From NCBI GenBank assembly GCA_019751875.1, contig JAIEMV010000010.1, positions 53,638 to 117,637 on the forward strand: 64,000 bases of DNA, in the 5' to 3' direction. How positions within the stretch are numbered: position 1 is the stretch's first letter; each line of letters opens with the position of its first letter. Source of the DNA: Hyphomicrobium sp. GTDB lineage: Bacteria > Pseudomonadota > Alphaproteobacteria > Rhizobiales > Hyphomicrobiaceae. Positions 1-64,000 of this stretch are shown piece by piece. Made by a program: the position numbers and the translations under genes. The notes below the pieces were generated by a model. The model did not search any database. It had not been told where the DNA came from and saw only the letters and a list, made by a program, of their open reading frames with translations.

Positions 1-1540
1 TCTTCTTGTGCCGGATGACGAGATCCATCGCGGGCACGTCGTCAGACAAATCCAGCCGGCTGGTTGCCAGCACAATGTCGCCCGCCCACTCATCCTTGGC
101 GAGTTGAAGACCCGAGGTAAGGATGTCGAGCAGTTCTTGATCGTCCGAGGGAATCTCCGCCTCGGACGCATTCTGGAAGCGCTCCCACATCTCGCGATAA
201 TCGAGCGCTGCTCCGGTTGCAGGTTTTGTCGACGTGTCACCGTCGCCGAATATATTGCCGAGAACGGATGCGAGGGTGGAGGCCCAGCCGCCGCCGGCCT
301 CTTCTTCGCGGTCCTCGGGTTCGCCGCTTACTTTTTCACGCAACCTCGACTGGGCGTGCTCTAAAAGGCGGCGGGTCGAAAGGCCGCCGAATTCTTCGAA
401 GAACTGTGGTCCAAAGAACTGCGTCGGATCGGGATAGGCGAGCCCTGCCGCCTTTGCCTCAGCTTCATGCTGGAGACGGCGCGCGATGATGAGGCGCGCT
501 TCTTCCGGCGTGCGGCTTTCCAGGAGCGCGACAGGACCCGACTTCTCGATGCGGTCGAGATAGGACTGGGGCAAGGCACCGCGAACCTGACCATAGAAGT
601 CATCGAGGCACGAGATGATGACGATCGCGTTGGTCAGGCGGTTAGCGATCTGGATGAGATCACGCACCGCTTTCTGGAAACGTTCCTCCGCGTCGTCAAA
701 GAAACGCAAATCCTCGACCTGATCGATGGCGAAGACGAGCGCCGACTTCTCGACGGTCCAGATCAGTTTTCCGAGCGAAGTGATGATTTCGAAGGCGCGG
801 TCCTCGCCCGTGTTGGGATCTAGAGCCGCGACGGCCTGTTGTGCGAGCGGCGTCAACTGACGGCCATTGAGATACTGCCGGACTCGCTGATCGATGCGCG
901 GGTCACGGCGCTCCATATAGAGCAATGCGCGGACGATATTGATGTCGAGATCTTCGTTGGCGAGCTTCGGCGCGGCGACGATGTCGTCGGCGAGTTTCAA
1001 GACAAGGCGCGCAAGTTCGTCCTCGTCTAGGGCTGCTTCACGCAGGTGTTCCAAGTCTTTCGCCGGAAGCACGGCGCTGTCGGAGACGAGCTTCGTCGTC
1101 AGGCGCGTCAGGCCGCTCTCGCCGGGCGTGTCGGGATCATAGGACTTCTCGAGCGAATGAACGAGCCGGCGCAGGAAATAGTCGGCGTAATTGGAGATGT
1201 CAGGCGTCATCTGCGCATAGCCGAAGTAGGCTGCGCCCGTTCGGTGGGACGACGTGCGGAGTGCGCGCAGAAGATGCGTCTTCCCGGCGCCAGACTGTCC
1301 ATGGAACAGCAGAATGCGGGCCTGATTGGCGCCACCCTTGCCCGACGCGACAGACCGCAGTGTTTCGGCAAATTTCAATCGCGCTTTCGAGTGGACCTCG
1401 CCCACGTCAACGGGATCCGCGCGCCAGATATCGTCTTCCCACGTGATCGAATGCTCGAAGGCGTGGGCCAAATCATCAGCGGCCCAATCTTTCGGTGCTT
1501 CGTTCACGGTGCTGTTCGCGATCAAACCCATACCACCCAT
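1..1540 (-). CDS. P-loop/AAA ATPase, 3' end beyond window start (partial)
   Basis: Manual minus-strand reading from ATG at 1540; frame stays open to base 1 at the points checked. Walker A 'RILLFHGQSGAGKTHLLRALR' and a Walker B-like 'SALVFAIDQVEDLRFFDD'. Missing from the ORF track because no stop lies in the window. Confidence 0.8.
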   Translation of the reverse strand, partial: MGGMGLIANSTVNEAPKDWAADDLAHAFEHSITWEDDIWRADPVDVGEVHSKARLKFAETLRSVASGKGGANQARILLFHGQSGAGKTHLLRALRTSSHRTGAAYFGYAQMTPDISNYADYFLRRLVHSLEKSYDPDTPGESGLTRLTTKLVSDSAVLPAKDLEHLREAALDEDELARLVLKLADDIVAAPKLANEDLDINIVRALLYMERRDPRIDQRVRQYLNGRQLTPLAQQAVAALDPNTGEDRAFEIITSLGKLIWTVEKSALVFAIDQVEDLRFFDDAEERFQKAVRDLIQIANRLTNAIVIISCLDDFYGQVRGALPQSYLDRIEKSGPVALLESRTPEEARLIIARRLQHEAEAKAAGLAYPDPTQFFGPQFFEEFGGLSTRRLLEHAQSRLREKVSGEPEDREEEAGGGWASTLASVLGNIFGDGDTSTKPATGAALDYREMWERFQNASEAEIPSDDQELLDILTSGLQLAKDEWAGDIVLATSRLDLSDDVPAMDLVIRHKK

Positions 1541-1571
1541 ACCCTCAGCGCTCTTCCGAGAACAGAAGCGC

Positions 1572-2732
1572 TCATTCCTCAATGCGGACGTAATGCCAGA
1601 CCGTATTGCGGTCAGGCGTTGCGGACCGCTCGATATCGGCGCGCAAATCTTTGCTTCTCAGGTCTGCGTTTGCGAGCGCCAGCGCACCGCGCCGATGCGC
1701 TTCGATGAGCATGCTTTTGAACTCGATCTCGGATAGAGCCCAAATCTCGTGCTCGACGCGAATCGCTTCCCAGACCCTCGATATAAAAGCTTTTGGCGGC
1801 CAACCGTGCGCTGACTTCGCAGCCGCGCGTTTGACGGCCGCAGAGAAATCTTCAAGGCCCGGACGCGGGGGCGGTCCGCTGGCGGGCTTGCGGTCGTTAG
1901 CCACCCGATCAACGAGGCGCGGCGCCTGGATCGGTTCCGCAGGTGCAGGCCTTGCCGCTCGCTTTTCGGATCGGGGGTGCGCATCGAGCAGTTGGGTCAT
2001 CATGCGGCGCAAAAGGGTCAGACGCACAACGTCGGGATCAGTTTGAGCCGAGCCAACGGCATCGGCAGCCAATTGCGCGATAAGCTTTGCGTCTGTTGCA
2101 AAATCGCGTGGCGAAGCGGCCAGTTGTCCAGCGAGCGTGCGGGCCGCTTTCGAAGGCAGACCGGCGCCTTTGGCGAAGCCGGCCTTGATTTTGTTCCCGA
2201 AAGCGCGCTCGAGCGCGACAAGGGCCAATTGCGCGCGCAGCTTGGCGTCGGGGATGTTTTTCTTGCCTTTCAGACCGTAGGTGGTCTGCAGGATTGCCGT
2301 TCGAAGTCCTTCCGGTCGCGCGAGCGACTTCTTGCGCGACGCTGGTTCGCCGCCGAGGCCAAGCGCTTTGGCGACGAGCGCCATGTCACGGACCTGATTC
2401 CAGTCCGCCAGCGGCAATGTTCCGGCTTCAGTAAAACTGTTTGCCAGTTCCGTACCCGACTCGGTTGCCGAAATCCGGCCGCGAGTCTCGATAGCAAATT
2501 CCTGCTGGATGAGGGCCGCAACGCCAGCATCGACAGCGGCGCGCACTTCAGCGGGTGAGAGCTTGTGTTGGATGAGTGCGCCGGAATCGCGCGCCAGATC
2601 ACTGCGTGTGGCTCCGCCTTCGCACGCGATGCGCGCGAGGAGCAGGGTCTCTACAGGTCCGACAACGGCATCGCGGGCGGAATCAATCACCGCCTCGCCG
2701 GCACGTGCAGGCATGGGTTGGGCCTCCCTCAT
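1572..2732 (-). CDS. Uncharacterised 386-aa protein upstream of the AAA ATPase; C-terminal winged-helix-like segment
   Basis: Long ORF, same strand as the ATPase with a ~30 nt gap; C-term 'EIEFKSMLIEAHRRGALALANADLRSKDLRADIERSATPDRNTVWHYVRIEE'. Confidence 0.7.
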   Translation of the reverse strand: MREAQPMPARAGEAVIDSARDAVVGPVETLLLARIACEGGATRSDLARDSGALIQHKLSPAEVRAAVDAGVAALIQQEFAIETRGRISATESGTELANSFTEAGTLPLADWNQVRDMALVAKALGLGGEPASRKKSLARPEGLRTAILQTTYGLKGKKNIPDAKLRAQLALVALERAFGNKIKAGFAKGAGLPSKAARTLAGQLAASPRDFATDAKLIAQLAADAVGSAQTDPDVVRLTLLRRMMTQLLDAHPRSEKRAARPAPAEPIQAPRLVDRVANDRKPASGPPPRPGLEDFSAAVKRAAAKSAHGWPPKAFISRVWEAIRVEHEIWALSEIEFKSMLIEAHRRGALALANADLRSKDLRADIERSATPDRNTVWHYVRIEE

Positions 2733-3128
2733 GCTGTCCGGACGCGCGAATCACCGGCCATTGGTCGAAAACACTGCGAGAGAAATGATGCGGTTGGAAG
2801 GGGCGGGGGCCGCTCGCGGTCGCCGGACCTGCAGACCTGAGTCCATCTGGACACGGTTTTGAACTCAAGTTGCAGATGAATCATGGAAAAATGCTCGACG
2901 GCGATCTGAAGTTCGCCCAGCCACCGCCAAATTCGGAACACCATCGCAAGCCAAAATTTTACCCAGGTGGCGAGGGGCGGGTCGCGCCAGGATGTGCGGA
3001 ACGAAGACAGGAGCCGTCGTCAGGTATTCGGCGCAGGCTTCGGGCTCTGTTTACTATTAACGGGCAGTTAACGGGTCTCTGCGATGGTTGGACGGCGTAC
3101 CGCGCGTCAATTGGCGGGAGTTAGGATC

Positions 3129-3779
3129 ATGTTTCGCGTCACGATCGCGGCCATTGCCGCCATCGGTTTAACCGCCTGCAGCCTCAACAGCGGGTCGATA
3201 TCGTCTGGCTTTGCCGAGGATCAAACCGCAGCCGTCTCCAAACGGCCCACGCCGAGCGTCGCGCTCGGTGGTGAGCCTGCAGCAAACCGACCCATACAGG
3301 TTGCTCGTCTCGACGACAAAGCCCCGCGCGGGACCTATGAGAACGCCACGAAAGGGATGCTTTCCGACCGGGACTATTCGGCGACAGCGCTGGACCCGGC
3401 AAAGGCGCGCGACATCATCAATCAATATCGCCGCGACAACAAATTAAAGCCGCTGAAGCTCAACGCGGAACTGACGGAAGCGGCAAAAGCGCACTCGCGG
3501 GATCTGTCCAAGTGGGATCGCATTTCCCACTATGGCTCGGATGGCTCCAACCCGTGGGACCGCGTGAAGCGTACTGGCTACAAGGCTCGGCTGGCGGCCG
3601 AAAATGTTGGTACGGGTCAAATAGATTTTGAAGAAGTGATGCGCGGTTGGAAGGCCAGCCCAGGCCACAACAAAAACCTCCTGTTGGCCGATGCATCGGA
3701 GATGGGGCTTGCGCTGGTGCAGGATCCCAAAACAGAATTCAAATCTTTCTGGACGCTGGTCGTCGCGTCACCGATGTGA
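3129..3779 (+). CDS. CAP/SCP-domain lipoprotein
   Basis: Lipobox-like N-term 'AAIAAIGLTACS'; CAP motifs 'AKAHSRDLSKWDRISHYGSDGSNPWDRVKRTGY...AENVGTG...W..SPGHNKNLL'. Confidence 0.85.
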   Translation: MFRVTIAAIAAIGLTACSLNSGSISSGFAEDQTAAVSKRPTPSVALGGEPAANRPIQVARLDDKAPRGTYENATKGMLSDRDYSATALDPAKARDIINQYRRDNKLKPLKLNAELTEAAKAHSRDLSKWDRISHYGSDGSNPWDRVKRTGYKARLAAENVGTGQIDFEEVMRGWKASPGHNKNLLLADASEMGLALVQDPKTEFKSFWTLVVASPM

Positions 3780-3910
3780 TGCACGACGGGTCGGATTTGG
3801 GCGTGATGCAGCGGCAGCGTCGCGGTGCGAGCGGGCGCTTTTTGCCGGGGGCTCACGGTTAGGGAGGAAAAGCCCTCTGTTCAAACTGGCCCGGGATCGA
3901 TCAAGGCCAG

Positions 3911-4144
3911 TCAAAAGGCGTCGGCCTGCTCGATACGTTGGACCGCCCGCTGGCGGACGATTTCGGCCACGCCCGCCCAGGCCCAGGAGCGGCCGGTGTC
4001 ACCATGCTGGCTGTGATAGATGGCGAAGAAGTCGGCCACGTCGGCGGCGAGCCAGCCGTGGCGACCTTCCAGGACGGCGGCCATGAATTCAACGTCGCGA
4101 GGGGTTGGGGTGGGATCCTCTTCAGGGTGCCATCCGGTCGGCAT
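3911..4144 (-). CDS. Small hypothetical protein
   Basis: ORF with protein-like composition starting MPTGWHPEEDPTPTPRDVEFMAAVLEG. Confidence 0.5.
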   Translation of the reverse strand: MPTGWHPEEDPTPTPRDVEFMAAVLEGRHGWLAADVADFFAIYHSQHGDTGRSWAWAGVAEIVRQRAVQRIEQADAF

Positions 4145-4256
4145 GCGGATCGTCTCTCTTGGCTGTTTTCTCTGTGGGCGACAGAGAGCAAGAAAAAAGC
4201 CAAATTCACGCGGGCCGATCACTCAAGACAAATCTACAATAGTATCAATGGTTTCG

Positions 4257-5402
4257 TTAGGGTGCTGCGGACGCGGATCCGGGCAAGGCAGGTGCTTTTT
4301 TAACCGGTGCTGACGCTTCCGGTGTGCCAGCTGCGGACGGCTTTTTTGTCGCCGGTGTCCCAGATGGAGGAGCGCCCATGTTTGCGCCGGGTTTGGCACC
4401 GCCCAGTGCGCTCTTCTCTGCGGCTGACTTCTTGGCCTTTTCACGCTTGGCCTTGGCGGCCTTGATGCGCTCGCGACGGGCCTCGACGGCGGGGTTGCGC
4501 TTGCCGTTGCCGCAATCCCACGACTGGATCGTGGAGCGTACGCTGATTGGCCCGCGCGCGTCGGGCGGCACGGGAAGATTGTCGATGGTCGCCTGATTGA
4601 AGATCTGCTTCCAGCCGAGTTGCTGGAACCCATGCTCAAGCAAGCTCGCGGCGCGGATGTTGCGTTCGCCGCCGGAAGGCTCGCCCAGGACCACCGCCAT
4701 CAGCCGACGGCCGTCACGCGTCGCGCTGGCGACCACGTTAAAGCCGCTGTCGCAGATGAAGCCGGTTTTCAAACCGTCGGCGCCCTCGAACGTCTTGAGA
4801 AGGGCGTTGTGGGAGGACAGGCGGATTTTACCAATCCGCATCTGCGTCATTGCCCAGTACGTCGAATATTCGGGAAACTCGGCGGATACGGCACGGGCCA
4901 GTTTCGCCAGATCTCGGGCGGTGGTGACCTGACCGAATGCCGGCAGCCCGTTTGGATTAGAGAACTGTGTTCGGGTCATGCCGAGTTCGCGCGCGGTCGC
5001 GTTCATGTCGGCGACGAACTGAAGCTCGGAACCGGAGATCTTCTCAGCCAGCATGACGGCAACGTCGTTGGCGGACTTAACGATGAGCGCCTGAAGGGCC
5101 AGTTCAACCGTGAGTTCACCGCCGACAGGAAGACCGATTTTGGACGGAGGCTGCTGATTGGCGAGTTCGGTGCAGATGACCTTATCGTCGAGGCGGATTT
5201 TTCCAGCTTTGATGGCTTTAAAGGCCAGATAGGCGGTCATGATCTTGGTCAGCGACGCGGGGTGCCACTGGTCGTCCATTTCCTCCGCATAAAGGATCTT
5301 GCCGTCTGAGGCGTCGAACAGGAGCGCAGGGCCGGCATGAGCGGGGCGCGCGACGCCGAACGTCGCGAGTAGAAGGGCAGCGAGTGTGGACGATACGCGC
5401 AT
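4257..5402 (-). CDS. D-alanyl-D-alanine carboxypeptidase (serine-type, S11 family)
   Basis: Signal peptide, SxxK 'HPASLTKIMTAYLAF', SxN 'VKSANDVAVMLAE', KTG 'DGLKTGFICDSGFNVV'. Confidence 0.92.
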   Translation of the reverse strand: MRVSSTLAALLLATFGVARPAHAGPALLFDASDGKILYAEEMDDQWHPASLTKIMTAYLAFKAIKAGKIRLDDKVICTELANQQPPSKIGLPVGGELTVELALQALIVKSANDVAVMLAEKISGSELQFVADMNATARELGMTRTQFSNPNGLPAFGQVTTARDLAKLARAVSAEFPEYSTYWAMTQMRIGKIRLSSHNALLKTFEGADGLKTGFICDSGFNVVASATRDGRRLMAVVLGEPSGGERNIRAASLLEHGFQQLGWKQIFNQATIDNLPVPPDARGPISVRSTIQSWDCGNGKRNPAVEARRERIKAAKAKREKAKKSAAEKSALGGAKPGANMGAPPSGTPATKKPSAAGTPEASAPVKKAPALPGSASAAP

Positions 5403-5528
5403 CAGGTCCTCCGCGGAGACCTCCGGTACCACGATCCGGGAAAGCACCGCAACGTGAGGGGTTGTACGGGGTGAACGGGGCCGAGGGCTGTCGCGATTGG
5501 GCCGCAGGTCGGGTACGCCGTGAGTGCG

Positions 5529-5614
5529 TGGTGCCTCAGGAGGGACTCGAACCCCCACACCCTTGCGGATAGCAGATTTTGAGTCTGCCGCGTCTACCGT
5601 TCCGCCACTGAGGC
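5529..5614 (-). tRNA. tRNA-Leu(CAA)
   Basis: Reverse complement GCCTCAGTGGCGGAACGGTAGACGCGGCAGACTCAAAATCTGC...GGGTTCGAGTCCCTCCTGAGGCACCA: 7-bp acceptor stem, anticodon loop CTCAAAA, T-loop TTCGAGTC, encoded CCA. Confidence 0.95.
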
Positions 5615-5690
5615 TTTTCGCTGGCCCCGTTCGGGCTTGCGAGCGGCGCACTTAACCGCACAGGGTTGTGACCGTCAACGACAGCCAGGA

Positions 5691-6041
5691 TTATTTCCAG
5701 CTGAAGGTTGTGCGCCCGGACCAATGGACGTGCTCGACGATGGCGACGTGCTTACCGACTTCTGGGTGCGTGGTCTTCATCACCAGAACCCGGGCGTGGC
5801 GCCCATCATCCAGCTTCACGTCCACGTTGAGGCCGTTCTGAATGGCCTGCGTGGAGCCGCCCTGGATGGGCAACACGCTTTCGACGACGCCGGCCACTTC
5901 GCGCTTCTCGACATGAGCATCAAGGTCCGTGAACCAGGCGAGCGCCGCGACGACGACGAGGCCGCCGGCGGCATAAGCGCCGCGCTTGATCCACTGTTTG
6001 CGGACTTCGCGCTCGAACTTGAGGCGGGTTTCTTCGCGCAT
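5691..6041 (-). CDS. Small membrane-anchored hypothetical protein
   Basis: ORF with one TM segment 'AYAAGGLVVVAALAWF'; directly downstream of ecm. Confidence 0.65.
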   Translation of the reverse strand: MREETRLKFEREVRKQWIKRGAYAAGGLVVVAALAWFTDLDAHVEKREVAGVVESVLPIQGGSTQAIQNGLNVDVKLDDGRHARVLVMKTTHPEVGKHVAIVEHVHWSGRTTFSWK

Positions 6042-6055
6042 GCTTCGTGCTCTCC

Positions 6056-8059
6056 TCAAGCCGCCTTGGCGTGGGTGTCCACAAGACGGACGATATCGGC
6101 CATGATGTCGTTCAGCTGGAAGTCCTTCGGCGTGTACACAGCGGCGACGCCGAACGCTCTCAAGGTCTTCTCGTCTTCCGGCGGAATGATGCCGCCGACG
6201 ATGAGCGGGACATCACCGAGACCATCCTTGCGCATGCGTTCGATGACTTCCTTCACCAGCGGCACGTGGCTGCCGGACAAAATCGACAGGCCGACGACGT
6301 GGACGGCTTCGTCGCCCGCCGCGCGGACAATCTGAGCGGGCGTCAGACGGATCCCCTCGTAGACGACTTCCATACCGACGTCGCGGGCCCGCACAGCAAT
6401 CTGCTCGGCGCCGTTGGAGTGGCCATCGAGGCCGGGCTTGCCGACCAGGAATTTGATTCGGCGGCCGAGTTTTGCGGACACGGCATCGACCGACGCGCGG
6501 ACGGAATCCAGGCCGGCGCCGTCGCGTTGGGCCGCGGCCTGGGCGACGCCCGTTGGCGCGCGGTATTCACCAAAGATCCGGCGCAGCGCCATCCCCCATT
6601 CGCCTGTCGTGACGCCGGCTTTCGCGGCGGCAATCGACGGCTCCATAATGTTGCGGCCTTCCTTGGCCGCGCGCTCGACTTCGGCCAAAGCAGCGGCGGC
6701 GGCGGTATTGTCCCTGCTCGCCTTCCAAGCCTTCAGTTTTTCGACCTGTTCGGCCTCAACGGCGGGATCAACGACCATGATCGAGCCGTCGCCGGTGGTG
6801 AGCGGCGATGGTTCCGTTTCAATCCATTTGTTGACGCCGACGACGATCTGCTCGCCGGTTTCGATGCCGGAAAAGCGGTTGGTGCCGCTCTCGACAAGAC
6901 GCCGTTTCATGTAATCTATGGCGGAGACCGCGCCGCCCATGGCTTCGATCGTCCTGAGTTCGGACTTGGCCTGTTCCTTCAGCTCATCGACCTTGCGCTT
7001 GATCTCGGTTGAGCCATCAAAGATGTCGCCGTATTCCAGAAGGTCGGTTTCGTAGGCCAGTATCTGCTGCATGCGCAGCGACCACTGTTGATCCCACGGG
7101 CGCGGCAAGCCCAGCGCTTCGTTCCAGGCGGGCAGCTGTACGGCGCGCGCGCGGGCGTTCTTCGACAGCGTGACGGCCAGCATTTCGAGGAGAATGCGGT
7201 AGACGTTGTTTTCGGGCTGCGGCTCGGTCAGGCCGAGCGAGTTCACCTGCACGCCGTAGCGGAAGTAGCGGTTCTTGGCGTCGGTGACGCCGTAACGTTC
7301 GCGTGTGATCTCGTCCCAAAGCTCTGTGAATGCGCGCATCTTGCACATCTCGGTAATGAAGCGCATGCCAGCGTTGACGAAGAACGATACGCGGCCGACG
7401 ACGTTGCCGAATTCGGCGGCGGGGACTTCGCCCGATGCTTTCACCGTGTCGAGAACGGCTAGCGCCGTAGCAAGTGCGAAGGCCAGTTCCTGAACCGGCG
7501 TCGCGCCTGCTTCCTGCAGGTGATAGGAGCAGACGTTCGTCGGATTCCACTTGGGAACTTCCCTGGTGGAGAAGACGATGGTGTCCTTGATCAGTCGCAG
7601 CGAGGGCTCGGGTGGGAAGACGTAGGTGCCGCGCGAGAGGTATTCCTTGATGATGTCGTTCTGAATGGTGCCAGTCAGCTTCTGGCGCGAAGCGCCGGTC
7701 TCGTCGGCCACAGCAACGTAGAGCGACAGGAGCCAAGCAGCTGTCGCGTTGATCGTCATCGACGTGTTCATCTGATCGAGGGGGATACCACCCAGGAGCG
7801 TGCGCATGTCGCCCAGGTGCGAGACGGGCACGCCAACCTTCCCGACCTCGCCGCGCGCCAGTTCATGGTCGCTGTCGTATCCAGTCTGGGTCGGGAGGTC
7901 GAAGGCGATGGACAGGCCGGTTTGGCCTTTGGAGAGGTTTTTCTTGTAGAGTTCGTTGGACTTGGCTGCGGTCGAATGACCGGCATAGGTGCGGAAGAGC
8001 CAGGGCTTGTCGCGCCCGCCCGACTGCCCAGCCGTCTTCGTCGTGTCCTTGTCAGCCAT
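6056..8059 (-). CDS. ecm: Ethylmalonyl-CoA mutase (B12-dependent acyl-CoA mutase family)
   Basis: Mutase domain 'LFRTYAGHSTAAKSNELYKKNL..GQTGLSIAFDLPTQTGYDSDH' plus C-terminal B12-binding domain 'LVGKPGLDGHSNGAEQIAVRARDVGMEVVYEGIRLTP'. Neighbouring ccr and mcd support Ecm over Mcm. Confidence 0.9.
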   Translation of the reverse strand: MADKDTTKTAGQSGGRDKPWLFRTYAGHSTAAKSNELYKKNLSKGQTGLSIAFDLPTQTGYDSDHELARGEVGKVGVPVSHLGDMRTLLGGIPLDQMNTSMTINATAAWLLSLYVAVADETGASRQKLTGTIQNDIIKEYLSRGTYVFPPEPSLRLIKDTIVFSTREVPKWNPTNVCSYHLQEAGATPVQELAFALATALAVLDTVKASGEVPAAEFGNVVGRVSFFVNAGMRFITEMCKMRAFTELWDEITRERYGVTDAKNRYFRYGVQVNSLGLTEPQPENNVYRILLEMLAVTLSKNARARAVQLPAWNEALGLPRPWDQQWSLRMQQILAYETDLLEYGDIFDGSTEIKRKVDELKEQAKSELRTIEAMGGAVSAIDYMKRRLVESGTNRFSGIETGEQIVVGVNKWIETEPSPLTTGDGSIMVVDPAVEAEQVEKLKAWKASRDNTAAAAALAEVERAAKEGRNIMEPSIAAAKAGVTTGEWGMALRRIFGEYRAPTGVAQAAAQRDGAGLDSVRASVDAVSAKLGRRIKFLVGKPGLDGHSNGAEQIAVRARDVGMEVVYEGIRLTPAQIVRAAGDEAVHVVGLSILSGSHVPLVKEVIERMRKDGLGDVPLIVGGIIPPEDEKTLRAFGVAAVYTPKDFQLNDIMADIVRLVDTHAKAA

Positions 8060-8215
8060 GGTTGATCCCGCAATGTGTTGTGCTGCGCGCTCGAGCGCCG
8101 TTGTTTAAACTATCCGCGGGACTTGGCAACGCAAAGCACCCTGCTGTCGCAACTCGTTAGAGCGATGCGGGGCCGCCGCCGGGTGTTCTTATCAGACGCC
8201 GGACCGGCGAGGTGG

Positions 8216-8563
8216 TCAGGAGCGGGTTTCCATCGTGAGCGGCCGCCGCAGGTCCTTGATCCAGTGGATGGCGAGCATGACCAGAAGGGTCGCGACAAAG
8301 CCCACGATGATGCCAATCACGCTCAACATGATGGCATTGATTTCCTTCCCCGAGGCCAACGTAAACATTGCGATGCGGGCGACATAGAGCGCCCCCATGC
8401 CACCGAGGACCATTCCGGGAATGAAAAGGGCCGTGAAGGACTTGGAATCCACGCTGATCTGCAGGATCAGGGTCGCCCAACCAACCATGATCAGGAGGAT
8501 GGTCCACGATTCGGTGTCTAACCGAGTAAAATCTCGGGCAAATTCGGAGAACAGCTCGAGCAT
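8216..8563 (-). CDS. Small integral membrane protein, unknown function
   Basis: 115-aa ORF with about three hydrophobic helices between divergent ecm and ccr. Confidence 0.6.
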   Translation of the reverse strand: MLELFSEFARDFTRLDTESWTILLIMVGWATLILQISVDSKSFTALFIPGMVLGGMGALYVARIAMFTLASGKEINAIMLSVIGIIVGFVATLLVMLAIHWIKDLRRPLTMETRS

Positions 8564-8817
8564 CGATGGCCTCGGTCATCCCGTCCGACCGCCCACGTTG
8601 GATAAGTCGCCGCAGGCGCTTGGGTCAGCGAACTGTTCAATGTTAATCGATCGGCCTTAACATGACGTTTACGGGGTGATCCGCACGGCCAAACAAGCCC
8701 TTTATTGCGCCGCGAAAAAGTGCTTGAAACAAGCCCGTCATAAAAAGAAGCAATGGCCGGGCCTCGGCGAGGTACCGGCTTGTAAACATTCGGCGACGGT
8801 CAAGGAGAGACGGGAGC

Positions 8818-10146
8818 ATGTCGAGCCAAAACACCGCCATCGGCAATCAGGCAGGCGGAGCCGTTGCGGCGCCGGCCATCGTGGCGGCCAAGAAAGACCT
8901 CTACGAGATCGGCGAAATTCCGCCGCTCGGCCATGTGCCGAAGAATATGTACGCCTGGGCCATCCGCGCCGAACGTCATGGCGAGCCGGACAAGGCGATG
9001 CAGGTGGAGGTTCTGCCGACTTGGGAACTCGACAGCCACGACGTGCTCGTTCTCGTAATGGCCGCAGGCGTCAACTACAACGGCGTGTGGGCGTCGCTGG
9101 GCGTGCCGATCTCGCCGATCAACGACGTTCACCATCAGCCGTATCATATCTGCGGGTCTGACGCGTCGGGCATCGTTTGGGCTGTCGGCTCGAAGGTGAA
9201 GCGCTGGAAGGTCGGAGACGAAGTCGTCGTCCACTGCAACCAGGACGACGGCGACGATGAAGAGTGCAACGGCGGCGATCCCATGTTTTCGCCGTCACAG
9301 CGCATCTGGGGCTACGAGACGCCGGACGGTTCTTTTGCTCAGTTCTGCCGTGTGCAGGACCGACAACTGCTCGAGCGTCCGAAGCATCTCTCGTGGGAAG
9401 AAAGTGCCTGCTACACGCTGACGCTTGCGACAGCGTATCGAATGCTGTTCGGCCATCGTCCGCACGTCTTGCGGCCCGGCCATAACGTGCTGGTGTGGGG
9501 AGCTGCAGGCGGCCTTGGCGCTTTCGCGGTTCAGCTTTGCGCGACGTCAGGCGCCAATGCGATCGGCGTAATCTCGGACGACGACAAGCGCGACTTCGTG
9601 ATGCAGCTGGGCGCCAAGGGCGTCATCAACCGCAAGAACTTCAAATGCTGGGGGCAGCTGCCCAAGGTCGGCACGCCCGAGTACAACACCTGGCTGAAGG
9701 AGATGCGCGGCTTCGGCAAGGCCATCTGGGACATCACGGGCAAGGGCGTCAACGTCGACTGCGTGTTCGAGCACCCCGGCGAGACCACGATCCCGGTTTC
9801 AGTGCAGGTCGTGAAGCGCGGCGGCATGGTCGTCATCTGCGCCGGCACGACGGGCTATAATTTGACGATGGACGCCCGTTATCTCTGGATGCATCAGAAG
9901 CGCGTCCAGGGTTCGCACTTCGCCAACCTGCAGCAGGCGTCGCAGGCGAATAAGCTGGTGGTGGAGCGGCGCATCGATCCGTGCATGTCGGAGGTGTTCT
10001 CATGGGAGCATATTCCGAAAGCGCACATGGTGATGATGCGCAACGAGCACAAGCCCGGCAACATGGCCGTGCTGGTGTCGGCTCCGACGACCGGTCTGAA
10101 GACGCTGGAGGATACGATCGAGGCGAGTCAGCAGCGTCGCGCCTGA
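8818..10146 (+). CDS. ccr: Crotonyl-CoA carboxylase/reductase
   Basis: MDR family; 'AAGVNYNGVWASLGVPISPINDVHHQPYHICGSDASGIVWAVG' and 'VLVWGAAGGLGAFAVQLC'; N-term typical of Ccr. Confidence 0.93.
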   Translation: MSSQNTAIGNQAGGAVAAPAIVAAKKDLYEIGEIPPLGHVPKNMYAWAIRAERHGEPDKAMQVEVLPTWELDSHDVLVLVMAAGVNYNGVWASLGVPISPINDVHHQPYHICGSDASGIVWAVGSKVKRWKVGDEVVVHCNQDDGDDEECNGGDPMFSPSQRIWGYETPDGSFAQFCRVQDRQLLERPKHLSWEESACYTLTLATAYRMLFGHRPHVLRPGHNVLVWGAAGGLGAFAVQLCATSGANAIGVISDDDKRDFVMQLGAKGVINRKNFKCWGQLPKVGTPEYNTWLKEMRGFGKAIWDITGKGVNVDCVFEHPGETTIPVSVQVVKRGGMVVICAGTTGYNLTMDARYLWMHQKRVQGSHFANLQQASQANKLVVERRIDPCMSEVFSWEHIPKAHMVMMRNEHKPGNMAVLVSAPTTGLKTLEDTIEASQQRRA

Positions 10147-10173
10147 TATCCTTCGACGACCGGCACAAGTCAA

Positions 10174-10205
10174 AAGAGCGGTCCTCATAAGGGCCGCTCT
10201 ATTTT
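10174..10205 (+). terminator. Rho-independent terminator after ccr
   Basis: Stem-loop agagcggtcctcataagggccgctct followed by attttgtt. Confidence 0.75.
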
Positions 10206-10226
10206 GTTGGATTTGCCCGGGCTTAA

Positions 10227-11099
10227 TCAGACGCTGGCGGGTGCGCGGGCCTCGATCGTGTGGCCATTTCCAAGCTTCTTCAGTTCCATGATGCCGCGAT
10301 TGACCTCGGCGCCGAGAATAATGATCATGGCTGTGAACTGGAAGAAAATCAGCGCAATCATGAGTTGCGAGAGGCCCGCATAGAAGCGCGTGTAGTCGCT
10401 GAGATCGAGATAATAAGAGTAAAGCGAAGCGACCAAGATCCAGAGCACCACCGAAACGAGAACGCCCGGCCAGACGTCGGCGAGGCGGCGTGTTCCTGCG
10501 GCCAGCCAGAGGTGGAACGCCAACAATAGGGATGTAATCACGGCGATTGCCAGGGCATAGCGTTGGATCGTATCGACCCAGGTGGATTCCAGGATCTGCT
10601 TTGCCCAATCGGGTTCGAATTCGGCGAGCTTGGCGGCGATCGCTGGGCCGAAAACGACCGCCCACGTGAGCACCAGCATAGAAACGGCACTGACGAACAC
10701 AAAACACATGCTGATCAGAAGGCAGACCGGATATGGCCGCGTCTCCCGCACCCGATAGGCGCCATTCAGAGCGGCACGCATTGTCTCAATGGCGCTCGTG
10801 GCGAAGAACAGGGCCAGAAATCCAGACACGGTCAGCAGATCGATGCGGCTCGAGCCCATGATCGATTCCACCTGAGGAGCGAGCGCGGATGCGACCGCCT
10901 CGGGCAGAATGTCGAAAAGTTGCGCCACGGCGCGGGTGGCAAGTTCGCGTCCGCCGAAGATGCCCGACAGCGCACCGACAAAAATGCAGAATGGGAACAG
11001 CGACACCACGAAAGAAAATGCCACGGCGCCGGCGAGTGAGAAGCCGGAATGCTCATAAAGCCGGTAGATGGCGCCGAGGAGTGTGCGGTAGCGATTCAT
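10227..11099 (-). CDS. YihY/BrkB family inner-membrane protein
   Basis: 'GAIYRLYEHSGFSLAGAVAFSFVVSLFPFCIF' and six-TM pattern. GTG start at 11207 also possible. Confidence 0.85.
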   Translation of the reverse strand: MNRYRTLLGAIYRLYEHSGFSLAGAVAFSFVVSLFPFCIFVGALSGIFGGRELATRAVAQLFDILPEAVASALAPQVESIMGSSRIDLLTVSGFLALFFATSAIETMRAALNGAYRVRETRPYPVCLLISMCFVFVSAVSMLVLTWAVVFGPAIAAKLAEFEPDWAKQILESTWVDTIQRYALAIAVITSLLLAFHLWLAAGTRRLADVWPGVLVSVVLWILVASLYSYYLDLSDYTRFYAGLSQLMIALIFFQFTAMIIILGAEVNRGIMELKKLGNGHTIEARAPASV

Positions 11100-11697
11100 T
11101 CTGCTGTCGAGCAATCTTTGCGGAAATGCCAGGAGGCTAGCCCTGAGGCCGCGCCCGGTCGAGGGCTGATCGGCAACGCCTCCGGCGAAAGTGCGGGCAT
11201 CTTGCACGGATGTTCGACATTCTGGATGCGGCGAACCGCGCGCGGGAAAATCTAATTAACCTATGGCGTCATCAATTCGGTGCGGGCTTCAAGCCGGACC
11301 ATCAGCATTAACCGTGACGCTTTCTTGTCCTCTCACCGGTACGGCGCAAAGTCGATGTCGGCCGCCGCAACTGGACGGGCCGGGCGCCAATCCGCCCAAG
11401 AGGCTCAGACGTATGCCTCCGATGTAACTCAGTGGCGGCAGAGCAGCGCGCACGGTCGGCGATCGGTGAGGCGGGATGTGCCGTCTCTGGGAAGTGCAAT
11501 TTCGGGGGTGAGGGAAACTCCAAGCCATTGGGTTTGTTTCTCTTCAGCGCTTCCAGGCAATTGCGATCCGCGCCCGCGTGTCGCGCAAAGTTACGATTGC
11601 CAGTCCCGGCAGTACAGATAAATGTGACGCTCGAAATGGCCGCTGCCGTGGCTGCCGCCACTGGCCCGATGCCAACTGATTTCTGGAGGACGACGAC

Positions 11698-13377
11698 ATG
11701 ACCATCGCTCAGTTGAAGCCCAAGACCGACAGCCTGACCACAGATCCGAAACGACTGATCGAGCGGACGGCGGAAGTTGTAAGCGCGGCTGACCGTGTTC
11801 TCGCCCTCGCCAAGAGTGGCGTGCGCCAACGCATCCAGGATGCGGGCGGCATCGATGCCGCTCAGCATGCGGCGCACGGCCTCGCCTGGTTTGCCACCAC
11901 GGTCGAATCTTTGCGGCAAATGAATGTGTGGGCATCCAATCTCCAGAGTGAAGGCAAGTTCGGTGAAATCGAGCAACTGATCCTCCTGGCGGCCTTCGGT
12001 GAATACGCTGCTCAGATCGCGGGCGGTATTCCGATGAGCCAAGTGGAGATCATCCGCCCGGAGGCGCTCGGCATTCCTCGCGCCGACATTCGCAAGTACG
12101 AAGATGCCGTCGCGGATGTGGTTGCAGAGGGTACCTCCGAATATGTGAAGCAACGGCTCGCCAATCTGATCGAGGCCGCGCAGGGCGCGACGACCTATGG
12201 GGCCAGCGGGCTCGACGAGACGCACGCCGAGATCGCCGAGCAGATGAAGACGTTTTCGGATGCGGAAGTCGTGCCGCACGCCCACGAGTGGCACCTCAAA
12301 AACGAATACATCCCGCTCGAAACCTACAAGAACCTTGCGGATCTGGGCGTATTCTCGATCTCGCTGCCGGAGGAATACGGCGGGATGGGTCTCGGTAAGC
12401 TCGCCATGTGCGTCGTCTCGGAAGAGCTGTCACGAGGCTACATTGGCGTGGGCTCACTGGGCACGCGTGCCGAAATTGCCGGCGAACTGATCCTCCACAA
12501 CGGCACGCCCGAACAGAAGGCGAAGTATCTGCCGGCCATTGCCGCCGGCGACATGCTGCCGACGGCTGTGTTTACCGAGCCGAACACCGGATCGGATCTG
12601 GCGTCGCTAAAGACGCGCGCCGTGAAGGAAGGCGACACCTGGAAGATCACCGGCCAAAAGACTTGGATCACGCATCCGGTGCGCGCCGACGTCATGACGG
12701 TGCTGGCGCGCACGAACCCGAACGAGAAGGGCTACAAGGGCCTTTCGATGTTTCTGGCGGAGAAGCCGCGCGGGACTGACGAGAACCCCTTCCCTGCGAA
12801 GGGCATGACGGGCGGCGAAATCGAAGTGCTCGGCTATCGTGGCATGAAGGAATATGACATCTCTTTCGACGCCTTCGAGGTTCCGGCCGAGAACCTGCTT
12901 GGCGGCGTTGAGGGGCAGGGCTTCAAGCAGCTGATGGCGACCTTTGAAGGGGCCCGCATTCAGACAGCCGCGCGGGCCGTGGGCGTGGCGCAGTGCGCGA
13001 TGGACTTAGCGCTGAAGTATGCGCTCGACCGCGTGCAGTTCGGCAGCCCGATCTACAAGTTCCCGCGCGTTTCGAACAAGATCGTGATGATGGCGGTGGA
13101 AACGCAGATTGCGCGCCAGCTCACCTACTTCGCGGCGCGCGAGAAGGATCAGGGCCGCCGTTGTGATCTCGAGGCCGGCATGGCGAAGCTGCTCGGAGCG
13201 CGTGTCGCCTGGGCGAACGCAGACAACGCGCTCCAGATCCACGGCGGCAACGGCTTTGCGCTCGAGTACCCGGTGTCGCGCGTTCTTTGCGATGCACGCA
13301 TTCTCAACATCTTCGAGGGAGCCGCTGAAATCCAGGCCCAGGTGATCGCGCGTCGTCTTCTTGAAGGCGCCAACTGA
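11698..13377 (+). CDS. mcd: (2S)-methylsuccinyl-CoA dehydrogenase (acyl-CoA dehydrogenase family)
   Basis: ACAD motifs 'AVFTEPNTGSDLASLKTRAVKEGDTWKITGQKTWITHP' and 'LQIHGGNGFALEYPVSRVLCDARILNIFEGAAEIQAQVIARRLL'; long N-terminal extension typical of Mcd. Confidence 0.9.
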   Translation: MTIAQLKPKTDSLTTDPKRLIERTAEVVSAADRVLALAKSGVRQRIQDAGGIDAAQHAAHGLAWFATTVESLRQMNVWASNLQSEGKFGEIEQLILLAAFGEYAAQIAGGIPMSQVEIIRPEALGIPRADIRKYEDAVADVVAEGTSEYVKQRLANLIEAAQGATTYGASGLDETHAEIAEQMKTFSDAEVVPHAHEWHLKNEYIPLETYKNLADLGVFSISLPEEYGGMGLGKLAMCVVSEELSRGYIGVGSLGTRAEIAGELILHNGTPEQKAKYLPAIAAGDMLPTAVFTEPNTGSDLASLKTRAVKEGDTWKITGQKTWITHPVRADVMTVLARTNPNEKGYKGLSMFLAEKPRGTDENPFPAKGMTGGEIEVLGYRGMKEYDISFDAFEVPAENLLGGVEGQGFKQLMATFEGARIQTAARAVGVAQCAMDLALKYALDRVQFGSPIYKFPRVSNKIVMMAVETQIARQLTYFAAREKDQGRRCDLEAGMAKLLGARVAWANADNALQIHGGNGFALEYPVSRVLCDARILNIFEGAAEIQAQVIARRLLEGAN

Positions 13378-13379
13378 AC

Positions 13380-13781
13380 GTGAGTCGGAGCTATCTTTTT
13401 GGTCTGCTTCTGGCGGCGCCGCTGATCATCAGCGGCGCCGCTCCTGCTCAGGTGCATCCGCTAGAAGGCACCAGTTGGAACGTGGCGAAGGTGCAGGGCG
13501 TCGCGGTTCCGGCCGGGCTGACGTTGACGTTTGCGGCCGATCGCGTGACGGGGAGCACGGGCTGTAACAAGTTTTGGGCTCCCGTCGATTATCCCGTGCC
13601 TCCGGCGATCGACATCGGTGCCCCGCAGAGCAAACGCCTTTACTGCATGGGCGCAATGAGTATCGAACGTGCCTATCTGGCATCGCTGGAGACCGTTGAG
13701 AGCTATGTCATCAACGGTGAAACGCTCAAGATGCTGATGCACGACGGTGATGTGTTTATTGAACTTATTCGGGCGAAATAG
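13380..13781 (+). CDS. META-domain (HslJ-like) secreted protein
   Basis: Signal peptide; 'LEGTSWNVAKVQGVAVPAGLTLTFAADRVTGSTGCNKFWA'. Confidence 0.8.
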   Translation: MSRSYLFGLLLAAPLIISGAAPAQVHPLEGTSWNVAKVQGVAVPAGLTLTFAADRVTGSTGCNKFWAPVDYPVPPAIDIGAPQSKRLYCMGAMSIERAYLASLETVESYVINGETLKMLMHDGDVFIELIRAK

Positions 13782-13955
13782 CGCCCTGCCATTAGCTTCT
13801 CCCAGTGCCGGCTAAGTTCCCGCTCTCATCGAATTTTTATGCACTTTTTGCGACGGAACTGGTGCTGCTGGACGTTGTTTCTCATGTGTCTGGTTCATTC
13901 GAGAGCTGCACACCTCAGGGTCACGCCGGGGACTGCTTTCGAGAGTAAGAAGATC

Positions 13956-14282
13956 ATGAGCAAGGAGAGACACGTGAGAAAATCAACAATGACTTTGGCC
14001 GCTCTGGCCTTCGCTGGTCTGATGGGGTCGCAAGCAAATGCAGCGCCCTTAACCTCGGCTGCGGTCGTTACCAGCAAGGCTGCACCGTCGGCCGTTGAGC
14101 AGGTTCGCGACCGTTGGGATCGCCGCGACGATCGTTGGCATCGCCGCAATGCCCGTCGGGATTGGCGTCACGATCGCCGGTACTACCGCTATCGCAATTG
14201 GAACCGCTATAACTACCGTCCGTACAACTACCGCTCGCGCGGCTGTGTGGCAGTAGGCCCGGTCTGGTTCTGCAGCCGTTAA
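13956..14282 (+). CDS. Secreted Arg/Tyr/Trp-rich small protein
   Basis: Signal peptide then 'RDRWDRRDDRWHRRNARRDWRHDRRYYRYRNWNRYNYRPYNYRSRG'; terminator follows. Confidence 0.65.
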   Translation: MSKERHVRKSTMTLAALAFAGLMGSQANAAPLTSAAVVTSKAAPSAVEQVRDRWDRRDDRWHRRNARRDWRHDRRYYRYRNWNRYNYRPYNYRSRGCVAVGPVWFCSR

Positions 14283-14313
14283 CGCTTAAGTGCATGTGCG
14301 TACGTTGAGTACC

Positions 14314-14345
14314 GGCGGCGGCTGAAAGGCCGCCGCCTTTTCATT
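14314..14345 (+). terminator. Rho-independent terminator
   Basis: ggcggcggctgaaaggccgccgcc followed by ttttcatttt. Confidence 0.85.
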
Positions 14346-14442
14346 TTGCTGCGACCCTATAGCTGCTTCGCATCTCTGGATGTCGCCATAGTTTGGCGCG
14401 AGAACCGCTCAAACCGGCGTGACTTCTTTTTGGAGACGGCAA

Positions 14443-15255
14443 ATGCGGGCTATCATGACCGTTGCGGCTTGCCTCACCATCGCGGCCGCTGGATCAAGTT
14501 CAGCCGACGCCAAATCGTGTGGCAGTGACGGCAACGGGTTTTCGTCGTGGCTATCTGATTTTGAGGATCGCGCACGCTCAGCCGGTATCTCGCAGGCGAC
14601 GCTGTCTCGCGCTTTGTCGAACGTGACTTACGACCGCAATGTCATTCGCCGCGACCGGTCGCAGAAATCTTTCAAGCTCAGCTTCGATGAGTTTTACGCG
14701 CGCCGGGTCGGGTCGAGCCTGATCGGCAGCGCCCGCGCGAAAATGAAGGCACACGCGGGCGTGCTGGCACGTATCGAGAAGCGGTACGGCGTGCCGAAGG
14801 AAATCCTGGTGTCCATCTGGGGACTGGAGACGAATTTTGGACGCGATGGTGCGGGCAAGTATTCGATCATCCGTTCGATCGCGACACTGGCTTATGACTG
14901 CCGGCGATCTGAATTCTTCACCGGTCACTTGATGGCTGCGCTTCGGATCGTGCAGAAGGGCGACATGACCCCGGCGGAAATGCGCGGGGGATGGGCCGGT
15001 GAGATCGGGCAGGTGCAGTTCCTTCCCGGATCGTATGACAAATATGCCGTCGACTTCGATGGGGACGGACGTCGCGATCTCGTGCATTCGGTGCCCGATA
15101 TCTTGGCGTCAACGGCGAACTTCATGAAAGGTCACGGATGGCAACCCGGGGGCTCGTGGCAACCGGGATCGGCGAACTATAGCGTGATCAAAGACTGGAA
15201 CAGAGCCGAGGTTTATGCCCGGACGATCGCCGTCATGGCTGACCGGCTGCAATGA
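14443..15255 (+). CDS. Lytic murein transglycosylase (MltB/SltB-like)
   Basis: 'KRYGVPKEILVSIWGLETNFGRDGAGKYSIIRSIATLAYDCRRSEFFTGHLMAALRI..GDMTPAEMRGGWAGEIGQVQFLPGSYDKYAVDFDGDGRRDL'. Confidence 0.93.
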   Translation: MRAIMTVAACLTIAAAGSSSADAKSCGSDGNGFSSWLSDFEDRARSAGISQATLSRALSNVTYDRNVIRRDRSQKSFKLSFDEFYARRVGSSLIGSARAKMKAHAGVLARIEKRYGVPKEILVSIWGLETNFGRDGAGKYSIIRSIATLAYDCRRSEFFTGHLMAALRIVQKGDMTPAEMRGGWAGEIGQVQFLPGSYDKYAVDFDGDGRRDLVHSVPDILASTANFMKGHGWQPGGSWQPGSANYSVIKDWNRAEVYARTIAVMADRLQ

Positions 15256-15305
15256 TCGAGGCGAGGCGTCTTGTGCTCGCCTTCGGGTGATGCCATGACG
15301 CTGGC

Positions 15306-16247
15306 ATGAGCAGCGAATCCCAGACCCAGCCGCGCGTCATCTCTCTGATTGCCAGCGCTACCGAAATCCTCCACGGGTTGGGGGCGGGCAACATGCAGGT
15401 GGCCCGGTCGCACGAGTGCGACTATCCCCCGCTCATTCTCGATCTGCCGCAGCTGACGCGGGCCAAGTTCAAGGTGCATGGCGCGACGAGTGCGGAGATC
15501 GATCGGTCAGTGAAGGGTCTCCTGGAGCAGGGGCTTGCGGTGTACGAGGTCGATGCGGACCGTATGCGCGCACTCGAGCCGGATGTCATCCTGACGCAGG
15601 ACCAATGCGAGGTGTGCGCGGTGTCGCTCGCCGACGTGGAGCGGGCACTGTGCACTTGGACCGGCAGCGCGGCGCGGATCGTGTCGTTGCGTCCGCATAC
15701 GCTCGCCGATGTCTATGCCGATATCGAAACCGTAGCCGATGCCATTGGACGGGCCCAAGCAGGTCGGGATCTTGTTCGATCGATGCAAAGTCGAATGGCC
15801 GAGATTGCAGCGACTGTCGAAGGGCGCTCGCGGCCCAAGCTCGGGTTCGTCGAGTGGATCGAGCCGCCCATGTCCGGCGGGCACTGGATGCCGGAAATCA
15901 TCTCGATCGCGGGCGGGATCTCACCGTTCGGCGTGAGCGGTCAGAACTCGCCATGGGTGAGTTGGGACGACATGGCGGCGGCGGACCCCGACATTCTCCT
16001 CGTGGCACCGTGCGGGTATGACATCGCCACATCGCTGCCGGAACTGGAGGGTTTGCGGTCCCACGCCGTTTTCAAGACACTGCGGGCGGTGCGGGAAGGA
16101 CGAATTTTCGTCGCCGATGGGAATGCGTTTTTCAACCGGCCGGGGCCGCGCATTGTCGAGAGTACGGAAATCCTCGCAGAAATCATGCATCCCGATGTGT
16201 CCACCTACGGGCATCTGGGGGAGGCCTATGTCGTTTGGCCGACGTGA
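15306..16247 (+). CDS. Cobalamin-binding/ABC transporter substrate-binding-like protein (BtuF-like)
   Basis: 'PRVISLIASATEILHGLGAGNMQVARSHECDYPP' and 'PDVILTQDQCEVCAV'. Confidence 0.85.
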   Translation: MSSESQTQPRVISLIASATEILHGLGAGNMQVARSHECDYPPLILDLPQLTRAKFKVHGATSAEIDRSVKGLLEQGLAVYEVDADRMRALEPDVILTQDQCEVCAVSLADVERALCTWTGSAARIVSLRPHTLADVYADIETVADAIGRAQAGRDLVRSMQSRMAEIAATVEGRSRPKLGFVEWIEPPMSGGHWMPEIISIAGGISPFGVSGQNSPWVSWDDMAAADPDILLVAPCGYDIATSLPELEGLRSHAVFKTLRAVREGRIFVADGNAFFNRPGPRIVESTEILAEIMHPDVSTYGHLGEAYVVWPT

Positions 16248-16279
16248 GTGGGCTATTCGCCCGAGGGCAGGAGAATTGA

Positions 16280-17107
16280 ATGGCCTCGCGGACCATCCTC
16301 ATCACTGGCTGCTCGTCTGGGATCGGGCTCGCCTCGGCGCGAATGATGAGCGCGCGGGGTTGGCACGTGATCGCCACCGCCCGAAAAGACACTGATCTTG
16401 CCATGCTGCGGGCCGATCTGAAGGTCGACGCCGTGCATCTGGAATTGGCCGATCCGACGTCGGTTGCGGCATGCGCGGACAGAGCCCTTTCGCTCTCGGG
16501 CGGGCGGATCGATGCGCTGTTCAACAATGCTGCCTATGGACAGGCCGGGGCGGTCGAGGATCTCGGCGTCAATCTGTTGCGGCGGCAGTTCGAGGTCAAT
16601 CTGTTTGCACAGCACGAACTGATCCGGCGGCTCCTGCCCGTCATGCGGCGACAGGGTCATGGGCGAATCGTGCAGTGCTCATCGGTGCTGGGACTGGTTG
16701 CAGCACCGATGCGCGGCGCCTACTGCGCCTCAAAATTCGCAATGGAAGGGCTGACCGACAGCATGCGAATAGAACTAGCGGGCAGCGGGGTCCATATCTC
16801 GTTGATAGAGCCGGGGCCGATCCGCACGCGCTTTGTCGAGAACGCGCTGTCGAACTTTCTCAAGACGATCGATATCAATGGGTCGGTGCATCGCGCCGCT
16901 TATGAAGCACGCGTGGAGCGCATGAAGCTCGGCCGGAATGAAATCTTCAAACTCGAGCCCGAGGCGGTGGCTGAAAAACTGGTCCACGCGGTGGAGAGCC
17001 CGCGACCCAAGAAGCGCTATTACGTCACCAAGCCGACCTACTTCGCCGCTGCGCTGAAACGCGTTGCTCCGCAGAGCACGATCGACTGGTTCGTACAGAA
17101 GATGTGA
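16280..17107 (+). CDS. SDR family oxidoreductase
   Basis: 'TILITGCSSGIGLASARMM', 'FNNAAYGQAG', 'YCASKFAMEGLTDSMRIEL'. Confidence 0.92.
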   Translation: MASRTILITGCSSGIGLASARMMSARGWHVIATARKDTDLAMLRADLKVDAVHLELADPTSVAACADRALSLSGGRIDALFNNAAYGQAGAVEDLGVNLLRRQFEVNLFAQHELIRRLLPVMRRQGHGRIVQCSSVLGLVAAPMRGAYCASKFAMEGLTDSMRIELAGSGVHISLIEPGPIRTRFVENALSNFLKTIDINGSVHRAAYEARVERMKLGRNEIFKLEPEAVAEKLVHAVESPRPKKRYYVTKPTYFAAALKRVAPQSTIDWFVQKM

Positions 17108-17108
17108 A

Positions 17109-17140
17109 AAGAGCGGGGCTTTCGACCCCGCTCTCATAAA
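17109..17140 (+). terminator. Rho-independent terminator-like hairpin after the SDR gene
   Basis: agagcggggctttcgaccccgctct between convergent genes; weak T tract. Confidence 0.6.
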
Positions 17141-17162
17141 TCTCATCTGGCCGAGATGCGGC

Positions 17163-18476
17163 TCACTTGGCGCGGATGCTCACGGCTGTGCGGCGATTCT
17201 GGGCCCGTCCCTCGTCCGTTTCATTGTCGGCAACAGGGAACTGGTCGCCATAGCCTTCCGCTTCGACGCGGTCGGCGCTAATCCCGGCGGCGACGATCGC
17301 TTCCATCACTTTTGTGGCGCGCTTGCCTGAAAGATCCAGGTTGTTCTGCGGATCGCCAGTGTTGTCGGTGTAGCCGCCGATTTTCATCTTCACAGCCGGA
17401 TAGGCATTGAGGATGGCGACGATATTGTCGATCTGAGCTTTCGATTCAGATGTCAGCGTCGCCGAACCGGTCTCGAAGGTCAGGCGATCGAAGTTGAACC
17501 AGACGTTTTTGTCGATCGTCGCGTTCGGATCGTTGATGAAGTTGACGATCTTGATTTCGACGCCGTCGGCAGCCCCTTCAATCTCGGATCCGCCCGCGAG
17601 CGCGACCCGCGCCATGCTCGGCGCAGCCGGTGCGGCGGCGGGTGCCGGTGCAGCCGCAGGCTCCGGTGCCGCGGCAGGCTCCGGGGCTGCGGCAGGGGCC
17701 TGGGCCGTCGAGGCCGCCGCCGTCGGAGCTGGCGGTTCGGCTAGTGGTTCGTTCATCTTCTGCCATGCCAGCCAGCCGATGAAGGCGAGGGGTAGCAGCA
17801 GCCAGAGGAACGAGGTGAAGAGGCCATTGTCGCGACCTGCGTAGGCTGCGGGTGCCGGAGCGGCAGCCGGCGTTGGCGCACGCGCGACGGACGCGGTTGT
17901 GACAGGCGTTGCGGCAGTGGTAGCCGGAGCTGCTGCCTTGGCGGAGGAGGTAAGGCCGGCTACGGCCGAGCCTAGACCACTGAGCAGCGCACCCTGTTCC
18001 TGGCCAATCAGACCGGCGAGCGCGGCGCCCGTCACAGCGCCGCCGCCGAAGCGCTTGGAAATCGCTGACAACACGAGCGGGGCGGCGAGGTTGAACAGCG
18101 AGGACGAGGCCTCGGGCTTGATGCCGAGCGCTGCGGCCACTTTATGAACGATCGAAGCCTGCCATACGCCGAACAGCGAACCCATGAGGCGGTTGCCCGA
18201 GAGCATGGCCATGGTGCTCGGAATGCCGCCCGCGAGAAGGCCCTTGATATCCGTGATGCCCGAGCTGTCGCGGGCAACGGCGTTTGCCATATCGGCGATA
18301 TTGGCCATGGCATCGCGGTCGCCGGACTGCTGAACGAGTGCGCCCAGGTACTGTCCGATCATGTCGTTGAGGCCTCGGCCCGCGAGATCTCCATTCAAAC
18401 CAATGACTGGTGCCACGGAATTGAGCAGGCTGGGCGTGACAAGGCCTTTCAGGATCTCGATGACACTGGTCGACAT
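17163..18476 (-). CDS. DUF937 plus OmpA-like peptidoglycan-binding domain protein
   Basis: N-term DUF937-like 'GLNDMIGQYLGALVQQ...GGAVTGAALAGLIGQEQGALLSGLGSAVAG'; Pro/Ala-rich linker; OmpA 'VWFNFDRLTFETGSATLTSESKAQIDNIVAIL..YPAVKMKIGGYTDNTGDPQNNLDLSGKRATKV'. Confidence 0.88.
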   Translation of the reverse strand: MSTSVIEILKGLVTPSLLNSVAPVIGLNGDLAGRGLNDMIGQYLGALVQQSGDRDAMANIADMANAVARDSSGITDIKGLLAGGIPSTMAMLSGNRLMGSLFGVWQASIVHKVAAALGIKPEASSSLFNLAAPLVLSAISKRFGGGAVTGAALAGLIGQEQGALLSGLGSAVAGLTSSAKAAAPATTAATPVTTASVARAPTPAAAPAPAAYAGRDNGLFTSFLWLLLPLAFIGWLAWQKMNEPLAEPPAPTAAASTAQAPAAAPEPAAAPEPAAAPAPAAAPAAPSMARVALAGGSEIEGAADGVEIKIVNFINDPNATIDKNVWFNFDRLTFETGSATLTSESKAQIDNIVAILNAYPAVKMKIGGYTDNTGDPQNNLDLSGKRATKVMEAIVAAGISADRVEAEGYGDQFPVADNETDEGRAQNRRTAVSIRAK

Positions 18477-18660
18477 GGACGTTCTCCTCAACTGACGCAA
18501 CGATTGACCGACTTGGTGAGCGCTCGTTCCCAGTGACGCCCGGGCTCAGTCGGAACCCCCCGGCTCCCCCGTCTCGTCTCAGGCTTCGCTTTCCGGGCCT
18601 TCGCCCGTTGGGAAAAGGCAATAGCCGGACAGCGCGGCCACGCCAAGCGACAAACGGCTC

Positions 18661-19140
18661 TCAAGGGCGATGATAAGGGTGTCCCGTCAGAATCGTAGCG
18701 GCGCGATAGAGCTGCTCAGTGAGCACAACCCTCGCCAAACCATGGGGCAGCGTGAGCGCTCCCAGCGACAGTTTGAGGGCGGGGGCGGAGAGGACCAGGG
18801 GGCCGTGCCCGTCGGGACCACCGATCAGAAACGCACATGCTTTTGTGCCGGCATCGGCAAGGGAGCGCAAATGGGCCGCGAAGGCTTCACTCGTGAGCGG
18901 CTTGCCGGTCACCTCGAGGACAACAAGGGACGCGGTCGCCGCTGCCTTGAGGAGGCGAGATGCCTCTTCAGCCTTTCGCTCGGCGGAGCCGGCGGCGCGG
19001 CTTTCGGCAAAGTCCGTAATGGTCAAGGGGCCCAGCCCGCATGGGCGGCCGGTCTGGTCGAAGCGCTTCTGGTAGCGCGCAATGATGGCCGCTTCGGCTT
19101 CGTCCTTGAGACGGCCGATCGCCAGGATTTCGATGCGCAT
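18661..19140 (-). CDS. rlmH: 23S rRNA (pseudouridine1915-N3)-methyltransferase RlmH
   Basis: 'FLIGGPDGHGPLVLSAPALKLSLGALTLPHGLARVVLTEQLYRAATILTGHPYHR'. Confidence 0.96.
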   Translation of the reverse strand: MRIEILAIGRLKDEAEAAIIARYQKRFDQTGRPCGLGPLTITDFAESRAAGSAERKAEEASRLLKAAATASLVVLEVTGKPLTSEAFAAHLRSLADAGTKACAFLIGGPDGHGPLVLSAPALKLSLGALTLPHGLARVVLTEQLYRAATILTGHPYHRP

Positions 19141-19198
19141 ACCCTACCCGTGCGCGCAGCCGCGCCTTTAGCTTATCGTAATCGCGCCTGCGCCCTCC

Positions 19199-19615
19199 TC
19201 AATGGGCGGCGTCAACCGGACGGTCCACGGACCACATTTTCTCGAGGTTGTAGAAATCGCGTACCTCGGGCCGGAAGACGTGAATGATGATATCGCCGCT
19301 GTCGACGAGCACCCAGTCACAAGTTTCCATACCCTCCACCCGCACGGTGGGGCATCCGCTGTCCTTGAGCTTTTTGCGGAGCTGATCAGCAATGGCGCCG
19401 ACGTGCCGGTCGGACCGGCCGGAGGCGATGACCATGTAGTCGCCGATAGAGGATTTACCTGCGAGATCGACGGTGACGATCTCTTCGGCCTTGGCTTCAT
19501 CGAGCCACTCGACGACGCCCTTCAGAAGCTCGGCCGAGGCGGCCGCTGCCGGGCTCTCAGGTGCCCTGGCGGCGGTAGAAGCACCCTTAGGGGCTGCTCC
19601 GGTGGATGTTGGCAT
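19199..19615 (-). CDS. rsfS: Ribosome silencing factor RsfS
   Basis: 'KAEEIVTVDLAGKSSIGDYMVIASGRSDRHVGAIADQLRKKLKDSG...WVLVDSGDIIIHVFRPEVRDFYNLEKMW'. Confidence 0.95.
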   Translation of the reverse strand: MPTSTGAAPKGASTAARAPESPAAAASAELLKGVVEWLDEAKAEEIVTVDLAGKSSIGDYMVIASGRSDRHVGAIADQLRKKLKDSGCPTVRVEGMETCDWVLVDSGDIIIHVFRPEVRDFYNLEKMWSVDRPVDAAH

Positions 19616-19773
19616 GTGGGGGTCTATGGTCCTTTCTGTTGCTGTCGCGAATGCTGCCGGCGGGGCGGCGGTCTTCGGGTTGGTCCAGCACCAACATTAT
19701 AGAAGATAAGGCGCGGGGGCCCGCTCGGCAACTGATGCCATGGGAAGCTTCGATGCGGATGCGCAACGACTGA

Positions 19774-20412
19774 CTATTCTTCTTTTTCATCAGTTACTTG
19801 GCGCAATGCGGTGGATGAGTGCGGGGCAAGTTCGTTAGACAAGAACGCCCAGGCCGGGGGAGCACGACTCGCAAGGTGGCGCGCCTCGGCTTCGGGCACG
19901 CGGTAAGGGGCAAGGGCTTGAGCGGCCGGTGAGGACAAGGCCTTCCACCGATACCCCGGCCGGTCCACGATGACCATCGGCATGGTTGCGGCAATGCATC
20001 GCCAGTCTTGCCAGCGGTTGAATGTGACGAGGTTGTCGGCTCCCATGATCCAGACAAACCGCACTCCGCTATAGCGGCGCGCGAGAAACTGGAGCGTGAC
20101 CGCGGTGAAGGGTGAGCCCAACGCCTCTTCGAATCCTGTGACGCACATCCGGGGGTGGCGTGCCAGCGCGCGCACCGCGTCGAGGCGATCGCGCAGCGGC
20201 TTCAGCGCACCGCGCGACTTGAGCGGATTGCCGGGCGTCACGATCCACCACACCTCATCGAGGCCGAGACGTTGCAGCGCGACCTCCGCCGCCAGCCGGT
20301 GGCCTTCGTGCGGAGGGTTGAACGATCCGCCCATGACACCGACGCGCCGTCCGCGCGGGGCGGGCGGAGTGGGGATGCCGATGGAACCGAACGACTTCGC
20401 GGAACGGGGCAA
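19774..20412 (-). CDS. nadD: Nicotinate-nucleotide adenylyltransferase
   Basis: 'RRVGVMGGSFNPPHEGHRLAAEVALQRLGLDEVWWIVTPGNPLK'; TTG start; upstream of rsfS-rlmH. Confidence 0.95.
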   Translation of the reverse strand: MPRSAKSFGSIGIPTPPAPRGRRVGVMGGSFNPPHEGHRLAAEVALQRLGLDEVWWIVTPGNPLKSRGALKPLRDRLDAVRALARHPRMCVTGFEEALGSPFTAVTLQFLARRYSGVRFVWIMGADNLVTFNRWQDWRCIAATMPMVIVDRPGYRWKALSSPAAQALAPYRVPEAEARHLASRAPPAWAFLSNELAPHSSTALRQVTDEKEE

Positions 20413-20523
20413 TGCAGCCTCATAACATCAGGTGATGAGGCGGCCCTTCCCGCGCCACCATGGGCGGGCAATGCTATAAGCCGCTTCGGACCACAACCAC
20501 AAAAAGACGAGAAGGAAAACGCC

Positions 20524-21183
20524 ATGAGCCGACTGTACGGACCCGAGCACCGCGCCCTGCAGGACCAGTTCGACAGCCGTCCAATGGCCGATCGCATCGA
20601 AGCGATCGCCATGAAGACCGAGATCACGGACATGGAAAAGGAGTTCCTCGAGGGGCGGGACATGTTTTTCCTGTCGTCCGTCGACGACCGCGGCCGGCCG
20701 ACTGTCTCGTACAAAGGCGGCACGCCGGGTTTCGTGCGCGTCCTCGATGCCCAGACGATTGCGTTCCCAAGCTACGACGGCAACGGGATGTATTTGTCGA
20801 TGGGCAATATCGCGGGCAACCCAGAGGTAGGTCTGCTGTTCATCGATTTCGAAAAGCCATTCCGTTTGCGCCTGCAAGGCCGCGCCGCGCTTTCGCGCGA
20901 TCCCAAGGCTTTGGCAATGTTCAAGGAGGCGGAGCTTGCGGTGGTCGTGAGTGTGAGCGAACTCTGGATGAACTGCCCTCGTTACGTGCACCGATATCAG
21001 AAGGTACAAACGTCACGTTATGCCCCAGCGGATAATGTGGAGACGCCGTTCTGCGAGTGGAAGCGAATTGACGGCATTCAGGACGTGCTGCGTCCGCACG
21101 AGACGGCGGTGGTCGAAAAAGTGGGGCAGATCACCATCGAGGATTGGATGGGCAAGGTGCTCACTGGCGACGAGAAGGCTTGA
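20524..21183 (+). CDS. Pyridoxamine 5'-phosphate oxidase family (FMN-binding split barrel) protein
   Basis: 'FFLSSVDDRGRPTVSYKGGTPGFVRVLDAQTIAFPSYDGNGMYLSMGNIAGNPEVGLLFIDFEKP'. Confidence 0.85.
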   Translation: MSRLYGPEHRALQDQFDSRPMADRIEAIAMKTEITDMEKEFLEGRDMFFLSSVDDRGRPTVSYKGGTPGFVRVLDAQTIAFPSYDGNGMYLSMGNIAGNPEVGLLFIDFEKPFRLRLQGRAALSRDPKALAMFKEAELAVVVSVSELWMNCPRYVHRYQKVQTSRYAPADNVETPFCEWKRIDGIQDVLRPHETAVVEKVGQITIEDWMGKVLTGDEKA

Positions 21184-21191
21184 AGCGCAAC

Positions 21192-21986
21192 TCACTCGCA
21201 CCCCTTGCCGTCGAGGAGTTCCTGCCAGACGGCGATGGGAAGAGCCGTGTTGTTGCGGCGGCCGGCGCCGACCATGACGGCGGCGATGCGCAACTGACCA
21301 TTCTCTACGACGAAGAGGGGGCCGCCAGAACTCGCCGGATGCGTGTCACAGTCGTTGAGCCAGATGGGGACCGGCCGATTGGGGCGCAGAAGGCGGCAGC
21401 CGATGTGGGCGAGCAGCTGATAGCGGCGGTCTGAGGGGTAGGCGGCGTGGATGAGAGACTCGCCCGGGTCCCGGGGGCGCAGGTCCGCGACGGCCGCGGG
21501 CTCGATTGCCAGCTTCGTTGTCAGAACGATGGCAGCTGCGTCCTGGTAGAGCGCAGTCAATGGAACTCCATTGGAGTTGCGGACCGGCACGTAAGCATAG
21601 CCTTTCAGAAACCGCAGGCACTTCGCCTTCGCATGGGCAATGTGGTTTTCTCCTCTGACGCCCGCGAGAAAATGAATGTTGTGCGTCGGGTAGGGCTTCG
21701 CTTTCGCATCGTCCATGACGCAGTGGGCGGCCGTGATGACGAGATCTGGCCCCACCAGCGTGCCCGTGCATTGGCCAAGTGAGCGGTAGCCGCCGATGTT
21801 GACTTGGCCAACCGCATCCCAAGGCTGGCCGGTGGCGGCGACAGGTTTGCGATCATCGTTTCCAATGAGCCCCGGCTGCTTGGTCTGGGCGGCGGCAACG
21901 GCAGAAAAGGCAGTGATGCCGGCAACGGCGAGGAGCAGAGCCTTCGGCCGGCCGAACCGCCCATTCTGAATCTTGTTTTTCAACAT
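21192..21986 (-). CDS. Secreted trypsin-like serine protease
   Basis: 'GQCTGTLVGPDLVITAAHCVMD', 'QDAAAIVL', 'SSGGPLFVVENGQLRIAAVM'. Confidence 0.88.
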   Translation of the reverse strand: MLKNKIQNGRFGRPKALLLAVAGITAFSAVAAAQTKQPGLIGNDDRKPVAATGQPWDAVGQVNIGGYRSLGQCTGTLVGPDLVITAAHCVMDDAKAKPYPTHNIHFLAGVRGENHIAHAKAKCLRFLKGYAYVPVRNSNGVPLTALYQDAAAIVLTTKLAIEPAAVADLRPRDPGESLIHAAYPSDRRYQLLAHIGCRLLRPNRPVPIWLNDCDTHPASSGGPLFVVENGQLRIAAVMVGAGRRNNTALPIAVWQELLDGKGCE

Positions 21987-22151
21987 CGAGCAAAACCTAT
22001 CGCGGCTTGGCCAACGTGCGCATCTGATTTTGATTGAACGACGGCACCGGTTCGTCCCCACGTTTTTCATCTGTCGCGGTAGGCAGCGCCGATTGATGGA
22101 GGCAGAGTTTCTCCTGTTGATTCTATGAAACAAGGTCGGGAGGCCTGAGAC

Positions 22152-22460
22152 ATGATCAAAATCGTACGCGCTATGACGGGGGCAATCGCCGTCGCCGGCA
22201 TCATGCTGGGGGCTGTCGCATCGGCGGAGGCAAAAGAGTGCGTCCGCAAGGGCGCCGTCGGTGAGGCCGGCTCGGAAAAGGACGCGAAGTTCCAGGTGGA
22301 TGAGGCTCTCTTGCAAGCGGTGGACTGGGGCGCCTGGGCTGCCTGGATGGCGAACGGCACTACGCCTGGCTATTCATTTGGCCCGCGCAAGTACAGCTGC
22401 AGCAAGGGCGGCTCTTGGGGCTGGACTTGCCGCGGTGCAGCGACGATCTGCAAGCTCTGA
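22152..22460 (+). CDS. Small secreted hypothetical protein
   Basis: Signal peptide, compact Cys/Trp-containing C-term, strong downstream terminator. Confidence 0.7.
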   Translation: MIKIVRAMTGAIAVAGIMLGAVASAEAKECVRKGAVGEAGSEKDAKFQVDEALLQAVDWGAWAAWMANGTTPGYSFGPRKYSCSKGGSWGWTCRGAATICKL

Positions 22461-22481
22461 TCGCACGCGATCGACATGTTC

Positions 22482-22525
22482 GAACGGCCGCCGTCGTGCC
22501 CAAACGGTGGCCGTTCTGTTTTTGT
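22482..22525 (+). terminator. Rho-independent terminator
   Basis: gaacggccgccgtcgtgcccaaacggtggccgttc followed by tgttttt. Confidence 0.8.
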
Positions 22526-22537
22526 GTAAAAGGTGAA

Positions 22538-23977
22538 TCAGCTTTCGGCGCGCAGGGCGGAGAGCAGTTCGGGTGTCGGATAGCTGTCAGCGGGCAAGCC
22601 GAGCTTGATCTGCATCGTCTTCACGGCAGCGCGTGTGGCAGCACCGATCTTACCGTCGACTTCACCGACGTCGAAGCCTCGTTTCTTGAGCTGTCGCTGG
22701 AGTTCCTTGGCTTCGTCCGGCGCAAGCACGGCGATCTCACGCTTCGGCTTCTTCATGAGCGGCGCCCCGTCGATGCGCGTCGCCAACCAGGCAGCGGTGA
22801 TCGCGTAGTTCAGTGACTGGTTCCACTGCAAATAGACGTTGAAATTCTCATAAGCGAGGAAGGCCGGGCCAAACCGGCCCATCGGCAGCATGAGGGACGC
22901 CGGCATCGTGTCGTCGGGCAGTGGCGAGCCATCGACACGCGTGACACCCCAGGCAGCCCACTGCGAACGCGGCAGTTTGATCGCGAGATCGGCTTTATCC
23001 CAGGGCAAGTCGCCGGTCAGCACGACCTCTTCGAGCCAGGGCTCGTCGCGGCGCCAGCCGAGATGGGTCATGTAGTTGGCGGTGGAGCCGATGATGTCCG
23101 TGGGGTTGGCGAACAGGTTGATGTCGTTGTCGCCGTCGTAATCGATCGCGTGGGCGAGGTAGCGTGTCGGCAGGAATTGCGTCTGCCCGATTTCGCCAGC
23201 CCAGGAGCCGATCATCGTGTCCGGGGTCATATCGCCGCGATCTATGATCTCGAGTGCGGCCATCAGTTCGGTGCGGAACATCTCTCCGCGGCGGCAGTCG
23301 TACGCCAGCGTCGTCAGAGAATTCAGGATCGGCAGCTTGCCCATCCCCGCGCCGAAGTCGCTTTCGAGCGCCCAAAAACCGGTGATGACGGAGGCCGGAA
23401 CGCCATAGTCCTTGGCGGCACGGGCGAACGCGTCAGCATTCTTCTTGATCTGGGCGCGGCCGTTGGTGACGCGATTGTTGGTCGCCAGTTTGGCTGAGAA
23501 ATCAGTGAAACTCTGGGCGAAGAAGCCCTGTTTGCGATCGCGCGAGATGACGCCGGTGTCGAGCGTGCGGCCATTGAGGGCAAGCGAGATCGTGCGTGCG
23601 GAGATGCCGGCGGCGGCAGCATCCTTGCGGAAGCGCGCGAGCCAGGTTTCGAAACCGACCTCGTTCTTGCAGTTGGCGGGCTTGGCCTTCGGCGGCAGGC
23701 CCGAGGTGGCATACTTTTCGGCAAGTGGGTTCGGCGTGCCGGGGCCGGGGACCTGGCGCGCGAGGGCGGCATTGTTGCCGGCAGCGGCAGTGGTTCGGAC
23801 AGAGGCGCCGGGTTCAAGATGCTGCACTGCGGGGGACTTCGGCTTCACCGGCGCCGACTTGACAGTTGGTGGGCCGAATTCGATGCCTTGGGCGAGGGCC
23901 CGTTCCATGTATGCAGCCGGGGCGACCAGCATTCCAATGCCGGACGCGACTGCGGCGACGAGACGTGGGAAAGACAT
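22538..23977 (-). CDS. Lytic murein transglycosylase with C-terminal peptidoglycan-binding domain
   Basis: 'DYGVPASVITGFWALESDFGAGMGKLPILNSLTTLAYDCRRGEMFRTELMAALEIIDRGDM'; C-term PG_binding_1-like 'LQRQLKKRGFDVGEVDGKIGAATRAAVKTMQIKLGLPADSYPTPELLSAL'. Confidence 0.93.
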   Translation of the reverse strand: MSFPRLVAAVASGIGMLVAPAAYMERALAQGIEFGPPTVKSAPVKPKSPAVQHLEPGASVRTTAAAGNNAALARQVPGPGTPNPLAEKYATSGLPPKAKPANCKNEVGFETWLARFRKDAAAAGISARTISLALNGRTLDTGVISRDRKQGFFAQSFTDFSAKLATNNRVTNGRAQIKKNADAFARAAKDYGVPASVITGFWALESDFGAGMGKLPILNSLTTLAYDCRRGEMFRTELMAALEIIDRGDMTPDTMIGSWAGEIGQTQFLPTRYLAHAIDYDGDNDINLFANPTDIIGSTANYMTHLGWRRDEPWLEEVVLTGDLPWDKADLAIKLPRSQWAAWGVTRVDGSPLPDDTMPASLMLPMGRFGPAFLAYENFNVYLQWNQSLNYAITAAWLATRIDGAPLMKKPKREIAVLAPDEAKELQRQLKKRGFDVGEVDGKIGAATRAAVKTMQIKLGLPADSYPTPELLSALRAES

Positions 23978-24226
23978 TCGTGGTCCTCTGAATAACCGAA
24001 TGCGGTCACTCATCCCGACGGGTATGGCGACGTCAAGACCGAGCTAACTTAAAAAATCCTGGGCGCGTGGCGATCCGGCAGGCTCCGCGGAAGGTGTGCC
24101 GTGGCGACGCTCCCTCGCAGTAACAGGTGGAACGATGTGCAAATCCCATGTCGAGCAGTAGGTTAAACGACGAAACCGGCCGCATAGAAGCAGCCGGCCT
24201 CGCAAATCGCGCGTACGTAACGACGG

Positions 24227-24802
24227 TCACCGTTTGCCGCGACCTTTGTCTTCGCCGCCCATCATGCTCGATTGCGCTTCCATCCAGGACGAGAGGGCCT
24301 GCTGCCAGCTCTTCTGCCACATCTCGGCTGCCTGCATCCAGAACTGCAGAGGCGCGGTGGGCAGAGTGCCAAAGTCAGGCATGTTCTTCATGTCCAGCCC
24401 CGGCATTCCTGACATTCCCGGCATGTTACCGAAGTTGGGAAACTGGAACGGTGAGCCATTCCCGCTCGGTACCATCTGCAATCCGGCACCCGGATTCTTC
24501 ACCTGCTGCTCCCAGGCATCCATGACCTGATCGAGCACCTGGATCTGCATCTTGGACGCCTGCTGCATCTGTTGACGGGTCATGTCGACCAACTCGGCCG
24601 GCCAGCCCATAGCCTTAGCGGCAGCGCCCATTTTGTCGAAAACCTTATTGCCGTGCCGTTCGGCCTGATTGGCCGCATCCTGGCGCCAGTCGCACATGGC
24701 TTCAAAGGCGGACGTCAGCGCGGACTGAACCTCTTCGCTCACTCCAGCCGCGCTCAGTGCGTCCTTGAAACCTTTGCCGCGGGAACTCGCAGATCCTGCC
24801 AT
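24227..24802 (-). CDS. Hypothetical protein with Met/Gly/Pro-rich central segment
   Basis: Start MAGSASSRGKGFKDALSAAG; repeated aromatic/Gln-rich helices 'PLQFWMQAAEMWQKSWQQALSSWMEAQSSMMGG'. Confidence 0.6.
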   Translation of the reverse strand: MAGSASSRGKGFKDALSAAGVSEEVQSALTSAFEAMCDWRQDAANQAERHGNKVFDKMGAAAKAMGWPAELVDMTRQQMQQASKMQIQVLDQVMDAWEQQVKNPGAGLQMVPSGNGSPFQFPNFGNMPGMSGMPGLDMKNMPDFGTLPTAPLQFWMQAAEMWQKSWQQALSSWMEAQSSMMGGEDKGRGKR

Positions 24803-24969
24803 GTCATTTCCTCCAGTTAAATTATCGGTTTCCGGCATTGTGGCATACACGATATCAGGTGGCCAGTCTCGGCGGTGATCCGCCTTCTGCCTGATCCGTA
24901 CTGCGGCGGTTCGACGATGACTGGACAACGCCCCTTTTGCCGGGGAAACCCAAGTGCTATCAGCCGCGC

Positions 24970-26772
24970 ATGACAGATATCTCATTAATCCGAAACTTCT
25001 CCATCATCGCCCACATCGACCACGGCAAGTCGACGCTGTCGGACCGGTTAATACAGCTGTGCGGCAACGTCTCAGATCGTGAGATGAAGGCGCAGATCCT
25101 CGACAGCATGGACATCGAGCGGGAGCGCGGCATCACCATCAAGGCGCAGACCGTACGCCTCGATTACAAGGCGAAGAACGGAAAGGTCTATCAGCTCAAT
25201 CTGATGGACACACCCGGCCACGTGGACTTTGCCTATGAGGTCTCGCGATCACTTGCCGCATGCGAAGGCGCAATCCTGGTCGTGGATGCGAGCCAGGGCG
25301 TGGAAGCGCAGACGCTCGCCAACGTTTACCAGGCTCTCGACAATAATCTCGAAATCCTGCCGGTGCTGAACAAGATCGACTTGCCGTCGGCAGATGCCGA
25401 TCGCGTCAAACAGCAGATCGAGGACGTCATCGGCATCGATGCCTCGGATGCGATCGGCGTATCGGCCAAAACCGGCCTCAACGTCGAAGCCGTACTGGAG
25501 GCCATTGTCGATCGGCTGCCACCGCCGAAAGGTGATCGCAACAAGCCGTTGAAGGCAATGCTGATCGACAGCTGGTATGACGCCTATCTCGGGGTCGTGG
25601 TTCTGGTGCGAGTCATCGAGGGCACGCTCAAAAAAGGTCAGCGCATCAAAATGATGTCGACCGATGGCACGTATCCGGTCGAGCGCGTCGGCATTTTTCG
25701 CCCCAAGCAGGAGATGCTCGCGGAACTGGGTCCGGGTGAGATCGGGTTCTTCACGGGCGCGATCAAGGAAGTGGCCGATACGCGCGTGGGCGACACGATC
25801 ACCGACGAAAAGAACCCGACAGCAGAGGCGCTGCCCGGCTTCAAGCCGGCGCAACCGGTGGTGTTCTGCGGTCTGTTTCCCGTCGATGCCGCGGATTTCG
25901 AAGATCTGCGCGAGGCAATGGCGAAGCTGCGGCTCAACGATGCGAGTTTTTCGTTCGAGACCGAAAGCTCTGCGGCACTCGGGTTCGGCTTCCGCTGTGG
26001 CTTCCTCGGGCTGTTGCACCTCGAAATCATCACGGAACGGCTGGTGCGCGAGTTCAATCTCGATCTCATCACCACGGCACCGTCGGTCATCTATCATCTG
26101 CACATGAAGGACGGCACGGTCATCGAAATGCATAACCCGGCTGATATGCCAGAGGTCATGAAGATCGATCACATCGAGGAGCCGTGGATCGAGGCAACGA
26201 TCCTCGTGCCCGACGATTACCTTGGTGCGGTCCTGAAACTTTGCCAGGACCGTCGTGGGCGGCAGAAGACTCTCACGTACGTCGGCTCACGCGCGATGCT
26301 CGTCTACGAACTGCCGCTGAACGAAGTGGTTTTTGACTTTTATGACCGCCTTAAAAGCGTGTCGCGCGGATATGCGTCGTTCGACTATCACATCCAGGGC
26401 TACGAAGAGGGCGACCTCGTCAAACTGTCGATCCTGGTCAACAGTGAGCCTGTGGATGCCCTGTCGATCATCGTGCACCGCGCACGAGCGGAGAGCCGCG
26501 GCCGATCGATGTGCGAGAAGCTGAAGGAACTGATCCCGCCGCATCTGTTCCAGATTCCCATTCAGGCTGCGATCGGCGCCAAGGTGATTGCCCGCGAGAC
26601 GATCAAGGCGCTGCGCAAGGACGTTCTGGCGAAATGCTACGGCGGCGATATCTCACGCAAGCGCAAGCTGCTCGACAAGCAGAAGGCGGGCAAGAAGAAG
26701 ATGCGCGAGTTCGGCAAGGTCGAAATCCCGCAGGAAGCCTTCATCGCCGCTCTCAAGATGGATGAGAATTGA
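24970..26772 (+). CDS. lepA: Elongation factor 4 (LepA)
   Basis: '[26 protein letters not shown]', '[62 protein letters not shown]'. Confidence 0.98.
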
Positions 26773-26782
26773 AGGCAAAAAA

Positions 26783-26806
26783 GGCGGCCCGTCAGGCCGC
26801 CTTTTT
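26783..26806 (+). terminator. Rho-independent terminator after lepA (possibly bidirectional)
   Basis: aaaaaaggcggcccgtcaggccgccttttt. Confidence 0.9.
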
Positions 26807-26827
26807 GCGCTCTTCGGGCGGCGTGGC

Positions 26828-27097
26828 TCAGTCGTCGAGCGTCTTGAACACAACCGACATGTCTTTGCCGCTGAGATAGAGGTCGTAGACCTTACCGTCA
26901 CTATGGGTGGCGTCGTCGACTTCCCACCGATTGTCGTCGAACTCGATCTCCTTCCAGGCGGTAAAGCCTTCCGCCTTCAGAACCTCTTCGATCTTGGTAC
27001 GCTCTTCGGCGGTGGGGGGCCGATCGTCATCGGCCAGCGCCGGCGAAGCCATGAGGGTGCTGAGGCCGAGTGCGAGCGCGGCAAGCTTCCAGTTCAT
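26828..27097 (-). CDS. PepSY-domain-like small secreted protein
   Basis: Signal peptide; 'EERTKIEEVLKAEGFTAWKEIEFDDNRWEVDDATHSDGKVYDLYL'. Confidence 0.75.
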   Translation of the reverse strand: MNWKLAALALGLSTLMASPALADDDRPPTAEERTKIEEVLKAEGFTAWKEIEFDDNRWEVDDATHSDGKVYDLYLSGKDMSVVFKTLDD

Positions 27098-27250
27098 CGT
27101 CAGTCCTCCACTTGTTGCGCATGGAGAACGCAAGCGTGACCGGAAAGTTGCGCGCATTGTATCGCCACGGAATGATGCGTAGGGGTCAGCCGCGCAGGGG
27201 GCTGCGCCTCCCTTGATGGAGGACTGCGGCCCCGCGCTGAACCCAAGTGC

Positions 27251-29515
27251 TCACCCCAGCCCCATGCTCGCGCGGTGGACGTAGATCGCCATGCCTAAGG
27301 CGAGGAGCGGTACGAGGACGACGTGGGTAATCGTCAGTCCCATCAGCGCCTTTGGACGTTCCTCGAAATAAGGGTTTATGCGGAGAACCGAAATCGCGAT
27401 CATGACCGTGACCGCCAAATAGGCGAACAGAAAGATGCGGTCGGAGAGCGTGGTGCCGTCGCTGTCGATGGCGGGCAACGCGAGATAGAGCGCCACGGCG
27501 GACAAGAGCGCCGTCACCTGGATCGTTACGATCGCTTCGAAGTGGGTGAGGGGAATGAAGATCGAAAGGTAGGCGACGGCCATGATGAACAAGAGCGGCA
27601 CCACAACGCGCAGGAAGTAATCGGTGGTCTCGCGCGACATGATCCACACGAATGATCCCTTATAGAAGGGTACGATGCTCGGCTGGTGGGTCTTGGCGTC
27701 GATCGTCGTCACGAAATCTTCGTCGTAGCCGACATACTGCTCCTTCGGCTCCCATCCAACCGCATCGACGGCGGAATCGCGCAGATCGATCGGCGGTGGC
27801 TGGACGATGAAGGGTTTGTCGCCGCGCTTGGGGCGGATGTTGATCGCGAACCGCTGCGTATCGAAGGGATAGGTTTGAAGCTCGGGTTGGAAGAGAAAGC
27901 GCCCGGACACATGATAGATTTTCATGCCGTCCGGGTAGGCGTCGCTCTTTTCGCCATTGGCAAGGGTGCGCACGGTGATCTGGCGATCGTTGGTTTGCGG
28001 GTTGATCACCGCGTTCGAGAACTCCACGAGATCAATCGAGTTCTCGAGCCCGTCGTCGCGCATGGAGACGTAAAACTCGGCATGGAACGTCTTCTCATTG
28101 TCATCGACCGAGAAGATGCGGATGAGGTCGATATCGAGGTATTGCGTGCCGATCGCCCGCAGGTTCTCGTTCTTGAGGCGGGCGAATTGCATCGGACCGA
28201 GCTGCGTGCGACCCATACCGGGCGCTAATTGCACGAGGAACGGCGTGCGGGTTGCCGTTCGCGTGCGGGGGTCAAAGGACCAGTTTTCGAACTGCCCCTG
28301 GAACACGCCGCGGCCTGCGGCATAGGTGGTCTTCAAGTGTTCTATGATGTGAGATCGTAGCTTTTTGATATCCGCATCGCGGTCTGCCGTTCGGGAAGCA
28401 GACGCGATGATCCCGAGCATGTCGGCATACTGCGTGCCGACGCCGATGGCGCGCAAGTTGTCGTCGGAGAGCGGGTCGTCTGCTGCGCTTGCGGGGCGCT
28501 CTTTGCATTCGCCATTCGCCCAGCCGGGTGCGGATGAGATTTTGTCGCCGATGAAGACCCAATCTTCGGGGGGCTGGCCGGCCATACGGCGCATCAAGCG
28601 TGCGTTGTATAAGTCGGGGAGGCGATCCCAGACGAGTTCAAAAAGAGCGGATGGATAATCGCTTGCGATATCCTTCGGCACGGAGTTGATGCGCCCGGTT
28701 AGCATGATCGCCGGCGTAACGCCCGCTTCTTTCAAGGCCTTTACGAATTCGCCGTTGCGATCGGCGCCTATGGCAAGGAACACGATGTCGGGGTTTTTCT
28801 CTTTCAGATCTGCGATGACGGCGGGGAACCCGGCGGAGTCGGCTTTATTGTCCTTAGTGGCGATGCGATGATCAGCAACGATGTAGGCGCCCATGACGCG
28901 GTTGAGGCCGTCGGCGAGGCTCGTCGAATACAGCTGGTCGCGCATACCAACGAAGGCGGGACGCTGGAATCCGGAGCGTCGAACGAACTGCGCCAGCACA
29001 GGGAGTCGCTCATCATCCTGGGAGGCGCGCATCGTGAAGACATTTGGATAGTCCTTGAAGATGCTGCTCACGGAGATGGCGGACAGGAATGGGATGTTCT
29101 TCTGCTTGATCTCTTTCCCGGCCGCTTCGAACACGGCTTTGGAGCGATCCGAGCTCGACATGCCGATCATCGCAACGCTGTCGGGATCGGATAGAGCTTC
29201 GCGCATATTGGCGGTCGTGCGATTCTGGTCGCGATAGTCGTCGAGGATGCGCAGATCGAGTTTATGACCGGCGATGCCACCCTGGGCATTGATGCGGCGC
29301 TGCTCTTCGGTGACAAAACGCGTTATAGCGGCGACATCGCCACGGTCATAGCACGTGTCGTTGCGGGTCGAGACAAAGACGTTGACCGTGACAGGTGGCT
29401 TGGTCGCGGCCTCGGCTGCTTCGATGGCCGATGCGGGCTCGTCGCTTAATGCGACACAAAACACTAACGCGCAAACAAACCACACGCTTCTTCGCCATAA
29501 GCTCTGAACCGCCAT
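27251..29515 (-). CDS. Fusion of a periplasmic branched-chain amino-acid-binding-type (type I PBP) domain to a pentameric ligand-gated ion channel domain
   Basis: Signal peptide; PBP-like 'INAQGGIAGHKLDLRILDDYRDQNRTTANMREAL...VAMIGMSSSDRSKAVFEAAGKEIKQKNIPFLSAI'; Cys-loop-equivalent 'FLFQPELQTYPFDTQRFAINI'; four C-terminal TM helices starting 'DYFLRVVVPLLFIMAVAYLSIFIPLTHFEAIVTIQVTALLSAVALYLALP'. Confidence 0.88.
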   Translation of the reverse strand: MAVQSLWRRSVWFVCALVFCVALSDEPASAIEAAEAATKPPVTVNVFVSTRNDTCYDRGDVAAITRFVTEEQRRINAQGGIAGHKLDLRILDDYRDQNRTTANMREALSDPDSVAMIGMSSSDRSKAVFEAAGKEIKQKNIPFLSAISVSSIFKDYPNVFTMRASQDDERLPVLAQFVRRSGFQRPAFVGMRDQLYSTSLADGLNRVMGAYIVADHRIATKDNKADSAGFPAVIADLKEKNPDIVFLAIGADRNGEFVKALKEAGVTPAIMLTGRINSVPKDIASDYPSALFELVWDRLPDLYNARLMRRMAGQPPEDWVFIGDKISSAPGWANGECKERPASAADDPLSDDNLRAIGVGTQYADMLGIIASASRTADRDADIKKLRSHIIEHLKTTYAAGRGVFQGQFENWSFDPRTRTATRTPFLVQLAPGMGRTQLGPMQFARLKNENLRAIGTQYLDIDLIRIFSVDDNEKTFHAEFYVSMRDDGLENSIDLVEFSNAVINPQTNDRQITVRTLANGEKSDAYPDGMKIYHVSGRFLFQPELQTYPFDTQRFAINIRPKRGDKPFIVQPPPIDLRDSAVDAVGWEPKEQYVGYDEDFVTTIDAKTHQPSIVPFYKGSFVWIMSRETTDYFLRVVVPLLFIMAVAYLSIFIPLTHFEAIVTIQVTALLSAVALYLALPAIDSDGTTLSDRIFLFAYLAVTVMIAISVLRINPYFEERPKALMGLTITHVVLVPLLALGMAIYVHRASMGLG

Positions 29516-29624
29516 TCCGACCCCGTCTCCCGCCTGGTTCCGATGGAAGCAGATAGCAGAGGGACTCCCTAGAGTCGTGGCGAACTGATGTCGCTTTTGC
29601 GGCGCGTGCCGAGCTATGCCGCAC

Positions 29625-29652
29625 AAAAAAGCCGCTCCCGTATGGGAGCGGC
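29625..29652 (-). terminator. Rho-independent terminator of the cold-shock gene
   Basis: Minus strand GCCGCTCCCATACGGGAGCGGCTTTTTTGTG. Confidence 0.9.
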
Positions 29653-29686
29653 TTCCTTTCAATTGCAGACTTCAGGAGAGGCGGTT

Positions 29687-29896
29687 TTAGATCGCCTCGA
29701 TCCGCCCGACTGCGATCTTGCCTGACCGGCGATCTTCTTCGGTATCAAACTTGACCTTCTGGCCTTCAGTCAGGCCCTGCATGCCTGCGCGCTCGAGAGC
29801 GGTGGCGTGCACGAAAACATCCTTGCCGCCAGCGTCCGGCGTGATGAAGCCGAAGCCTTTTTGATAATTGTAGAACTTAACAGTACCCGGTGTCAT
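29687..29896 (-). CDS. CspA-family cold-shock protein
   Basis: '[50 protein letters not shown]'. Confidence 0.96.
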
Positions 29897-30138
29897 GGGT
29901 GTTTCCTTTTTCAGTCAGGCAAAACGAATCTCACGAGCTAGCAAGCACGCGTACGCACCCACTAGCTCTCATTTTTCGATAATTTGGTTGGGTCTGAACG
30001 CACTTCTGGCGACGCCAGTGGCGTGGGAGAAGTTGCGGCCTGGTTGTCCGGCCAAAAGTCGATTTGGACTATGTAGATGTCTTTTGCGAATTTTTCAAGG
30101 CAAATCGCTGTTTTTGTTTTCAAGTGGAAATTCGAAAC

Positions 30139-31164
30139 TCAGGATTTTTTCGCGAGCTGGCGAATGGCGGCGATTTCGCGGGCCCATTCCTTGAACGGAC
30201 GAGCCGGCGTTCCGCCCATGCGAGCGCCGGCTGCCACATCGTCTTTCACGTGCGCACTGCCGGCGATCTGGGCGCCGGAGCCGACTTTCACGTGACCAAT
30301 GACGCCGGAGTGCGCGCCCATGATAACGAAGTCGCCGATTTCGGCAGACCCGGCGATCCCACTCTGGGCGACAATGACACAATGCTTGCCGATGACGACG
30401 TTGTGCGCGATCTGCACGAGGTTATCGATCTTCGTGCCCTCGCCAATGACGGTGTCGGCGAGCGAGCCCCGATCGATGGTGGTGTTGGCCCCGACTTCCA
30501 CTTCATTGCCAATCAGAACGCGACCGATCTGCGGCACTTTAAGATGGCCTTTGGCACTCATGGCGAAACCGAAGCCATCCTGGCCGATGCGGGCGCCTGC
30601 GTGTATGATGACGCCATCGCCGAGGATCGCGTGCGTGACCGTAGCGCCAGGACCGATGTAGCAGTCTTTGCCGATGACCACGCGATAGCCGACGATGGCG
30701 CCGGCGGAAATCACCGAACCTTCCCCGATAACAGCTTCACGGCCGACGACGGCACCCGGCTCCACGGTCGCTGCGTCGGCAATCTGCGCACTGGCATGAA
30801 CGAGCGCGCCGTTATTGTCTGCGGCGGTCGCAGCGGCCTTGCTGCGCAAAGCATCAGCGTAGAACAGCGTGAGGACACGCGCGAATGCGGTGTAGGGCGC
30901 ATCACTTGTGAGAATCGATATGCCTTGCGGAGCTTTCGCCGCATCTCGCGCGGCAAGAATGCATGCGCCGGCGCGCGTGGCGCCGAGCAGCGTCGCATAC
31001 TTACGATTTTCAAAAAAAGAAACGTCGCGCTCGCAGGCCAGATGCAGCGGCCGCACGTCATCAATGGTGCGGCTGTCTTCGCCGATGACGATCGCGCCGG
31101 ATGCGGCAGCAATGTCTTTCAGCGAGAACGGCCCAGCCCGATGAAAAAAGCCCGGGTGCTGCAT
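30139..31164 (-). CDS. lpxD: UDP-3-O-acylglucosamine N-acyltransferase
   Basis: N-terminal LpxD domain and left-handed beta-helix hexapeptides; '[10 protein letters not shown]...[54 protein letters not shown]'. Confidence 0.95.
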
Positions 31165-31396
31165 CGTGCTCTCCAATGCAGGAGGCTGATGCCCGCTGCG
31201 GCGTTAAGTAAGTGTCGTTCGACAAAGCGCGTATGCTGGGTGTCGTAGTTGTTGTCGTTGTCCCAAGCAAAAGAGCCGGAATGGGGGCATTGTACCCGAT
31301 CCGGACACGACGTGCACCGCAGGAAAAAAACTGAGCAAAAAGAGCCCCGGACCAAGGTGACGCCACACCTGACGCCATGGCCTTACCCTACTGGCT

Positions 31397-31645
31397 TCAT
31401 ACCATCGGGCGGTTCAATGGGAAGCCGGGGCTGTGGTAGAGCCTCTTGATGTCGTTGCCGATAAAACGCTCTTCACCAATCTCCATGGTGGTGCCCATGA
31501 GCATTTCAGGCGGCAACTTTTCCATCACGAACTGGATCGCCTCGGCGGCACTCTCGAAGCGATAGAAGGTCATCGGACGCTTCGTCGCCCCGCGGCCACG
31601 GCTGGCATAGACCTCGGCGGGGACCTGATAATCGAACGTATCCAT
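31397..31645 (-). CDS. Small hypothetical protein
   Basis: 'MDTFDYQVPAEVYASRGRGATKRPMTFYRFESAAEAIQFVMEKLPPEMLMGTTMEIGEERFIGNDIKRLY'. Confidence 0.65.
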   Translation of the reverse strand: MDTFDYQVPAEVYASRGRGATKRPMTFYRFESAAEAIQFVMEKLPPEMLMGTTMEIGEERFIGNDIKRLYHSPGFPLNRPMV

Positions 31646-31772
31646 CAACCATAGATGGAGATGACCAGTAGAGATTACAAGCTTGATAGAGCCATCACGG
31701 CTGATGATCACTGTGCGGGACAGCAAAGTCTCTGATCGAGTTCCGGAGCGCTTCGCGTGCTGTCCTTGTTAA

Positions 31773-31803
31773 TCAAAAGAGCGCCGCGGTTTCCCGCGGC
31801 GCT
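31773..31803 (-). terminator. Terminator downstream of groL
   Basis: Minus strand AGCGCCGCGGGAAACCGCGGCGCTCTTTTGATT. Confidence 0.8.
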
Positions 31804-31858
31804 GCGTAAGGGGCGCGAGCCGACTTCCCCGGTGGGGGAAACGCCTGCACGCGAGGGG

Positions 31859-33502
<1,644 letters not shown>

Positions 33503-33537
33503 TCAAATTTGAACTTGGATTGTGGACGCGGCCCCGA

Positions 33538-33855
33538 TCAGGCGGCCTTCTTGACGTTCGATGCGGGCTTCTCGAGAACGCCCATCACATCGCTTTCCTT
33601 CATGATGAGAAGCTCCTTCCCATCGATCTTCACTTCGGTGCCGGACCACTTGCCGAAGAGCACAGTGTCGCCGACCTTGACATCGAGCGGCACGATCTCT
33701 CCGCGCTCGTTGCGCGCGCCGGGGCCGACGGCGACGACTTCGCCTTGCTGGGGCTTTTCCTGCGCCGTATCGGGAATGATGATGCCGCCGGCGGATTTCT
33801 CATCGGCGGTGATCCGCTTCACCACGATGCGGTCATGGAGCGGGCGAAACGACAT
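33538..33855 (-). CDS. groS: Co-chaperonin GroES
   Basis: '[46 protein letters not shown]'. Confidence 0.99.
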
Positions 33856-33910
33856 GATGTTTCTCCTTTTTCCTGTCGACAGTTTTGATCTCGAAACGAG
33901 AGCTCTCTAT

Positions 33911-33953
33911 GCCGCGCGGCGACTCCCCTGATGGGGAGCCGGCCGCCGCGCGG
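33911..33953 (-). repeat. Long palindromic hairpin in the groESL leader, related to the 52-bp array core
   Basis: ccgcgcggcgactcccctgatggggagccggccgccgcgcgg: long near-perfect inverted repeat around a 4-nt loop. Confidence 0.8.
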
Positions 33954-34025
33954 ATACCGCGCGCGGCCCGGCTCACGTTTCGGCTGGCGATGTATGGAAC
34001 AGTCCGTAGCTGTTCAAGAGGTCTG

Positions 34026-34052
34026 GCAGCACTTTTTTGCAGTGAGTGCTAA
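34026..34052 (-). promoter_or_regulatory. CIRCE operator (HrcA site) upstream of groESL
   Basis: Minus strand TTAGCACTC-ACTGCAAAA-AAGTGCTGC: perfect left half-site, exact 9-nt spacer, 6/9 match to the right half GAGTGCTAA. Confidence 0.85.
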
Positions 34053-34157
34053 CGTGCTGATTCTGTTTAGATATTGCGCAAAAGCCACTTTACGGGAACC
34101 GCAACTCGCGGAAAAAATTACGCTTGGGTGCCGACCCTTGATGAGGACTAATCGCGC

Positions 34158-34427
34158 ATGATCTCGAATGATTTCCAGCGCCAGATCGACGGCTTCGGAT
34201 TAACGACCGCTGACATTCTCTATCGCCTGCCCGACCACCCGGCGATCCTCCAGCAGTACGTCTGGCAGGAGTATGACAAGGCGCCGAGCTTTCCGGAACT
34301 GAACCGGTTTCTCATGTTCTGGCAGGCGAAGCTCGAGGGGCTGCTCTTCAGGGTCACCGTTTGCCATCGGGCTCTGATCGGGCCGGCAGAGTTGAAGTCG
34401 GTCGATGGCGAGTTCCGGCTGAACTGA
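34158..34427 (+). CDS. usg: Usg family protein
   Basis: 'DFQRQIDGFGLTTADILYRLPDHPAILQQYVWQEYDKAPSFPELNRFLMFWQAKLEGLLFRVTVCHRALIGPAELKSVDGEFRLN'. Confidence 0.85.
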   Translation: MISNDFQRQIDGFGLTTADILYRLPDHPAILQQYVWQEYDKAPSFPELNRFLMFWQAKLEGLLFRVTVCHRALIGPAELKSVDGEFRLN

Positions 34428-34437
34428 GAAATCGCAA

Positions 34438-34688
34438 GTGGCGCAGGGCGACTCCGCTGTTGCGGAGCCGGCCGCCCTGCTGGACTGGAGTGGCGCAGGA
34501 CGACTCCGCTGTTGCGGAGCCGGCCGCCCTGCTGGACTGGAATGGCGCAGGACGACTCCGCTGTTGCCGAGCCGGCCGCCCTGCTGGACTGGAGTGGCGC
34601 AGGGCGACTCCGCTGTTGCGGAGCCGGCCGCCCTGCTGGACTGGAGTGGCGCAGGGCGACTCCGCTGTCGCGGAGCCGGCCGCCCTGC
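34438..34688. repeat. Tandem array of a 52-bp palindrome-containing unit, about 4.8 copies
   Basis: Unit gtggcgcagggcgactccgctgttgcggagccggccgccctgctggactgga starts at 34438, 34490, 34542, 34594 and 34646, exact 52-bp period, near-identical copies. Confidence 0.95.
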
Positions 34689-34705
34689 GCGGGCGTTGGG
34701 TCCGC

Positions 34706-35110
34706 TCAGTGGCGGAGTTCGTGAGCGGCTTCCTCGAGACCATCACGGAAGGCAGCGACGGTTTCGCCAGCACATTCACGGTTGACGCGCGAGAGGTGTT
34801 CGACTTCGTGGCGGACCTCGCGCTGCGCAGTATCGACGACATCGCGGTAGGTGATGAAAAGCTCGTTGACGTTGCGGCAGCCCATCAGGCGGCGTGTGGC
34901 CTGCAGTTCATGTTCGACGCAACGGCTCATGAAACCTAGCCACGCCTGGTTGACACGAAAGGCTTGGTTGATCAGGCGGCCGTTGATCTCCGTCATCATT
35001 GAGAATACCGGGCGCTGCAGCATCAGCCACGACTCGAGCGTTGCTTTGGCGCGCGCTTCGAGAGCGTCGTAATCGAGTTCGGGCTGCGTCGGCAAATTGC
35101 TGGTCATCAT
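34706..35110 (-). CDS. Phasin family-like protein
   Basis: Helical small protein 'LESWLMLQRPVFSMMTEINGRLINQAFRVNQAWLGFMSRCVEHELQATRRLMGCRNVNELFITYRDVV'. Confidence 0.65.
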   Translation of the reverse strand: MMTSNLPTQPELDYDALEARAKATLESWLMLQRPVFSMMTEINGRLINQAFRVNQAWLGFMSRCVEHELQATRRLMGCRNVNELFITYRDVVDTAQREVRHEVEHLSRVNRECAGETVAAFRDGLEEAAHELRH

Positions 35111-35319
35111 TGTCTCCCCAGACTGTTTACAAGAACGCGACGCGCCTTCCCAACAAGGCGAGGGCAATAGACACGCACGCGGCTGCTGCTTTACGGACCA
35201 ACTATGGACCGAAGCGCAGTGTGGGGCCTGCGCTCGATCAAGTCATCCCGTGACATTTGCGTGATCGAACGCTGTAATCGCGATAATCCGTCTTGCCATG
35301 CTGTTTATGCAGAGCACCT

Positions 35320-35928
35320 TCAGGATTGCGCATGACGTGCGTGAATAATGTTTCCAGCTTTCACGAGGTCCGCAGGATTATCCACGTCGAGAAGTTCGTT
35401 CGCATCACTGATGCGAACGGCGATCGCCTCGGCCCCAATGAGAGACTTCGCACCGCGGTCACCTTTGAGAGCAGCAAGCTGAGGCATGTACGCGCACGGC
35501 CAAACCACGGGATTGCGCTGTGCACCGTCACGATCAGCCGCGTAGACGATGGAATGCCCAGCGTGGGCGGCGAAAGTCTGCAAAAGGATTTGCAGCGTTT
35601 GCGGCGTCAGCAGCGGCATATCGCCGGGAATGATCGCAACGCCATCGATGATGGGGGCGAGCACGGCAACGCCAGCCGCGATAGAGGTGCCCATGCCCTC
35701 TTCAGCATCAGCGCAGCCGACGATCTGCACGCGAAACCGCTGCAAGATGTTCTTGACCGCGGCATGATCCTGACCGGTGACGACGAGGGTTTGCTCAAAG
35801 CCCGCGGCAGTGACGGCGGCGAGCGTGTGGGCGAGGACGGGCGCACCTTCGAGATCGGCGAGCAGCTTGTTGCCGGGACCGAAGCGGCGCGAGCGGCCGG
35901 CAGCGAGAACGAGGGCTGCAATATGCAT
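35320..35928 (-). CDS. mocA: Molybdenum cofactor cytidylyltransferase-like (MocA/MobA family) nucleotidyltransferase
   Basis: 'IAALVLAAGRSRRFGPGNKLLADLEGAPVLAHTLAAV', 'GMGTSIAAGVAVLAP', 'IIPGDMPLLTPQTLQILL'. Confidence 0.88.
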   Translation of the reverse strand: MHIAALVLAAGRSRRFGPGNKLLADLEGAPVLAHTLAAVTAAGFEQTLVVTGQDHAAVKNILQRFRVQIVGCADAEEGMGTSIAAGVAVLAPIIDGVAIIPGDMPLLTPQTLQILLQTFAAHAGHSIVYAADRDGAQRNPVVWPCAYMPQLAALKGDRGAKSLIGAEAIAVRISDANELLDVDNPADLVKAGNIIHARHAQS

Positions 35929-36980
35929 CAGCAGCAGGCGCCGCTGGTGCCATCTAAGTCGTCGGCGGCGGTGAACGGAATGGATGTTCCGCAGCCGGGG
36001 AAGATGCCGTAGTGCGTATCGAAGTTGCCGATGAACGTGAAGTGATCCGCGAAGCGGGTTTCCCCCAGCATCCGCCAGGTGTTGCCGCAGACAGGAAAAA
36101 CGCGGCCCTTTTCAATATGGTGATGGCCGTCGAGTACGAACGTATCCGGCTCTTCGGAGAGCGTGCCCTTGTAGATCACGGCTTGACCGTAGTCCTCGCA
36201 GGCGTGCTCCAGACCATCGAGCTTGAACAGGCGGTAGGTTGCGGAGAAGAATCTCGCGGCCCCAAGCTTCTTTTGAAGGGCGGCGTTGTTCACGTCCATC
36301 GGGCGGCTGGTGACGAGGCGGGGATCAAGGAAGCCCGCGCGCCTTGCAAGCGAAAGGAAGTCGTTCCAGTAGAGCGCGCCGCTCAGACATTCGCCGTAGA
36401 GTTCGGGATCGCGCACGAGGTGTTCGGGGATGCGGCGGTCGGCATAGACATCGGAGAAGTAAAGTTCGCCGCCAGGTTTCAAGAGGTCGAACGCGCCTTT
36501 CAAGACGGCGGGCTTATCGATCGAAAGATTGATGACGCAGTTCGAGACAATGACGTCAAACGACCCTGGCTCGAGCCCCAGTTCGTCCAAGCGTTCGATG
36601 TAGCCGTGGAGGAAGCGCGTGTTCGGCTTGGCGTAGCCGAATTTCTGGGCGTGCCATTCGACGTGGCGGCGGACGACGGCGAGTTGTTCGTCGGTCATGT
36701 CGACGCCGACGACCTCGCCATTCTCGCCCACGAGTTGGGCCAGCATATAAGCGTCGCGTCCCGATCCGGCACCGAGATCAAGGACGCGGCGACCTGTCAT
36801 TTCCGAGGGGCACACGAGGCCGCAGCCGTAATACTTGGAAGAGACTTCGTCATGTATCCTGGCTGCGAGGGGCCTGAGATGCGCCGGCATGGCGTCGGCG
36901 GTGCAGCAGGCGGACGTCTTCAGATCGTCGGAAGACTTGAGGACCTTGCCGTAGTAGAGCTTGACGCTGTCGTGATCCAT
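35928..36980 (-). CDS. arsM: Arsenite S-adenosylmethyltransferase-like protein (ArsM family)
   Basis: 'YYGKVLKSSDDLKTSACCTADAMPAHL...SKYYGCGLVCPSEMTGRRVLDLGAGSGRDAYMLAQLVGENGEVVGVDMTDEQL...NCVINLSIDKPAVLKGAFDLLKPGGELYFSDVYADRR'. Confidence 0.85.
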   Translation of the reverse strand: MDHDSVKLYYGKVLKSSDDLKTSACCTADAMPAHLRPLAARIHDEVSSKYYGCGLVCPSEMTGRRVLDLGAGSGRDAYMLAQLVGENGEVVGVDMTDEQLAVVRRHVEWHAQKFGYAKPNTRFLHGYIERLDELGLEPGSFDVIVSNCVINLSIDKPAVLKGAFDLLKPGGELYFSDVYADRRIPEHLVRDPELYGECLSGALYWNDFLSLARRAGFLDPRLVTSRPMDVNNAALQKKLGAARFFSATYRLFKLDGLEHACEDYGQAVIYKGTLSEEPDTFVLDGHHHIEKGRVFPVCGNTWRMLGETRFADHFTFIGNFDTHYGIFPGCGTSIPFTAADDLDGTSGACC

Positions 36981-37101
36981 CGGTGTCTCCGTATTTTCCG
37001 ATCGCAACCCGATACGTTATCCGTGGCTGCCGCGTTTCACGTTCGAGTTGAGAAGATGTGTCTATTGGTGGACCGGGATCGGGGAGGGCGCAAGATCGGA
37101 G

Positions 37102-37605
37102 TTATTCCCAGCGTCGGTGAGGCAGCTTCGCCCAGTCGGCCCAGGCGATGTCGCGGCCGGGATAGGCGACGGCGGAGAATGGCCAGCGGGCCCTGAGCCA
37201 CGTGCGGATCAGTCGGCCGAGGTCTTCGTCGCGGGCATCTGCGTCGGGTCCGCTGCGCGCCCAGTAGAAGACTTTGGCGTCGAAGCCGCGACGGTCGCTG
37301 GGAAAGATATACATGCAGCCAAGGCAGCGGCTCTCGTCGGACGACATCAGGGTGTAGGCGAACGAGTGGCGGATGGTGAACTCGCGCTGGTGCCAGGCGA
37401 GGTCAATCAGATCTTCGTCTTTCGTTAGACCGAGGGGCCAGGAGCTGTCGGGGTCGAGCAGGCCGCGCAGGCGATTGGCACTCGCGACGACGGCTTCGAA
37501 GTCCTTTTCGAGGTCGGTGACCGAAAGCATGCGCAGGTGATAGCCCGGACCGTCGAGGCGTTCGGGAACCTCGAAGTCCGCGGGGACGAGCGGACGGCCG
37601 TACAT
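37102..37605 (-). CDS. GNAT-like/hypothetical protein
   Basis: 'YHLRMLSVTDLEKDFEAVVASANRLRGLLDPDSSWPLGLTKDEDLIDLAWHQREFTIRHSFAYTLMSSDESRCLGCMYIFPSD'. Confidence 0.65.
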   Translation of the reverse strand: MYGRPLVPADFEVPERLDGPGYHLRMLSVTDLEKDFEAVVASANRLRGLLDPDSSWPLGLTKDEDLIDLAWHQREFTIRHSFAYTLMSSDESRCLGCMYIFPSDRRGFDAKVFYWARSGPDADARDEDLGRLIRTWLRARWPFSAVAYPGRDIAWADWAKLPHRRWE

Positions 37606-37767
37606 GCGTGTCCTTGCTGATGGCTGGCAGGAGGAGCCTGCAGTCTCGCCCGCCCGGACGCGGACGGCAATGCGCCATCGTGACAGTGAAAACGGACGCC
37701 GGAGCCCGTCGATCGCTGTCTGTTTCCCGAGGGGTGTCCTCCCCCGATGCGGGAGAGGACACGCATG

Positions 37768-38028
37768 TCAGGCGGATGCTGTGGCGCGGGCGATGATGGC
37801 GGAGATCTCATCGAGAAGGGCGAGGCGCTTCTTGCGCTCGTTTTCCATCGTCTCATCGGAGACAGGCTCGACGTTGGTTTCCATACGGTGCACCGCGCGA
37901 TTGATCTCGTGATAGTGGTCCGCCAGTTTGGCAAAGTGCGAGTCCGATTGTTTCAGCTGATGGATCACAGCTTTGGCGGTCGGAAACATCTCATCGAGTT
38001 CGTTGGGCGTGTTGCGGTTGTCGAGCAT
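37768..38028 (-). CDS. YdcH family (DUF465) small coiled-coil protein
   Basis: 'LKQSDSHFAKLADHYHEINRAVHRMETNVEPVSDETMENERKKRLALLDEISAII'. Confidence 0.85.
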   Translation of the reverse strand: MLDNRNTPNELDEMFPTAKAVIHQLKQSDSHFAKLADHYHEINRAVHRMETNVEPVSDETMENERKKRLALLDEISAIIARATASA

Positions 38029-38053
38029 TCCTGAGTGTCTCCTGTTGCTTTGA

Positions 38054-38329
38054 TTATTGGCACGTTTGCTCCAGGCGCCAGCCGACGACACGGCAGCGTT
38101 CGCGTCCACGCTTGTCGGTCGAGCAGACGCGGCGCGGATAGCGCTTGTAGGAGCAGTAGTAGTCAGGGAAGAGAAAACCTTCGTAGCCGCGTGCTCCGCG
38201 GCCAACGTCATACTCTTCTGAGTAGTACGGCTTGACCCAGCGGCGCTGCGCATCGGCAGGGCTTGCTAACATCACGCCTGCTCCGGCGAGCCCCGTCGCG
38301 AAGACGAAGGCCAAACGAGAAACGATCAT
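38054..38329 (-). CDS. Small secreted hypothetical protein
   Basis: Signal peptide and Tyr/Arg/Cys-rich mature part. Confidence 0.65.
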   Translation of the reverse strand: MIVSRLAFVFATGLAGAGVMLASPADAQRRWVKPYYSEEYDVGRGARGYEGFLFPDYYCSYKRYPRRVCSTDKRGRERCRVVGWRLEQTCQ

Positions 38330-38559
38330 CGGCAACCTCCCTCACACAGCAGCCCAGCGCTCAAGTATTGCCACGGCGCAGGACGGACGAAATTGAGCTG
38401 GCTCAAAATTGACGGCCCTGATGGTTTCAGCATAGGGGCCGTTGCTCGATGGATGTAACGTGGGCGACGGCCATCGGTTCGTAACGATCCTGGTGTGGCG
38501 GACCCGCGCAGATCGTGTATATGGGCCGAATACGTCATCTATCGGAGCCCGCACTGCCC

Positions 38560-39090
38560 ATGACCGCTCGCATCGGTATCGTCACCGTCTCGGATCGCGC
38601 CAGCAAAGGCCTTTATGAAGACAAGGGCGGTCCGGCGATCCATGACGTCTTGACGGAGATCCTGACGTCGCCGTGGGAGCCGGTCGCGCGTGTGATCCCG
38701 GATGACGAATCCGGCATTGCGGCAACGCTTACGGAGCTGGCTGACGCGGAGAGATGCTCGCTGATCCTCACGACGGGCGGCACGGGACCAGCCCAGCGTG
38801 ACGTGACGCCCGAAGCGACCGAGGCCGTGTGCCAGAAGATGATGCCGGGGTTTGGCGAGCTGATGCGTCTTGAAAGCTTGAAGCAGGTGCCGACGGCGAT
38901 TCTCTCGCGACAAACGGCCGGCATTCGGGGCTCATGCCTCATCGTCAATCTGCCAGGCAAGCCGGCGTCAATCCGGCTGTGCATGATGGCCGTGTTTCCA
39001 GCGGTGCCTTACTGCATCGATTTGATCGGCGGCGCCCGGCTTGAGACCGACCCTGCCGTTTGCAAGGCGTTCCGTCCAGCGGGCGCGTAA
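38560..39090 (+). CDS. mog: Molybdopterin adenylyltransferase (MogA/MoaB family)
   Basis: 'RIGIVTVSDRASKGLYEDKGGPAIHDVLTEIL', 'LILTTGGTGPAQRDVTPEAT', 'LIVNLPGKPASIRLCM'. Confidence 0.94.
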   Translation: MTARIGIVTVSDRASKGLYEDKGGPAIHDVLTEILTSPWEPVARVIPDDESGIAATLTELADAERCSLILTTGGTGPAQRDVTPEATEAVCQKMMPGFGELMRLESLKQVPTAILSRQTAGIRGSCLIVNLPGKPASIRLCMMAVFPAVPYCIDLIGGARLETDPAVCKAFRPAGA

Positions 39091-39164
39091 ATCCGCTCCA
39101 CCACGCGCGGCCGCTTTCCTCGCACCTCCCGTTGAGCGGAGGACTTTCCTCGAGCGGCCCATCC

Positions 39165-41372
39165 TCAGCTGGCGGCGAGCTTGTGGATGGCGAGCGGAAG
39201 CGTGCGGATGCGTTGGCCCGTGAGAGCTGCGACGGCATTCGCCACGGCAGGACCAATAGGCGGCGTTCCTGGTTCGCCGATGCCCGTCGGCGGCTCGGTC
39301 GAAGGAATAATGTGGACCTCGACCGTGGGCATCTCATTGAAGCGGAGCACTTCGTAATCGCCGAAGTTGGCTTGATCCACGATGCCGTCGGTCAAGGTGA
39401 CGTGCGAGTGGAGGACTGCGCCGAGGCCGTAGCCGATGCCGCCCTCGATTTGAGCGACGATGTTGTCGGGGTTGATCGGCAGGCCACAATCCACGGCACA
39501 GACCACCCGATCTACTTTTGCCCGACCGTCTGCGATGCGCACCTCCGCCACCTGCGCGACGAAGCTCTTGAAACTTTCGTGCACGGCAACACCGCGAGCG
39601 ACGCCGTCCGCCACTGGCGTGCCCCAGCCTGCCTTCTCGGCGGCCAGTTTCAAAACGGCCGCGTGGCGCGGGTGCTTCTCCAGCATGGCGAGACGGAAGG
39701 CGACGGGATCTTTACCGCTGCGCGTTGCGATCTCGTCGATCATCGTTTCCATCACATAGGCGGTGTGCGTGTGGCCGACTGATCGCCACCACAGGGGTGG
39801 TGCACCGAACTTGGTGTTGTGAACTTCGACTTCGTAGTTGGGGATCGTGTACGGCGTGTCGCTGACGCCCTCGACGGAGGTCGCGTCGACGCCGTTCTTG
39901 ACGGAACTGGCTGCGAAGGCGGTGCCTTCCATGATGGATTGGCCGACGATGCGGTGATGCCAGCCGGCTATCTCGCCGCTTTCCGTGAGCCCCACCTTCA
40001 CCTTGTGGAGGTACATGGGCCGATAGTAGCCGCCTTTGATGTCGTCTTCGCGCGTCCAGACCAGCTTGATCGGCTTGTCTGTGGCGAGGGCTTTGACGAT
40101 GTGTGCGACTTCGGCGACGTAGTCGGAGTTGTACACGGCGCGGCGGCCAAAGGAACCGCCGGCCCACTGGGTATTGATGGCAACGTCTTCCGGCTTGATG
40201 CCGAGGATGGCGGCGGCAACCGACTGATCGATCGTCTGCAATTGTGACCCGGACCAGATGGTGGCCTTGCCGTCCTTGAAGGCGAGGATGGCGTTCAGCG
40301 GTTCCATCGGCGCATGCGCCAGAAAAGGAAATGCGAACTCCGCATCGATCACCGTCTTGGCACCGGCAATGGCTTTCTCAGCATCACCGTCCTTGCGCAC
40401 GGACAGTCCGGGCTTGGCGGCGAGTGCCTTGTACTCTTCCAGCAATTCGGCGGTTCCGCGCTTGTCTGCATCCGTCTCGTCCCACGTCACCTGCAGGGCG
40501 TCACGGCCCTTGATGGCCGCCCACGTCGACGACGCGACGACGGCAACGCCTCCGGGAATGGTGACGACGCCGATGACCCCCTTTACGGCCTTGGCCTTGA
40601 CCGCATCGACCGATCCGGGCTTGGCGCCGAAGCGCGGCGGCCGCGCGACAACGGCAACCAGCATGTCGGACAGGTGGATATCCTGGGTGAAGACCGGCGC
40701 GGCAGTGACCTTCGCTTTCTGATCGAGGCGCGGGAACGACTTGCCGATGTAGATAAAGTCCTTCGGGTCCTTCAGCGTCACAGTGTCTCGGACCGGCATC
40801 TTGGCAGCGGCGGAAGCGAGTTCGCCGAAGGTTGCCGTGTTCGTGCCATCGGTGATGACGCCCTTAGAGACGGTGATCTTGGACGCGTCCGTTTTCCATG
40901 CTTGAGCGGCGGCGGCAACGAGCATCTGTTTGGCGGCAGCACCGGCCTTGCGGTACTGCTCGAACGAGTTGGCCATGGCGGTGGAGCCGCCGGTGCCCTG
41001 CACGCCGAAAAACGTATTCTTATAGAGGGCCGCGTTGGCGGGCGCGAATTCGGCCACCATCTGCGACCAGTCGGCATCGAGTTCATCTGCGACAAGGGTT
41101 GCGAGCCCCGTGGCCGTGCCCTGGCCCTTGTCGAGATGCTTCGACAGAACGATCACCTTGTTGGCGGGCGTGATGGTGACGAACGGATTGAACACGGCGT
41201 CGCCGGCTTGGGCGGCTTGACCAGACGTCGCCGATTTCACGGGAATATAGGCGCCGATCACGAGGCCGGCGCCGGTTCCGACGGACAAGCGGAGAAAGCC
41301 GCGGCGGTCGAGGGCGACAGACTCTTCGTTGGCGAGCGAGCGGACGCATGAGGCGATGTTATCTTTAAACAT
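39165..41372 (-). CDS. Xanthine dehydrogenase family molybdopterin-binding subunit (isoquinoline 1-oxidoreductase beta-like)
   Basis: Tat-like '[22 protein letters not shown]', '[26 protein letters not shown]', '[21 protein letters not shown]', '[23 protein letters not shown]'. Confidence 0.93.
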
Positions 41373-41386
41373 GTGCGCGTTCCTCC

Positions 41387-41845
41387 TCAGCCCTGCAGCG
41401 TTTCGGATGCGGTCTTTATCGCCGTGCGGATACGGCCGTAGGTGGCGCAGCGGCAAAGGTTGCCATTCATCGCTTCGTCAATATCGGTGTCCGTGGGCGT
41501 GGGCTTGCCGTTGAGCAGCGCGACGGCGGCCATGATCTGGCCCGGCTGGCAATAGCCGCATTGCGCAACATCATGCTTCTCCCACGCGGCTCGGACGGCT
41601 TCGGCCACCCGGCCTTCGAGGCCTTCGGGCGTGGTGATTGCCTGACCGGCAACGCTTTCAATTGGTGTGACACAGGCGCGAATCGGGGCGCCGTCCGCAT
41701 ACATGGTGCATGCGCCGCAAAGTGCCTGGCCGCAGCCGAACTTCGCGCCCGTCAGGCGTAACTCGTCGCGCACGACCCAGAGCAGAGGCGTATCCGGATC
41801 TGCCGTGACCTCGACCTCGCGGCCGTTGATCAAGAGCTTCGTCAT
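41387..41845 (-). CDS. (2Fe-2S)-binding small subunit of molybdenum hydroxylase
   Basis: 'TGAKFGCGQALCGACTMYADG' and 'QCGYCQPGQIMAAVALL...NGNLCRCATYGRIRTAI'. Confidence 0.95.
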   Translation of the reverse strand: MTKLLINGREVEVTADPDTPLLWVVRDELRLTGAKFGCGQALCGACTMYADGAPIRACVTPIESVAGQAITTPEGLEGRVAEAVRAAWEKHDVAQCGYCQPGQIMAAVALLNGKPTPTDTDIDEAMNGNLCRCATYGRIRTAIKTASETLQG

Positions 41846-42013
41846 CGCATCCTCCGAGGTGTTTTGGGCGTACGCCCCGCGCGTAAGATCCTGATGCGGG
41901 TTTGTGTCAGGCACACGGCGCCGGCTCATGGCATTGGCGTATCTGGGAGATTAGCGGCAAAACTGCAAGCGCCTCTGGCGTCGCCTCGCGAAGGCAACGC
42001 CATCCTATAATGC

Positions 42014-42042
42014 AAAACGGGAGTCTGCATGGCTCCCGTTTT
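42014..42042 (-). terminator. Symmetric terminator downstream of hsp20
   Basis: aaaacgggagtctgcatggctcccgtttt, stem flanked by A and T tracts in both orientations. Confidence 0.85.
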
Positions 42043-42079
42043 ACCGATTTAGAGCGACGCGTGGCCCTGAGCGTGGTTC

Positions 42080-42589
42080 TCAAGGACTCTTGATTGAGAT
42101 CTTGCGGACTTTGTCAGCAGCGTTGGCGGACTTGGGCACCATGATTTTCAGGACGCCCTTGTCGAATGTGGCTTCCACGTTGTCAGCGTCCGGTTCGAAC
42201 GGCAGCGCGATGCGACGCATGAAGGTGCCGTGCGAGCGCTCGACAAGGTGATAATGCTTCTTTTCGTCCTTCTCTTCCTTTTCGGCGGCGTGCTCGGCTT
42301 TCAGCGTGAGAACGCCATCCTCGAGGTTCACGTCGATGTTTTTTTCGTCGATACCGGGAAGTTCGGCCGTCACTTCAAGGCCCTTTTCCGTTTCGCAGAC
42401 ATCAATCTTGGGCGACAGAAAGCCATTGCCGCCTGAGAGCGCGGCGGGCAAGCCACCGAAGAAGCCGCCTTGCGAAAAGCTCTCGAACAGGCGGTCCATT
42501 TCGCGGCGCATCGTATCAATCGGGTCGAAAGAGCGCGAACTGGCCGGCGCGCGCGATCCACCAAAGGGCGTCAGAGATTTCTGATCCAT
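42080..42589 (-). CDS. Hsp20/alpha-crystallin small heat-shock protein
   Basis: 'PKIDVCETEKGLEVTAELPGIDEKNIDVNLEDGVLTLKAEHAAEKEEKDEKKHYHLVERSHGTFMRRIALPFEPDADNVEATFDKGVLKIMVPK'. Confidence 0.97.
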   Translation of the reverse strand: MDQKSLTPFGGSRAPASSRSFDPIDTMRREMDRLFESFSQGGFFGGLPAALSGGNGFLSPKIDVCETEKGLEVTAELPGIDEKNIDVNLEDGVLTLKAEHAAEKEEKDEKKHYHLVERSHGTFMRRIALPFEPDADNVEATFDKGVLKIMVPKSANAADKVRKISIKSP

Positions 42590-42803
42590 CAATAATCTCC
42601 CATGAGTTGCGCCGCCCGCGTTCCTTGGGGCGGACGTTAGGCAACACTAGAGATCTGGACGTGTTCCAGCCGTGACCATAATCAAGGCAGAGATGGTCCA
42701 GACGCGATAACGAGACGGATTTGGCGATCGTTATCTTCCGTTGCCGGATAAGTCGGACCTTCAGGGTTGCAATTGGGTTCCGAGTTCCTTGATAAGCCGC
42801 AGC

Positions 42804-43790
42804 ATGACGCCTCATCTTTCCTCAGGTCTCCAACCGGCTCGTTCGTTGCTGGCCGACGATGACGTGTTCGGCGACCTTATCGCGTGGCGGGCGCAAGGTT
42901 TGCGGACGGCTCTTGTCACGCTCGTCGCAATCGACGGCAATACGCCGCGCCCACTTGGCGCGCAGATGGCGGTGGCTGAAGATCAGCGCTTCAGCGGGTA
43001 TCTTTCAGGCGGGTGCATCGAGCAGGCGATTGCACTCGAAGCATGTCAGGTCATCGCCACCGGCCGGAACCGGCTCGTGCGGTACGGCAAGGGCTCGGCT
43101 TATCTTGACGTGCAGCTCCCGTGCGGGAGCGGGCTCGATCTCTATTTCGATCAGGGGCTGTCGGCGGACGTGGTAGAGCGTATTGCGGAACGGCGTGCCG
43201 TGCGGCTCCCCTTCACGCTGGTCACGGATCTCGTGAGCGGCGAGAGCCGGATCGAAGAGATGGTGCACGAGACGGGCTGCGTCTTGAGCGGCGATGCGTT
43301 CCGTCGTCCGCATCTGCCGGCGGTGCGTGTGTTGCTCGCGGGAGGCGGTCCGGCGCTGGTCGCGATCGCGGTGCTGCTTCGGGTGGCGGGCGTGGACATG
43401 CACATCATCACGCCGGATGACGCGGTGCGGGCGGAGCTTTCAGCGCGGGGGATAGACGCGCGCGGACTGGCCGACGTGGGGGCCATTAAAGACGACTTCG
43501 GCGATCCGTGGACGGCGGCCGTTCTTGCCTTTCACGAGCATGCGTGGGAGGCGCCGGTTCTCGCGCGTATTCTGACGCGGCCGTATTTCTATGTCGGAGT
43601 CATGGGCAGCCGCAAAGCGCACGAAACGCGATTGGCGCAGCTGCGGGAGTTGGGCGTGCGCGAGCAGGATATCGCGCGGCTAAAGAGCCCTATCGGCATG
43701 ATCGGCGGCGCCAAGAGTCGCGTCACGCTTGCGGCCGGCATTCTCGCGGACATTCTATCGGCAGCGAAGGCAGCAGGTCTGGTGGCGTGA
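42804..43790 (+). CDS. XdhC family molybdenum-hydroxylase maturation protein
   Basis: 'GNTPRPLGAQMAVAEDQRFSGYLSGGCIEQAIALEA', 'LPCGSGLDLYF', 'PYFYVGVMGSRKAHETRLAQLRELG...LKSPIGMIGGAKSRVTLAAGILADIL'. Confidence 0.93.
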   Translation: MTPHLSSGLQPARSLLADDDVFGDLIAWRAQGLRTALVTLVAIDGNTPRPLGAQMAVAEDQRFSGYLSGGCIEQAIALEACQVIATGRNRLVRYGKGSAYLDVQLPCGSGLDLYFDQGLSADVVERIAERRAVRLPFTLVTDLVSGESRIEEMVHETGCVLSGDAFRRPHLPAVRVLLAGGGPALVAIAVLLRVAGVDMHIITPDDAVRAELSARGIDARGLADVGAIKDDFGDPWTAAVLAFHEHAWEAPVLARILTRPYFYVGVMGSRKAHETRLAQLRELGVREQDIARLKSPIGMIGGAKSRVTLAAGILADILSAAKAAGLVA

Positions 43791-43902
43791 GGTGGGAGGT
43801 TCTGCGAAACCAATTCGCTGAGCGACTTAGTGCGGGGAGAGGCATCGGCAGCATCATTGTGTGACGCTGGACAGAGGGCTCCACATCCGCCAATGGCCGT
43901 TG

Positions 43903-44328
43903 CTAGAAGAACTGGGCCTTCCGGGCGGAAATTTGAGGGCAAGCTATTTCGAACATACTTTCACCGACAGAGCCGGGGGGAAGCGGGTCTTCGCCATGTT
44001 CATAATCCGAATGCGTCCGTAGGGCATCGCCTTGTGCCATCGGGGCGGCAAACTCCACCACTTCGACAACGCGAACGGTCTTCCGTTTGCAATCGTACTC
44101 GTTCTTGATGAGCACCGAACGATAGCTTTCGTCGAAGGAATTGCTTCTGGGGTTGTTAAAATTCCATAACGACCAGGCAGACGCTCGGCCATCGCTGACC
44201 CGCAGTGTTTCCCGATCGATGTAGATCGTGGCGTGCACTGTCGCGCGGACCTCCTGGAGATCGGCGGCGGAGGCGTTTGCAACCGGCCAAGCAAGCGCAG
44301 AGACCAGAAGAAATACGTAGGTAAACAT
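43903..44328 (-). CDS. Secreted hypothetical protein, surface-adhesin E-like
   Basis: Signal peptide; 'SAWSLWNFNNPRS......YRSVLIKNEYDCKRKTVRVVEVVEF'. Confidence 0.55.
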   Translation of the reverse strand: MFTYVFLLVSALAWPVANASAADLQEVRATVHATIYIDRETLRVSDGRASAWSLWNFNNPRSNSFDESYRSVLIKNEYDCKRKTVRVVEVVEFAAPMAQGDALRTHSDYEHGEDPLPPGSVGESMFEIACPQISARKAQFF

Positions 44329-44517
44329 CCGCAGCACCCAGCCCGTGAACGTTAATCTTGCTCAACGCATTAGCAACTGCGCATGACAAGTGGATGACAG
44401 CCGATTTGGTGCTCTCCTACATCGGTAAGTTCGATCGAGTAACCAGCATCACGCCATTGAAAGCGTCCTGTGACCCTCCCATCATCTCAGTACCAACTAA
44501 TTGAAGGAGGTGTTGAC

Positions 44518-44787
44518 ATGACTAAGTTTCAGGCGATGGCGATCATTGGCTTCTTAGCGGCTTTGGTGCCCGCGCAATCTTCGTTTGCGGTCGAGGGAAA
44601 CCTCGGCAAGGTCAAAGCTTGCAGCCCCATAACCGACAAGTGTGCAACAGGCGCGGTGCGCAACACGGCTTACGGTCAGCAGGTTCAGTTGCCGGGTGGT
44701 AAGTGGGTGAATTGTGCGGGCGATTGCAGCAGAAAGTTGCGCAAGAACACAGTCGATTTCTGGCAGTATGAGATGCTGCAAAACTAG
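44518..44787 (+). CDS. Small secreted Cys-containing hypothetical protein
   Basis: RBS-like ggagg upstream, signal peptide, four Cys in mature part. Confidence 0.7.
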   Translation: MTKFQAMAIIGFLAALVPAQSSFAVEGNLGKVKACSPITDKCATGAVRNTAYGQQVQLPGGKWVNCAGDCSRKLRKNTVDFWQYEMLQN

Positions 44788-45002
44788 TTCTTGTCGAAGC
44801 CTGCGATAACGGGCGAAAGCAAGACTAGAAGGGCAACACGAGAACGCGTCTACGTCGGAAGCGCACCCAGCCGCGCTGGACGTCAGGCGAATTGGGATGA
44901 CGAATCGCTCGTCATCCCGGGGAAAGAGTTTCACGATGGGGAACTTGTCAGTCTAGCGAGATCCCGGCTTTCGCTAAGCGCAAACCGGGATCCCGTTCCT
45001 GA

Positions 45003-46385
45003 CTAGTAGGTCCACTGGGCGCGGGTCTGCAGGATATCCAAACCCTCGGCTTCCCTGTTTATATTGGCTTGCGTCTGGTTCAGCCCTAGTCCGTCCGTTT
45101 CGAGGATGTGCGTCCAGTCGAACATCAGCCGGACGTTGTTGTTGATGTACCAGTTTGCAGATACCGTGACATTGTCCTGCGATCCGCCGGTGAAGTCTCC
45201 GTCGTTCATGTCGATGGAGGCGTAGCGGGCTCCAAGCTCCAACGCGCCCCATCCACCACCACTGTGCATGCTGAAGTCGTGCAGTGGGACCGGCCTTTTG
45301 AACTCTCCCGCGTCGATGCGGTAGGCCTTCGCATAGGGCGCGGCTCCGAACAACCAGGTCGCACCAACGTGCCAGCTGGAGAAATCCAGCGTGGAGCCAA
45401 CTTCGCGTTCGAACTCGGCGAAGTTGTACTCGCCCAGAAGCGTGAAGGGCCCGTAGGACAAACCGATTTCAGGTCCGAGTAGCGTCACGCTATCCAAGTC
45501 GTTGACGTTGGCGTTGATGACGAACGTGTTTGAAAAATTGGTGGTTTCGGTCCGGATACGGACAGATTGCCGGTCATCGGCAGGGAGGCGATGCGCGCCA
45601 CGCACGCCCAGGTGCACAATACTGTTATCGGTGATCACCGGCGCGTAGATGAAACGGCCCGCCGCACCCCAGCCCTCGTTACCATCGGGTTGGCCGTTGT
45701 CGTTAGGTCCAACCGACTCGCCAAACAAGCCGCCGGCGAAGAACCAGTTCTCCCCGTTCGTGTCCATGCGCAGTCCAATCGCTCGATCGACGAACGGCAC
45801 CACAAGAGAGTTATCGATCGAGCGCTCAATGTAGGCGATGTCGTTCGTGCTCATTTCGAGCGACAAACTGTAGGGCTGCTTCTGGTGTCCTGCTGTTAGA
45901 GCTGTGTCTTCGATGCCCGTGTAGGAGAGCCAGAAGTCCAATATTCTAGAGCCGTTGTCGGCGAAGTCGACTTCGGCCGCCCAGCGCCAGTCTTCTTGAA
46001 TCGTGCCGCTCATCTCCATGCGGGCGCGGCGAAGCTCGGTTCCGTCTGTCGGGTTTACCCCGATTGACTCCAAGCCGCCTTCATTGAGGTGCGTGGCGGC
46101 TTGCGCGTGCAGACGCCCGCCGATCTTGATCGCATACTTGTCGTCCGCGGATTTGACCCTGAACCCGCGCTGATCCAGCGTAACCTCGGGCTCTTTCTCC
46201 TTCTCCTTCGCCTCGGCCTCTACCTTGCCTATCATCTGATTGTATTGCTTCTGCGTGATCGCACCGTTGCTGAGCAGCACGTCAAGCAGTTCCTTGTTGG
46301 CACCCTGTGCATGTGCGGCCGGGACGGCAGTTACGAGTGCGAGAGCCAGCGATGAGCTGAGCAGCGCAAGTCGGTGTGAGTGCAT
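45003..46385 (-). CDS. OprO/OprP-family phosphate-selective porin-like outer membrane protein
   Basis: Signal peptide; N-terminal periplasmic helix; 'DQRGFRVKSADDKYAIKIGGRLHAQA....LRRARMEMSGTIQEDWRWAAEVDFAD...' ending in aromatic Y. Confidence 0.9.
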   Translation of the reverse strand: MHSHRLALLSSSLALALVTAVPAAHAQGANKELLDVLLSNGAITQKQYNQMIGKVEAEAKEKEKEPEVTLDQRGFRVKSADDKYAIKIGGRLHAQAATHLNEGGLESIGVNPTDGTELRRARMEMSGTIQEDWRWAAEVDFADNGSRILDFWLSYTGIEDTALTAGHQKQPYSLSLEMSTNDIAYIERSIDNSLVVPFVDRAIGLRMDTNGENWFFAGGLFGESVGPNDNGQPDGNEGWGAAGRFIYAPVITDNSIVHLGVRGAHRLPADDRQSVRIRTETTNFSNTFVINANVNDLDSVTLLGPEIGLSYGPFTLLGEYNFAEFEREVGSTLDFSSWHVGATWLFGAAPYAKAYRIDAGEFKRPVPLHDFSMHSGGGWGALELGARYASIDMNDGDFTGGSQDNVTVSANWYINNNVRLMFDWTHILETDGLGLNQTQANINREAEGLDILQTRAQWTY

Positions 46386-47110
46386 GGTGAAAACCCCCTT
46401 GTGGTCCAAGTCCCCGGCGATTCAGTTATGCACCCAATGTTACGGGTACGTGACAGTGGGGCGTGCCGCCACGCTTCCCCTATTTGGTGTGGCTTATCGG
46501 TCCTAGACTCCGCAGAGCACCGAGGAGACCAGTGCTCAGGCGACGAACCGCACGACGCCAGCCAAAGCGTTTGGTGCTGCGGACCTGCCGTTGTCCATGT
46601 GCCTACGATTCGGAAAAGCGGTTAACGCCGCTCTCGGGAGTCATCCACACAAACCGGCACACTTGAAATTTCCTCTTGGAGCGGTATCGCGGGCGTGATT
46701 CCAATCTTGCCAATGGCGACGCAAGGACTGCGCACTTCACCAAATAGACCGAGCTGCAGTGTGCTGTGGCAGTGTCTTGCGTGAGACGCGTCGCGCTCTG
46801 CGTGCTTTTGCTGCTCGACCATGTCGCACCAAACCCGCCACGCTTCGGGGGTTCCGATCGAGCACGGATTACAGCACGTGCTCGCGATCATTCATGGGTC
46901 GAATGTTGTCGAATTCGGCTTGTCGACGCCCGGCGCCGAATCTCGATAATTGATATCGATAAAACGCGTGGCGCTGCGCAGGCGGCTACCGCCGCACGTC
47001 ATTGCGGTACGCGCGTAGGGTGATTTTGGATGTTGCTCCAGTTTCTGGTCAGGCGATCCAGCTGCAGCATGCCCAACCTAGCGACACTTCAAATGGGGTG
47101 CCGAAAAACG

Positions 47111-48712
47111 TTACGTTCGTGTCTGCGTAAAAGGGGCGACGAGATGCTTAATCTCAGGCTCTCCTTCGAGAGTGTCTTTGATGCGGTCCTGGAGTTCGTG
47201 GTCATCCTCGGATACGCGCTCGTGGTGCCTCAGGTGCTGGGTCCAGGACGTTTCGTGCCAGATCTCGAACATACGTCTGGGGTCGGCCGCATCTTGCAGG
47301 AGTCGCCAACCGTAACCGCCATTGCGGCGCCGCGCATTGGCGAGCTGGTCCATAAGTTTCAAAAACTCAGGCTTTTTCTCGGCCATGACCGAATAGGCGA
47401 CCTCCACCATCACAGGCCTGTCAAGGTCAGCCTCTTGCTCGGAAACAACGGGCGCAGGCCAGTGCATTGACGGGGCGAGATTATGCCCAGCCAATTGCTG
47501 CAACTGAAAGCGCGCGGTCAAAGGGATCATGACGAGTGCGCCACCTGCCGCCGTCAACAGCGCCGATGGAATGCCGTAGATGCTCGCCACCTGTCCCCAG
47601 GCAAGGCTGCCGAGAAACATGGAACCGAAGAAGACGGTGAGAAAAATGGAGAGCCCCCGCGCCCGCGCCCAGTCCGGCAGCGCCGTTTGAGCGGAATGAT
47701 TGAGGGTCGAGAGCACCAAAATCCATGAGAGGCCGGCAAAGAGCGCGGCTGCGATAGCCACAGGCGCCACGGGAAGGAGAGCGATAGCTGCAAGCGATAG
47801 CGCAATTCCGAGGGTTCCGAATGCGACCACCCGGCTGGGCCCAAACTGCTTGCGCAGGACAGGAAGCATGAATGCACCACCGACCGCACCGACTCCGACG
47901 CAGGCGAGAAGAAGCCCGTAAAGGGTCGGACCGCCCGACAATAGAACTCGTGCGATCAAGGGCAACATGGCCCAGAAGGCACTTGCGAAAAGGAAGAACA
48001 CCAGCGAGCGCAGGAGGGTCGCTCGGACAGCCGGACTATATCGTGCAAACCGCAAACCGTTGATTACGGCAGTACTCACTTCCTCTGCCGGCAAGCGCCT
48101 CGGCTCAGCAGCGGCGGGGCGCCACCACAGCAGCGCGGCGATGATACCCACAAAGCTGACCGCATTCAGCGCAAACGGGGACCAGAGGCCGACGCTTACG
48201 ATGAGAAAGCCGGCTATCGCTGGTCCAATAGCCCGCGAAATGTTGATGCCCATCGAATTGAGAGCAATAGCCGATGAGAGTTCGGAACGAGGGACGAGCG
48301 ATGGTACAATCGCCTGCCATGCCGGCGCGACGAACGCAGCGCCGGTCCCGAGTGCAAACGTGAAGACTATCAACACGAGCGGCGTAACGAGATCCAGTGA
48401 AACGAGACTGGCAAGCGCAGCCGCAGTGGTCGCCTGGACCAGGTTCACGATAATCAACAGTTTCCGACGATCGACGATATCCGCGACGGCTCCGGCAATA
48501 AGCGCGAACAAAAAGACTGGAAATGTTGTGGCCGCTTGAACCGCCGCGACCGTCAGGGGCGAACTGGAGAGCTCCGTCATGAGCCAACCTGCCCCAACAT
48601 CATGCATCCATGTGCCAATATTGGAGATCACCGTTGCGACCCACAGCACTGCAAAAGATGTGTGGGCGAAGGGCGACCAGGCAGAGCCTGAGGACGATTT
48701 GACGGGATCCAT
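47111..48712 (-). CDS. MFS transporter (EntS/MFS_3-like) with C-terminal monooxygenase-like extension
   Basis: 'FAVLWVATVISNIGTWMHDVGAGWLMTELSSSPLTVAAVQAATTFPVFLFALIAGAVADIVDRRKLLI'; soluble C-term 'DRPVMVEVAYSVMAEKKPEFLKLMDQLANARRRNGGYGWRLLQDAADPRRMFEIWHETSWTQHLRHHERV'. Confidence 0.9.
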   Translation of the reverse strand: MDPVKSSSGSAWSPFAHTSFAVLWVATVISNIGTWMHDVGAGWLMTELSSSPLTVAAVQAATTFPVFLFALIAGAVADIVDRRKLLIIVNLVQATTAAALASLVSLDLVTPLVLIVFTFALGTGAAFVAPAWQAIVPSLVPRSELSSAIALNSMGINISRAIGPAIAGFLIVSVGLWSPFALNAVSFVGIIAALLWWRPAAAEPRRLPAEEVSTAVINGLRFARYSPAVRATLLRSLVFFLFASAFWAMLPLIARVLLSGGPTLYGLLLACVGVGAVGGAFMLPVLRKQFGPSRVVAFGTLGIALSLAAIALLPVAPVAIAAALFAGLSWILVLSTLNHSAQTALPDWARARGLSIFLTVFFGSMFLGSLAWGQVASIYGIPSALLTAAGGALVMIPLTARFQLQQLAGHNLAPSMHWPAPVVSEQEADLDRPVMVEVAYSVMAEKKPEFLKLMDQLANARRRNGGYGWRLLQDAADPRRMFEIWHETSWTQHLRHHERVSEDDHELQDRIKDTLEGEPEIKHLVAPFTQTRT

Positions 48713-48716
48713 GCGG

Positions 48717-49568
48717 CTAGCGCTCGAACGACGACAGAACGGTCACGTCCAATCCCGGTATCAGCACTCCCGTTGGATTTGGGAACTCCCCCCACACAGT
48801 GATCGCCTGGGTCGCGGGATCTATTTCCGCGCTCTCGAAGAGCGCGCGCCCGCCTTCCGGATAATGTGCACCCGAGGGAAGCCTGAGCTTCAGCTTGATT
48901 GAACGGTAGAGGTCGACGACCAGCGTCGTGCCAGTAGCCGAAAGCACCGCCTGTCGATCGGCGTATGTGATCTGGTATGCCACCAAAACGGGATCCGTCT
49001 GCACGATCTCTCCCAGCACGGTTCCACCTTCCGCCTCGACAAAGGCCCCGGGCGATACTCTCGGTCGCTGTGCAATTCCGTTAATCGGCGATCGAATCTC
49101 TGTTCTCTTCAACGCCAAGCTGGCAAGGCTTAACTGAGCCTCCGCTCTCTTGAGAACAGCCCTCGCCATCGAGGCTTCCAGAGCACTTTGTTTGGCTGCC
49201 GCCGAGGCACCAGAACCGCGTTGTTCGAGTGATGCTCGTCGCGCTGCAATGTCTTCCGCCAATTCAAGCTTGGCGCGCGCTTCCAAGACCTCTGCTTCTG
49301 CCACTTCGACGTCCAGGCGAAAGCTGGAGGCATCGATCGAAAACAAAAGATCTCCGACTTTTACTATGTGACCCGCCTCGACATGGACTTGCTCGACGAC
49401 GCCCGTGACTTGGTTGGCGATCTGCACGCGTTGACGCGGTTCGACACGGCCCTTGAACTCAAACTCCAACGTCGCCTGTGCATAAGACGGTTCAATCGTC
49501 GAAATGGTCGAGAAAGCAAGAAGACCGAGAACGGCCACTGGCCTGCGGCTGTTCAAACTACAAAACAT
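48717..49568 (-). CDS. HlyD/RND-type periplasmic adaptor protein (short)
   Basis: 'GRVEPRQRVQIANQVTGVVEQVHVEAGHIVKVGDLLFSIDASSFRLDVEVAEAEVLEARAKL', coiled-coil, 'IRSPINGIAQRPRVSPGAFVEA'. Confidence 0.88.
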   Translation of the reverse strand: MFCSLNSRRPVAVLGLLAFSTISTIEPSYAQATLEFEFKGRVEPRQRVQIANQVTGVVEQVHVEAGHIVKVGDLLFSIDASSFRLDVEVAEAEVLEARAKLELAEDIAARRASLEQRGSGASAAAKQSALEASMARAVLKRAEAQLSLASLALKRTEIRSPINGIAQRPRVSPGAFVEAEGGTVLGEIVQTDPVLVAYQITYADRQAVLSATGTTLVVDLYRSIKLKLRLPSGAHYPEGGRALFESAEIDPATQAITVWGEFPNPTGVLIPGLDVTVLSSFER

Positions 49569-51508
49569 GAGCAACCAAGCGCTCCCCAAAAGGACGCCTT
49601 TTCCTCGACCGGAATTGGGACCGTCCACGCAATGGCATGATGGTGTCCATGAATACCGCAACCGTTACGACAGCCGTCATGGCAACTTCTCGCGTGGTTT
49701 GGCTGAGTTCGCATATCCGCACGCTGGGCCGGGCTGGGAACAGCGCCTGCAGGACTCCATGATGGCGAGACCGGCGGCAGGGGCGGCGCGAGATCTTCGT
49801 AATCTCCGGATCCAAAAACCACCTTGCCGCCGACCATTGTCAAAACGGACGCAATCTTGCGGATTTCCGCGGACGGCACCGTCATAAAATCAGAGGAGAG
49901 CACGGCCAGATCGGCGTACATGCCGGGCGCGAGCGTTCCTTTGACATTTTGGTCGCCCGAGAACCAAGCCGAGCCGGCGGTCCATAGCCTGAGTGCCGTC
50001 TCTCGATCGAGCACATTCTCTTCATCATAGAGCGGCAGTCCGCCGACCGTCTGCCCCGTCGTCAACCAGGAAAGAGCAACCCACGGATCGTAAGAAGCGA
50101 CCCGCGTCGCATCCGTGCCGGCTCCGACCGGGAGCCCCGCATCCAGCATCCGCCGGATGGGCGGCGTCAGGGCCGCCGCATCCTTGCCGTAGCGACTGAC
50201 GAAATATTCGCCTTGAAACGCCATGCGATGCTGGATTGCGATCCCACCTCCGAGCGCTTTCACCCTTTCGATATTGCGCGGCGTAATCGTCTCGGCATGG
50301 TCGATGATGAAGCGCGTCTTAAACGGTTGTCGCCCATTCACGCGCTCAAACACAGACAGAAAGCGATCGATCGTTTCGTTGTACGTCGCGTGAATCCGGA
50401 ACGGCCAAGCGTTCGTTGCGAGCAGTTCCACGATCGGTTCAAGTTCTGATTCCATCGTGGGCTTGAGATCGGGGCGTGGCTCGAGAAAATTCTCGAAGTC
50501 CGCAGCCGACCATGTCAAATTTTCACCCGCACCGTTGAGGCGGAGCATCGCGCTGCCTGTGCCAGGTCGGGTCATCGCGATCCAGCGCTCATAATCCGAT
50601 AGCTCAGAGCCGGCCTTCTGAGCGAATAGGTTGTAAGCGACCCGAACCGTCATTTGGCCGCTATCGTGCAGCTTTTGGATGACGTCGTAATCTTCAGGAT
50701 AGTTCTGCCCGCCGCCGCCCGCATCGATGACGGACGTAATGCCGAGGCGGTTGAGTTCACGCATGAAATGGCGCGTGGAATTGATTTGATCTTCGGGCGC
50801 GAGCTTGGGGCCGCGTGCGAGTGTCGAATAGAGGATGAGCGCTGAGGGCTTTGCAATCAACAGACCTGTGGGCTGGCCAGCGCTGTCCCGCTGTATCACG
50901 CCGCCCGGCGGGTCCGGCGTATCCCGGTTGAAGCCCAACGCGGCGACCGCCGCCTTGTTGAGGAGGGCTTGTCCATAAAGATGCAGAATGAAAACCGGCG
51001 TTTCGGGAGCCGCTGCATTGATCTCATCGAGCGTGGGCAGGCGCCGCTCCGCGAACTGGAATTCAGACCAACCGCCGACGACCCGAACCCACTGCGGTGG
51101 CGGCGTCCGGGCGGCTTGATCCTTGAGCAGACGCAAGGCATCCGCGAGCGAAGGAACCCCTTCCCACCTCAGTTCCATATTGTAATTGAGCCCGCCACGG
51201 ATCAGATGTTTATGGCTGTCATTTAGTCCGGGTATGACGCGCCTGCCGCTCAACTCGATGATCTGTGTCTTCGGTCCCGACAACCTCATCACGGCATCTG
51301 TCGGACCCGCCTCGATCACGATGCCGTCGGCAATTGCGATCGCCGCAGCCTCAGGCTGGCTGGGATCGAGCGTCGTAATGCGGCCATTGCGGAGGATGAT
51401 GTCTGCGCTTCTGGTCACATTCTGCCCCCAAGCAAACGGGCTTTTCACGGCGGCGACAGCGCCCGATGCCGCAAGCCCGGTCACGAACGTTCGCCGCTGA
51501 AATGCCAT
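49553..51508 (-). CDS. Amidohydrolase (YtcJ-like, secreted)
   Basis: Signal 'RRTFVTGLAASGAVAAVKSPFAWG'; 'ILRNGRITTLDPSQPEAAAIAIADG', 'GRRVIPGLNDSHKHLIRGG', 'FIIDHAETITPRNIERVKALGGGIAIQHRM', 'GAGTDATRVASYDPWVALSWL'. Confidence 0.92.
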   Translation of the reverse strand: MAFQRRTFVTGLAASGAVAAVKSPFAWGQNVTRSADIILRNGRITTLDPSQPEAAAIAIADGIVIEAGPTDAVMRLSGPKTQIIELSGRRVIPGLNDSHKHLIRGGLNYNMELRWEGVPSLADALRLLKDQAARTPPPQWVRVVGGWSEFQFAERRLPTLDEINAAAPETPVFILHLYGQALLNKAAVAALGFNRDTPDPPGGVIQRDSAGQPTGLLIAKPSALILYSTLARGPKLAPEDQINSTRHFMRELNRLGITSVIDAGGGGQNYPEDYDVIQKLHDSGQMTVRVAYNLFAQKAGSELSDYERWIAMTRPGTGSAMLRLNGAGENLTWSAADFENFLEPRPDLKPTMESELEPIVELLATNAWPFRIHATYNETIDRFLSVFERVNGRQPFKTRFIIDHAETITPRNIERVKALGGGIAIQHRMAFQGEYFVSRYGKDAAALTPPIRRMLDAGLPVGAGTDATRVASYDPWVALSWLTTGQTVGGLPLYDEENVLDRETALRLWTAGSAWFSGDQNVKGTLAPGMYADLAVLSSDFMTVPSAEIRKIASVLTMVGGKVVFGSGDYEDLAPPLPPVSPSWSPAGAVPSPAQRADMRTQPNHARSCHDGCRNGCGIHGHHHAIAWTVPIPVEEKASFWGALGCSCFVV

Positions 51509-51564
51509 TGGCAAGTCCTTCGATAAAGACCGGCAGAACATAGTCCGCCGATCTCGCGGATGCG

Positions 51565-52245
51565 TCACTCGGCGGCTTCAGGCGCCAGGATCGGCCCGTG
51601 CGCAACACGCTCCGGAGCCTTGTGAACCATGGTATAGGCGTAATCGATGCCCATGCCGTACGCGCCCGAATGCTCTTTCACGATGCCGGTAACGGCCTCG
51701 TATGTGTCTCTGCGCGCCCAATCCCGCTGCCACTCGAGCAGAACCTGCTGCCAGGTCACTGGGACGACGCCGGCTTGGATCATGCGCTGCATCGCGTAAT
51801 TGTGCGCATCGAGCGACGTTCCGCCGGATGCGTCGGCGACCATGTATATCTCGTAATCTGCGTCATGCATGGCCGAGAGAGCGAAGGTGGTGTTACACAC
51901 TTCGGTCCAAAGACCCGATACGATAACTTTCTTGCGAGCATTTCTCGCCAGCGCGTCGCGGACCTTTTGATCATCCCACGAGTTCATGGAGGTCCGCTCC
52001 AGCAGTGGGACGTCGGGGAAGACGGCTAGCAATTCCGGGTAGGTATGCCCGGAGAACGACTCTGTCTCGACGGTGGTGATCGTTGTCGGAACCTTGAAGG
52101 CCTTCGCACCCTTTGCGAGCCCGACGACATTGTTCTTCAGCGTCTGTCGGTCGATTGATTGCACGCCGAATGCCATCTGCGGCTGATGATCGATAAAGAT
52201 CAGCTGGCTGTTCTGGGGTGTCAAAACTTCAAGGTACTTCTTCAT
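51565..52245 (-). CDS. Isochorismatase-family hydrolase (YcaC-like)
   Basis: 'SQLIFIDHQPQMAFGVQSIDRQ', 'KKVIVSGLWTEVCNTTFALSAMHDADYEIYMVADASGGTSLDAHNYAMQRM'. Confidence 0.92.
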   Translation of the reverse strand: MKKYLEVLTPQNSQLIFIDHQPQMAFGVQSIDRQTLKNNVVGLAKGAKAFKVPTTITTVETESFSGHTYPELLAVFPDVPLLERTSMNSWDDQKVRDALARNARKKVIVSGLWTEVCNTTFALSAMHDADYEIYMVADASGGTSLDAHNYAMQRMIQAGVVPVTWQQVLLEWQRDWARRDTYEAVTGIVKEHSGAYGMGIDYAYTMVHKAPERVAHGPILAPEAAE

Positions 52246-53104
52246 ATGCTGGCTCCTGCTAGGACGACGTTCTTGGGAAAATAGTCAGCCCACGCATGGA
52301 TACAAGTCGAACAAGACGTCGCACATCAGCTGAATATCGTGAAGACGTTATGCGACAGTTGGATGACACCTAGTAAGGGCATCCTTTCGGGACGGCTTCT
52401 CAAGCTGCTCGCCGTCGTCTTCATCGGGGGAAATCTGCTGCAGTCTTCGCTGTCACCGAACCACTCGGTGCCGCACTAAGACCCAAACTGGTATGGCGTG
52501 ACGCTTCCCCGTCGGCAGGACGACGCTCATCTTGATCAGCGTCGCGAGGCTTTCGGCAAGCTTCGAGACTCACGCATAGAGCGCAAGGACAGTAGACCGC
52601 GAGAGTGGCGCTCGTGTTGTCGACGATTTATCGACTGAGATCCATGAAAGCGCACGTCGTCCTGCGTAGGAATTTCAACCGCCGATCTAATTGGAATAGA
52701 GGCTGACTGACAAAGGGTTCGGAGAAAAACATAATATGCAAAATTTTTGCAATTCATGAATGAAATAGATTAGATGGCGGAGAGAGTGTCCGCTCCTCTT
52801 GCTGTCTATGTTTCTGTTGTTACGCGACTTTTTTCATTTGCTTAAGCTACCGTCCCACGTTTTGCCCCTCCCAGCCCATAATCGGAGCACTTGTTGCGCC
52901 ACCGCTCGTCGTTCATGGCTAATTCTGCTACTTGCACGTGAGATTGGCCGATGACGATGGAGCGTCAATATCCATCGATTCCGGGCGAACTCCACCCCCC
53001 GGATGAACTGCAAATACGTGAGCCGCTTGAAGTCTAGAGAGTTTTGGGTCCGGGTAGGTGTGTCTCGGTCTTTTACCTGCAGGGTACTTGGTCTCGATCC
53101 CCTC

Positions 53105-56100
53105 TTACGGACCTATAGCTAAGCTTGTTGCGCCCTGAGAGTTGAACACATCCAAATCAAACCGCTCGCGGACTACGACAAGCGCTCGTCCACGTAGATA
53201 CTCATCAGGACTTTCGTGCGCCGCAAGCCAGGAAGGATTTTCTTGCATGATTTTGCGACGAGATTCTTCGTCTTCGTTAAGGTCACTAACGCACACGTAG
53301 ATATGCCCCAATATGTTTGCAACACCTGTTGAAGGTTCGCCGGCGTATGCCTGCCGCAGTTTGGCCGTGGCTTTTATGTCGACAACTAGCATTCTATTGT
53401 CATGCTTTTCGTCCAGTGATGTCAGGGCGAATATCGGGATCTCCGCGCCTGATACCTCTATCGCTCCGGAAAAGCCTTTCAGCCCCCGGACTGAAGCGAT
53501 GGAAGACGCAGTTCTCGAAGCAGATCGGCTGCGATAGCCGCTATGGGATCTAAAAAAATGATGCTCCGTCGTGTAATCGAGAGTATGGATGATAATTAAA
53601 TCGCCGGCGATCTTCTCCTGCAATATCTTCGTCAGCTCTTCGTTCAGCTTTTCTGCCGAAACTTCAATTTTTCTTCCGGCTCTGTTCAAAAGTGCTCCAA
53701 AGATAGATCTGTCCTCAGCAAGTCCAAGTCCCTCACCATACGCCTCACCCCATCCTCCGAAAGAAGTGTGTTCCTGGCTGATAAAGGCGCTTTTGTCATC
53801 AACCTGATTGTACCCCAGTGTTCTGACGCCCTCTAACCTGCCGACGTCCACAATTGCGCTCTTCCATTCCAACAGGGGTCGCAGTCGGATGGTGCTTCTA
53901 TATCTCTCGATAAGCTCCTCCCCGAAGCGGCTCACTTTTTCCTGACACAAGGGTGCCGCCCGAGTTCTTTCGAGTTCCGCCCGCTGATCAGCGCGGCGCG
54001 CAGTTTCCAGAAGATCTCTCAGGGTTGGCACCTCGTGACGTTGTGCCTCTGTGAGTATTCGCGACCAATCGGCAGATCTTTCTGTTTCTATTTCATTCAG
54101 AATTTCGGCTATTATTCCCGTCGATACTGATGAAAGAGTACGACTGTGAGAAATTCTGACGTCAAGGGCGGGCTGCTCCCGAAGCGAGCTCAGAATACTC
54201 AAAGATTTAAAGATATAGCCCCGCGCCAGTTGAGCATGGCTTGAAATTGATCGCACTTTCCCGTCGGGTATCACATCCCACATCGTCCAACCCCAGTAAT
54301 CGTCTGGATCCGAGCCGCGTATATCCCTCCAGGCCGCAGATAGATCATCCATCTGGTTTGGTAATCCATTCGACAACGCCGCTAATATTTCAAGATCTCC
54401 CTCTTGGATTCCATTCTTTAGAAGCTCAGCTATTGCATGGCCAATCAAAGCGAGCAGCACCTGAGTTACTCCTCGTCGCAAATCGTCCGACGCCGCCTCG
54501 TACGCGACCTGACGGCTTAGCGCATTTTTTTGGTTGCCCAGCTCCTGTGGCTCAGTTGCCCTTGAAATCTGCAGCTTCAGCATCTCTGAATCTGCGCGAT
54601 AGGCCTCAGATTCTAGTGATCTTGAGATATCTCCGAGAGCATCAACGATCTCTCTTACGATCTTTAGATCGCGAGTAGCCGACGCTTGTTTTGCGACTAA
54701 CATGAGCGATCGAACTGCAAACAGCAGGAACTCGAGGAAATCGTTTATTTCGTCGGCGCCAGTTTCATTATTTTGTAACGCCGGCTCTATTTGAAATTTA
54801 GCAATCTCGTGGACGTATCGCCAGGATCTCTCCTTTAGCAGTTCTTCAACCGTACCCTTCTCTCTTTCTGCCACCCAATACAGATAATCAGCTAAAACTA
54901 TGAACTCCTGGAAACAATAATGATCCCGCACCTGAAAAGCTCTGGATGCGATTGCAAATGGCAAATAGCTAACCGAAGTGGCGATTGATCTGTTTTCGGT
55001 CTTCACAGCAACTGGCAATATTTCACGCCAGTCGTCTCTTAAGCTGTCGATCTCGACCCAGCCGCCTCCCCAACCATTCCGCTCTTTCCGCGCCATATCG
55101 GGTTTATAGGTAGCTCCCATATTTACCAGAGCCTCAAGGAAGATCTCTGCGATTTCGATAAATAACTTCGAGAACGTGTCCACCGCTCCAGGCGACTCCG
55201 CTCTTAAAGCTGCGATGAAGCCATCTTTCGAAGCTTGCAATTCCTGTGTGAATAGATCTGACGCCTTGTGGTTATTTGATAGCTTGAAAACAAAGGGGAT
55301 AGCGCCTGTCAGCTCCGCATTCATCTCATCTCGCTCGAGCAATTGAGCCGGCACTGCAAGCAATGCACGCTGTCGTGCACGGAACAGGGAACTGCTGGGC
55401 ACATCCTCTTCGAGGCGCTTTAAGAGATAGATTGGCCGCGGCTCATGATCTTCGGTGATTGCCTCTTTTGTCTCAAGAGCATCATCAGCTTTAGCCTTCA
55501 AATTGGCCTTCTTACCACTAAGGCTGAACCCGAACTGTGACTGTGCATAGAGGTCCAACCGGTCTAGGACTTTTTTAAGCTCTTCAATGTGGATGTCCTG
55601 AAGCCATCCTTCGTCGGGATGCTCGAGTATCTTGTAGTTGTTGATCTTTGAAATCCAAGACGCTGACGGAACATATCGGAGCTGTTGCAGTGGGCCGCCT
55701 GACTTCATGTAATTCAGCAGCAGTGCGTCCCCTACTCGCCGCCTCGCGGACAATAAAATCGTGTTGTAAAGGCGCTCTCTTAGCTGTTTCTTTCGATTAG
55801 ACTCCATCAACGCTGGGTCAAGCAGATTTCTTATTACACCCGAGAAAGCGAAAAGAGTAGTCAAGGCCAAAATGGCTGCCAAGAGCACACTCGGCAGTCC
55901 AGGTTTAGCCAAAATAAATCCAAGTGGAATCAACGTAATTGCAACGCCGAGAGGCCAAATCATACTGATCTTTAAGAGCAGCCGCTTTTGTTCAACTTCG
56001 TAGCCACCTCGGATCGTTTCAGCAACAAAGATTAGAAGCGCGACAATGATCACTGCCAAGCCTGTGAAGCCGGCAGCCACACTGCTGTCGAGATTAGTAT

Positions 56101-56596
56101 CTGCAATTTCTTTGTACCAATTCGCGATCGTGAAGGGGTCATACCCGTCGCCCATTCGGCTTTTCAGCGGCGCAAAGAATAGTGCAATCAACAAGAGAAC
56201 GATCGCGAGCGATTTGAGTGATGGTTCTTCGAAGCGCTTGCGGCGTTCCGTCTGGATCCAGTCGACGCACTTTTCGACTGCTCGATGACATCGCAATCGA
56301 GCGCTGCTGCGATATTTTAGGATCTTATAACGTGTTGGTATTGATTCCGTGGCGTTGGTGCGCGTGTTTGCTTTTATCTCGGCATCAATTTGCCCCGACA
56401 ACCAATGTGATTTCCAGCGCAAATGGTAAATGGACAATAACGCAATCACTAATGCGAGCGCGCCAGCAACTAGCAATAGATATATGATCTTTGCATTCGC
56501 AAAAGCCCAGCAGTAATCACCGCAAAGAACAGGTCCACCAATTAGGACCGCCACGCTATGCCTTATCTCTGAAGCTAACGTTCTGATCATCCCCAC
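53105..56596 (-). CDS. Large uncharacterised multi-TM N-terminal protein (1163 aa)
   Basis: Uninterrupted 3.5-kb ORF; N-terminal hydrophobic helices 'LALVIALLSIYHL', 'LAIVLLLIALFFAPL', 'GLAVIIVALLIFVAETI', 'LGVAITLIPLGFIL', 'LLAAILALTTLFAFSGVI'; long soluble C-term with no family I recognise. Confidence 0.8.
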   Translation of the reverse strand: MGMIRTLASEIRHSVAVLIGGPVLCGDYCWAFANAKIIYLLLVAGALALVIALLSIYHLRWKSHWLSGQIDAEIKANTRTNATESIPTRYKILKYRSSARLRCHRAVEKCVDWIQTERRKRFEEPSLKSLAIVLLLIALFFAPLKSRMGDGYDPFTIANWYKEIADTNLDSSVAAGFTGLAVIIVALLIFVAETIRGGYEVEQKRLLLKISMIWPLGVAITLIPLGFILAKPGLPSVLLAAILALTTLFAFSGVIRNLLDPALMESNRKKQLRERLYNTILLSARRRVGDALLLNYMKSGGPLQQLRYVPSASWISKINNYKILEHPDEGWLQDIHIEELKKVLDRLDLYAQSQFGFSLSGKKANLKAKADDALETKEAITEDHEPRPIYLLKRLEEDVPSSSLFRARQRALLAVPAQLLERDEMNAELTGAIPFVFKLSNNHKASDLFTQELQASKDGFIAALRAESPGAVDTFSKLFIEIAEIFLEALVNMGATYKPDMARKERNGWGGGWVEIDSLRDDWREILPVAVKTENRSIATSVSYLPFAIASRAFQVRDHYCFQEFIVLADYLYWVAEREKGTVEELLKERSWRYVHEIAKFQIEPALQNNETGADEINDFLEFLLFAVRSLMLVAKQASATRDLKIVREIVDALGDISRSLESEAYRADSEMLKLQISRATEPQELGNQKNALSRQVAYEAASDDLRRGVTQVLLALIGHAIAELLKNGIQEGDLEILAALSNGLPNQMDDLSAAWRDIRGSDPDDYWGWTMWDVIPDGKVRSISSHAQLARGYIFKSLSILSSLREQPALDVRISHSRTLSSVSTGIIAEILNEIETERSADWSRILTEAQRHEVPTLRDLLETARRADQRAELERTRAAPLCQEKVSRFGEELIERYRSTIRLRPLLEWKSAIVDVGRLEGVRTLGYNQVDDKSAFISQEHTSFGGWGEAYGEGLGLAEDRSIFGALLNRAGRKIEVSAEKLNEELTKILQEKIAGDLIIIHTLDYTTEHHFFRSHSGYRSRSASRTASSIASVRGLKGFSGAIEVSGAEIPIFALTSLDEKHDNRMLVVDIKATAKLRQAYAGEPSTGVANILGHIYVCVSDLNEDEESRRKIMQENPSWLAAHESPDEYLRGRALVVVRERFDLDVFNSQGATSLAIGP

Positions 56597-56719
56597 GCAC
56601 CTCTTAACTGCTTTATACGGTCCCCGTGGACCTAATCTCGAAGCCGTGGCGGCTGTAGTTTGACCTTTAAGTAGGGGAACTGAAATCAGAGTTAGCTATC
56701 GGGCCGGATTTCGGCAGCT

Positions 56720-57343
56720 TCAAAGCCCGGGCCCAGCGCAGGGACCTCTCCGAGCTTCGTTCTTCGCACACCATGAGATTAGGTCCTTGCGCATTGCGGG
56801 ATGCAAAAACGGCAAACCAGCCAGTAAGATCACTTGCCCATGTCCGATGCTGTCCCAAGCAATGCGGTCCCAGTCGTCCTTTGACCACCGGAGTATTGCC
56901 ACGTTCTCGCGACTAATTTTCCCGTACTGATCCTTGAGATCGGCTCGAAAAGTGACAACCACTGGCCCAGACGGTGTGCGTGACGGATCGGATTTCATCC
57001 ATTGGCCTAGTTCTTTGATGTCTGAGCCGACCACATCGAACCATTCGGACCAAAGCGGGTCTCTAGCATCAACAGTGATATCGTAAATTGCGCTGCGGTT
57101 TTCGCTCACTAACCGCTCGCCGAATACGGCTTTCGCTGTCGTATTTTGAGCAGCAGGTTGAGCCGGCGCATCGGGGCCACTCAAGTATCGTACAACAAAA
57201 AATCCGACTGCCAGCAGTGAGCCGATCCCACCGAAAATATCAGCCAAGCCGGTACGGCCAGTCCTGCGAATGCCAAGTCCGAAAATCCAAAAGATTATGG
57301 CTCCGACAAACAGTGCAGGGTAGATCTCACTGGCAGATGGCAT
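56720..57343 (-). CDS. Uncharacterised protein with two N-terminal TM helices
   Basis: 'ALFVGAIIFWIFGLGI' and 'IFGGIGSLLAVGFFVVRYL' then soluble domain. Confidence 0.65.
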   Translation of the reverse strand: MPSASEIYPALFVGAIIFWIFGLGIRRTGRTGLADIFGGIGSLLAVGFFVVRYLSGPDAPAQPAAQNTTAKAVFGERLVSENRSAIYDITVDARDPLWSEWFDVVGSDIKELGQWMKSDPSRTPSGPVVVTFRADLKDQYGKISRENVAILRWSKDDWDRIAWDSIGHGQVILLAGLPFLHPAMRKDLISWCAKNEARRGPCAGPGL

Positions 57344-57761
57344 GATGACTCAGTCGAATGCGAAGAGAAGAGTGGCCGACGCACTACAGTGTCATGACAC
57401 TTTCTGAAAAGCCATAGCGCGGCGCCCTGCCCGTTTGCCTTCTCACCAACATTAAGCCTGCGCTCGAGTACGTTAGTGGCGAAGTATGATCATTGCGGTT
57501 GCGCCCGGTGCACCGCAGCGAGTCAAAACGCAATCTGTGCGCTAACGTTCTTCTGCCTCAGCTTGCGCTTGGCGATGGTCGCAGCGCGAGGCGGGGACAA
57601 CCATCGCCTGCCGCCAGTCGAGTGTGCGTCAACTACCTAGCGGCAGCGGGCTGCAACTATCTAACCTAGCCAAATGGTTCTACTCACATTCAGCTTTTCG
57701 GTAGCAGTTAGTATTGATAAATTATATTATCACTAGTTGTAACTCCAGTCAAGGTGCCTGT

Positions 57762-58886
57762 ATGCCTGCAAAAACTCCTCCAGATCCTGTGAAGCCTTCA
57801 GAGGCTCCGACCGGACTGACCGATACCGCCTTGGACTTTGCGCGAGCGGCGCTCGCGCCCAACACATTGCGAACCTATCGGGCTCAGTGGCACCTGTGGA
57901 CCACCTACGCACACGCAGCGAACGCGAGCGCGTTGCCGGCCGATCCTGAGACCGTCGCAAATTGGCTGGCGCACCGCGCCGCGAGGGTCGCACCATCAGT
58001 CGCGAGGGTCGCAGTTGCCTCCGACAGACGACATGACGGCGCGTCAGTCGCGACATTGCGCACAGCCCTCGCCGCTATTCGCTTTGCACATCTGGCTGCG
58101 GGGCAGTCTTTCGATGCCCGGCACCCCGCCCTCCAGCTCGTCCTGCGCGGCATTGCTCGCACCACGACCTCCGCCCCACGCCAGGCCGCCCCTCTCGGCC
58201 CGGACCTGCTTTTGAGCATCCTTGCGACCCTCGGCAATTCTCCGCGCGATGTTCGCGATGGTGCCATCCTGGCGCTTGGCTACTGCTTCGGCTGTCGGAG
58301 ATCCGAGTTAACGGGGCTCGATCTCGAGGAGATCGGTGAGGGCACGGGGGCTCTTCGTCTTGGGCCCACCCGACTGGAGATCCGCCTCTGGCATGCGAAG
58401 ACCCGACATGCTCGAGCAGACGCCGAGACTATGGTCGTGCCACGTGGTCCCAACCGAGCCGCCGTCGCGGCGATCGTGAGATGGATACGGCTTGCTGATG
58501 TTCAACGCGGCGAACCGGTACTGCGACGGGTTCTCAAGGCGGAGGGGATCTCACCCAATCGCCTCGACCCCCAGAGCGTTTCCCTCATCATCAAAGACCG
58601 GGTCCGCGAACATCTGTTGGCGCAGGGTGCCCCGGAGAGTGTCGCAGCGAAGGTCGCGCGTGGATATTCGGGGCACAGCCTCCGAGTTGGGTTGGCTGTC
58701 GCGGCCGCGGAGGCCGGCGCGAGTGTGCTTGCGATCCAATCCGCACTTGGCCACAGATCGCCCGCGATGGCTGCGCGATATGCCAGCGCCGCCGAAAAGT
58801 CTCGCATGAGCCCGCACTTCCTGCCTGGTGTATCGCTGGGGCGAAAACGCACTAAGGGGCAGATCGGGAAGGGGTCGGGGCAATGA
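57762..58886 (+). CDS. Tyrosine-type site-specific integrase/recombinase
   Basis: 'AILALGYCFGCRRSELTGLDLEEI' and C-terminal 'GYSGHSLRVGLAVAAAEAGASVLAIQSALGHRSPAMAARYASAAEKSR' (HxxR...GH...Y). Confidence 0.95.
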   Translation: MPAKTPPDPVKPSEAPTGLTDTALDFARAALAPNTLRTYRAQWHLWTTYAHAANASALPADPETVANWLAHRAARVAPSVARVAVASDRRHDGASVATLRTALAAIRFAHLAAGQSFDARHPALQLVLRGIARTTTSAPRQAAPLGPDLLLSILATLGNSPRDVRDGAILALGYCFGCRRSELTGLDLEEIGEGTGALRLGPTRLEIRLWHAKTRHARADAETMVVPRGPNRAAVAAIVRWIRLADVQRGEPVLRRVLKAEGISPNRLDPQSVSLIIKDRVREHLLAQGAPESVAAKVARGYSGHSLRVGLAVAAAEAGASVLAIQSALGHRSPAMAARYASAAEKSRMSPHFLPGVSLGRKRTKGQIGKGSGQ

Positions 58887-59248
58887 AGGTTCTCAGCGTT
58901 CGCCAGCCCTGGGCATGGGCCATTATTGCCGGTCACAAGACAATCGAGAACCGGAGGTGGTCGACGACCTACCGAGGGCCTCTTTTGATCCACGCTGGAC
59001 AAAAGATGCGGATCCAAGACTACAGGCGATTGCTCGACTACGGGGACGAAGACGGCTTTCAGGTTCCCGAGCGGGAAGATCTGCACCTCGGCGGGATTAT
59101 CGGCAAGGCTGTGCTGGTCGACATTGTGACCAAAGCGAAAGGAAACCCTTGGTTCGAAGGACCGTACGGCTGGTGTCTCGTCGAGCCTCGCAAGCTGCCG
59201 TTTCGGCCCTTGCTCGGAAAGTTGCGGTTGTTCGAGGAAGCTGAGTGA
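58883..59248 (+). CDS. ASCH-domain protein
   Basis: 'MKVLSVRQPWAWAIIAGHKTIENRRWSTTYRGPLLIHAGQK...GGIIGKAVLVDIV...WFEGPYGWCLVEPRKLPFRPLLGKLRLFE'; ATGA overlap with the integrase stop. Confidence 0.92.
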   Translation: MKVLSVRQPWAWAIIAGHKTIENRRWSTTYRGPLLIHAGQKMRIQDYRRLLDYGDEDGFQVPEREDLHLGGIIGKAVLVDIVTKAKGNPWFEGPYGWCLVEPRKLPFRPLLGKLRLFEEAE

Positions 59249-59360
59249 GCCACGGCATCGTTCGCTTTTCTATAGCGGTCGCCTGACAATCCGAATTTTT
59301 GGCGAGGCGAAGTGCGCGGCTGGTGGTCGCTCTCCATATGTAGGGCCGCAGGGCCTCTCC

Positions 59361-59480
59361 CCTGTAAGGTCACTGGCTCCCCTGTAGGGTCACTGGCTCC
59401 GCTGTAAGGTCACTGGCTCCCCTGTAAGGTCGCTGGGTCCCCTGTAAGGTCACTGGCTCCCCTGTGAGGTCGCTGGGCAG
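59361..59480. repeat. Six tandem 20-bp direct repeats (iteron-like), plus a degenerate seventh to about 59500
   Basis: cctgtaaggtcactggctcc at 59361, 59381, 59401, 59421, 59441 and 59461 with 1-5 substitutions, exact 20-bp period. Confidence 0.95.
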
Positions 59481-59516
59481 CCCGCCAGGTCGCTCTCTTC
59501 TCGGAGCGAATGTCTA

Positions 59517-60797
59517 CTAAGCCTCACAGACTGTCGCGAACTCTACTGAACCTGCTAACGGATGCTCGCCCCGCCTGAGAACTTCCAGTTTTCGCTGGAG
59601 CTGTTCCTCCATGATCTCGGAAACGCGCGCACTGCAATCTTGCCGGACGATGACGCTGTCGTGGATCGGCAGAGCAACTATCCCGCAATCGTGGCAACGG
59701 TCCAGCACGTCAAGGAGTAGTTCAGAATCCAAGAACTGCAGCCTCCGGCCGACGCCGCTGTAGAAGTACGCACTGATCGGTCCATGTCTCAGCTCAAGCG
59801 CACGTAACAGGCGCCGTGCAGTGTACTCGTCGAAGTCTGGATATTTATCTGGATCAGCGATGTTGAAGACCAGCGCTTTCGCGGCTTTCGGACGTGAATT
59901 GGCATTGATCATAATTTGCCACGCCATTTTGACGAGGCTCCGATCCCAACCCTCCATTCTATAGCACCTCCCGGGAGATACCCCGCCACAACACGCATAA
60001 AGAAGTTGGGCGTGTAATTCCGCATAGTCGAGCTCGACGGTCGGACTTTCATCAATAGTCAATTGTGCTCGTCGGTATTTCGGCAGGTGCTGCCAGAACG
60101 CTCCATACAACCTGCCGCCATGCTGCCAGTCCTCATTGAAGACCCTGTAAGTGGCTCTATTTCCCGGATTGACGATCTGGCCGTCTAGTTTCAAACAGGG
60201 TTTCGACAAATCGAGAGCGGCATCCGTCGATCCAAGTACCGCGTTACGGAAAATTTCATTGTGCCGTCGCATGCGGCACCGCATGGCGTTAGTGTGATCT
60301 GTGTCGTCGTAGTCTATCAGGTGCTTTGCCTTGTTCTTTAACTGGATCGTCTCGTGCTTCTCACTTGCTGTGACTGATGACCAATTCAACGGCGCGCTTA
60401 AGAGCCTGTCCGTCGCTCTGATGCGGCTCTGCCAACCGAACGATGAACGTGAAGCACGTTCTTCTTCGATCATTCCTTTGCTTACAAGCAGGTCAACCAA
60501 CGCAAGAATTCGACGATAGGTGTATTGGGGTCCGAGGTAGCGGCGCTTGTCTGAGTAGAATTGCTTGTTGCGCGAGTAGCTGACCCATACGCCTACACTG
60601 GAAGCAGCAAAAAGACAGGCAATCATGCCTTGCAGCGCTCGACTATTCGGCCCCCCGAACAGACCCAGCGTTTGCAGGTCGTTCTTCGTCACTCCGGACC
60701 ATTTCAGAGACAGAGGCATATCGCTGCCATTGGCTCCCGGATTGAACGCATCATTGCTGTCGCCGAAGTACATTGCTTCGCCGTCCAATCTGTTCAT
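59517..60797 (-). CDS. Uncharacterised mobile-element protein with motifs resembling single-subunit (PolA/T7 RNAP-like) polymerases
   Basis: Motif A-like 'VELDYAELHAQLLYACCG', motif B-like 'RSLVKMAWQIMINANS', motif C-like 'ALPIHDSVIVRQD', in the correct order. Confidence 0.6.
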   Translation of the reverse strand: MNRLDGEAMYFGDSNDAFNPGANGSDMPLSLKWSGVTKNDLQTLGLFGGPNSRALQGMIACLFAASSVGVWVSYSRNKQFYSDKRRYLGPQYTYRRILALVDLLVSKGMIEEERASRSSFGWQSRIRATDRLLSAPLNWSSVTASEKHETIQLKNKAKHLIDYDDTDHTNAMRCRMRRHNEIFRNAVLGSTDAALDLSKPCLKLDGQIVNPGNRATYRVFNEDWQHGGRLYGAFWQHLPKYRRAQLTIDESPTVELDYAELHAQLLYACCGGVSPGRCYRMEGWDRSLVKMAWQIMINANSRPKAAKALVFNIADPDKYPDFDEYTARRLLRALELRHGPISAYFYSGVGRRLQFLDSELLLDVLDRCHDCGIVALPIHDSVIVRQDCSARVSEIMEEQLQRKLEVLRRGEHPLAGSVEFATVCEA

Positions 60798-60855
60798 TTC
60801 TGTTCTTGGATGATTGGCGAGCGTGCGAAACTAATCAGCACGCTCGCCTGCAAAC

Positions 60856-61068
60856 TTATTCGTCGGTTCTAGTTGCCATCCACTCAGCAACTTCAGTCCA
60901 ACGCCACACCCGTCTCCGCAAGCCAATCCGAATCGGACGCGGAAAAAGGCCATCTCTAATCCACTCGTAGATTGCAGATTTCGATGCAGGGATAATTTTG
61001 CGGAGGTCCGCAAGCGTCAGTAGTCGCTCTTCTGGGAAGTTATGGTCCCAGTGACCGCAGTTAGGCAT
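60856..61068 (-). CDS. AlpA-family HTH regulator/excisionase-like protein
   Basis: 'LLTLADLRKIIPASKSAIYEWIRDGLFPRPIRIGLRRRVWRWTEVAEWMATR'. Confidence 0.92.
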   Translation of the reverse strand: MPNCGHWDHNFPEERLLTLADLRKIIPASKSAIYEWIRDGLFPRPIRIGLRRRVWRWTEVAEWMATRTDE

Positions 61069-61124
61069 TGGTTATTGCTCCATCTGATGGGCTTACTGAT
61101 CGAGAAGGAGTGTGCCCCAAACGC

Positions 61125-61158
61125 AAAAAAGCCAGGGGCCCACTGGTGGACACCCCTG
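61125..61158 (-). terminator. Rho-independent terminator-like hairpin on the minus strand
   Basis: Minus strand CAGGGGTGTCCACCAGTGGGCCCCTGGCTTTTTTGCG. Confidence 0.7.
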
Positions 61159-61582
61159 ACCGTCAAGGTCCGATGGATGATTTAAGATCGCAAACCAGCT
61201 ACTATTCGTCGCCTTCGACACCAGGTTGAAGGCTTCACTGCTTTACGTGATGAATAAGTGTCAGACGAATCGCCGAAGTGCAAGTTTGTTCTTTATGGAC
61301 CACCGTCATTCATTCTCTCGAACAATGATTAGTTCTCTTAGCGTCCTCGACCATCGATCTCGGGATTACGTGTCGTCCCAGAAGCGGACATCGGGAAGTG
61401 TCGCCTGCAACAGCGCCGGTGATGTCAGTTCTCAGAGGCTTAGCGGACACGTCAGTTGGCTCGCAGAAGGCAGCAAGTGACCTTAAGCAGACTATTTCCT
61501 ATTACCGCACAGGGAGCCTAGTCTCGACTAGGCACCGAAGCTGCAGAAAGGCCTATTAGCGCCGCCAAATGAGATCCCAGCG

Positions 61583-61957
61583 TTAAGGTCCTATTGCTAC
61601 GGATTGATGATCTGGCCCTATGATCCGCCAACCCGTGGCTCCCCTTTCACGATAGAGAGCAAGCGCTGACATCGCCTTTGCTTCGGCTTCAATTTGAGAT
61701 GTCGCGAAATCGACAGCAACAGCGGGAGAATCAGGATCTGCGGGATCTGGTACGAAACTGATCTTGAAATCCGGTTTTTTCTTTAATGTATCGCGGAGCA
61801 TAGTCCCAGCATGCTCAATCGCCGTAACGCGAACCACTGTGAGCCCGTACTCTGCTAGCTTTGCGCGCACCTTGGAGGGGTCTGAAACCGCGCAGCGGCT
61901 AAGTACCAACTCAAAGTCGGCCCACACGTCGTCATCATCAGCTCGTCTGCCCATCAC
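61583..61957 (-). CDS. Hypothetical protein
   Basis: 124-aa ORF with protein-like composition 'DFELVLSRCAVSDPSKVRAKLAEYGLTVVRVTAIEHAGTMLRDTLKKKPDFKISFVPDPADPDSPAVAVDFATSQIEAEAKAMSALALYRERGATGWRII'. Confidence 0.6.
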   Translation of the reverse strand: MMGRRADDDDVWADFELVLSRCAVSDPSKVRAKLAEYGLTVVRVTAIEHAGTMLRDTLKKKPDFKISFVPDPADPDSPAVAVDFATSQIEAEAKAMSALALYRERGATGWRIIGPDHQSVAIGP

Positions 61958-62014
61958 TCCATCCCCTAGACCTTCCTGGCAACCTGCCTCGCTAATCTGC
62001 AGCAGTAGTCGGAT

Positions 62015-64000
62015 CTAAAAACCTACGTTGCCAACTGGTAGAGACAGTTGAGCAGAGAATCCCAGGTCGCGTTCTCTTCCCGAGGTAATCCCGTCGATCG
62101 TTCCTTCGAGGGTGAGTCGGACATCGTTTGCGATGTCGAGCGTGAACCCGCTTTGGAAGCGAGCACGCACATCGCCGTCGTCGTCGCGCGGACCACCACT
62201 GTCTATTTCAAAAAGTTCTGCCCTTTTGAAATCCCAAATGCCTTGGATGCTAAAAAATGGCTGCAACAACACATCGCCGGGGAAGGCGAATGTTGTGCGG
62301 AACTTGGGCCCAAATGTCATTCGGCCAAGGCTTGCTGTCTGTCGCTCGATGAGCAATCCAAAACTGTCACGGTAAGCCCTTTGAGTCTCTTGAAAGAGAA
62401 TAGCACCGGCATGTGGTTGAATGTCCCAGCCGCCTGCTTTGAAATCACCGGTCAATCTCAGCCGGGCAAGGAATCTTTCAGTCGAAAAAGTGTCACTGTA
62501 AGTATCGAACGGTAATATGTCGTTGGCCGATGTGCCCCATGCGACGCGTCCATCGAGCAGTATGTTAGCTCCGATCCGCGCAACCAGGTATGGTCCGGCG
62601 AGCCAGCCCGATCCCGATATGGAGAAATCGGCATCGCAATCGCTTGCCTCTGCAAAATCGTACTGCAGGAGGAATCCTGCTATGACGTCTTGCGAGACAG
62701 CGTAGTCGAGACCAACATAACCGAGCGCAAGACTGCCGTCCGTGTCTGGCCCGTCCAGCGTCGTCCACTTGCCCTCTGTCCACAGGCCCCACTGGCCTAG
62801 CGTCAGGCCAACGCGATGCAGTTCGACATTTGAGGACCCTTGTTCCTCCATACCGTTTCCGGAGAGCGGGATGAGGCGAGTGCGTGCGCTTCGATCAATC
62901 AATCTGCCGACAAGTTCAGGCTCAGAGGCCGTTATTTGATCTGCGCGCCGAGTTAGAAAGTTAGAAATGATACCTTTCGTTCGGCTTTGAACGAATAATG
63001 ATGTCCGTCCGCTTGTGAACGTGCAGATAATGCTCTCGCCCGCTTCAAGAGTTATATTCGCCTGGCGTTGCGACAGCGAAGTCACAGAATTAGATAGTCC
63101 TGACTCCGTACACGCCAGGGACGTCAATTCCCATCCACTATTTTCGTTTTCCAGAATCGTATGCGAACCGGGCGACATATACAAAGTGGCAGATGCTGTA
63201 TTGCCCGCCGTGGTCAGGGTCAGACCTGACAGTATCGGAGAGGGCGACGAATACTCGAATGTTTCCTGTGCTCCATCTGGAGAATCGATGACCTTCACGA
63301 TTGTGACCGCTCCAGACACTGCGAGCCCGATGATGGCCGTTGGCGATGCGGCATTACCATTGCCACTTGCATCGCTCGCCGAGTTGGCAGGCAACATTAC
63401 CGAAATATCACCCCCACCATCGGGTACAATTGAAAGCACATAGATAGAACTGCCTCCACCAAGCGCCGATGCAGTTCCGTTGATTACTGTGAAATCCGCA
63501 GCGATCAATCCATTGACTGGCACGCTGAACGACACTGTGATGACAAACGGCTCCAGGGTAGTGATGTTGGCCGGTGCGGTGAGATTGACCGTCGGCGCGC
63601 CGTTGTTGAGATCATAGGCTTCGTCGACCGGCGGCTCCGTAGCCGGGAGCGGATTGTTGGCTGTGTCAGTGATGGTGGCGGCAGCGGCCAGATTGAGACC
63701 GACCGCGCCGTTGAACGTTGCCAGGTCTCCGCCGGCAACGGTGATATCGTACTGGGTGGCGCTGACGGCGGAGACGGCTGTGATGCCGGCCGACGTGGTG
63801 CCGTCAACCGCGAAGTCGGCAGTATCGACGCCAAGCACGTCCTCATCGAACGTGGCGCGGAAGACCAGCGTGTCGGCGTTGGTCACGGCCCCGGCCGGTG
63901 ATTGCCGGGTGAACGACGCCAAGGTCGGCGCGCCGTTGTTGAGATCATAGGCTTCGTCGACCGGCGGCTCCGTAGCCGGGAGCGGATTGTTGGCTGTGTC
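62015..64000 (-). CDS. Autotransporter-type protein with Ig-like repeats and C-terminal beta-barrel (5' end beyond window)
   Basis: Repeated 'ADTLVFRATFDEDVLGVDTADFAVDGTTSAGITAV..' Ig-like module; C-terminal barrel 'LGYVGLDYAVSQDVIAGFLLQYDFAEA...GWLAGPYLVARIGANILLDGRVAWGTS' ending 'LSLPVGNVGF'. Frame continues past the ORF-track Met at 63922 to the window end. Confidence 0.88.
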   Translation of the reverse strand, partial: DTANNPLPATEPPVDEAYDLNNGAPTLASFTRQSPAGAVTNADTLVFRATFDEDVLGVDTADFAVDGTTSAGITAVSAVSATQYDITVAGGDLATFNGAVGLNLAAAATITDTANNPLPATEPPVDEAYDLNNGAPTVNLTAPANITTLEPFVITVSFSVPVNGLIAADFTVINGTASALGGGSSIYVLSIVPDGGGDISVMLPANSASDASGNGNAASPTAIIGLAVSGAVTIVKVIDSPDGAQETFEYSSPSPILSGLTLTTAGNTASATLYMSPGSHTILENENSGWELTSLACTESGLSNSVTSLSQRQANITLEAGESIICTFTSGRTSLFVQSRTKGIISNFLTRRADQITASEPELVGRLIDRSARTRLIPLSGNGMEEQGSSNVELHRVGLTLGQWGLWTEGKWTTLDGPDTDGSLALGYVGLDYAVSQDVIAGFLLQYDFAEASDCDADFSISGSGWLAGPYLVARIGANILLDGRVAWGTSANDILPFDTYSDTFSTERFLARLRLTGDFKAGGWDIQPHAGAILFQETQRAYRDSFGLLIERQTASLGRMTFGPKFRTTFAFPGDVLLQPFFSIQGIWDFKRAELFEIDSGGPRDDDGDVRARFQSGFTLDIANDVRLTLEGTIDGITSGRERDLGFSAQLSLPVGNVGF
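63591..64000. repeat. 333-bp (111-codon) in-frame repeat within the autotransporter gene; copies at 63591 and 63924
   Basis: gtcggcgcgccgttgttgagatcataggcttcgtcgaccggcggctccgtagccgggagcggattgttggctgtgtc occurs at both positions without visible mismatch. Confidence 0.95.

Follow-up and report, generated by a model that had tools for sequence, protein, structure and literature searches.

A single gene on the minus strand of the window, by which we mean the whole 64,000-nucleotide stretch of Hyphomicrobium DNA analysed, encodes a 754-aa protein in which a type I periplasmic binding protein (PBP-I) clamshell is fused to a pentameric ligand-gated ion channel (pLGIC). We judge it somewhat probable that the protein is a homopentameric cation channel whose clamshell binds a small solute and gates or modulates the pore. 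No biological role was known in 2016 for any unicellular pLGIC (PMC4795631). In a conserved family whose solute sensor can be recognised, the ligand should be identifiable, and this would give a direct way to learn the purpose of bacterial pLGICs; whether a PBP clamshell is able to gate such a channel could be tested on it as well.

Gene and neighbourhood

The gene (27251..29515, minus strand) runs from an ATG at 29515 to a stop codon at 27251-27253. The earlier note had given the interval 27251-29515 with no strand; it is exactly one 754-aa gene including its stop, and the strand is minus. Residues 1-30 (29426..29515, minus) are a predicted signal peptide region, with a hydrophobic N-terminus that is modelled as a low-pLDDT helix at residues 2-22. 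The source assembly is 3.7 Mb in size and rated 100% complete.

A terminator-like hairpin with a T run, recognised by reading the sequence, lies 3′ of the upstream cold-shock gene (29622..29654, minus; the hairpin is also listed on the plus strand). No operon partner kept across genera was found, synteny with the cold-shock gene and lepA being limited to the genus level. Because the terminator-like hairpin separates it from the cold-shock gene and no neighbour is kept across genera, the fusion gene is probably transcribed alone. No transporter gene is conserved near it. Directly downstream on the same strand is a gene for a small exported protein of about 89 aa (26828-27094, minus), PepSY-like by eye, for which no conserved counterpart was seen beyond the genus.

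Two further features of the window were recorded. Between groES and a phasin-like gene (gene names assigned by eye), at 34437-34688, a 52-bp unit is repeated 4.8 times with 96% match; several of its frames are open. At 35928-37007 (minus) is a gene that, by eye only, resembles an arsenite methyltransferase (ArsM-like).

The clamshell

Residues ~38-445 (28181..29404, minus) make up the clamshell, which the earlier note had already placed in the LivJ class of type I PBP domains. The assignment is borne out by a profile search, in which Peripla_BP_6 matches residues 74-272 (E 5e-22), and by the predicted fold. The AlphaFold model has a mean pLDDT of 83 and a pTM of 0.80, and its clamshell (~40-440) matches LivJ-class and related structures with Z 20-22, rmsd mostly 3.5-4.8 Å and 13-19% identity. 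Peripla_BP_6 was found in all 23 aligned relatives. The nearest solved chains by sequence include the urea-binding protein 8tg1 and Leu/Ile/Val-type proteins.

The ligand pocket was compared with that of E. coli LivJ by alignment. The LivJ ligand residue Ser79 aligns with Ser122, which is kept in 20 of 23 relatives, and LivJ Thr102 falls one column off Ser148, kept in 21 of 23. In LivJ, Glu226 holds the amino group of the ligand; it aligns with the invariant Gly274, beside Arg275, at a place where the alignment is uncertain. Judged from these columns, the pocket is conserved only in part, and it is not certain that a plain alpha-amino acid would be held just as LivJ holds it. Since the LivJ ligand-contact columns match only partly, we put no name to the ligand.

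The last clamshell segment and the linker to the channel (residues 399-451; 28163..28321, minus) are conserved and contain seven invariant residues: G401, G407, W412, F414, R419, L439 and Q443.

Outside the signal peptide the protein has only two cysteines, both in the clamshell: Cys55 (29351..29353, minus) and Cys337 (28505..28507, minus), the latter in an APGWxxGxC segment. Cys55 is kept in 25 of 27 family members, and the two that lack it also lack the partner. The partner stands at column 337 in 23 of the 27 and four columns away in two more. Such joint presence and joint loss suggest that this family-specific pair forms a disulfide.

The channel half

The pLGIC extracellular domain covers residues 452-628 (27632..28162, minus), as placed by predicted models and a structure match. 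It is followed by four predicted transmembrane (TM) helices, as had been claimed: M1 at residues 631-653 (27557..27625), with an invariant P640, the M2 pore helix at 656-679 (27479..27550), M3 at 690-713 (27377..27448) and M4 at 721-750 (27266..27355), all on the minus strand. All four helices are taken from the AlphaFold model, and position numbers in M2 from an ungapped alignment to GLIC. By sequence, residues 462-736 match GLIC (E ~1e-4), and the best match to a profile of the channel is DeCLIC (E 2.5e-8). The earlier note had let its reading stand or fall with the predicted fold of this C-terminal part, and that fold is a pLGIC: the folded channel half (model pLDDT 85) matches GLIC, GluCl, glycine and GABA-A receptors with Z 21-22 over ~275 residues. 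Pfam Neur_chan_LBD gave no match to the channel half or elsewhere in its genome, but it was silent in the control genomes too, so this negative carries no information.

The signature FLFQPELQTYPFDTQRFAINI, reported earlier, is present. Its Pro-loop core (defined as in PMC4795631) is Y549-P550-F551-D552 (27860..27871, minus); in the alignment of 27 members Pro-Phe-Asp is invariant (27/27) and position 549 is Y or F. The extracellular domain contains no Cys at all, so the flanking pair of animal Cys-loop receptors is missing, again in line with the first reading. Two extracellular-domain aromatics, W588 and W624, are invariant among the 27 members.

In M2 the numbering gives E660 at -2′, T664 at 2′, T668 at 6′, L671 at 9′, A675 at 13′ and L678 at 16′. 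Pore positions 4′-9′ and 13′-15′ are invariant in 27/27 members, with Glu at -2′ in 25 and Thr at 2′ in 19. This is a cation-channel pattern. In GLIC, E35 and H235 are linked to proton gating. They align with K475 and A673 of the fusion protein, and these replacements make GLIC-type proton gating unlikely.

The host genome also encodes a second pLGIC; this one is 374 aa long, lacks a clamshell and contains the motif NYPFDKQ (L051:1372-2496, minus, around G000:C1:23941-24531). Four relatives of the same genus likewise have a weak second match of this simple kind.

Distribution and evolution

The fusion is carried by 24 of 60 related genomes, counting the host, two of them with two copies. Four of the closest named records, all of them Hyphomicrobium assemblies, encode full-length proteins 81-82% identical to ours; a fifth has a best segment 85% identical and a broken frame. 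In one of the 24 carriers (G005, L005:5914-8168) the fusion gene is present as two overlapping frames, with the break, either an error or genuine, between residues 395 and 398, at the clamshell end.

In a class-wide search with a whole-protein profile only two candidates were scored in each genome, most of them ordinary solute-binding proteins, and the search was redone with the channel half. Across the order, a search with the channel half found the channel type in 11 of 199 genomes. Ten of the 11 matches sit in frames of 769-884 aa (the other in one of 572 aa), which makes the clamshell a regular part of these proteins. Among 385 genomes spread over the class, the channel-half profile found none besides the host. 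The plasmid search returned stand-alone solute-binding proteins only.

The earlier note had allowed for a sequencing artefact that joined two genes. A chimera of two neighbouring genes, made by an error of sequencing or assembly, is a general possibility with nothing particular to recommend it, and we give it practically no credence: the same fusion is seen in many independent assemblies, including the full-length Hyphomicrobium proteins. A joining artefact is thus refuted by recurrence in related genomes and across the order.

Both halves are under purifying selection, with dN/dS ~0.1. Against four relatives the clamshell gives 0.10-0.12, the extracellular domain 0.04-0.06 and the TM part 0.08-0.10; these figures are rough, with dS near saturation. 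Conservation is highest in M1 and M2, and the clamshell is looser and faster-evolving than the channel. Trees of the clamshell and of the channel agree on the main well-supported groups, which fits a single old fusion. Like the selection on both halves, this agreement also speaks against a joining artefact.

Possible mode of action

The receptor channel would sit in the inner membrane, its N-terminal half sent to the periplasm by the signal peptide. Judging from the pLGIC fold, five subunits would form a ring, with five clamshells above or beside it. Each clamshell would bind a small solute, probably one of the kinds taken by LivJ-class proteins: an amino acid, an amide or a small organic acid. 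Closure could then act through the conserved last clamshell segment on the first strand of the extracellular domain, altering the opening of a cation-selective pore, and the effect of the cation influx would be on membrane potential or ion balance, not on a Che pathway.

Clamshell gating, proposed earlier, is plausible. The specific form of it in which PBP-I closure on the solute itself opens the cation pore, the last clamshell segment being the coupling part, we put forward tentatively, as something that may well prove otherwise; if true, a sensor of the transport type has been coupled to a channel of the neurotransmitter-receptor type. The clamshell might instead be a modulatory or assembly domain, like the N-terminal domain of DeCLIC or the amino-terminal domain of ionotropic glutamate receptors, with the opener (another ligand, protons or removal of Ca2+) acting at the pLGIC extracellular domain. 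That domain is more conserved than the clamshell and holds the invariant W588 and W624, and there is the precedent of DeCLIC, whose N-terminal domain tunes kinetics and has not been shown to be an agonist site (PMC12664993, PMC9897478). Since the DeCLIC domain appears to tune its channel, we take this alternative as a serious one, although on balance unlikely; K475 and A673 tell against protons acting as they do on GLIC. The protein might also be a receptor that conducts no ions and has put the pLGIC scaffold to another use, a thought encouraged by the want of any known role for unicellular pLGICs as of 2016. The strong conservation of the pore-lining residues speaks against it, and we regard it as very improbable.

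A role in chemotaxis, with ligand-triggered ion flow steering motility, was proposed for such fusions by Tasneem et al. (PMC549065), and the earlier note had called the protein chemoreceptor-like. FliG in the host points to a probable flagellum, but neither CheW nor methyl-accepting chemotaxis proteins (MCPs) were found in its genome, which is rated 100% complete. Among 28 carrier genomes CheW occurs in eight, MCPs in nine and FliG in 11; for the 23 carriers of good quality the counts are six (CheW), seven (MCP signalling domain) and eight (FliG). Control searches gave hits in E. coli, B. subtilis and Caulobacter. Because most carriers lack CheW and MCPs, a Che-coupled role cannot be the general role of the family, and the word chemoreceptor is weakened in its chemotaxis sense. 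We hold the chemotaxis reading to be very improbable; in flagellated carriers ion flow may have an effect on motility. The solute-binding, gated or modulated cation channel is the explanation that we prefer.

Comparison with known systems

A literature search of open-licence papers yielded no experiments on any PBP-type pLGIC, and no solved structure was found that matches both halves by sequence. The architecture itself has been known since 2004, from the PBP-I-pLGIC fusions that Tasneem et al. (PMC549065) reported for Magnetospirillum magnetotacticum and Bradyrhizobium japonicum. Compared by published description, those proteins share with ours the domain order (PBP-I, pLGIC extracellular domain, four TM helices), and all are from Alphaproteobacteria. 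The Hyphomicrobium gene is therefore a new example, not a new kind; the earlier note rightly said that additional N-terminal domains occur on known pLGICs, yet it missed this publication.

With GLIC the protein shares the fold (Z ~21, ~19% identity), the Pro-loop, Glu at -2′ and the lack of a Cys-loop pair; GLIC differs in having no clamshell, and the residues linked to its proton gating are replaced in the fusion protein. DeCLIC resembles the fusion protein in being a bacterial pLGIC whose N-terminal domain is large and periplasmic. That domain, which a 2025 paper calls the only one in any pLGIC to be partly characterised (PMC12664993), consists of two jelly-roll lobes, whereas ours is a PBP-I clamshell. 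LivJ/UrtA-class proteins share the clamshell fold, Peripla_BP_6 and the column of ligand residue Ser79; unlike them, the fusion protein has a channel and an extra Cys pair, and a counterpart of Glu226 was not found by alignment. Ionotropic glutamate receptors also carry clamshells on an ion channel, but their channel is an unrelated tetramer. The likeness to clamshell-gated animal receptors drawn in the earlier note is thus fair, but no more than an analogy, since the channel here is a pLGIC. To these known systems the present analysis adds a family centred on Hyphomicrobiaceae, with an invariant pore, a clamshell Cys pair and little overlap with chemotaxis genes, as well as the second, simple pLGIC of the host.

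Follow-up and report, generated by a model that had tools for sequence, protein, structure and literature searches.

A probable integrated mobile element of Hyphomicrobium suggests a family-A counterpart of pipolins

The divPolA2 family of predicted family-A polymerases recurs in small integrative islands at tRNA genes, which gives these proteins a new context and suggests a role for them in copying elements of this kind. Our starting point was a 3.3-kb stretch (57762-61068) of Hyphomicrobium sp., which is very probably an integrated mobile element. All positions are those of the window, by which we mean the whole 64,000-nucleotide stretch of DNA that was analysed. The explanation that we favor is of a compact integrated element whose polymerase-like protein, called pol here, would copy the excised circle, perhaps from an adjoining repeat array. 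We regard the case for this explanation as evenly balanced. It suggests a variant of self-replicating integrative element, the family-A counterpart of pipolins.

Results and Discussion

Architecture and integrity of the element

The window makes up the right-hand end of a contig of 117.6 kb, from a genome of 3.72 Mb, and the element lies inside a low-GC region that runs from about 52.3 to 64 kb and extends to the contig end. Two gene pairs, int-ASCH and alpA-pol, are convergent, and the 268 bp of non-coding DNA between them contain the repeat array (Table 1). All four genes are intact, with zero frameshifts, and the active site of the integrase is complete, with R, HSLR, GH and Y readable in the sequence. 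The integrase and ASCH genes share 4 bp (ATGA); alpA and pol are read in one direction, alpA first, with 59 bp between them. The AlpA-type protein is probably an excisionase or activator, and the ASCH protein, whose family is common in phages, is a probable cargo or accessory gene.

Table 1. Positions of the features of the element and its flank
Feature	Position	Strand	Size	Evidence
Tyrosine recombinase (integrase, int), GC 65%	57762..58886	+	374 aa	PF00589 1.4e-11; PHROG_1 7e-19
ASCH-domain protein	58883..59248	+	121 aa	PF04266 2.7e-6; PHROG_3193 1.7e-42
Direct-repeat array, six clear 20-bp copies plus one degenerate copy on each side	59337..59496			TRF, repeat families
divPolA2-family protein (pol), predicted N-terminal winged-helix domain plus predicted family-A palm	59517..60797	-	426 aa	PHROG_4756 4.5e-45; AlphaFold2; Foldseek
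AlpA-type helix-turn-helix protein (alpA)	60856..61068	-	70 aa	PF05930 3.9e-11; PHROG_66 5e-10
Possible inverted copy, one only, of the array motif (15 of 17 core positions identical)	61464..61485	-		Inverted repeats

The earlier note on this DNA had listed five linked parts (recombinase, ASCH protein, 20-bp array, polymerase-like protein and AlpA-type helix-turn-helix), and Pfam, PHROG, TRF and the sequence itself bear out the presence of each. It had proposed to look for the five-part layout in other genomes, and conservation of that layout did not hold, as the array sequence is confined to this genome among 298 of the order, ASCH is absent from all the other pol loci examined, and no near copy of the whole element is known. 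ASCH was accordingly rejected as a conserved partner of pol. An AlpA-like protein is not a universal partner either: a small profile was positive only for L159, L165 and L234, and in the last of these the gene is far from pol.

GC content differs within the element, 65% for the integrase gene against 52-54% for pol and alpA, and this inequality means that the two halves may have different histories. Taken further, the stretch would be a static mosaic, in which int-ASCH and alpA-pol came from different elements, ended up adjacent in a horizontally acquired low-GC region and have ceased to act as a single mobile unit. Such a mosaic would fit a layout found nowhere else, as well as the nearest relatives of the integrase (L149 and L151, 44-48% identity), which have neither ASCH nor pol alongside. 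It would also fit the lack of att repeats. Around the element, where the earlier note had proposed to look for them, a repeat search gave none, and ungapped local alignment of the flanks in the window found at best 8 bp, within the range of shuffles, on a contig that ends 3 kb past the element; nor is there a tRNA near the element in the window. However, att sites outside tRNA genes that have short cores are easily missed, and a mosaic does not readily account for four intact genes with their catalytic residues, tightly packed and symmetrically convergent. The window pol falls in an 11-member clade (SH-aLRT 97, in a tree from a quick search with long branches), and another member of this clade, L159 from a Rhodospirillaceae MAG, carries an integrase, an HTH_17 gene of the AlpA type and pol as a compact unit; the three genes occupy about 4 kb, with tRNA-Phe on one side and a pyrD-like gene on the other. 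This is the gene set of the window minus ASCH and the array; a repeat of the tRNA end was looked for in L159 and not found. On balance we consider the mosaic somewhat unlikely, though a serious contender.

Further signs of movement were sought for the integrated element. No empty site was found in genomes of the same family, where the flanks are not conserved among relatives, and none of 16 whole contigs had terminal overlaps that would show circles. Because the genes of the element include no relaxase or type IV secretion gene, the label "ICE-like" is unsupported, and so is the replicating ICE-like island raised in the earlier note. Its broader suggestion of an integrative element with its own replication module survives in part: pol recurs in small integrative islands, with a recombinase in at least 9 of 20 genomes and 21 islands bounded by tRNA repeats, but no att repeats were found here.

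Several other features of the same window were recorded. The low-GC region also encodes a 1163-aa protein with a probable membrane N-terminus (53105-56596), for which Pfam, NCBIfam and PADLOC gave no match; none of 102 other genomes of the family has a relative of it. At 62015-64000, an autotransporter-type gene with Big-like repeats breaks the assembly; it holds identical 77-bp copies at 63591 and 63924, and contig C20 starts with the same 77 bp. Elsewhere, at 34437-34688, a 52-bp unit is repeated in tandem almost without change (4.8 copies, 96% matches).

A chromosomal divPolA2 protein

The pol protein has no match in Pfam, and its shared domain is likewise unmatched in the other members of a 66-member family set; a PDB sequence search, profile included, also returned nothing. 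What pol and the five relatives tested do match is PHROG_4756, a family annotated as "unknown function". The reference divPolA2 protein AUR84708 belongs to the same PHROG (1.8e-91), and it is related to the window pol by BLASTP (2e-17) and to the family profile by hhalign (99.1%). This shared membership and homology identify the window protein as a chromosomal divPolA2. The group originates from a 2024 survey of phage polymerases, which described a palm with neither a thumb nor an exonuclease that could be recognised, an N-terminal domain that resembled no known one, and variable neighbourhoods, sometimes with several copies per phage (PMC11348598). The window protein shares the predicted PolA palm with its catalytic motifs and the lack of an exonuclease. 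It differs in setting, since divPolA2 was described in phages only, whereas the family of the window protein is found in small integrative islands and plasmid-like contigs.

New here are a family-A palm model that retains all of the catalytic motifs and an N-terminal domain that, in contrast to its description as unlike known ones, models as a winged helix. The AlphaFold2 model, made from the window protein with database relatives, has a pLDDT of 86 and a pTM of 0.87. Nearly all of its 50 best Foldseek matches in the PDB are family-A DNA polymerases (E from 7e-4, probability about 1), headed by bacterial Pol I, Taq, the apicoplast polymerase and Pol theta; the RNA polymerases of T7 and mitochondria come lower in the list. 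Most TM-scores fall between 0.25 and 0.44, which is what a reduced enzyme would be expected to give. The palm residues are D257 (motif A), R286 and K290 (motif B) and H379-D380 (motif C), and the family keeps these motifs as DY or DF, R-x3-K and HD, respectively; G228, R229, D257, Y279, R286, K290, H379 and D380 are invariant in the 66 members. Modelled alone, the 117 N-terminal residues form a predicted helix-strand-helix-helix-strand-strand order (pLDDT 88), for which the best Foldseek matches, weak ones (E from 0.011), are PadR, LmrR, MarR and DNA-bound Orc1.

Distribution of the family in islands and plasmid-like contigs

Homologues of pol are present in 25 of 298 genomes of the order by single-sequence search, and in 21 of 249 by a profile with a stricter cut-off. 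Of 20 such genomes, at least nine have a PF00589 match no further than 10 kb from pol, where about 0.76 would be expected. When viral and genome collections were scanned with pol or int as a single protein, nothing was found, but an alignment of pol succeeded, and its profile recovered 92 loci from GTDB genomes and viral contigs. Most of them come from Pseudomonadota; others are in MAGs assigned to Thermodesulfobacteriota, Planctomycetota and Nitrospirota. Twenty-one of the database loci are bounded by duplicated tRNA 3' ends (15-104 bp) that span 5.5-14.5 kb with pol inside, and a tyrosine recombinase is found in all 21. L231 (5.5 kb) and L226 (8 kb) are examples in which the att sites are clear. 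The other genes of these bounded islands are varied and include DRT-type reverse transcriptases, restriction-modification genes and MmeI/MrcB-like genes; capsid, terminase and relaxase families do not occur among their 25 most frequent families.

Within 8 kb of pol, the genes counted at 90 loci were serine resolvases (54), tyrosine recombinases (48, with our own profiles) and an unnamed family of about 250 aa that we call F2 (45). F2, which occurs in about half of the islands (for example L034:7956-8657 and L043:6996-7757) and is matched by neither Pfam nor PHROGs, is a possible replication partner. As a separate observation, the tree places the pol of record L222, labelled Mycobacterium sp. 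KBS0706, with Inquilinus (Rhodospirillales), and the organism name of this record may be wrong.

Members of the window's own clade extend this picture to plasmid-like contigs. A 5.6-kb contig of an Elstera MAG (L162:1-5634) encodes pol and, by Pfam, ParA; reading its sequence adds TACCGTTATACCGTTAT repeats, a toxin-antitoxin pair of the nucleotidyltransferase type and a probable ribbon-helix-helix gene. No replication gene other than pol was seen on this contig, which reads as plasmid-like. In L161 a relaxase lies downstream of pol. In the plasmid-like contig L158, a separate RepA_C gene adjoins pol, which weakens any claim that pol is always the sole initiator. A search of PLSDB for small plasmids with pol gave large records only.

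This distribution bears on what the enzyme does. Motif C of the pol family is HDS or HDA, as in T7 RNA polymerase, rather than HDE as in Pol I. Together with the T7 and mitochondrial enzymes in the Foldseek list, this would fit a DNA polymerase for repair, an RNA polymerase, or a part in defense or counter-defense, rather than a replicase. The authors of the survey made a similar guess of repair or RNA synthesis: they noted that divPolA2 resembles RNA polymerases and that the phages which carry it have another, regular polymerase as well. The Barbaviruses that carry divPolA2 also encode a regular PolB (PMC11348598). Most carriers, however, are small islands, in which a repair enzyme is hard to explain, and the plasmid-like setting of L162 speaks for replication as well. 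In Shewanella phage KASIA, the pol homologue (L254:5518-6867) has a primase, an AAA ATPase and an RNA polymerase encoded nearby and lies upstream of the terminase. PADLOC has no match for pol that would point to defense. We judge these other functions quite improbable, and whether pol is the replication protein of its element we see as a balanced question.

The repeat array as a candidate origin

The core of the array (59357-59476) consists of six copies of CTCCCCTGTAAGGTCACTGG (TRF score 198, 90% matches). Its two-unit pattern is absent from every other genome among 298 of the order, and its uniqueness argues that it is not a chance repeat. An RNA structure was considered and rejected, as folding against shuffles gave none (z = +1.55), and without such a fold the array is most likely a DNA element. 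Iteron plasmids place the gene of a winged-helix initiator beside an array of direct repeats of about 20 bp. The same arrangement is predicted here, with direct repeats adjoining a putative rep gene as iteron replicons require, and with the difference that pol would add a polymerase domain; we know of no classical Rep protein that has one. The array is a candidate replication origin composed of iterons. That it is bound by pol is a tentative proposal, which we would not put as high as an even chance.

Arrays in relatives lend modest weight to the idea that a cis-acting site, for instance an iteron origin, lies close to pol. At 68 non-redundant loci (TRF score of at least 45), eight non-coding arrays occur within 2 kb of pol versus one at 2-7 kb (p about 0.012), although the near-pol arrays are unrelated in sequence to that of the window. 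Non-coding arrays with periods of 12-45 bp near pol in L180:11901-12030, L038:5669-5807 and L196:7907-8023 are candidates for the same role, while a repeat near pol in L231 was dropped as an origin candidate, since its reading frames suggest that it is part of a coding sequence.

The possible inverted copy of the array motif (Table 1) is located 400 bp upstream of alpA and could be due to chance. The 113 bp of non-coding DNA that contain it (61376-61488) have no match in Rfam. They share 84% identity with intergenic DNA from a different genus of the family (G290 C6:12705-12819), at a place with neither pol nor an integrase nearby.

Comparison with known systems and a proposed mechanism

Pipolins are integrated elements that encode a DNA polymerase of their own together with tyrosine recombinases; they have att repeats at tRNA genes, carry variable cargo and include plasmidic members with relaxases and resolvases (PMC7385651, PMC9710591). 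The island family described here shares the polymerase of its own, the tyrosine recombinases, the variable cargo and, in 21 relatives, the att repeats at tRNA genes that bound pipolins and were not found in the window. The polymerases themselves differ: that of pipolins belongs to family B and its primer independence has been shown, whereas pol has a predicted family-A palm. No piPolB is found among the genes of the element, and the predicted fold matches PolA and T7 RNA polymerase.

The intY/alpA islands of Pseudomonas likewise combine a tyrosine integrase and AlpA with a lack of transfer genes, and they carry defense cargo, as do the larger relatives of the window element (PMC12595487). They are larger, they sit at tmRNA, and their transfer by a jumbo phage has been shown, whereas any such transfer of the window element is putative; the word "polymerase" is absent from the paper (PMC12595487). 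By analogy with these islands, the element might be a phage satellite, with a helper phage that triggers its excision and replication and packages it. Its size, its AlpA-type regulator, its lack of structural genes and a family shared with tailed phages are all consistent with a satellite, but it has no packaging or capsid-remodelling gene and no cos or pac evidence. We think a satellite unlikely, and it would in any case be compatible with the self-copying element that we favor.

For that element we propose the following course, of which excision, array binding, replication and transfer are steps that we infer. The AlpA-type protein would switch on or assist excision, and the tyrosine recombinase would excise a small circle. 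The divPolA2-type protein may then bind the array through its predicted winged helix, and its family-A palm would begin DNA synthesis there. In other words, the circle would be copied before it reinserts or moves, with ASCH traveling as an accessory gene.

A wider proposal, which we find plausible yet short of probable, is that the family supplies the replication protein for a superfamily, as yet without a name, of small integrative elements and plasmids, that one polypeptide unites a winged-helix origin-binding initiator with a family-A polymerase as a counterpart of pipolins, and that divPolA2 in phages is a spill-over. Searches limited to open-access full texts found no description of a family-A polymerase as a hallmark of bacterial integrative elements, and the novelty of family-A self-replicating integrative elements is thus provisional.

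A polymerase family that has so far been a phage orphan with a guessed role gains a context, and its function becomes directly testable. If true, the fusion of an initiator and a polymerase would be an unusual enzyme. With one candidate replicase, a candidate origin, an integrase and a regulator in 3.3 kb, the element would be near the minimum for a self-replicating integrative element. Its larger relatives carry reverse-transcriptase defense genes and restriction systems, and the replicon may thus be a vehicle for defense genes among Pseudomonadota.

Follow-up and report, generated by a model that had tools for sequence, protein, structure and literature searches.

The window analysed here is a 64,000-nucleotide stretch of the Hyphomicrobium sp. 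contig JAIEMV010000010.1 (assembly GCA_019751875.1) whose end coincides with the end of the contig. On its reverse strand it carries a gene for a small polymerase-like protein, with an AlpA/HTH_17 gene upstream and, on the 3' side, a repeat array, an ASCH-domain gene and a tyrosine integrase gene (Table 1). The ASCH-domain gene and the stop codon of the integrase overlap, which would suit co-transcription of the two genes. The array begins 41 bp past the polymerase stop codon; together with the motif ACATATGGAG, just beyond it, it makes up a composite cis site on the 3' side of the polymerase gene. Two long ORFs were noted on the same strand as the polymerase gene. The first (53105–56596, 1163 aa) is apparently membrane-anchored and has a G+C content of 0.49, against about 0.61; the second (62015–64000) encodes repeated Ig-like segments with an autotransporter-like C-terminus and is cut by the contig end. 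No element ends and no excision were found, and the polymerase region is absent from the genomes of the same genus that were examined; the island is not conserved in the genus, and no empty site could be defined from these genomes.

Table 1. Positions in the window of the polymerase gene, its predicted domains and motifs, and the neighbouring features.
Feature	Position	Strand	Basis or remark
Polymerase CDS P0001	59517..60797	-	426 aa, ATG start, intact ORF
Palm/fingers catalytic region, residues 148–420	59538..60356	-	VIA-align of the model
Probable N-terminal winged-helix domain, about residues 38–128	60414..60686	-	separate AF2 model, Foldseek and VIA
GGRLY motif, residues 227–231	60105..60119	-	Arg229 in 144/145; template-side Arg position by analogy
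Motif A catalytic Asp257	60027..60029	-	Asp in 145/145; pairs with motif A of T7 DNA polymerase
Motif B Arg286-x3-Lys290 (O-helix)	59928..59942	-	142/145 and 144/145; aligned with TRDNAK of T7 DNA polymerase
Motif C His379-Asp380-Ser381	59655..59663	-	His and Asp in 143/143; aligned with HDE of T7 DNA polymerase and HDSF of T7 RNA polymerase
Iteron-like array, 6 x 20 bp	59357..59476	-	gene-sense unit CCAGTGACCTTACAGGGGAG; 90% matches
Conserved cis motif ACATATGGAG	59332..59341	-	just past the array
Lone array core AGTGACCTTA	61476..61485	+	facing the other way, on the upstream side of the HTH gene
AlpA/HTH_17 regulator- or excisionase-like gene	60856..61068	-	upstream of the polymerase; Phage_AlpA E = 3.9e-11
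Tyrosine integrase	57714..58886	+	convergent with the polymerase; Phage_integrase E = 1.4e-11; length from the first listed start
ASCH-domain gene	58883..59248	+	between integrase and array; ASCH E = 2.7e-6

Family membership and distribution

By its profile match (E = 4.5e-45), the 426-aa ORF is a member of phrog_4756, a widespread and uncharacterised family that PHROG annotates as 'unknown function'. Searches of the Pfam, NCBIfam, PADLOC and PDB sequences returned no credible match to the protein, the canonical DNA polymerase I family (PF00476) was not matched in Pfam up to E = 10, and no known exonuclease domain was detected. An MftB match (E = 0.0017, below its cut-off) and a BgaA-like match were judged to be chance. 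Viral contigs queried with the single protein gave no match; family members were found at 39 viral-contig loci, in 33 large phages of Vibrio, Aeromonas and Klebsiella, and on three plasmids. Relatives occur in 17 of the 199 genomes of the same order and in 25 of the 398 genomes of the phylum, and 80 of the 195 matching stretches from bacterial genome contigs were kept. At one locus (L138, 7226–8563, + strand) an intact family member has beside it a second one that lacks the His-Asp motif and is a possible inactive paralogue.

The representative of divPolA2, AUR84708 (MG592441.1), matched the polymerase by tblastn (E = 5e-9, identity confirmed) and the family profile with E = 4.7e-41. The phage branch of the family is divPolA2, described in 2024 (PMC11348598), and the family also resembles the TV-Pols (PMC2579912), so the family that the sequence-only reading put forward as a candidate new one is not new. 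What is new are the chromosomal, often integrase-linked members, the 3' cis site, the probable winged helix, and the fact that the two residues with which E. coli Pol I discriminates against ribose are both lost.

Predicted fold and catalytic residues

AlphaFold2 modelled the full-length protein with a pLDDT of 90.6 and a pTM of 0.88 from a 107-sequence alignment. The sequence-only reading had staked its proposal of a single-subunit polymerase-like protein of 426 aa, devoid of an exonuclease domain, on a palm/fingers arrangement, and both fold and motifs support that proposal: every top PDB match of the model is either a family A DNA polymerase or a single-subunit RNA polymerase. In the Foldseek search against the PDB, all 50 of the 50 matches listed were family A DNA polymerases or T7 RNA polymerase, the best being Taq (E = 1.9e-4), with TM-scores that are low (about 0.3–0.4) because the PDB targets are far larger than the model. 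VIA-align superposed the catalytic region on yeast mitochondrial RNA polymerase (Z 13.3, 253 residues aligned, 4.0 A), T7 RNA polymerase (Z 12.2, 255 residues, 3.6 A) and Bst Pol I (Z 12.1, 236 residues, 3.8 A); as Z differences of about 1 count as ties, the RNA and DNA polymerase matches are tied. Asp257 lies at the end of the strand formed by residues 251–257, and His379-Asp380 in the turn between strands 376–378 and 381–385, which is the placement expected of motifs A and C.

Profile comparison with hhalign uses no structure and is thus independent of the AlphaFold model. Against a small set of family A polymerases (E = 3.6e-4 for one comparison), the family profile came into register with motifs A, B and C of T7 DNA polymerase: Asp257 lies opposite the motif-A Asp, G-D-x-Y opposite GDIH, Arg286/Lys290 opposite TRDNAK and His379-Asp380 opposite HDE. 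Asp257 and Asp380, which had been expected to meet in a palm, are thereby set on the two catalytic Asp residues of T7 DNA polymerase. Against RNA polymerases motif C was aligned (E = 1.6e-5 and 4.5e-6), and over the whole palm the alignment fits DNA polymerase better, with RNA polymerase fitting at motif C only. We regard the fold and ancestry of the ORF as belonging, almost certainly, to the DNA polymerase I/single-subunit RNA polymerase superfamily.

Conservation was counted over 145 aligned family members, with the motif C His and Asp taken from 143 filled rows. The motif strings first picked out by eye, VELDYAELHAQLLYACCG (Asp257), RSLVKMAWQIMINANS (Arg286, Lys290) and ALPIHDSVIVRQD (His379-Asp380-Ser381), are present and conserved over these members, and the three motifs rank among the family's most conserved residues, which excludes chance resemblance. 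Ser381 is kept in 119 rows, Tyr279 in 144 of the 145 and Arg243 in all 145. The likeness to motif A of DNA polymerase I held for the invariant Asp257 but not for its context, which is D-Y-x-x-L-H, without the Glu of DNA polymerase I. Position 277 is Asp in 135 of the 145 relatives and Arg in the Hyphomicrobium copy. The family is probably catalytic, and the Hyphomicrobium copy itself is also likely, though less surely, to be so.

Sugar-selection residues

CCPol keeps both of the residues by which Pol I discriminates against ribonucleotides (E710 and F762 in Pol I; E174 and F225 in CCPol; PMC7581432). At the equivalent positions the Hyphomicrobium protein has His262 and Gln294, and it thus lacks both the motif A Glu and the motif B Phe of DNA polymerase I; over the 145 rows, position 262 is His in 99, Phe in 13 and Asn in 12, and position 294 is Asn in 80 and Leu in 35. 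T7 RNA polymerase has Tyr639 eight residues past the Lys of motif B, where the Hyphomicrobium protein has Asn298 (family: Asn in 104 of 145, Phe in 19), so that the Tyr639 equivalent of the single-subunit RNA polymerases is absent as well. Neither known pattern of sugar selection, that of Pol I or that of T7 RNA polymerase, applies to this protein, and for a family without the Pol I residues and without Tyr639, RNA, DNA or both are conceivable as the product.

The N-terminal domain

Modelled alone from 78 sequences, the N-terminal domain reached a pLDDT of 91.8. The Foldseek matches listed for it were mostly winged-helix proteins (PadR, MarR, Fur), the best being PadR with E = 0.015; the best VIA-align match was MepR (Z 7.5, 83 residues, 2.8 A), with a Z in the range that the tool calls common, and the MarR sequence match was weak (E = 0.66). 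Although each match is weak on its own, the modelled domain is probably a winged helix.

Gene neighbourhoods

Of 113 related loci, 42 have a tyrosine-integrase cluster nearby and 17 a serine-resolvase cluster, and the genes that adjoin the polymerase encode integrase, HTH_17 and resolvase domains together with assorted restriction-modification proteins. NaeI, EcoRII, Mrr, type III and DNA methylase genes adjoin it in many genomes, at L144, L164, L121 and L094 among others, which points to insertion hot spots or cargo in common. No helicase family is prominent among the neighbour families listed, and the D5 helicase is absent from them. A regular family A polymerase is encoded separately in the phages that have the gene, so the family member is not their main replicase; the Hyphomicrobium genome likewise encodes Pol I.

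The repeat array and the conserved cis motif

The iteron-like array beside the gene, suspected from the first inspection, was recovered as six 20-bp units. Within its own genome the unit pattern occurs at this site only. The array core, AGTGACCTTA, occurs five times in the window, array copies included, against 0.02 expected; a further copy at 53278 is held within the 1163-aa ORF. Strong tandem arrays (z > 4) were found in 12 of the 142 3' flanks, compared with 6 in the 5' flanks.

The 8-mer ACATATGG, the core of ACATATGGAG, is present in 15 of 142 3' flanks (up to 500 bp), against 1.0 expected from shuffles, and in 5' flanks at 2 of 141 loci; its copies mostly share the orientation of the polymerase gene. 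A position-weight scan placed 21 sites downstream and 1 upstream above the shuffle threshold, a count that is partly circular because the training sites were included in the scan. The motif is linked to a polymerase clade: 15 of the 16 loci that carry it fall within one supported clade of 43 polymerases (FastTree, SH-like 96), and the one left over, the locus in the window itself, has its polymerase on a long branch of unresolved place in the tree. Overall the motif is present at about a tenth of the loci, usually as a single copy next to the polymerase gene, and most phage-clade members are without it. A 16-mer of the motif matched 11 viral contigs, three of them with a family member adjoining; one of these three (L207) did not contribute to the definition of the motif, and on it the motif follows the 3' end of the gene at about 90 bp, with matching orientation. 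A 15-mer searched over 385 genomes of the class gave two matches, neither with a polymerase inside the surrounding 3 kb or so. At one locus (L053, 6000–6210) two inverted copies of TTCCACATATGGAG, separated by about 200 bp, follow the polymerase on its 3' side, and at several loci GGGTTA precedes the motif.

An integrase is near 4 of 15 motif loci compared with 38 of 98 others, so that motif loci are not integrase-enriched. An attachment site was rejected as the nature of the motif, which is usually single-copy and not integrase-linked, as was the start codon of a downstream gene, since the bases past ATGGAG vary. No RNA was found with Rfam, and promoter and terminator scans remained at chance level.

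Comparison with known systems

The closest relative is divPolA2 of tailed phages, for which Yutin et al. took AUR84708 as their model, reported a variable gene neighbourhood and an N-terminal domain of no detectable similarity, and proposed repair or RNA polymerase functions (PMC11348598). The two are homologous and share a palm predicted here to be active, the lack of an exonuclease, an extra N-terminal domain and coexistence with a regular DNA polymerase. Unlike divPolA2, the Hyphomicrobium copy is chromosomal and bacterial, belongs to an integrase-linked element, and is followed on its 3' side by the array and the conserved cis motif; its N-terminal domain resembles a winged helix.

The TV-Pols of transposons and viruses, which occur in integrase/resolvase neighbourhoods and partly in the same host groups (Iyer, Abhiman and Aravind 2008, PMC2579912), likewise have a minimal family A-like core of 400–600 aa, alphaproteobacterial hosts, and integrase or resolvase and restriction-modification neighbours. 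Their two catalytic Asp residues, hairpin Arg and R-x3-K correspond to Asp257, Asp380, Arg229, Arg286 and Lys290; their fingers Asp before R-x3-K may correspond to position 277, an Asp in most phrog_4756 members and an Arg in the Hyphomicrobium copy. The TV-Pol thumb consists of two antiparallel helices, whereas the present model appears to have one long thumb-like helix (residues 167–185) before the hairpin and no clear helical pair; the D5 helicase, a partner of TV-Pols, was not prominent among the neighbour families listed here. Some listed TV-Pols may be the phrog_4756 family itself; the family profile matched nothing in Microcystis phage Ma-LMM01, from which a TV-Pol has been reported.

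CCPol-MP of SCCmec, in which a family A core primes DNA with a preference for an origin repeat (Bebel et al. 2020, PMC7581432), is similarly a mobile-element system: its polymerase is small, of family A and free of an exonuclease, and origin repeats lie nearby. It differs in retaining the two sugar-discriminating residues and in its MP partner, of which no counterpart was identified here. ColE2 Rep is an origin-specific primase of a different fold (PMC4538821). The T7 and mitochondrial single-subunit RNA polymerases share the palm fold and signatures of the GR-x-Y, D-x-Y and HDS type, but the present protein is half as long and has another N-terminal domain and Asn298 in place of Tyr639.

A proposed role in priming, and its alternatives

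A small polymerase with a probable DNA-binding module, encoded beside an array and a conserved site, would probably start the copying of its element, and the array, the cis site, the integrase and the probable winged helix together form a context that favours a priming or initiator role. In the scheme that we propose, the N-terminal winged helix would read the element's own DNA 3' of the gene, at the 20-bp array and/or ACATATGGAG, and this binding would put the palm active site at the array/ACATATGGAG. The two-metal centre of Asp257 and Asp380 would then begin a short strand, with Arg286/Lys290 and Tyr279 gripping the incoming triphosphate, and the host replicase would extend that strand after excision of the element, the 3' site in effect serving as an origin. 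The precedents of CCPol-MP and ColE2 Rep count for an initiator, while Arg277, the weak winged-helix matches, the minority of loci with arrays, the cis motif at about a tenth of loci and the want of a prominent helicase count against one. Taken as a whole, the explanation of a minimal superfamily polymerase, homologous to divPolA2 and carried on an integrase-bearing element, that primes at its 3' site stands in our judgement about evenly balanced, and the sequence-specific initiator or primer role by itself falls a little short of an even call. More tentatively still, and with some doubt, a single protein of about 430 residues may be both initiator and primase, starting de novo at its own iteron/ACATATGGAG site as the superfamily's counterpart of ColE2 Rep, in chromosomal elements and phages.

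If the protein were instead a small RNA polymerase related to those of T7 and mitochondria, transcribing element or phage genes, the winged helix would be a promoter-binding module and ACATATGGAG the promoter. Yutin et al. also considered such a function for divPolA2 (PMC11348598), and it would agree with the top VIA-align Z-scores, albeit tied with those of DNA polymerases, with HDSF and D-x-Y spelled as in T7 RNA polymerase, with the resemblance of GR[FL]Y to GRVY, and with the absence of the ribose-discriminating Glu of Pol I. We nevertheless consider it unlikely, as the position of Tyr639 is mostly Asn in the family, the whole-palm profile alignment favours DNA polymerase, and the motif occurs in a single copy at the polymerase gene, with none repeated before other genes.

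A polymerase for DNA repair, translesion synthesis or gap filling that phages and elements retain, without an initiation role and beside an array and cis motif that serve another protein or partition, is in our view improbable to much the same degree. Such a polymerase would suit phages that already own a main DNA polymerase, the gene neighbourhood that varies among the 113 related loci as it does for divPolA2 (PMC11348598), and the lack of a prominent helicase among the families listed nearby; it leaves aside that the cis motif tracks the polymerase clade and that the N-terminal domain is of a DNA-binding type, a kind without a counterpart in repair polymerases. Very unlikely is a decaying or re-purposed Hyphomicrobium copy, non-catalytic and acting as a DNA-binding regulator only, for despite Arg277 and the long, unresolved branch in the tree, the ORF is intact and Asp257, Tyr279, Arg286, Lys290, His379 and Asp380 are retained.

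Should the priming role hold true, the Pol I/T7 RNA polymerase superfamily would also provide mobile elements with compact, sequence-addressed primases. The conserved cis site is a concrete candidate substrate for divPolA2, which was published without one, and helps to choose between the repair and RNA polymerase roles proposed for that group.
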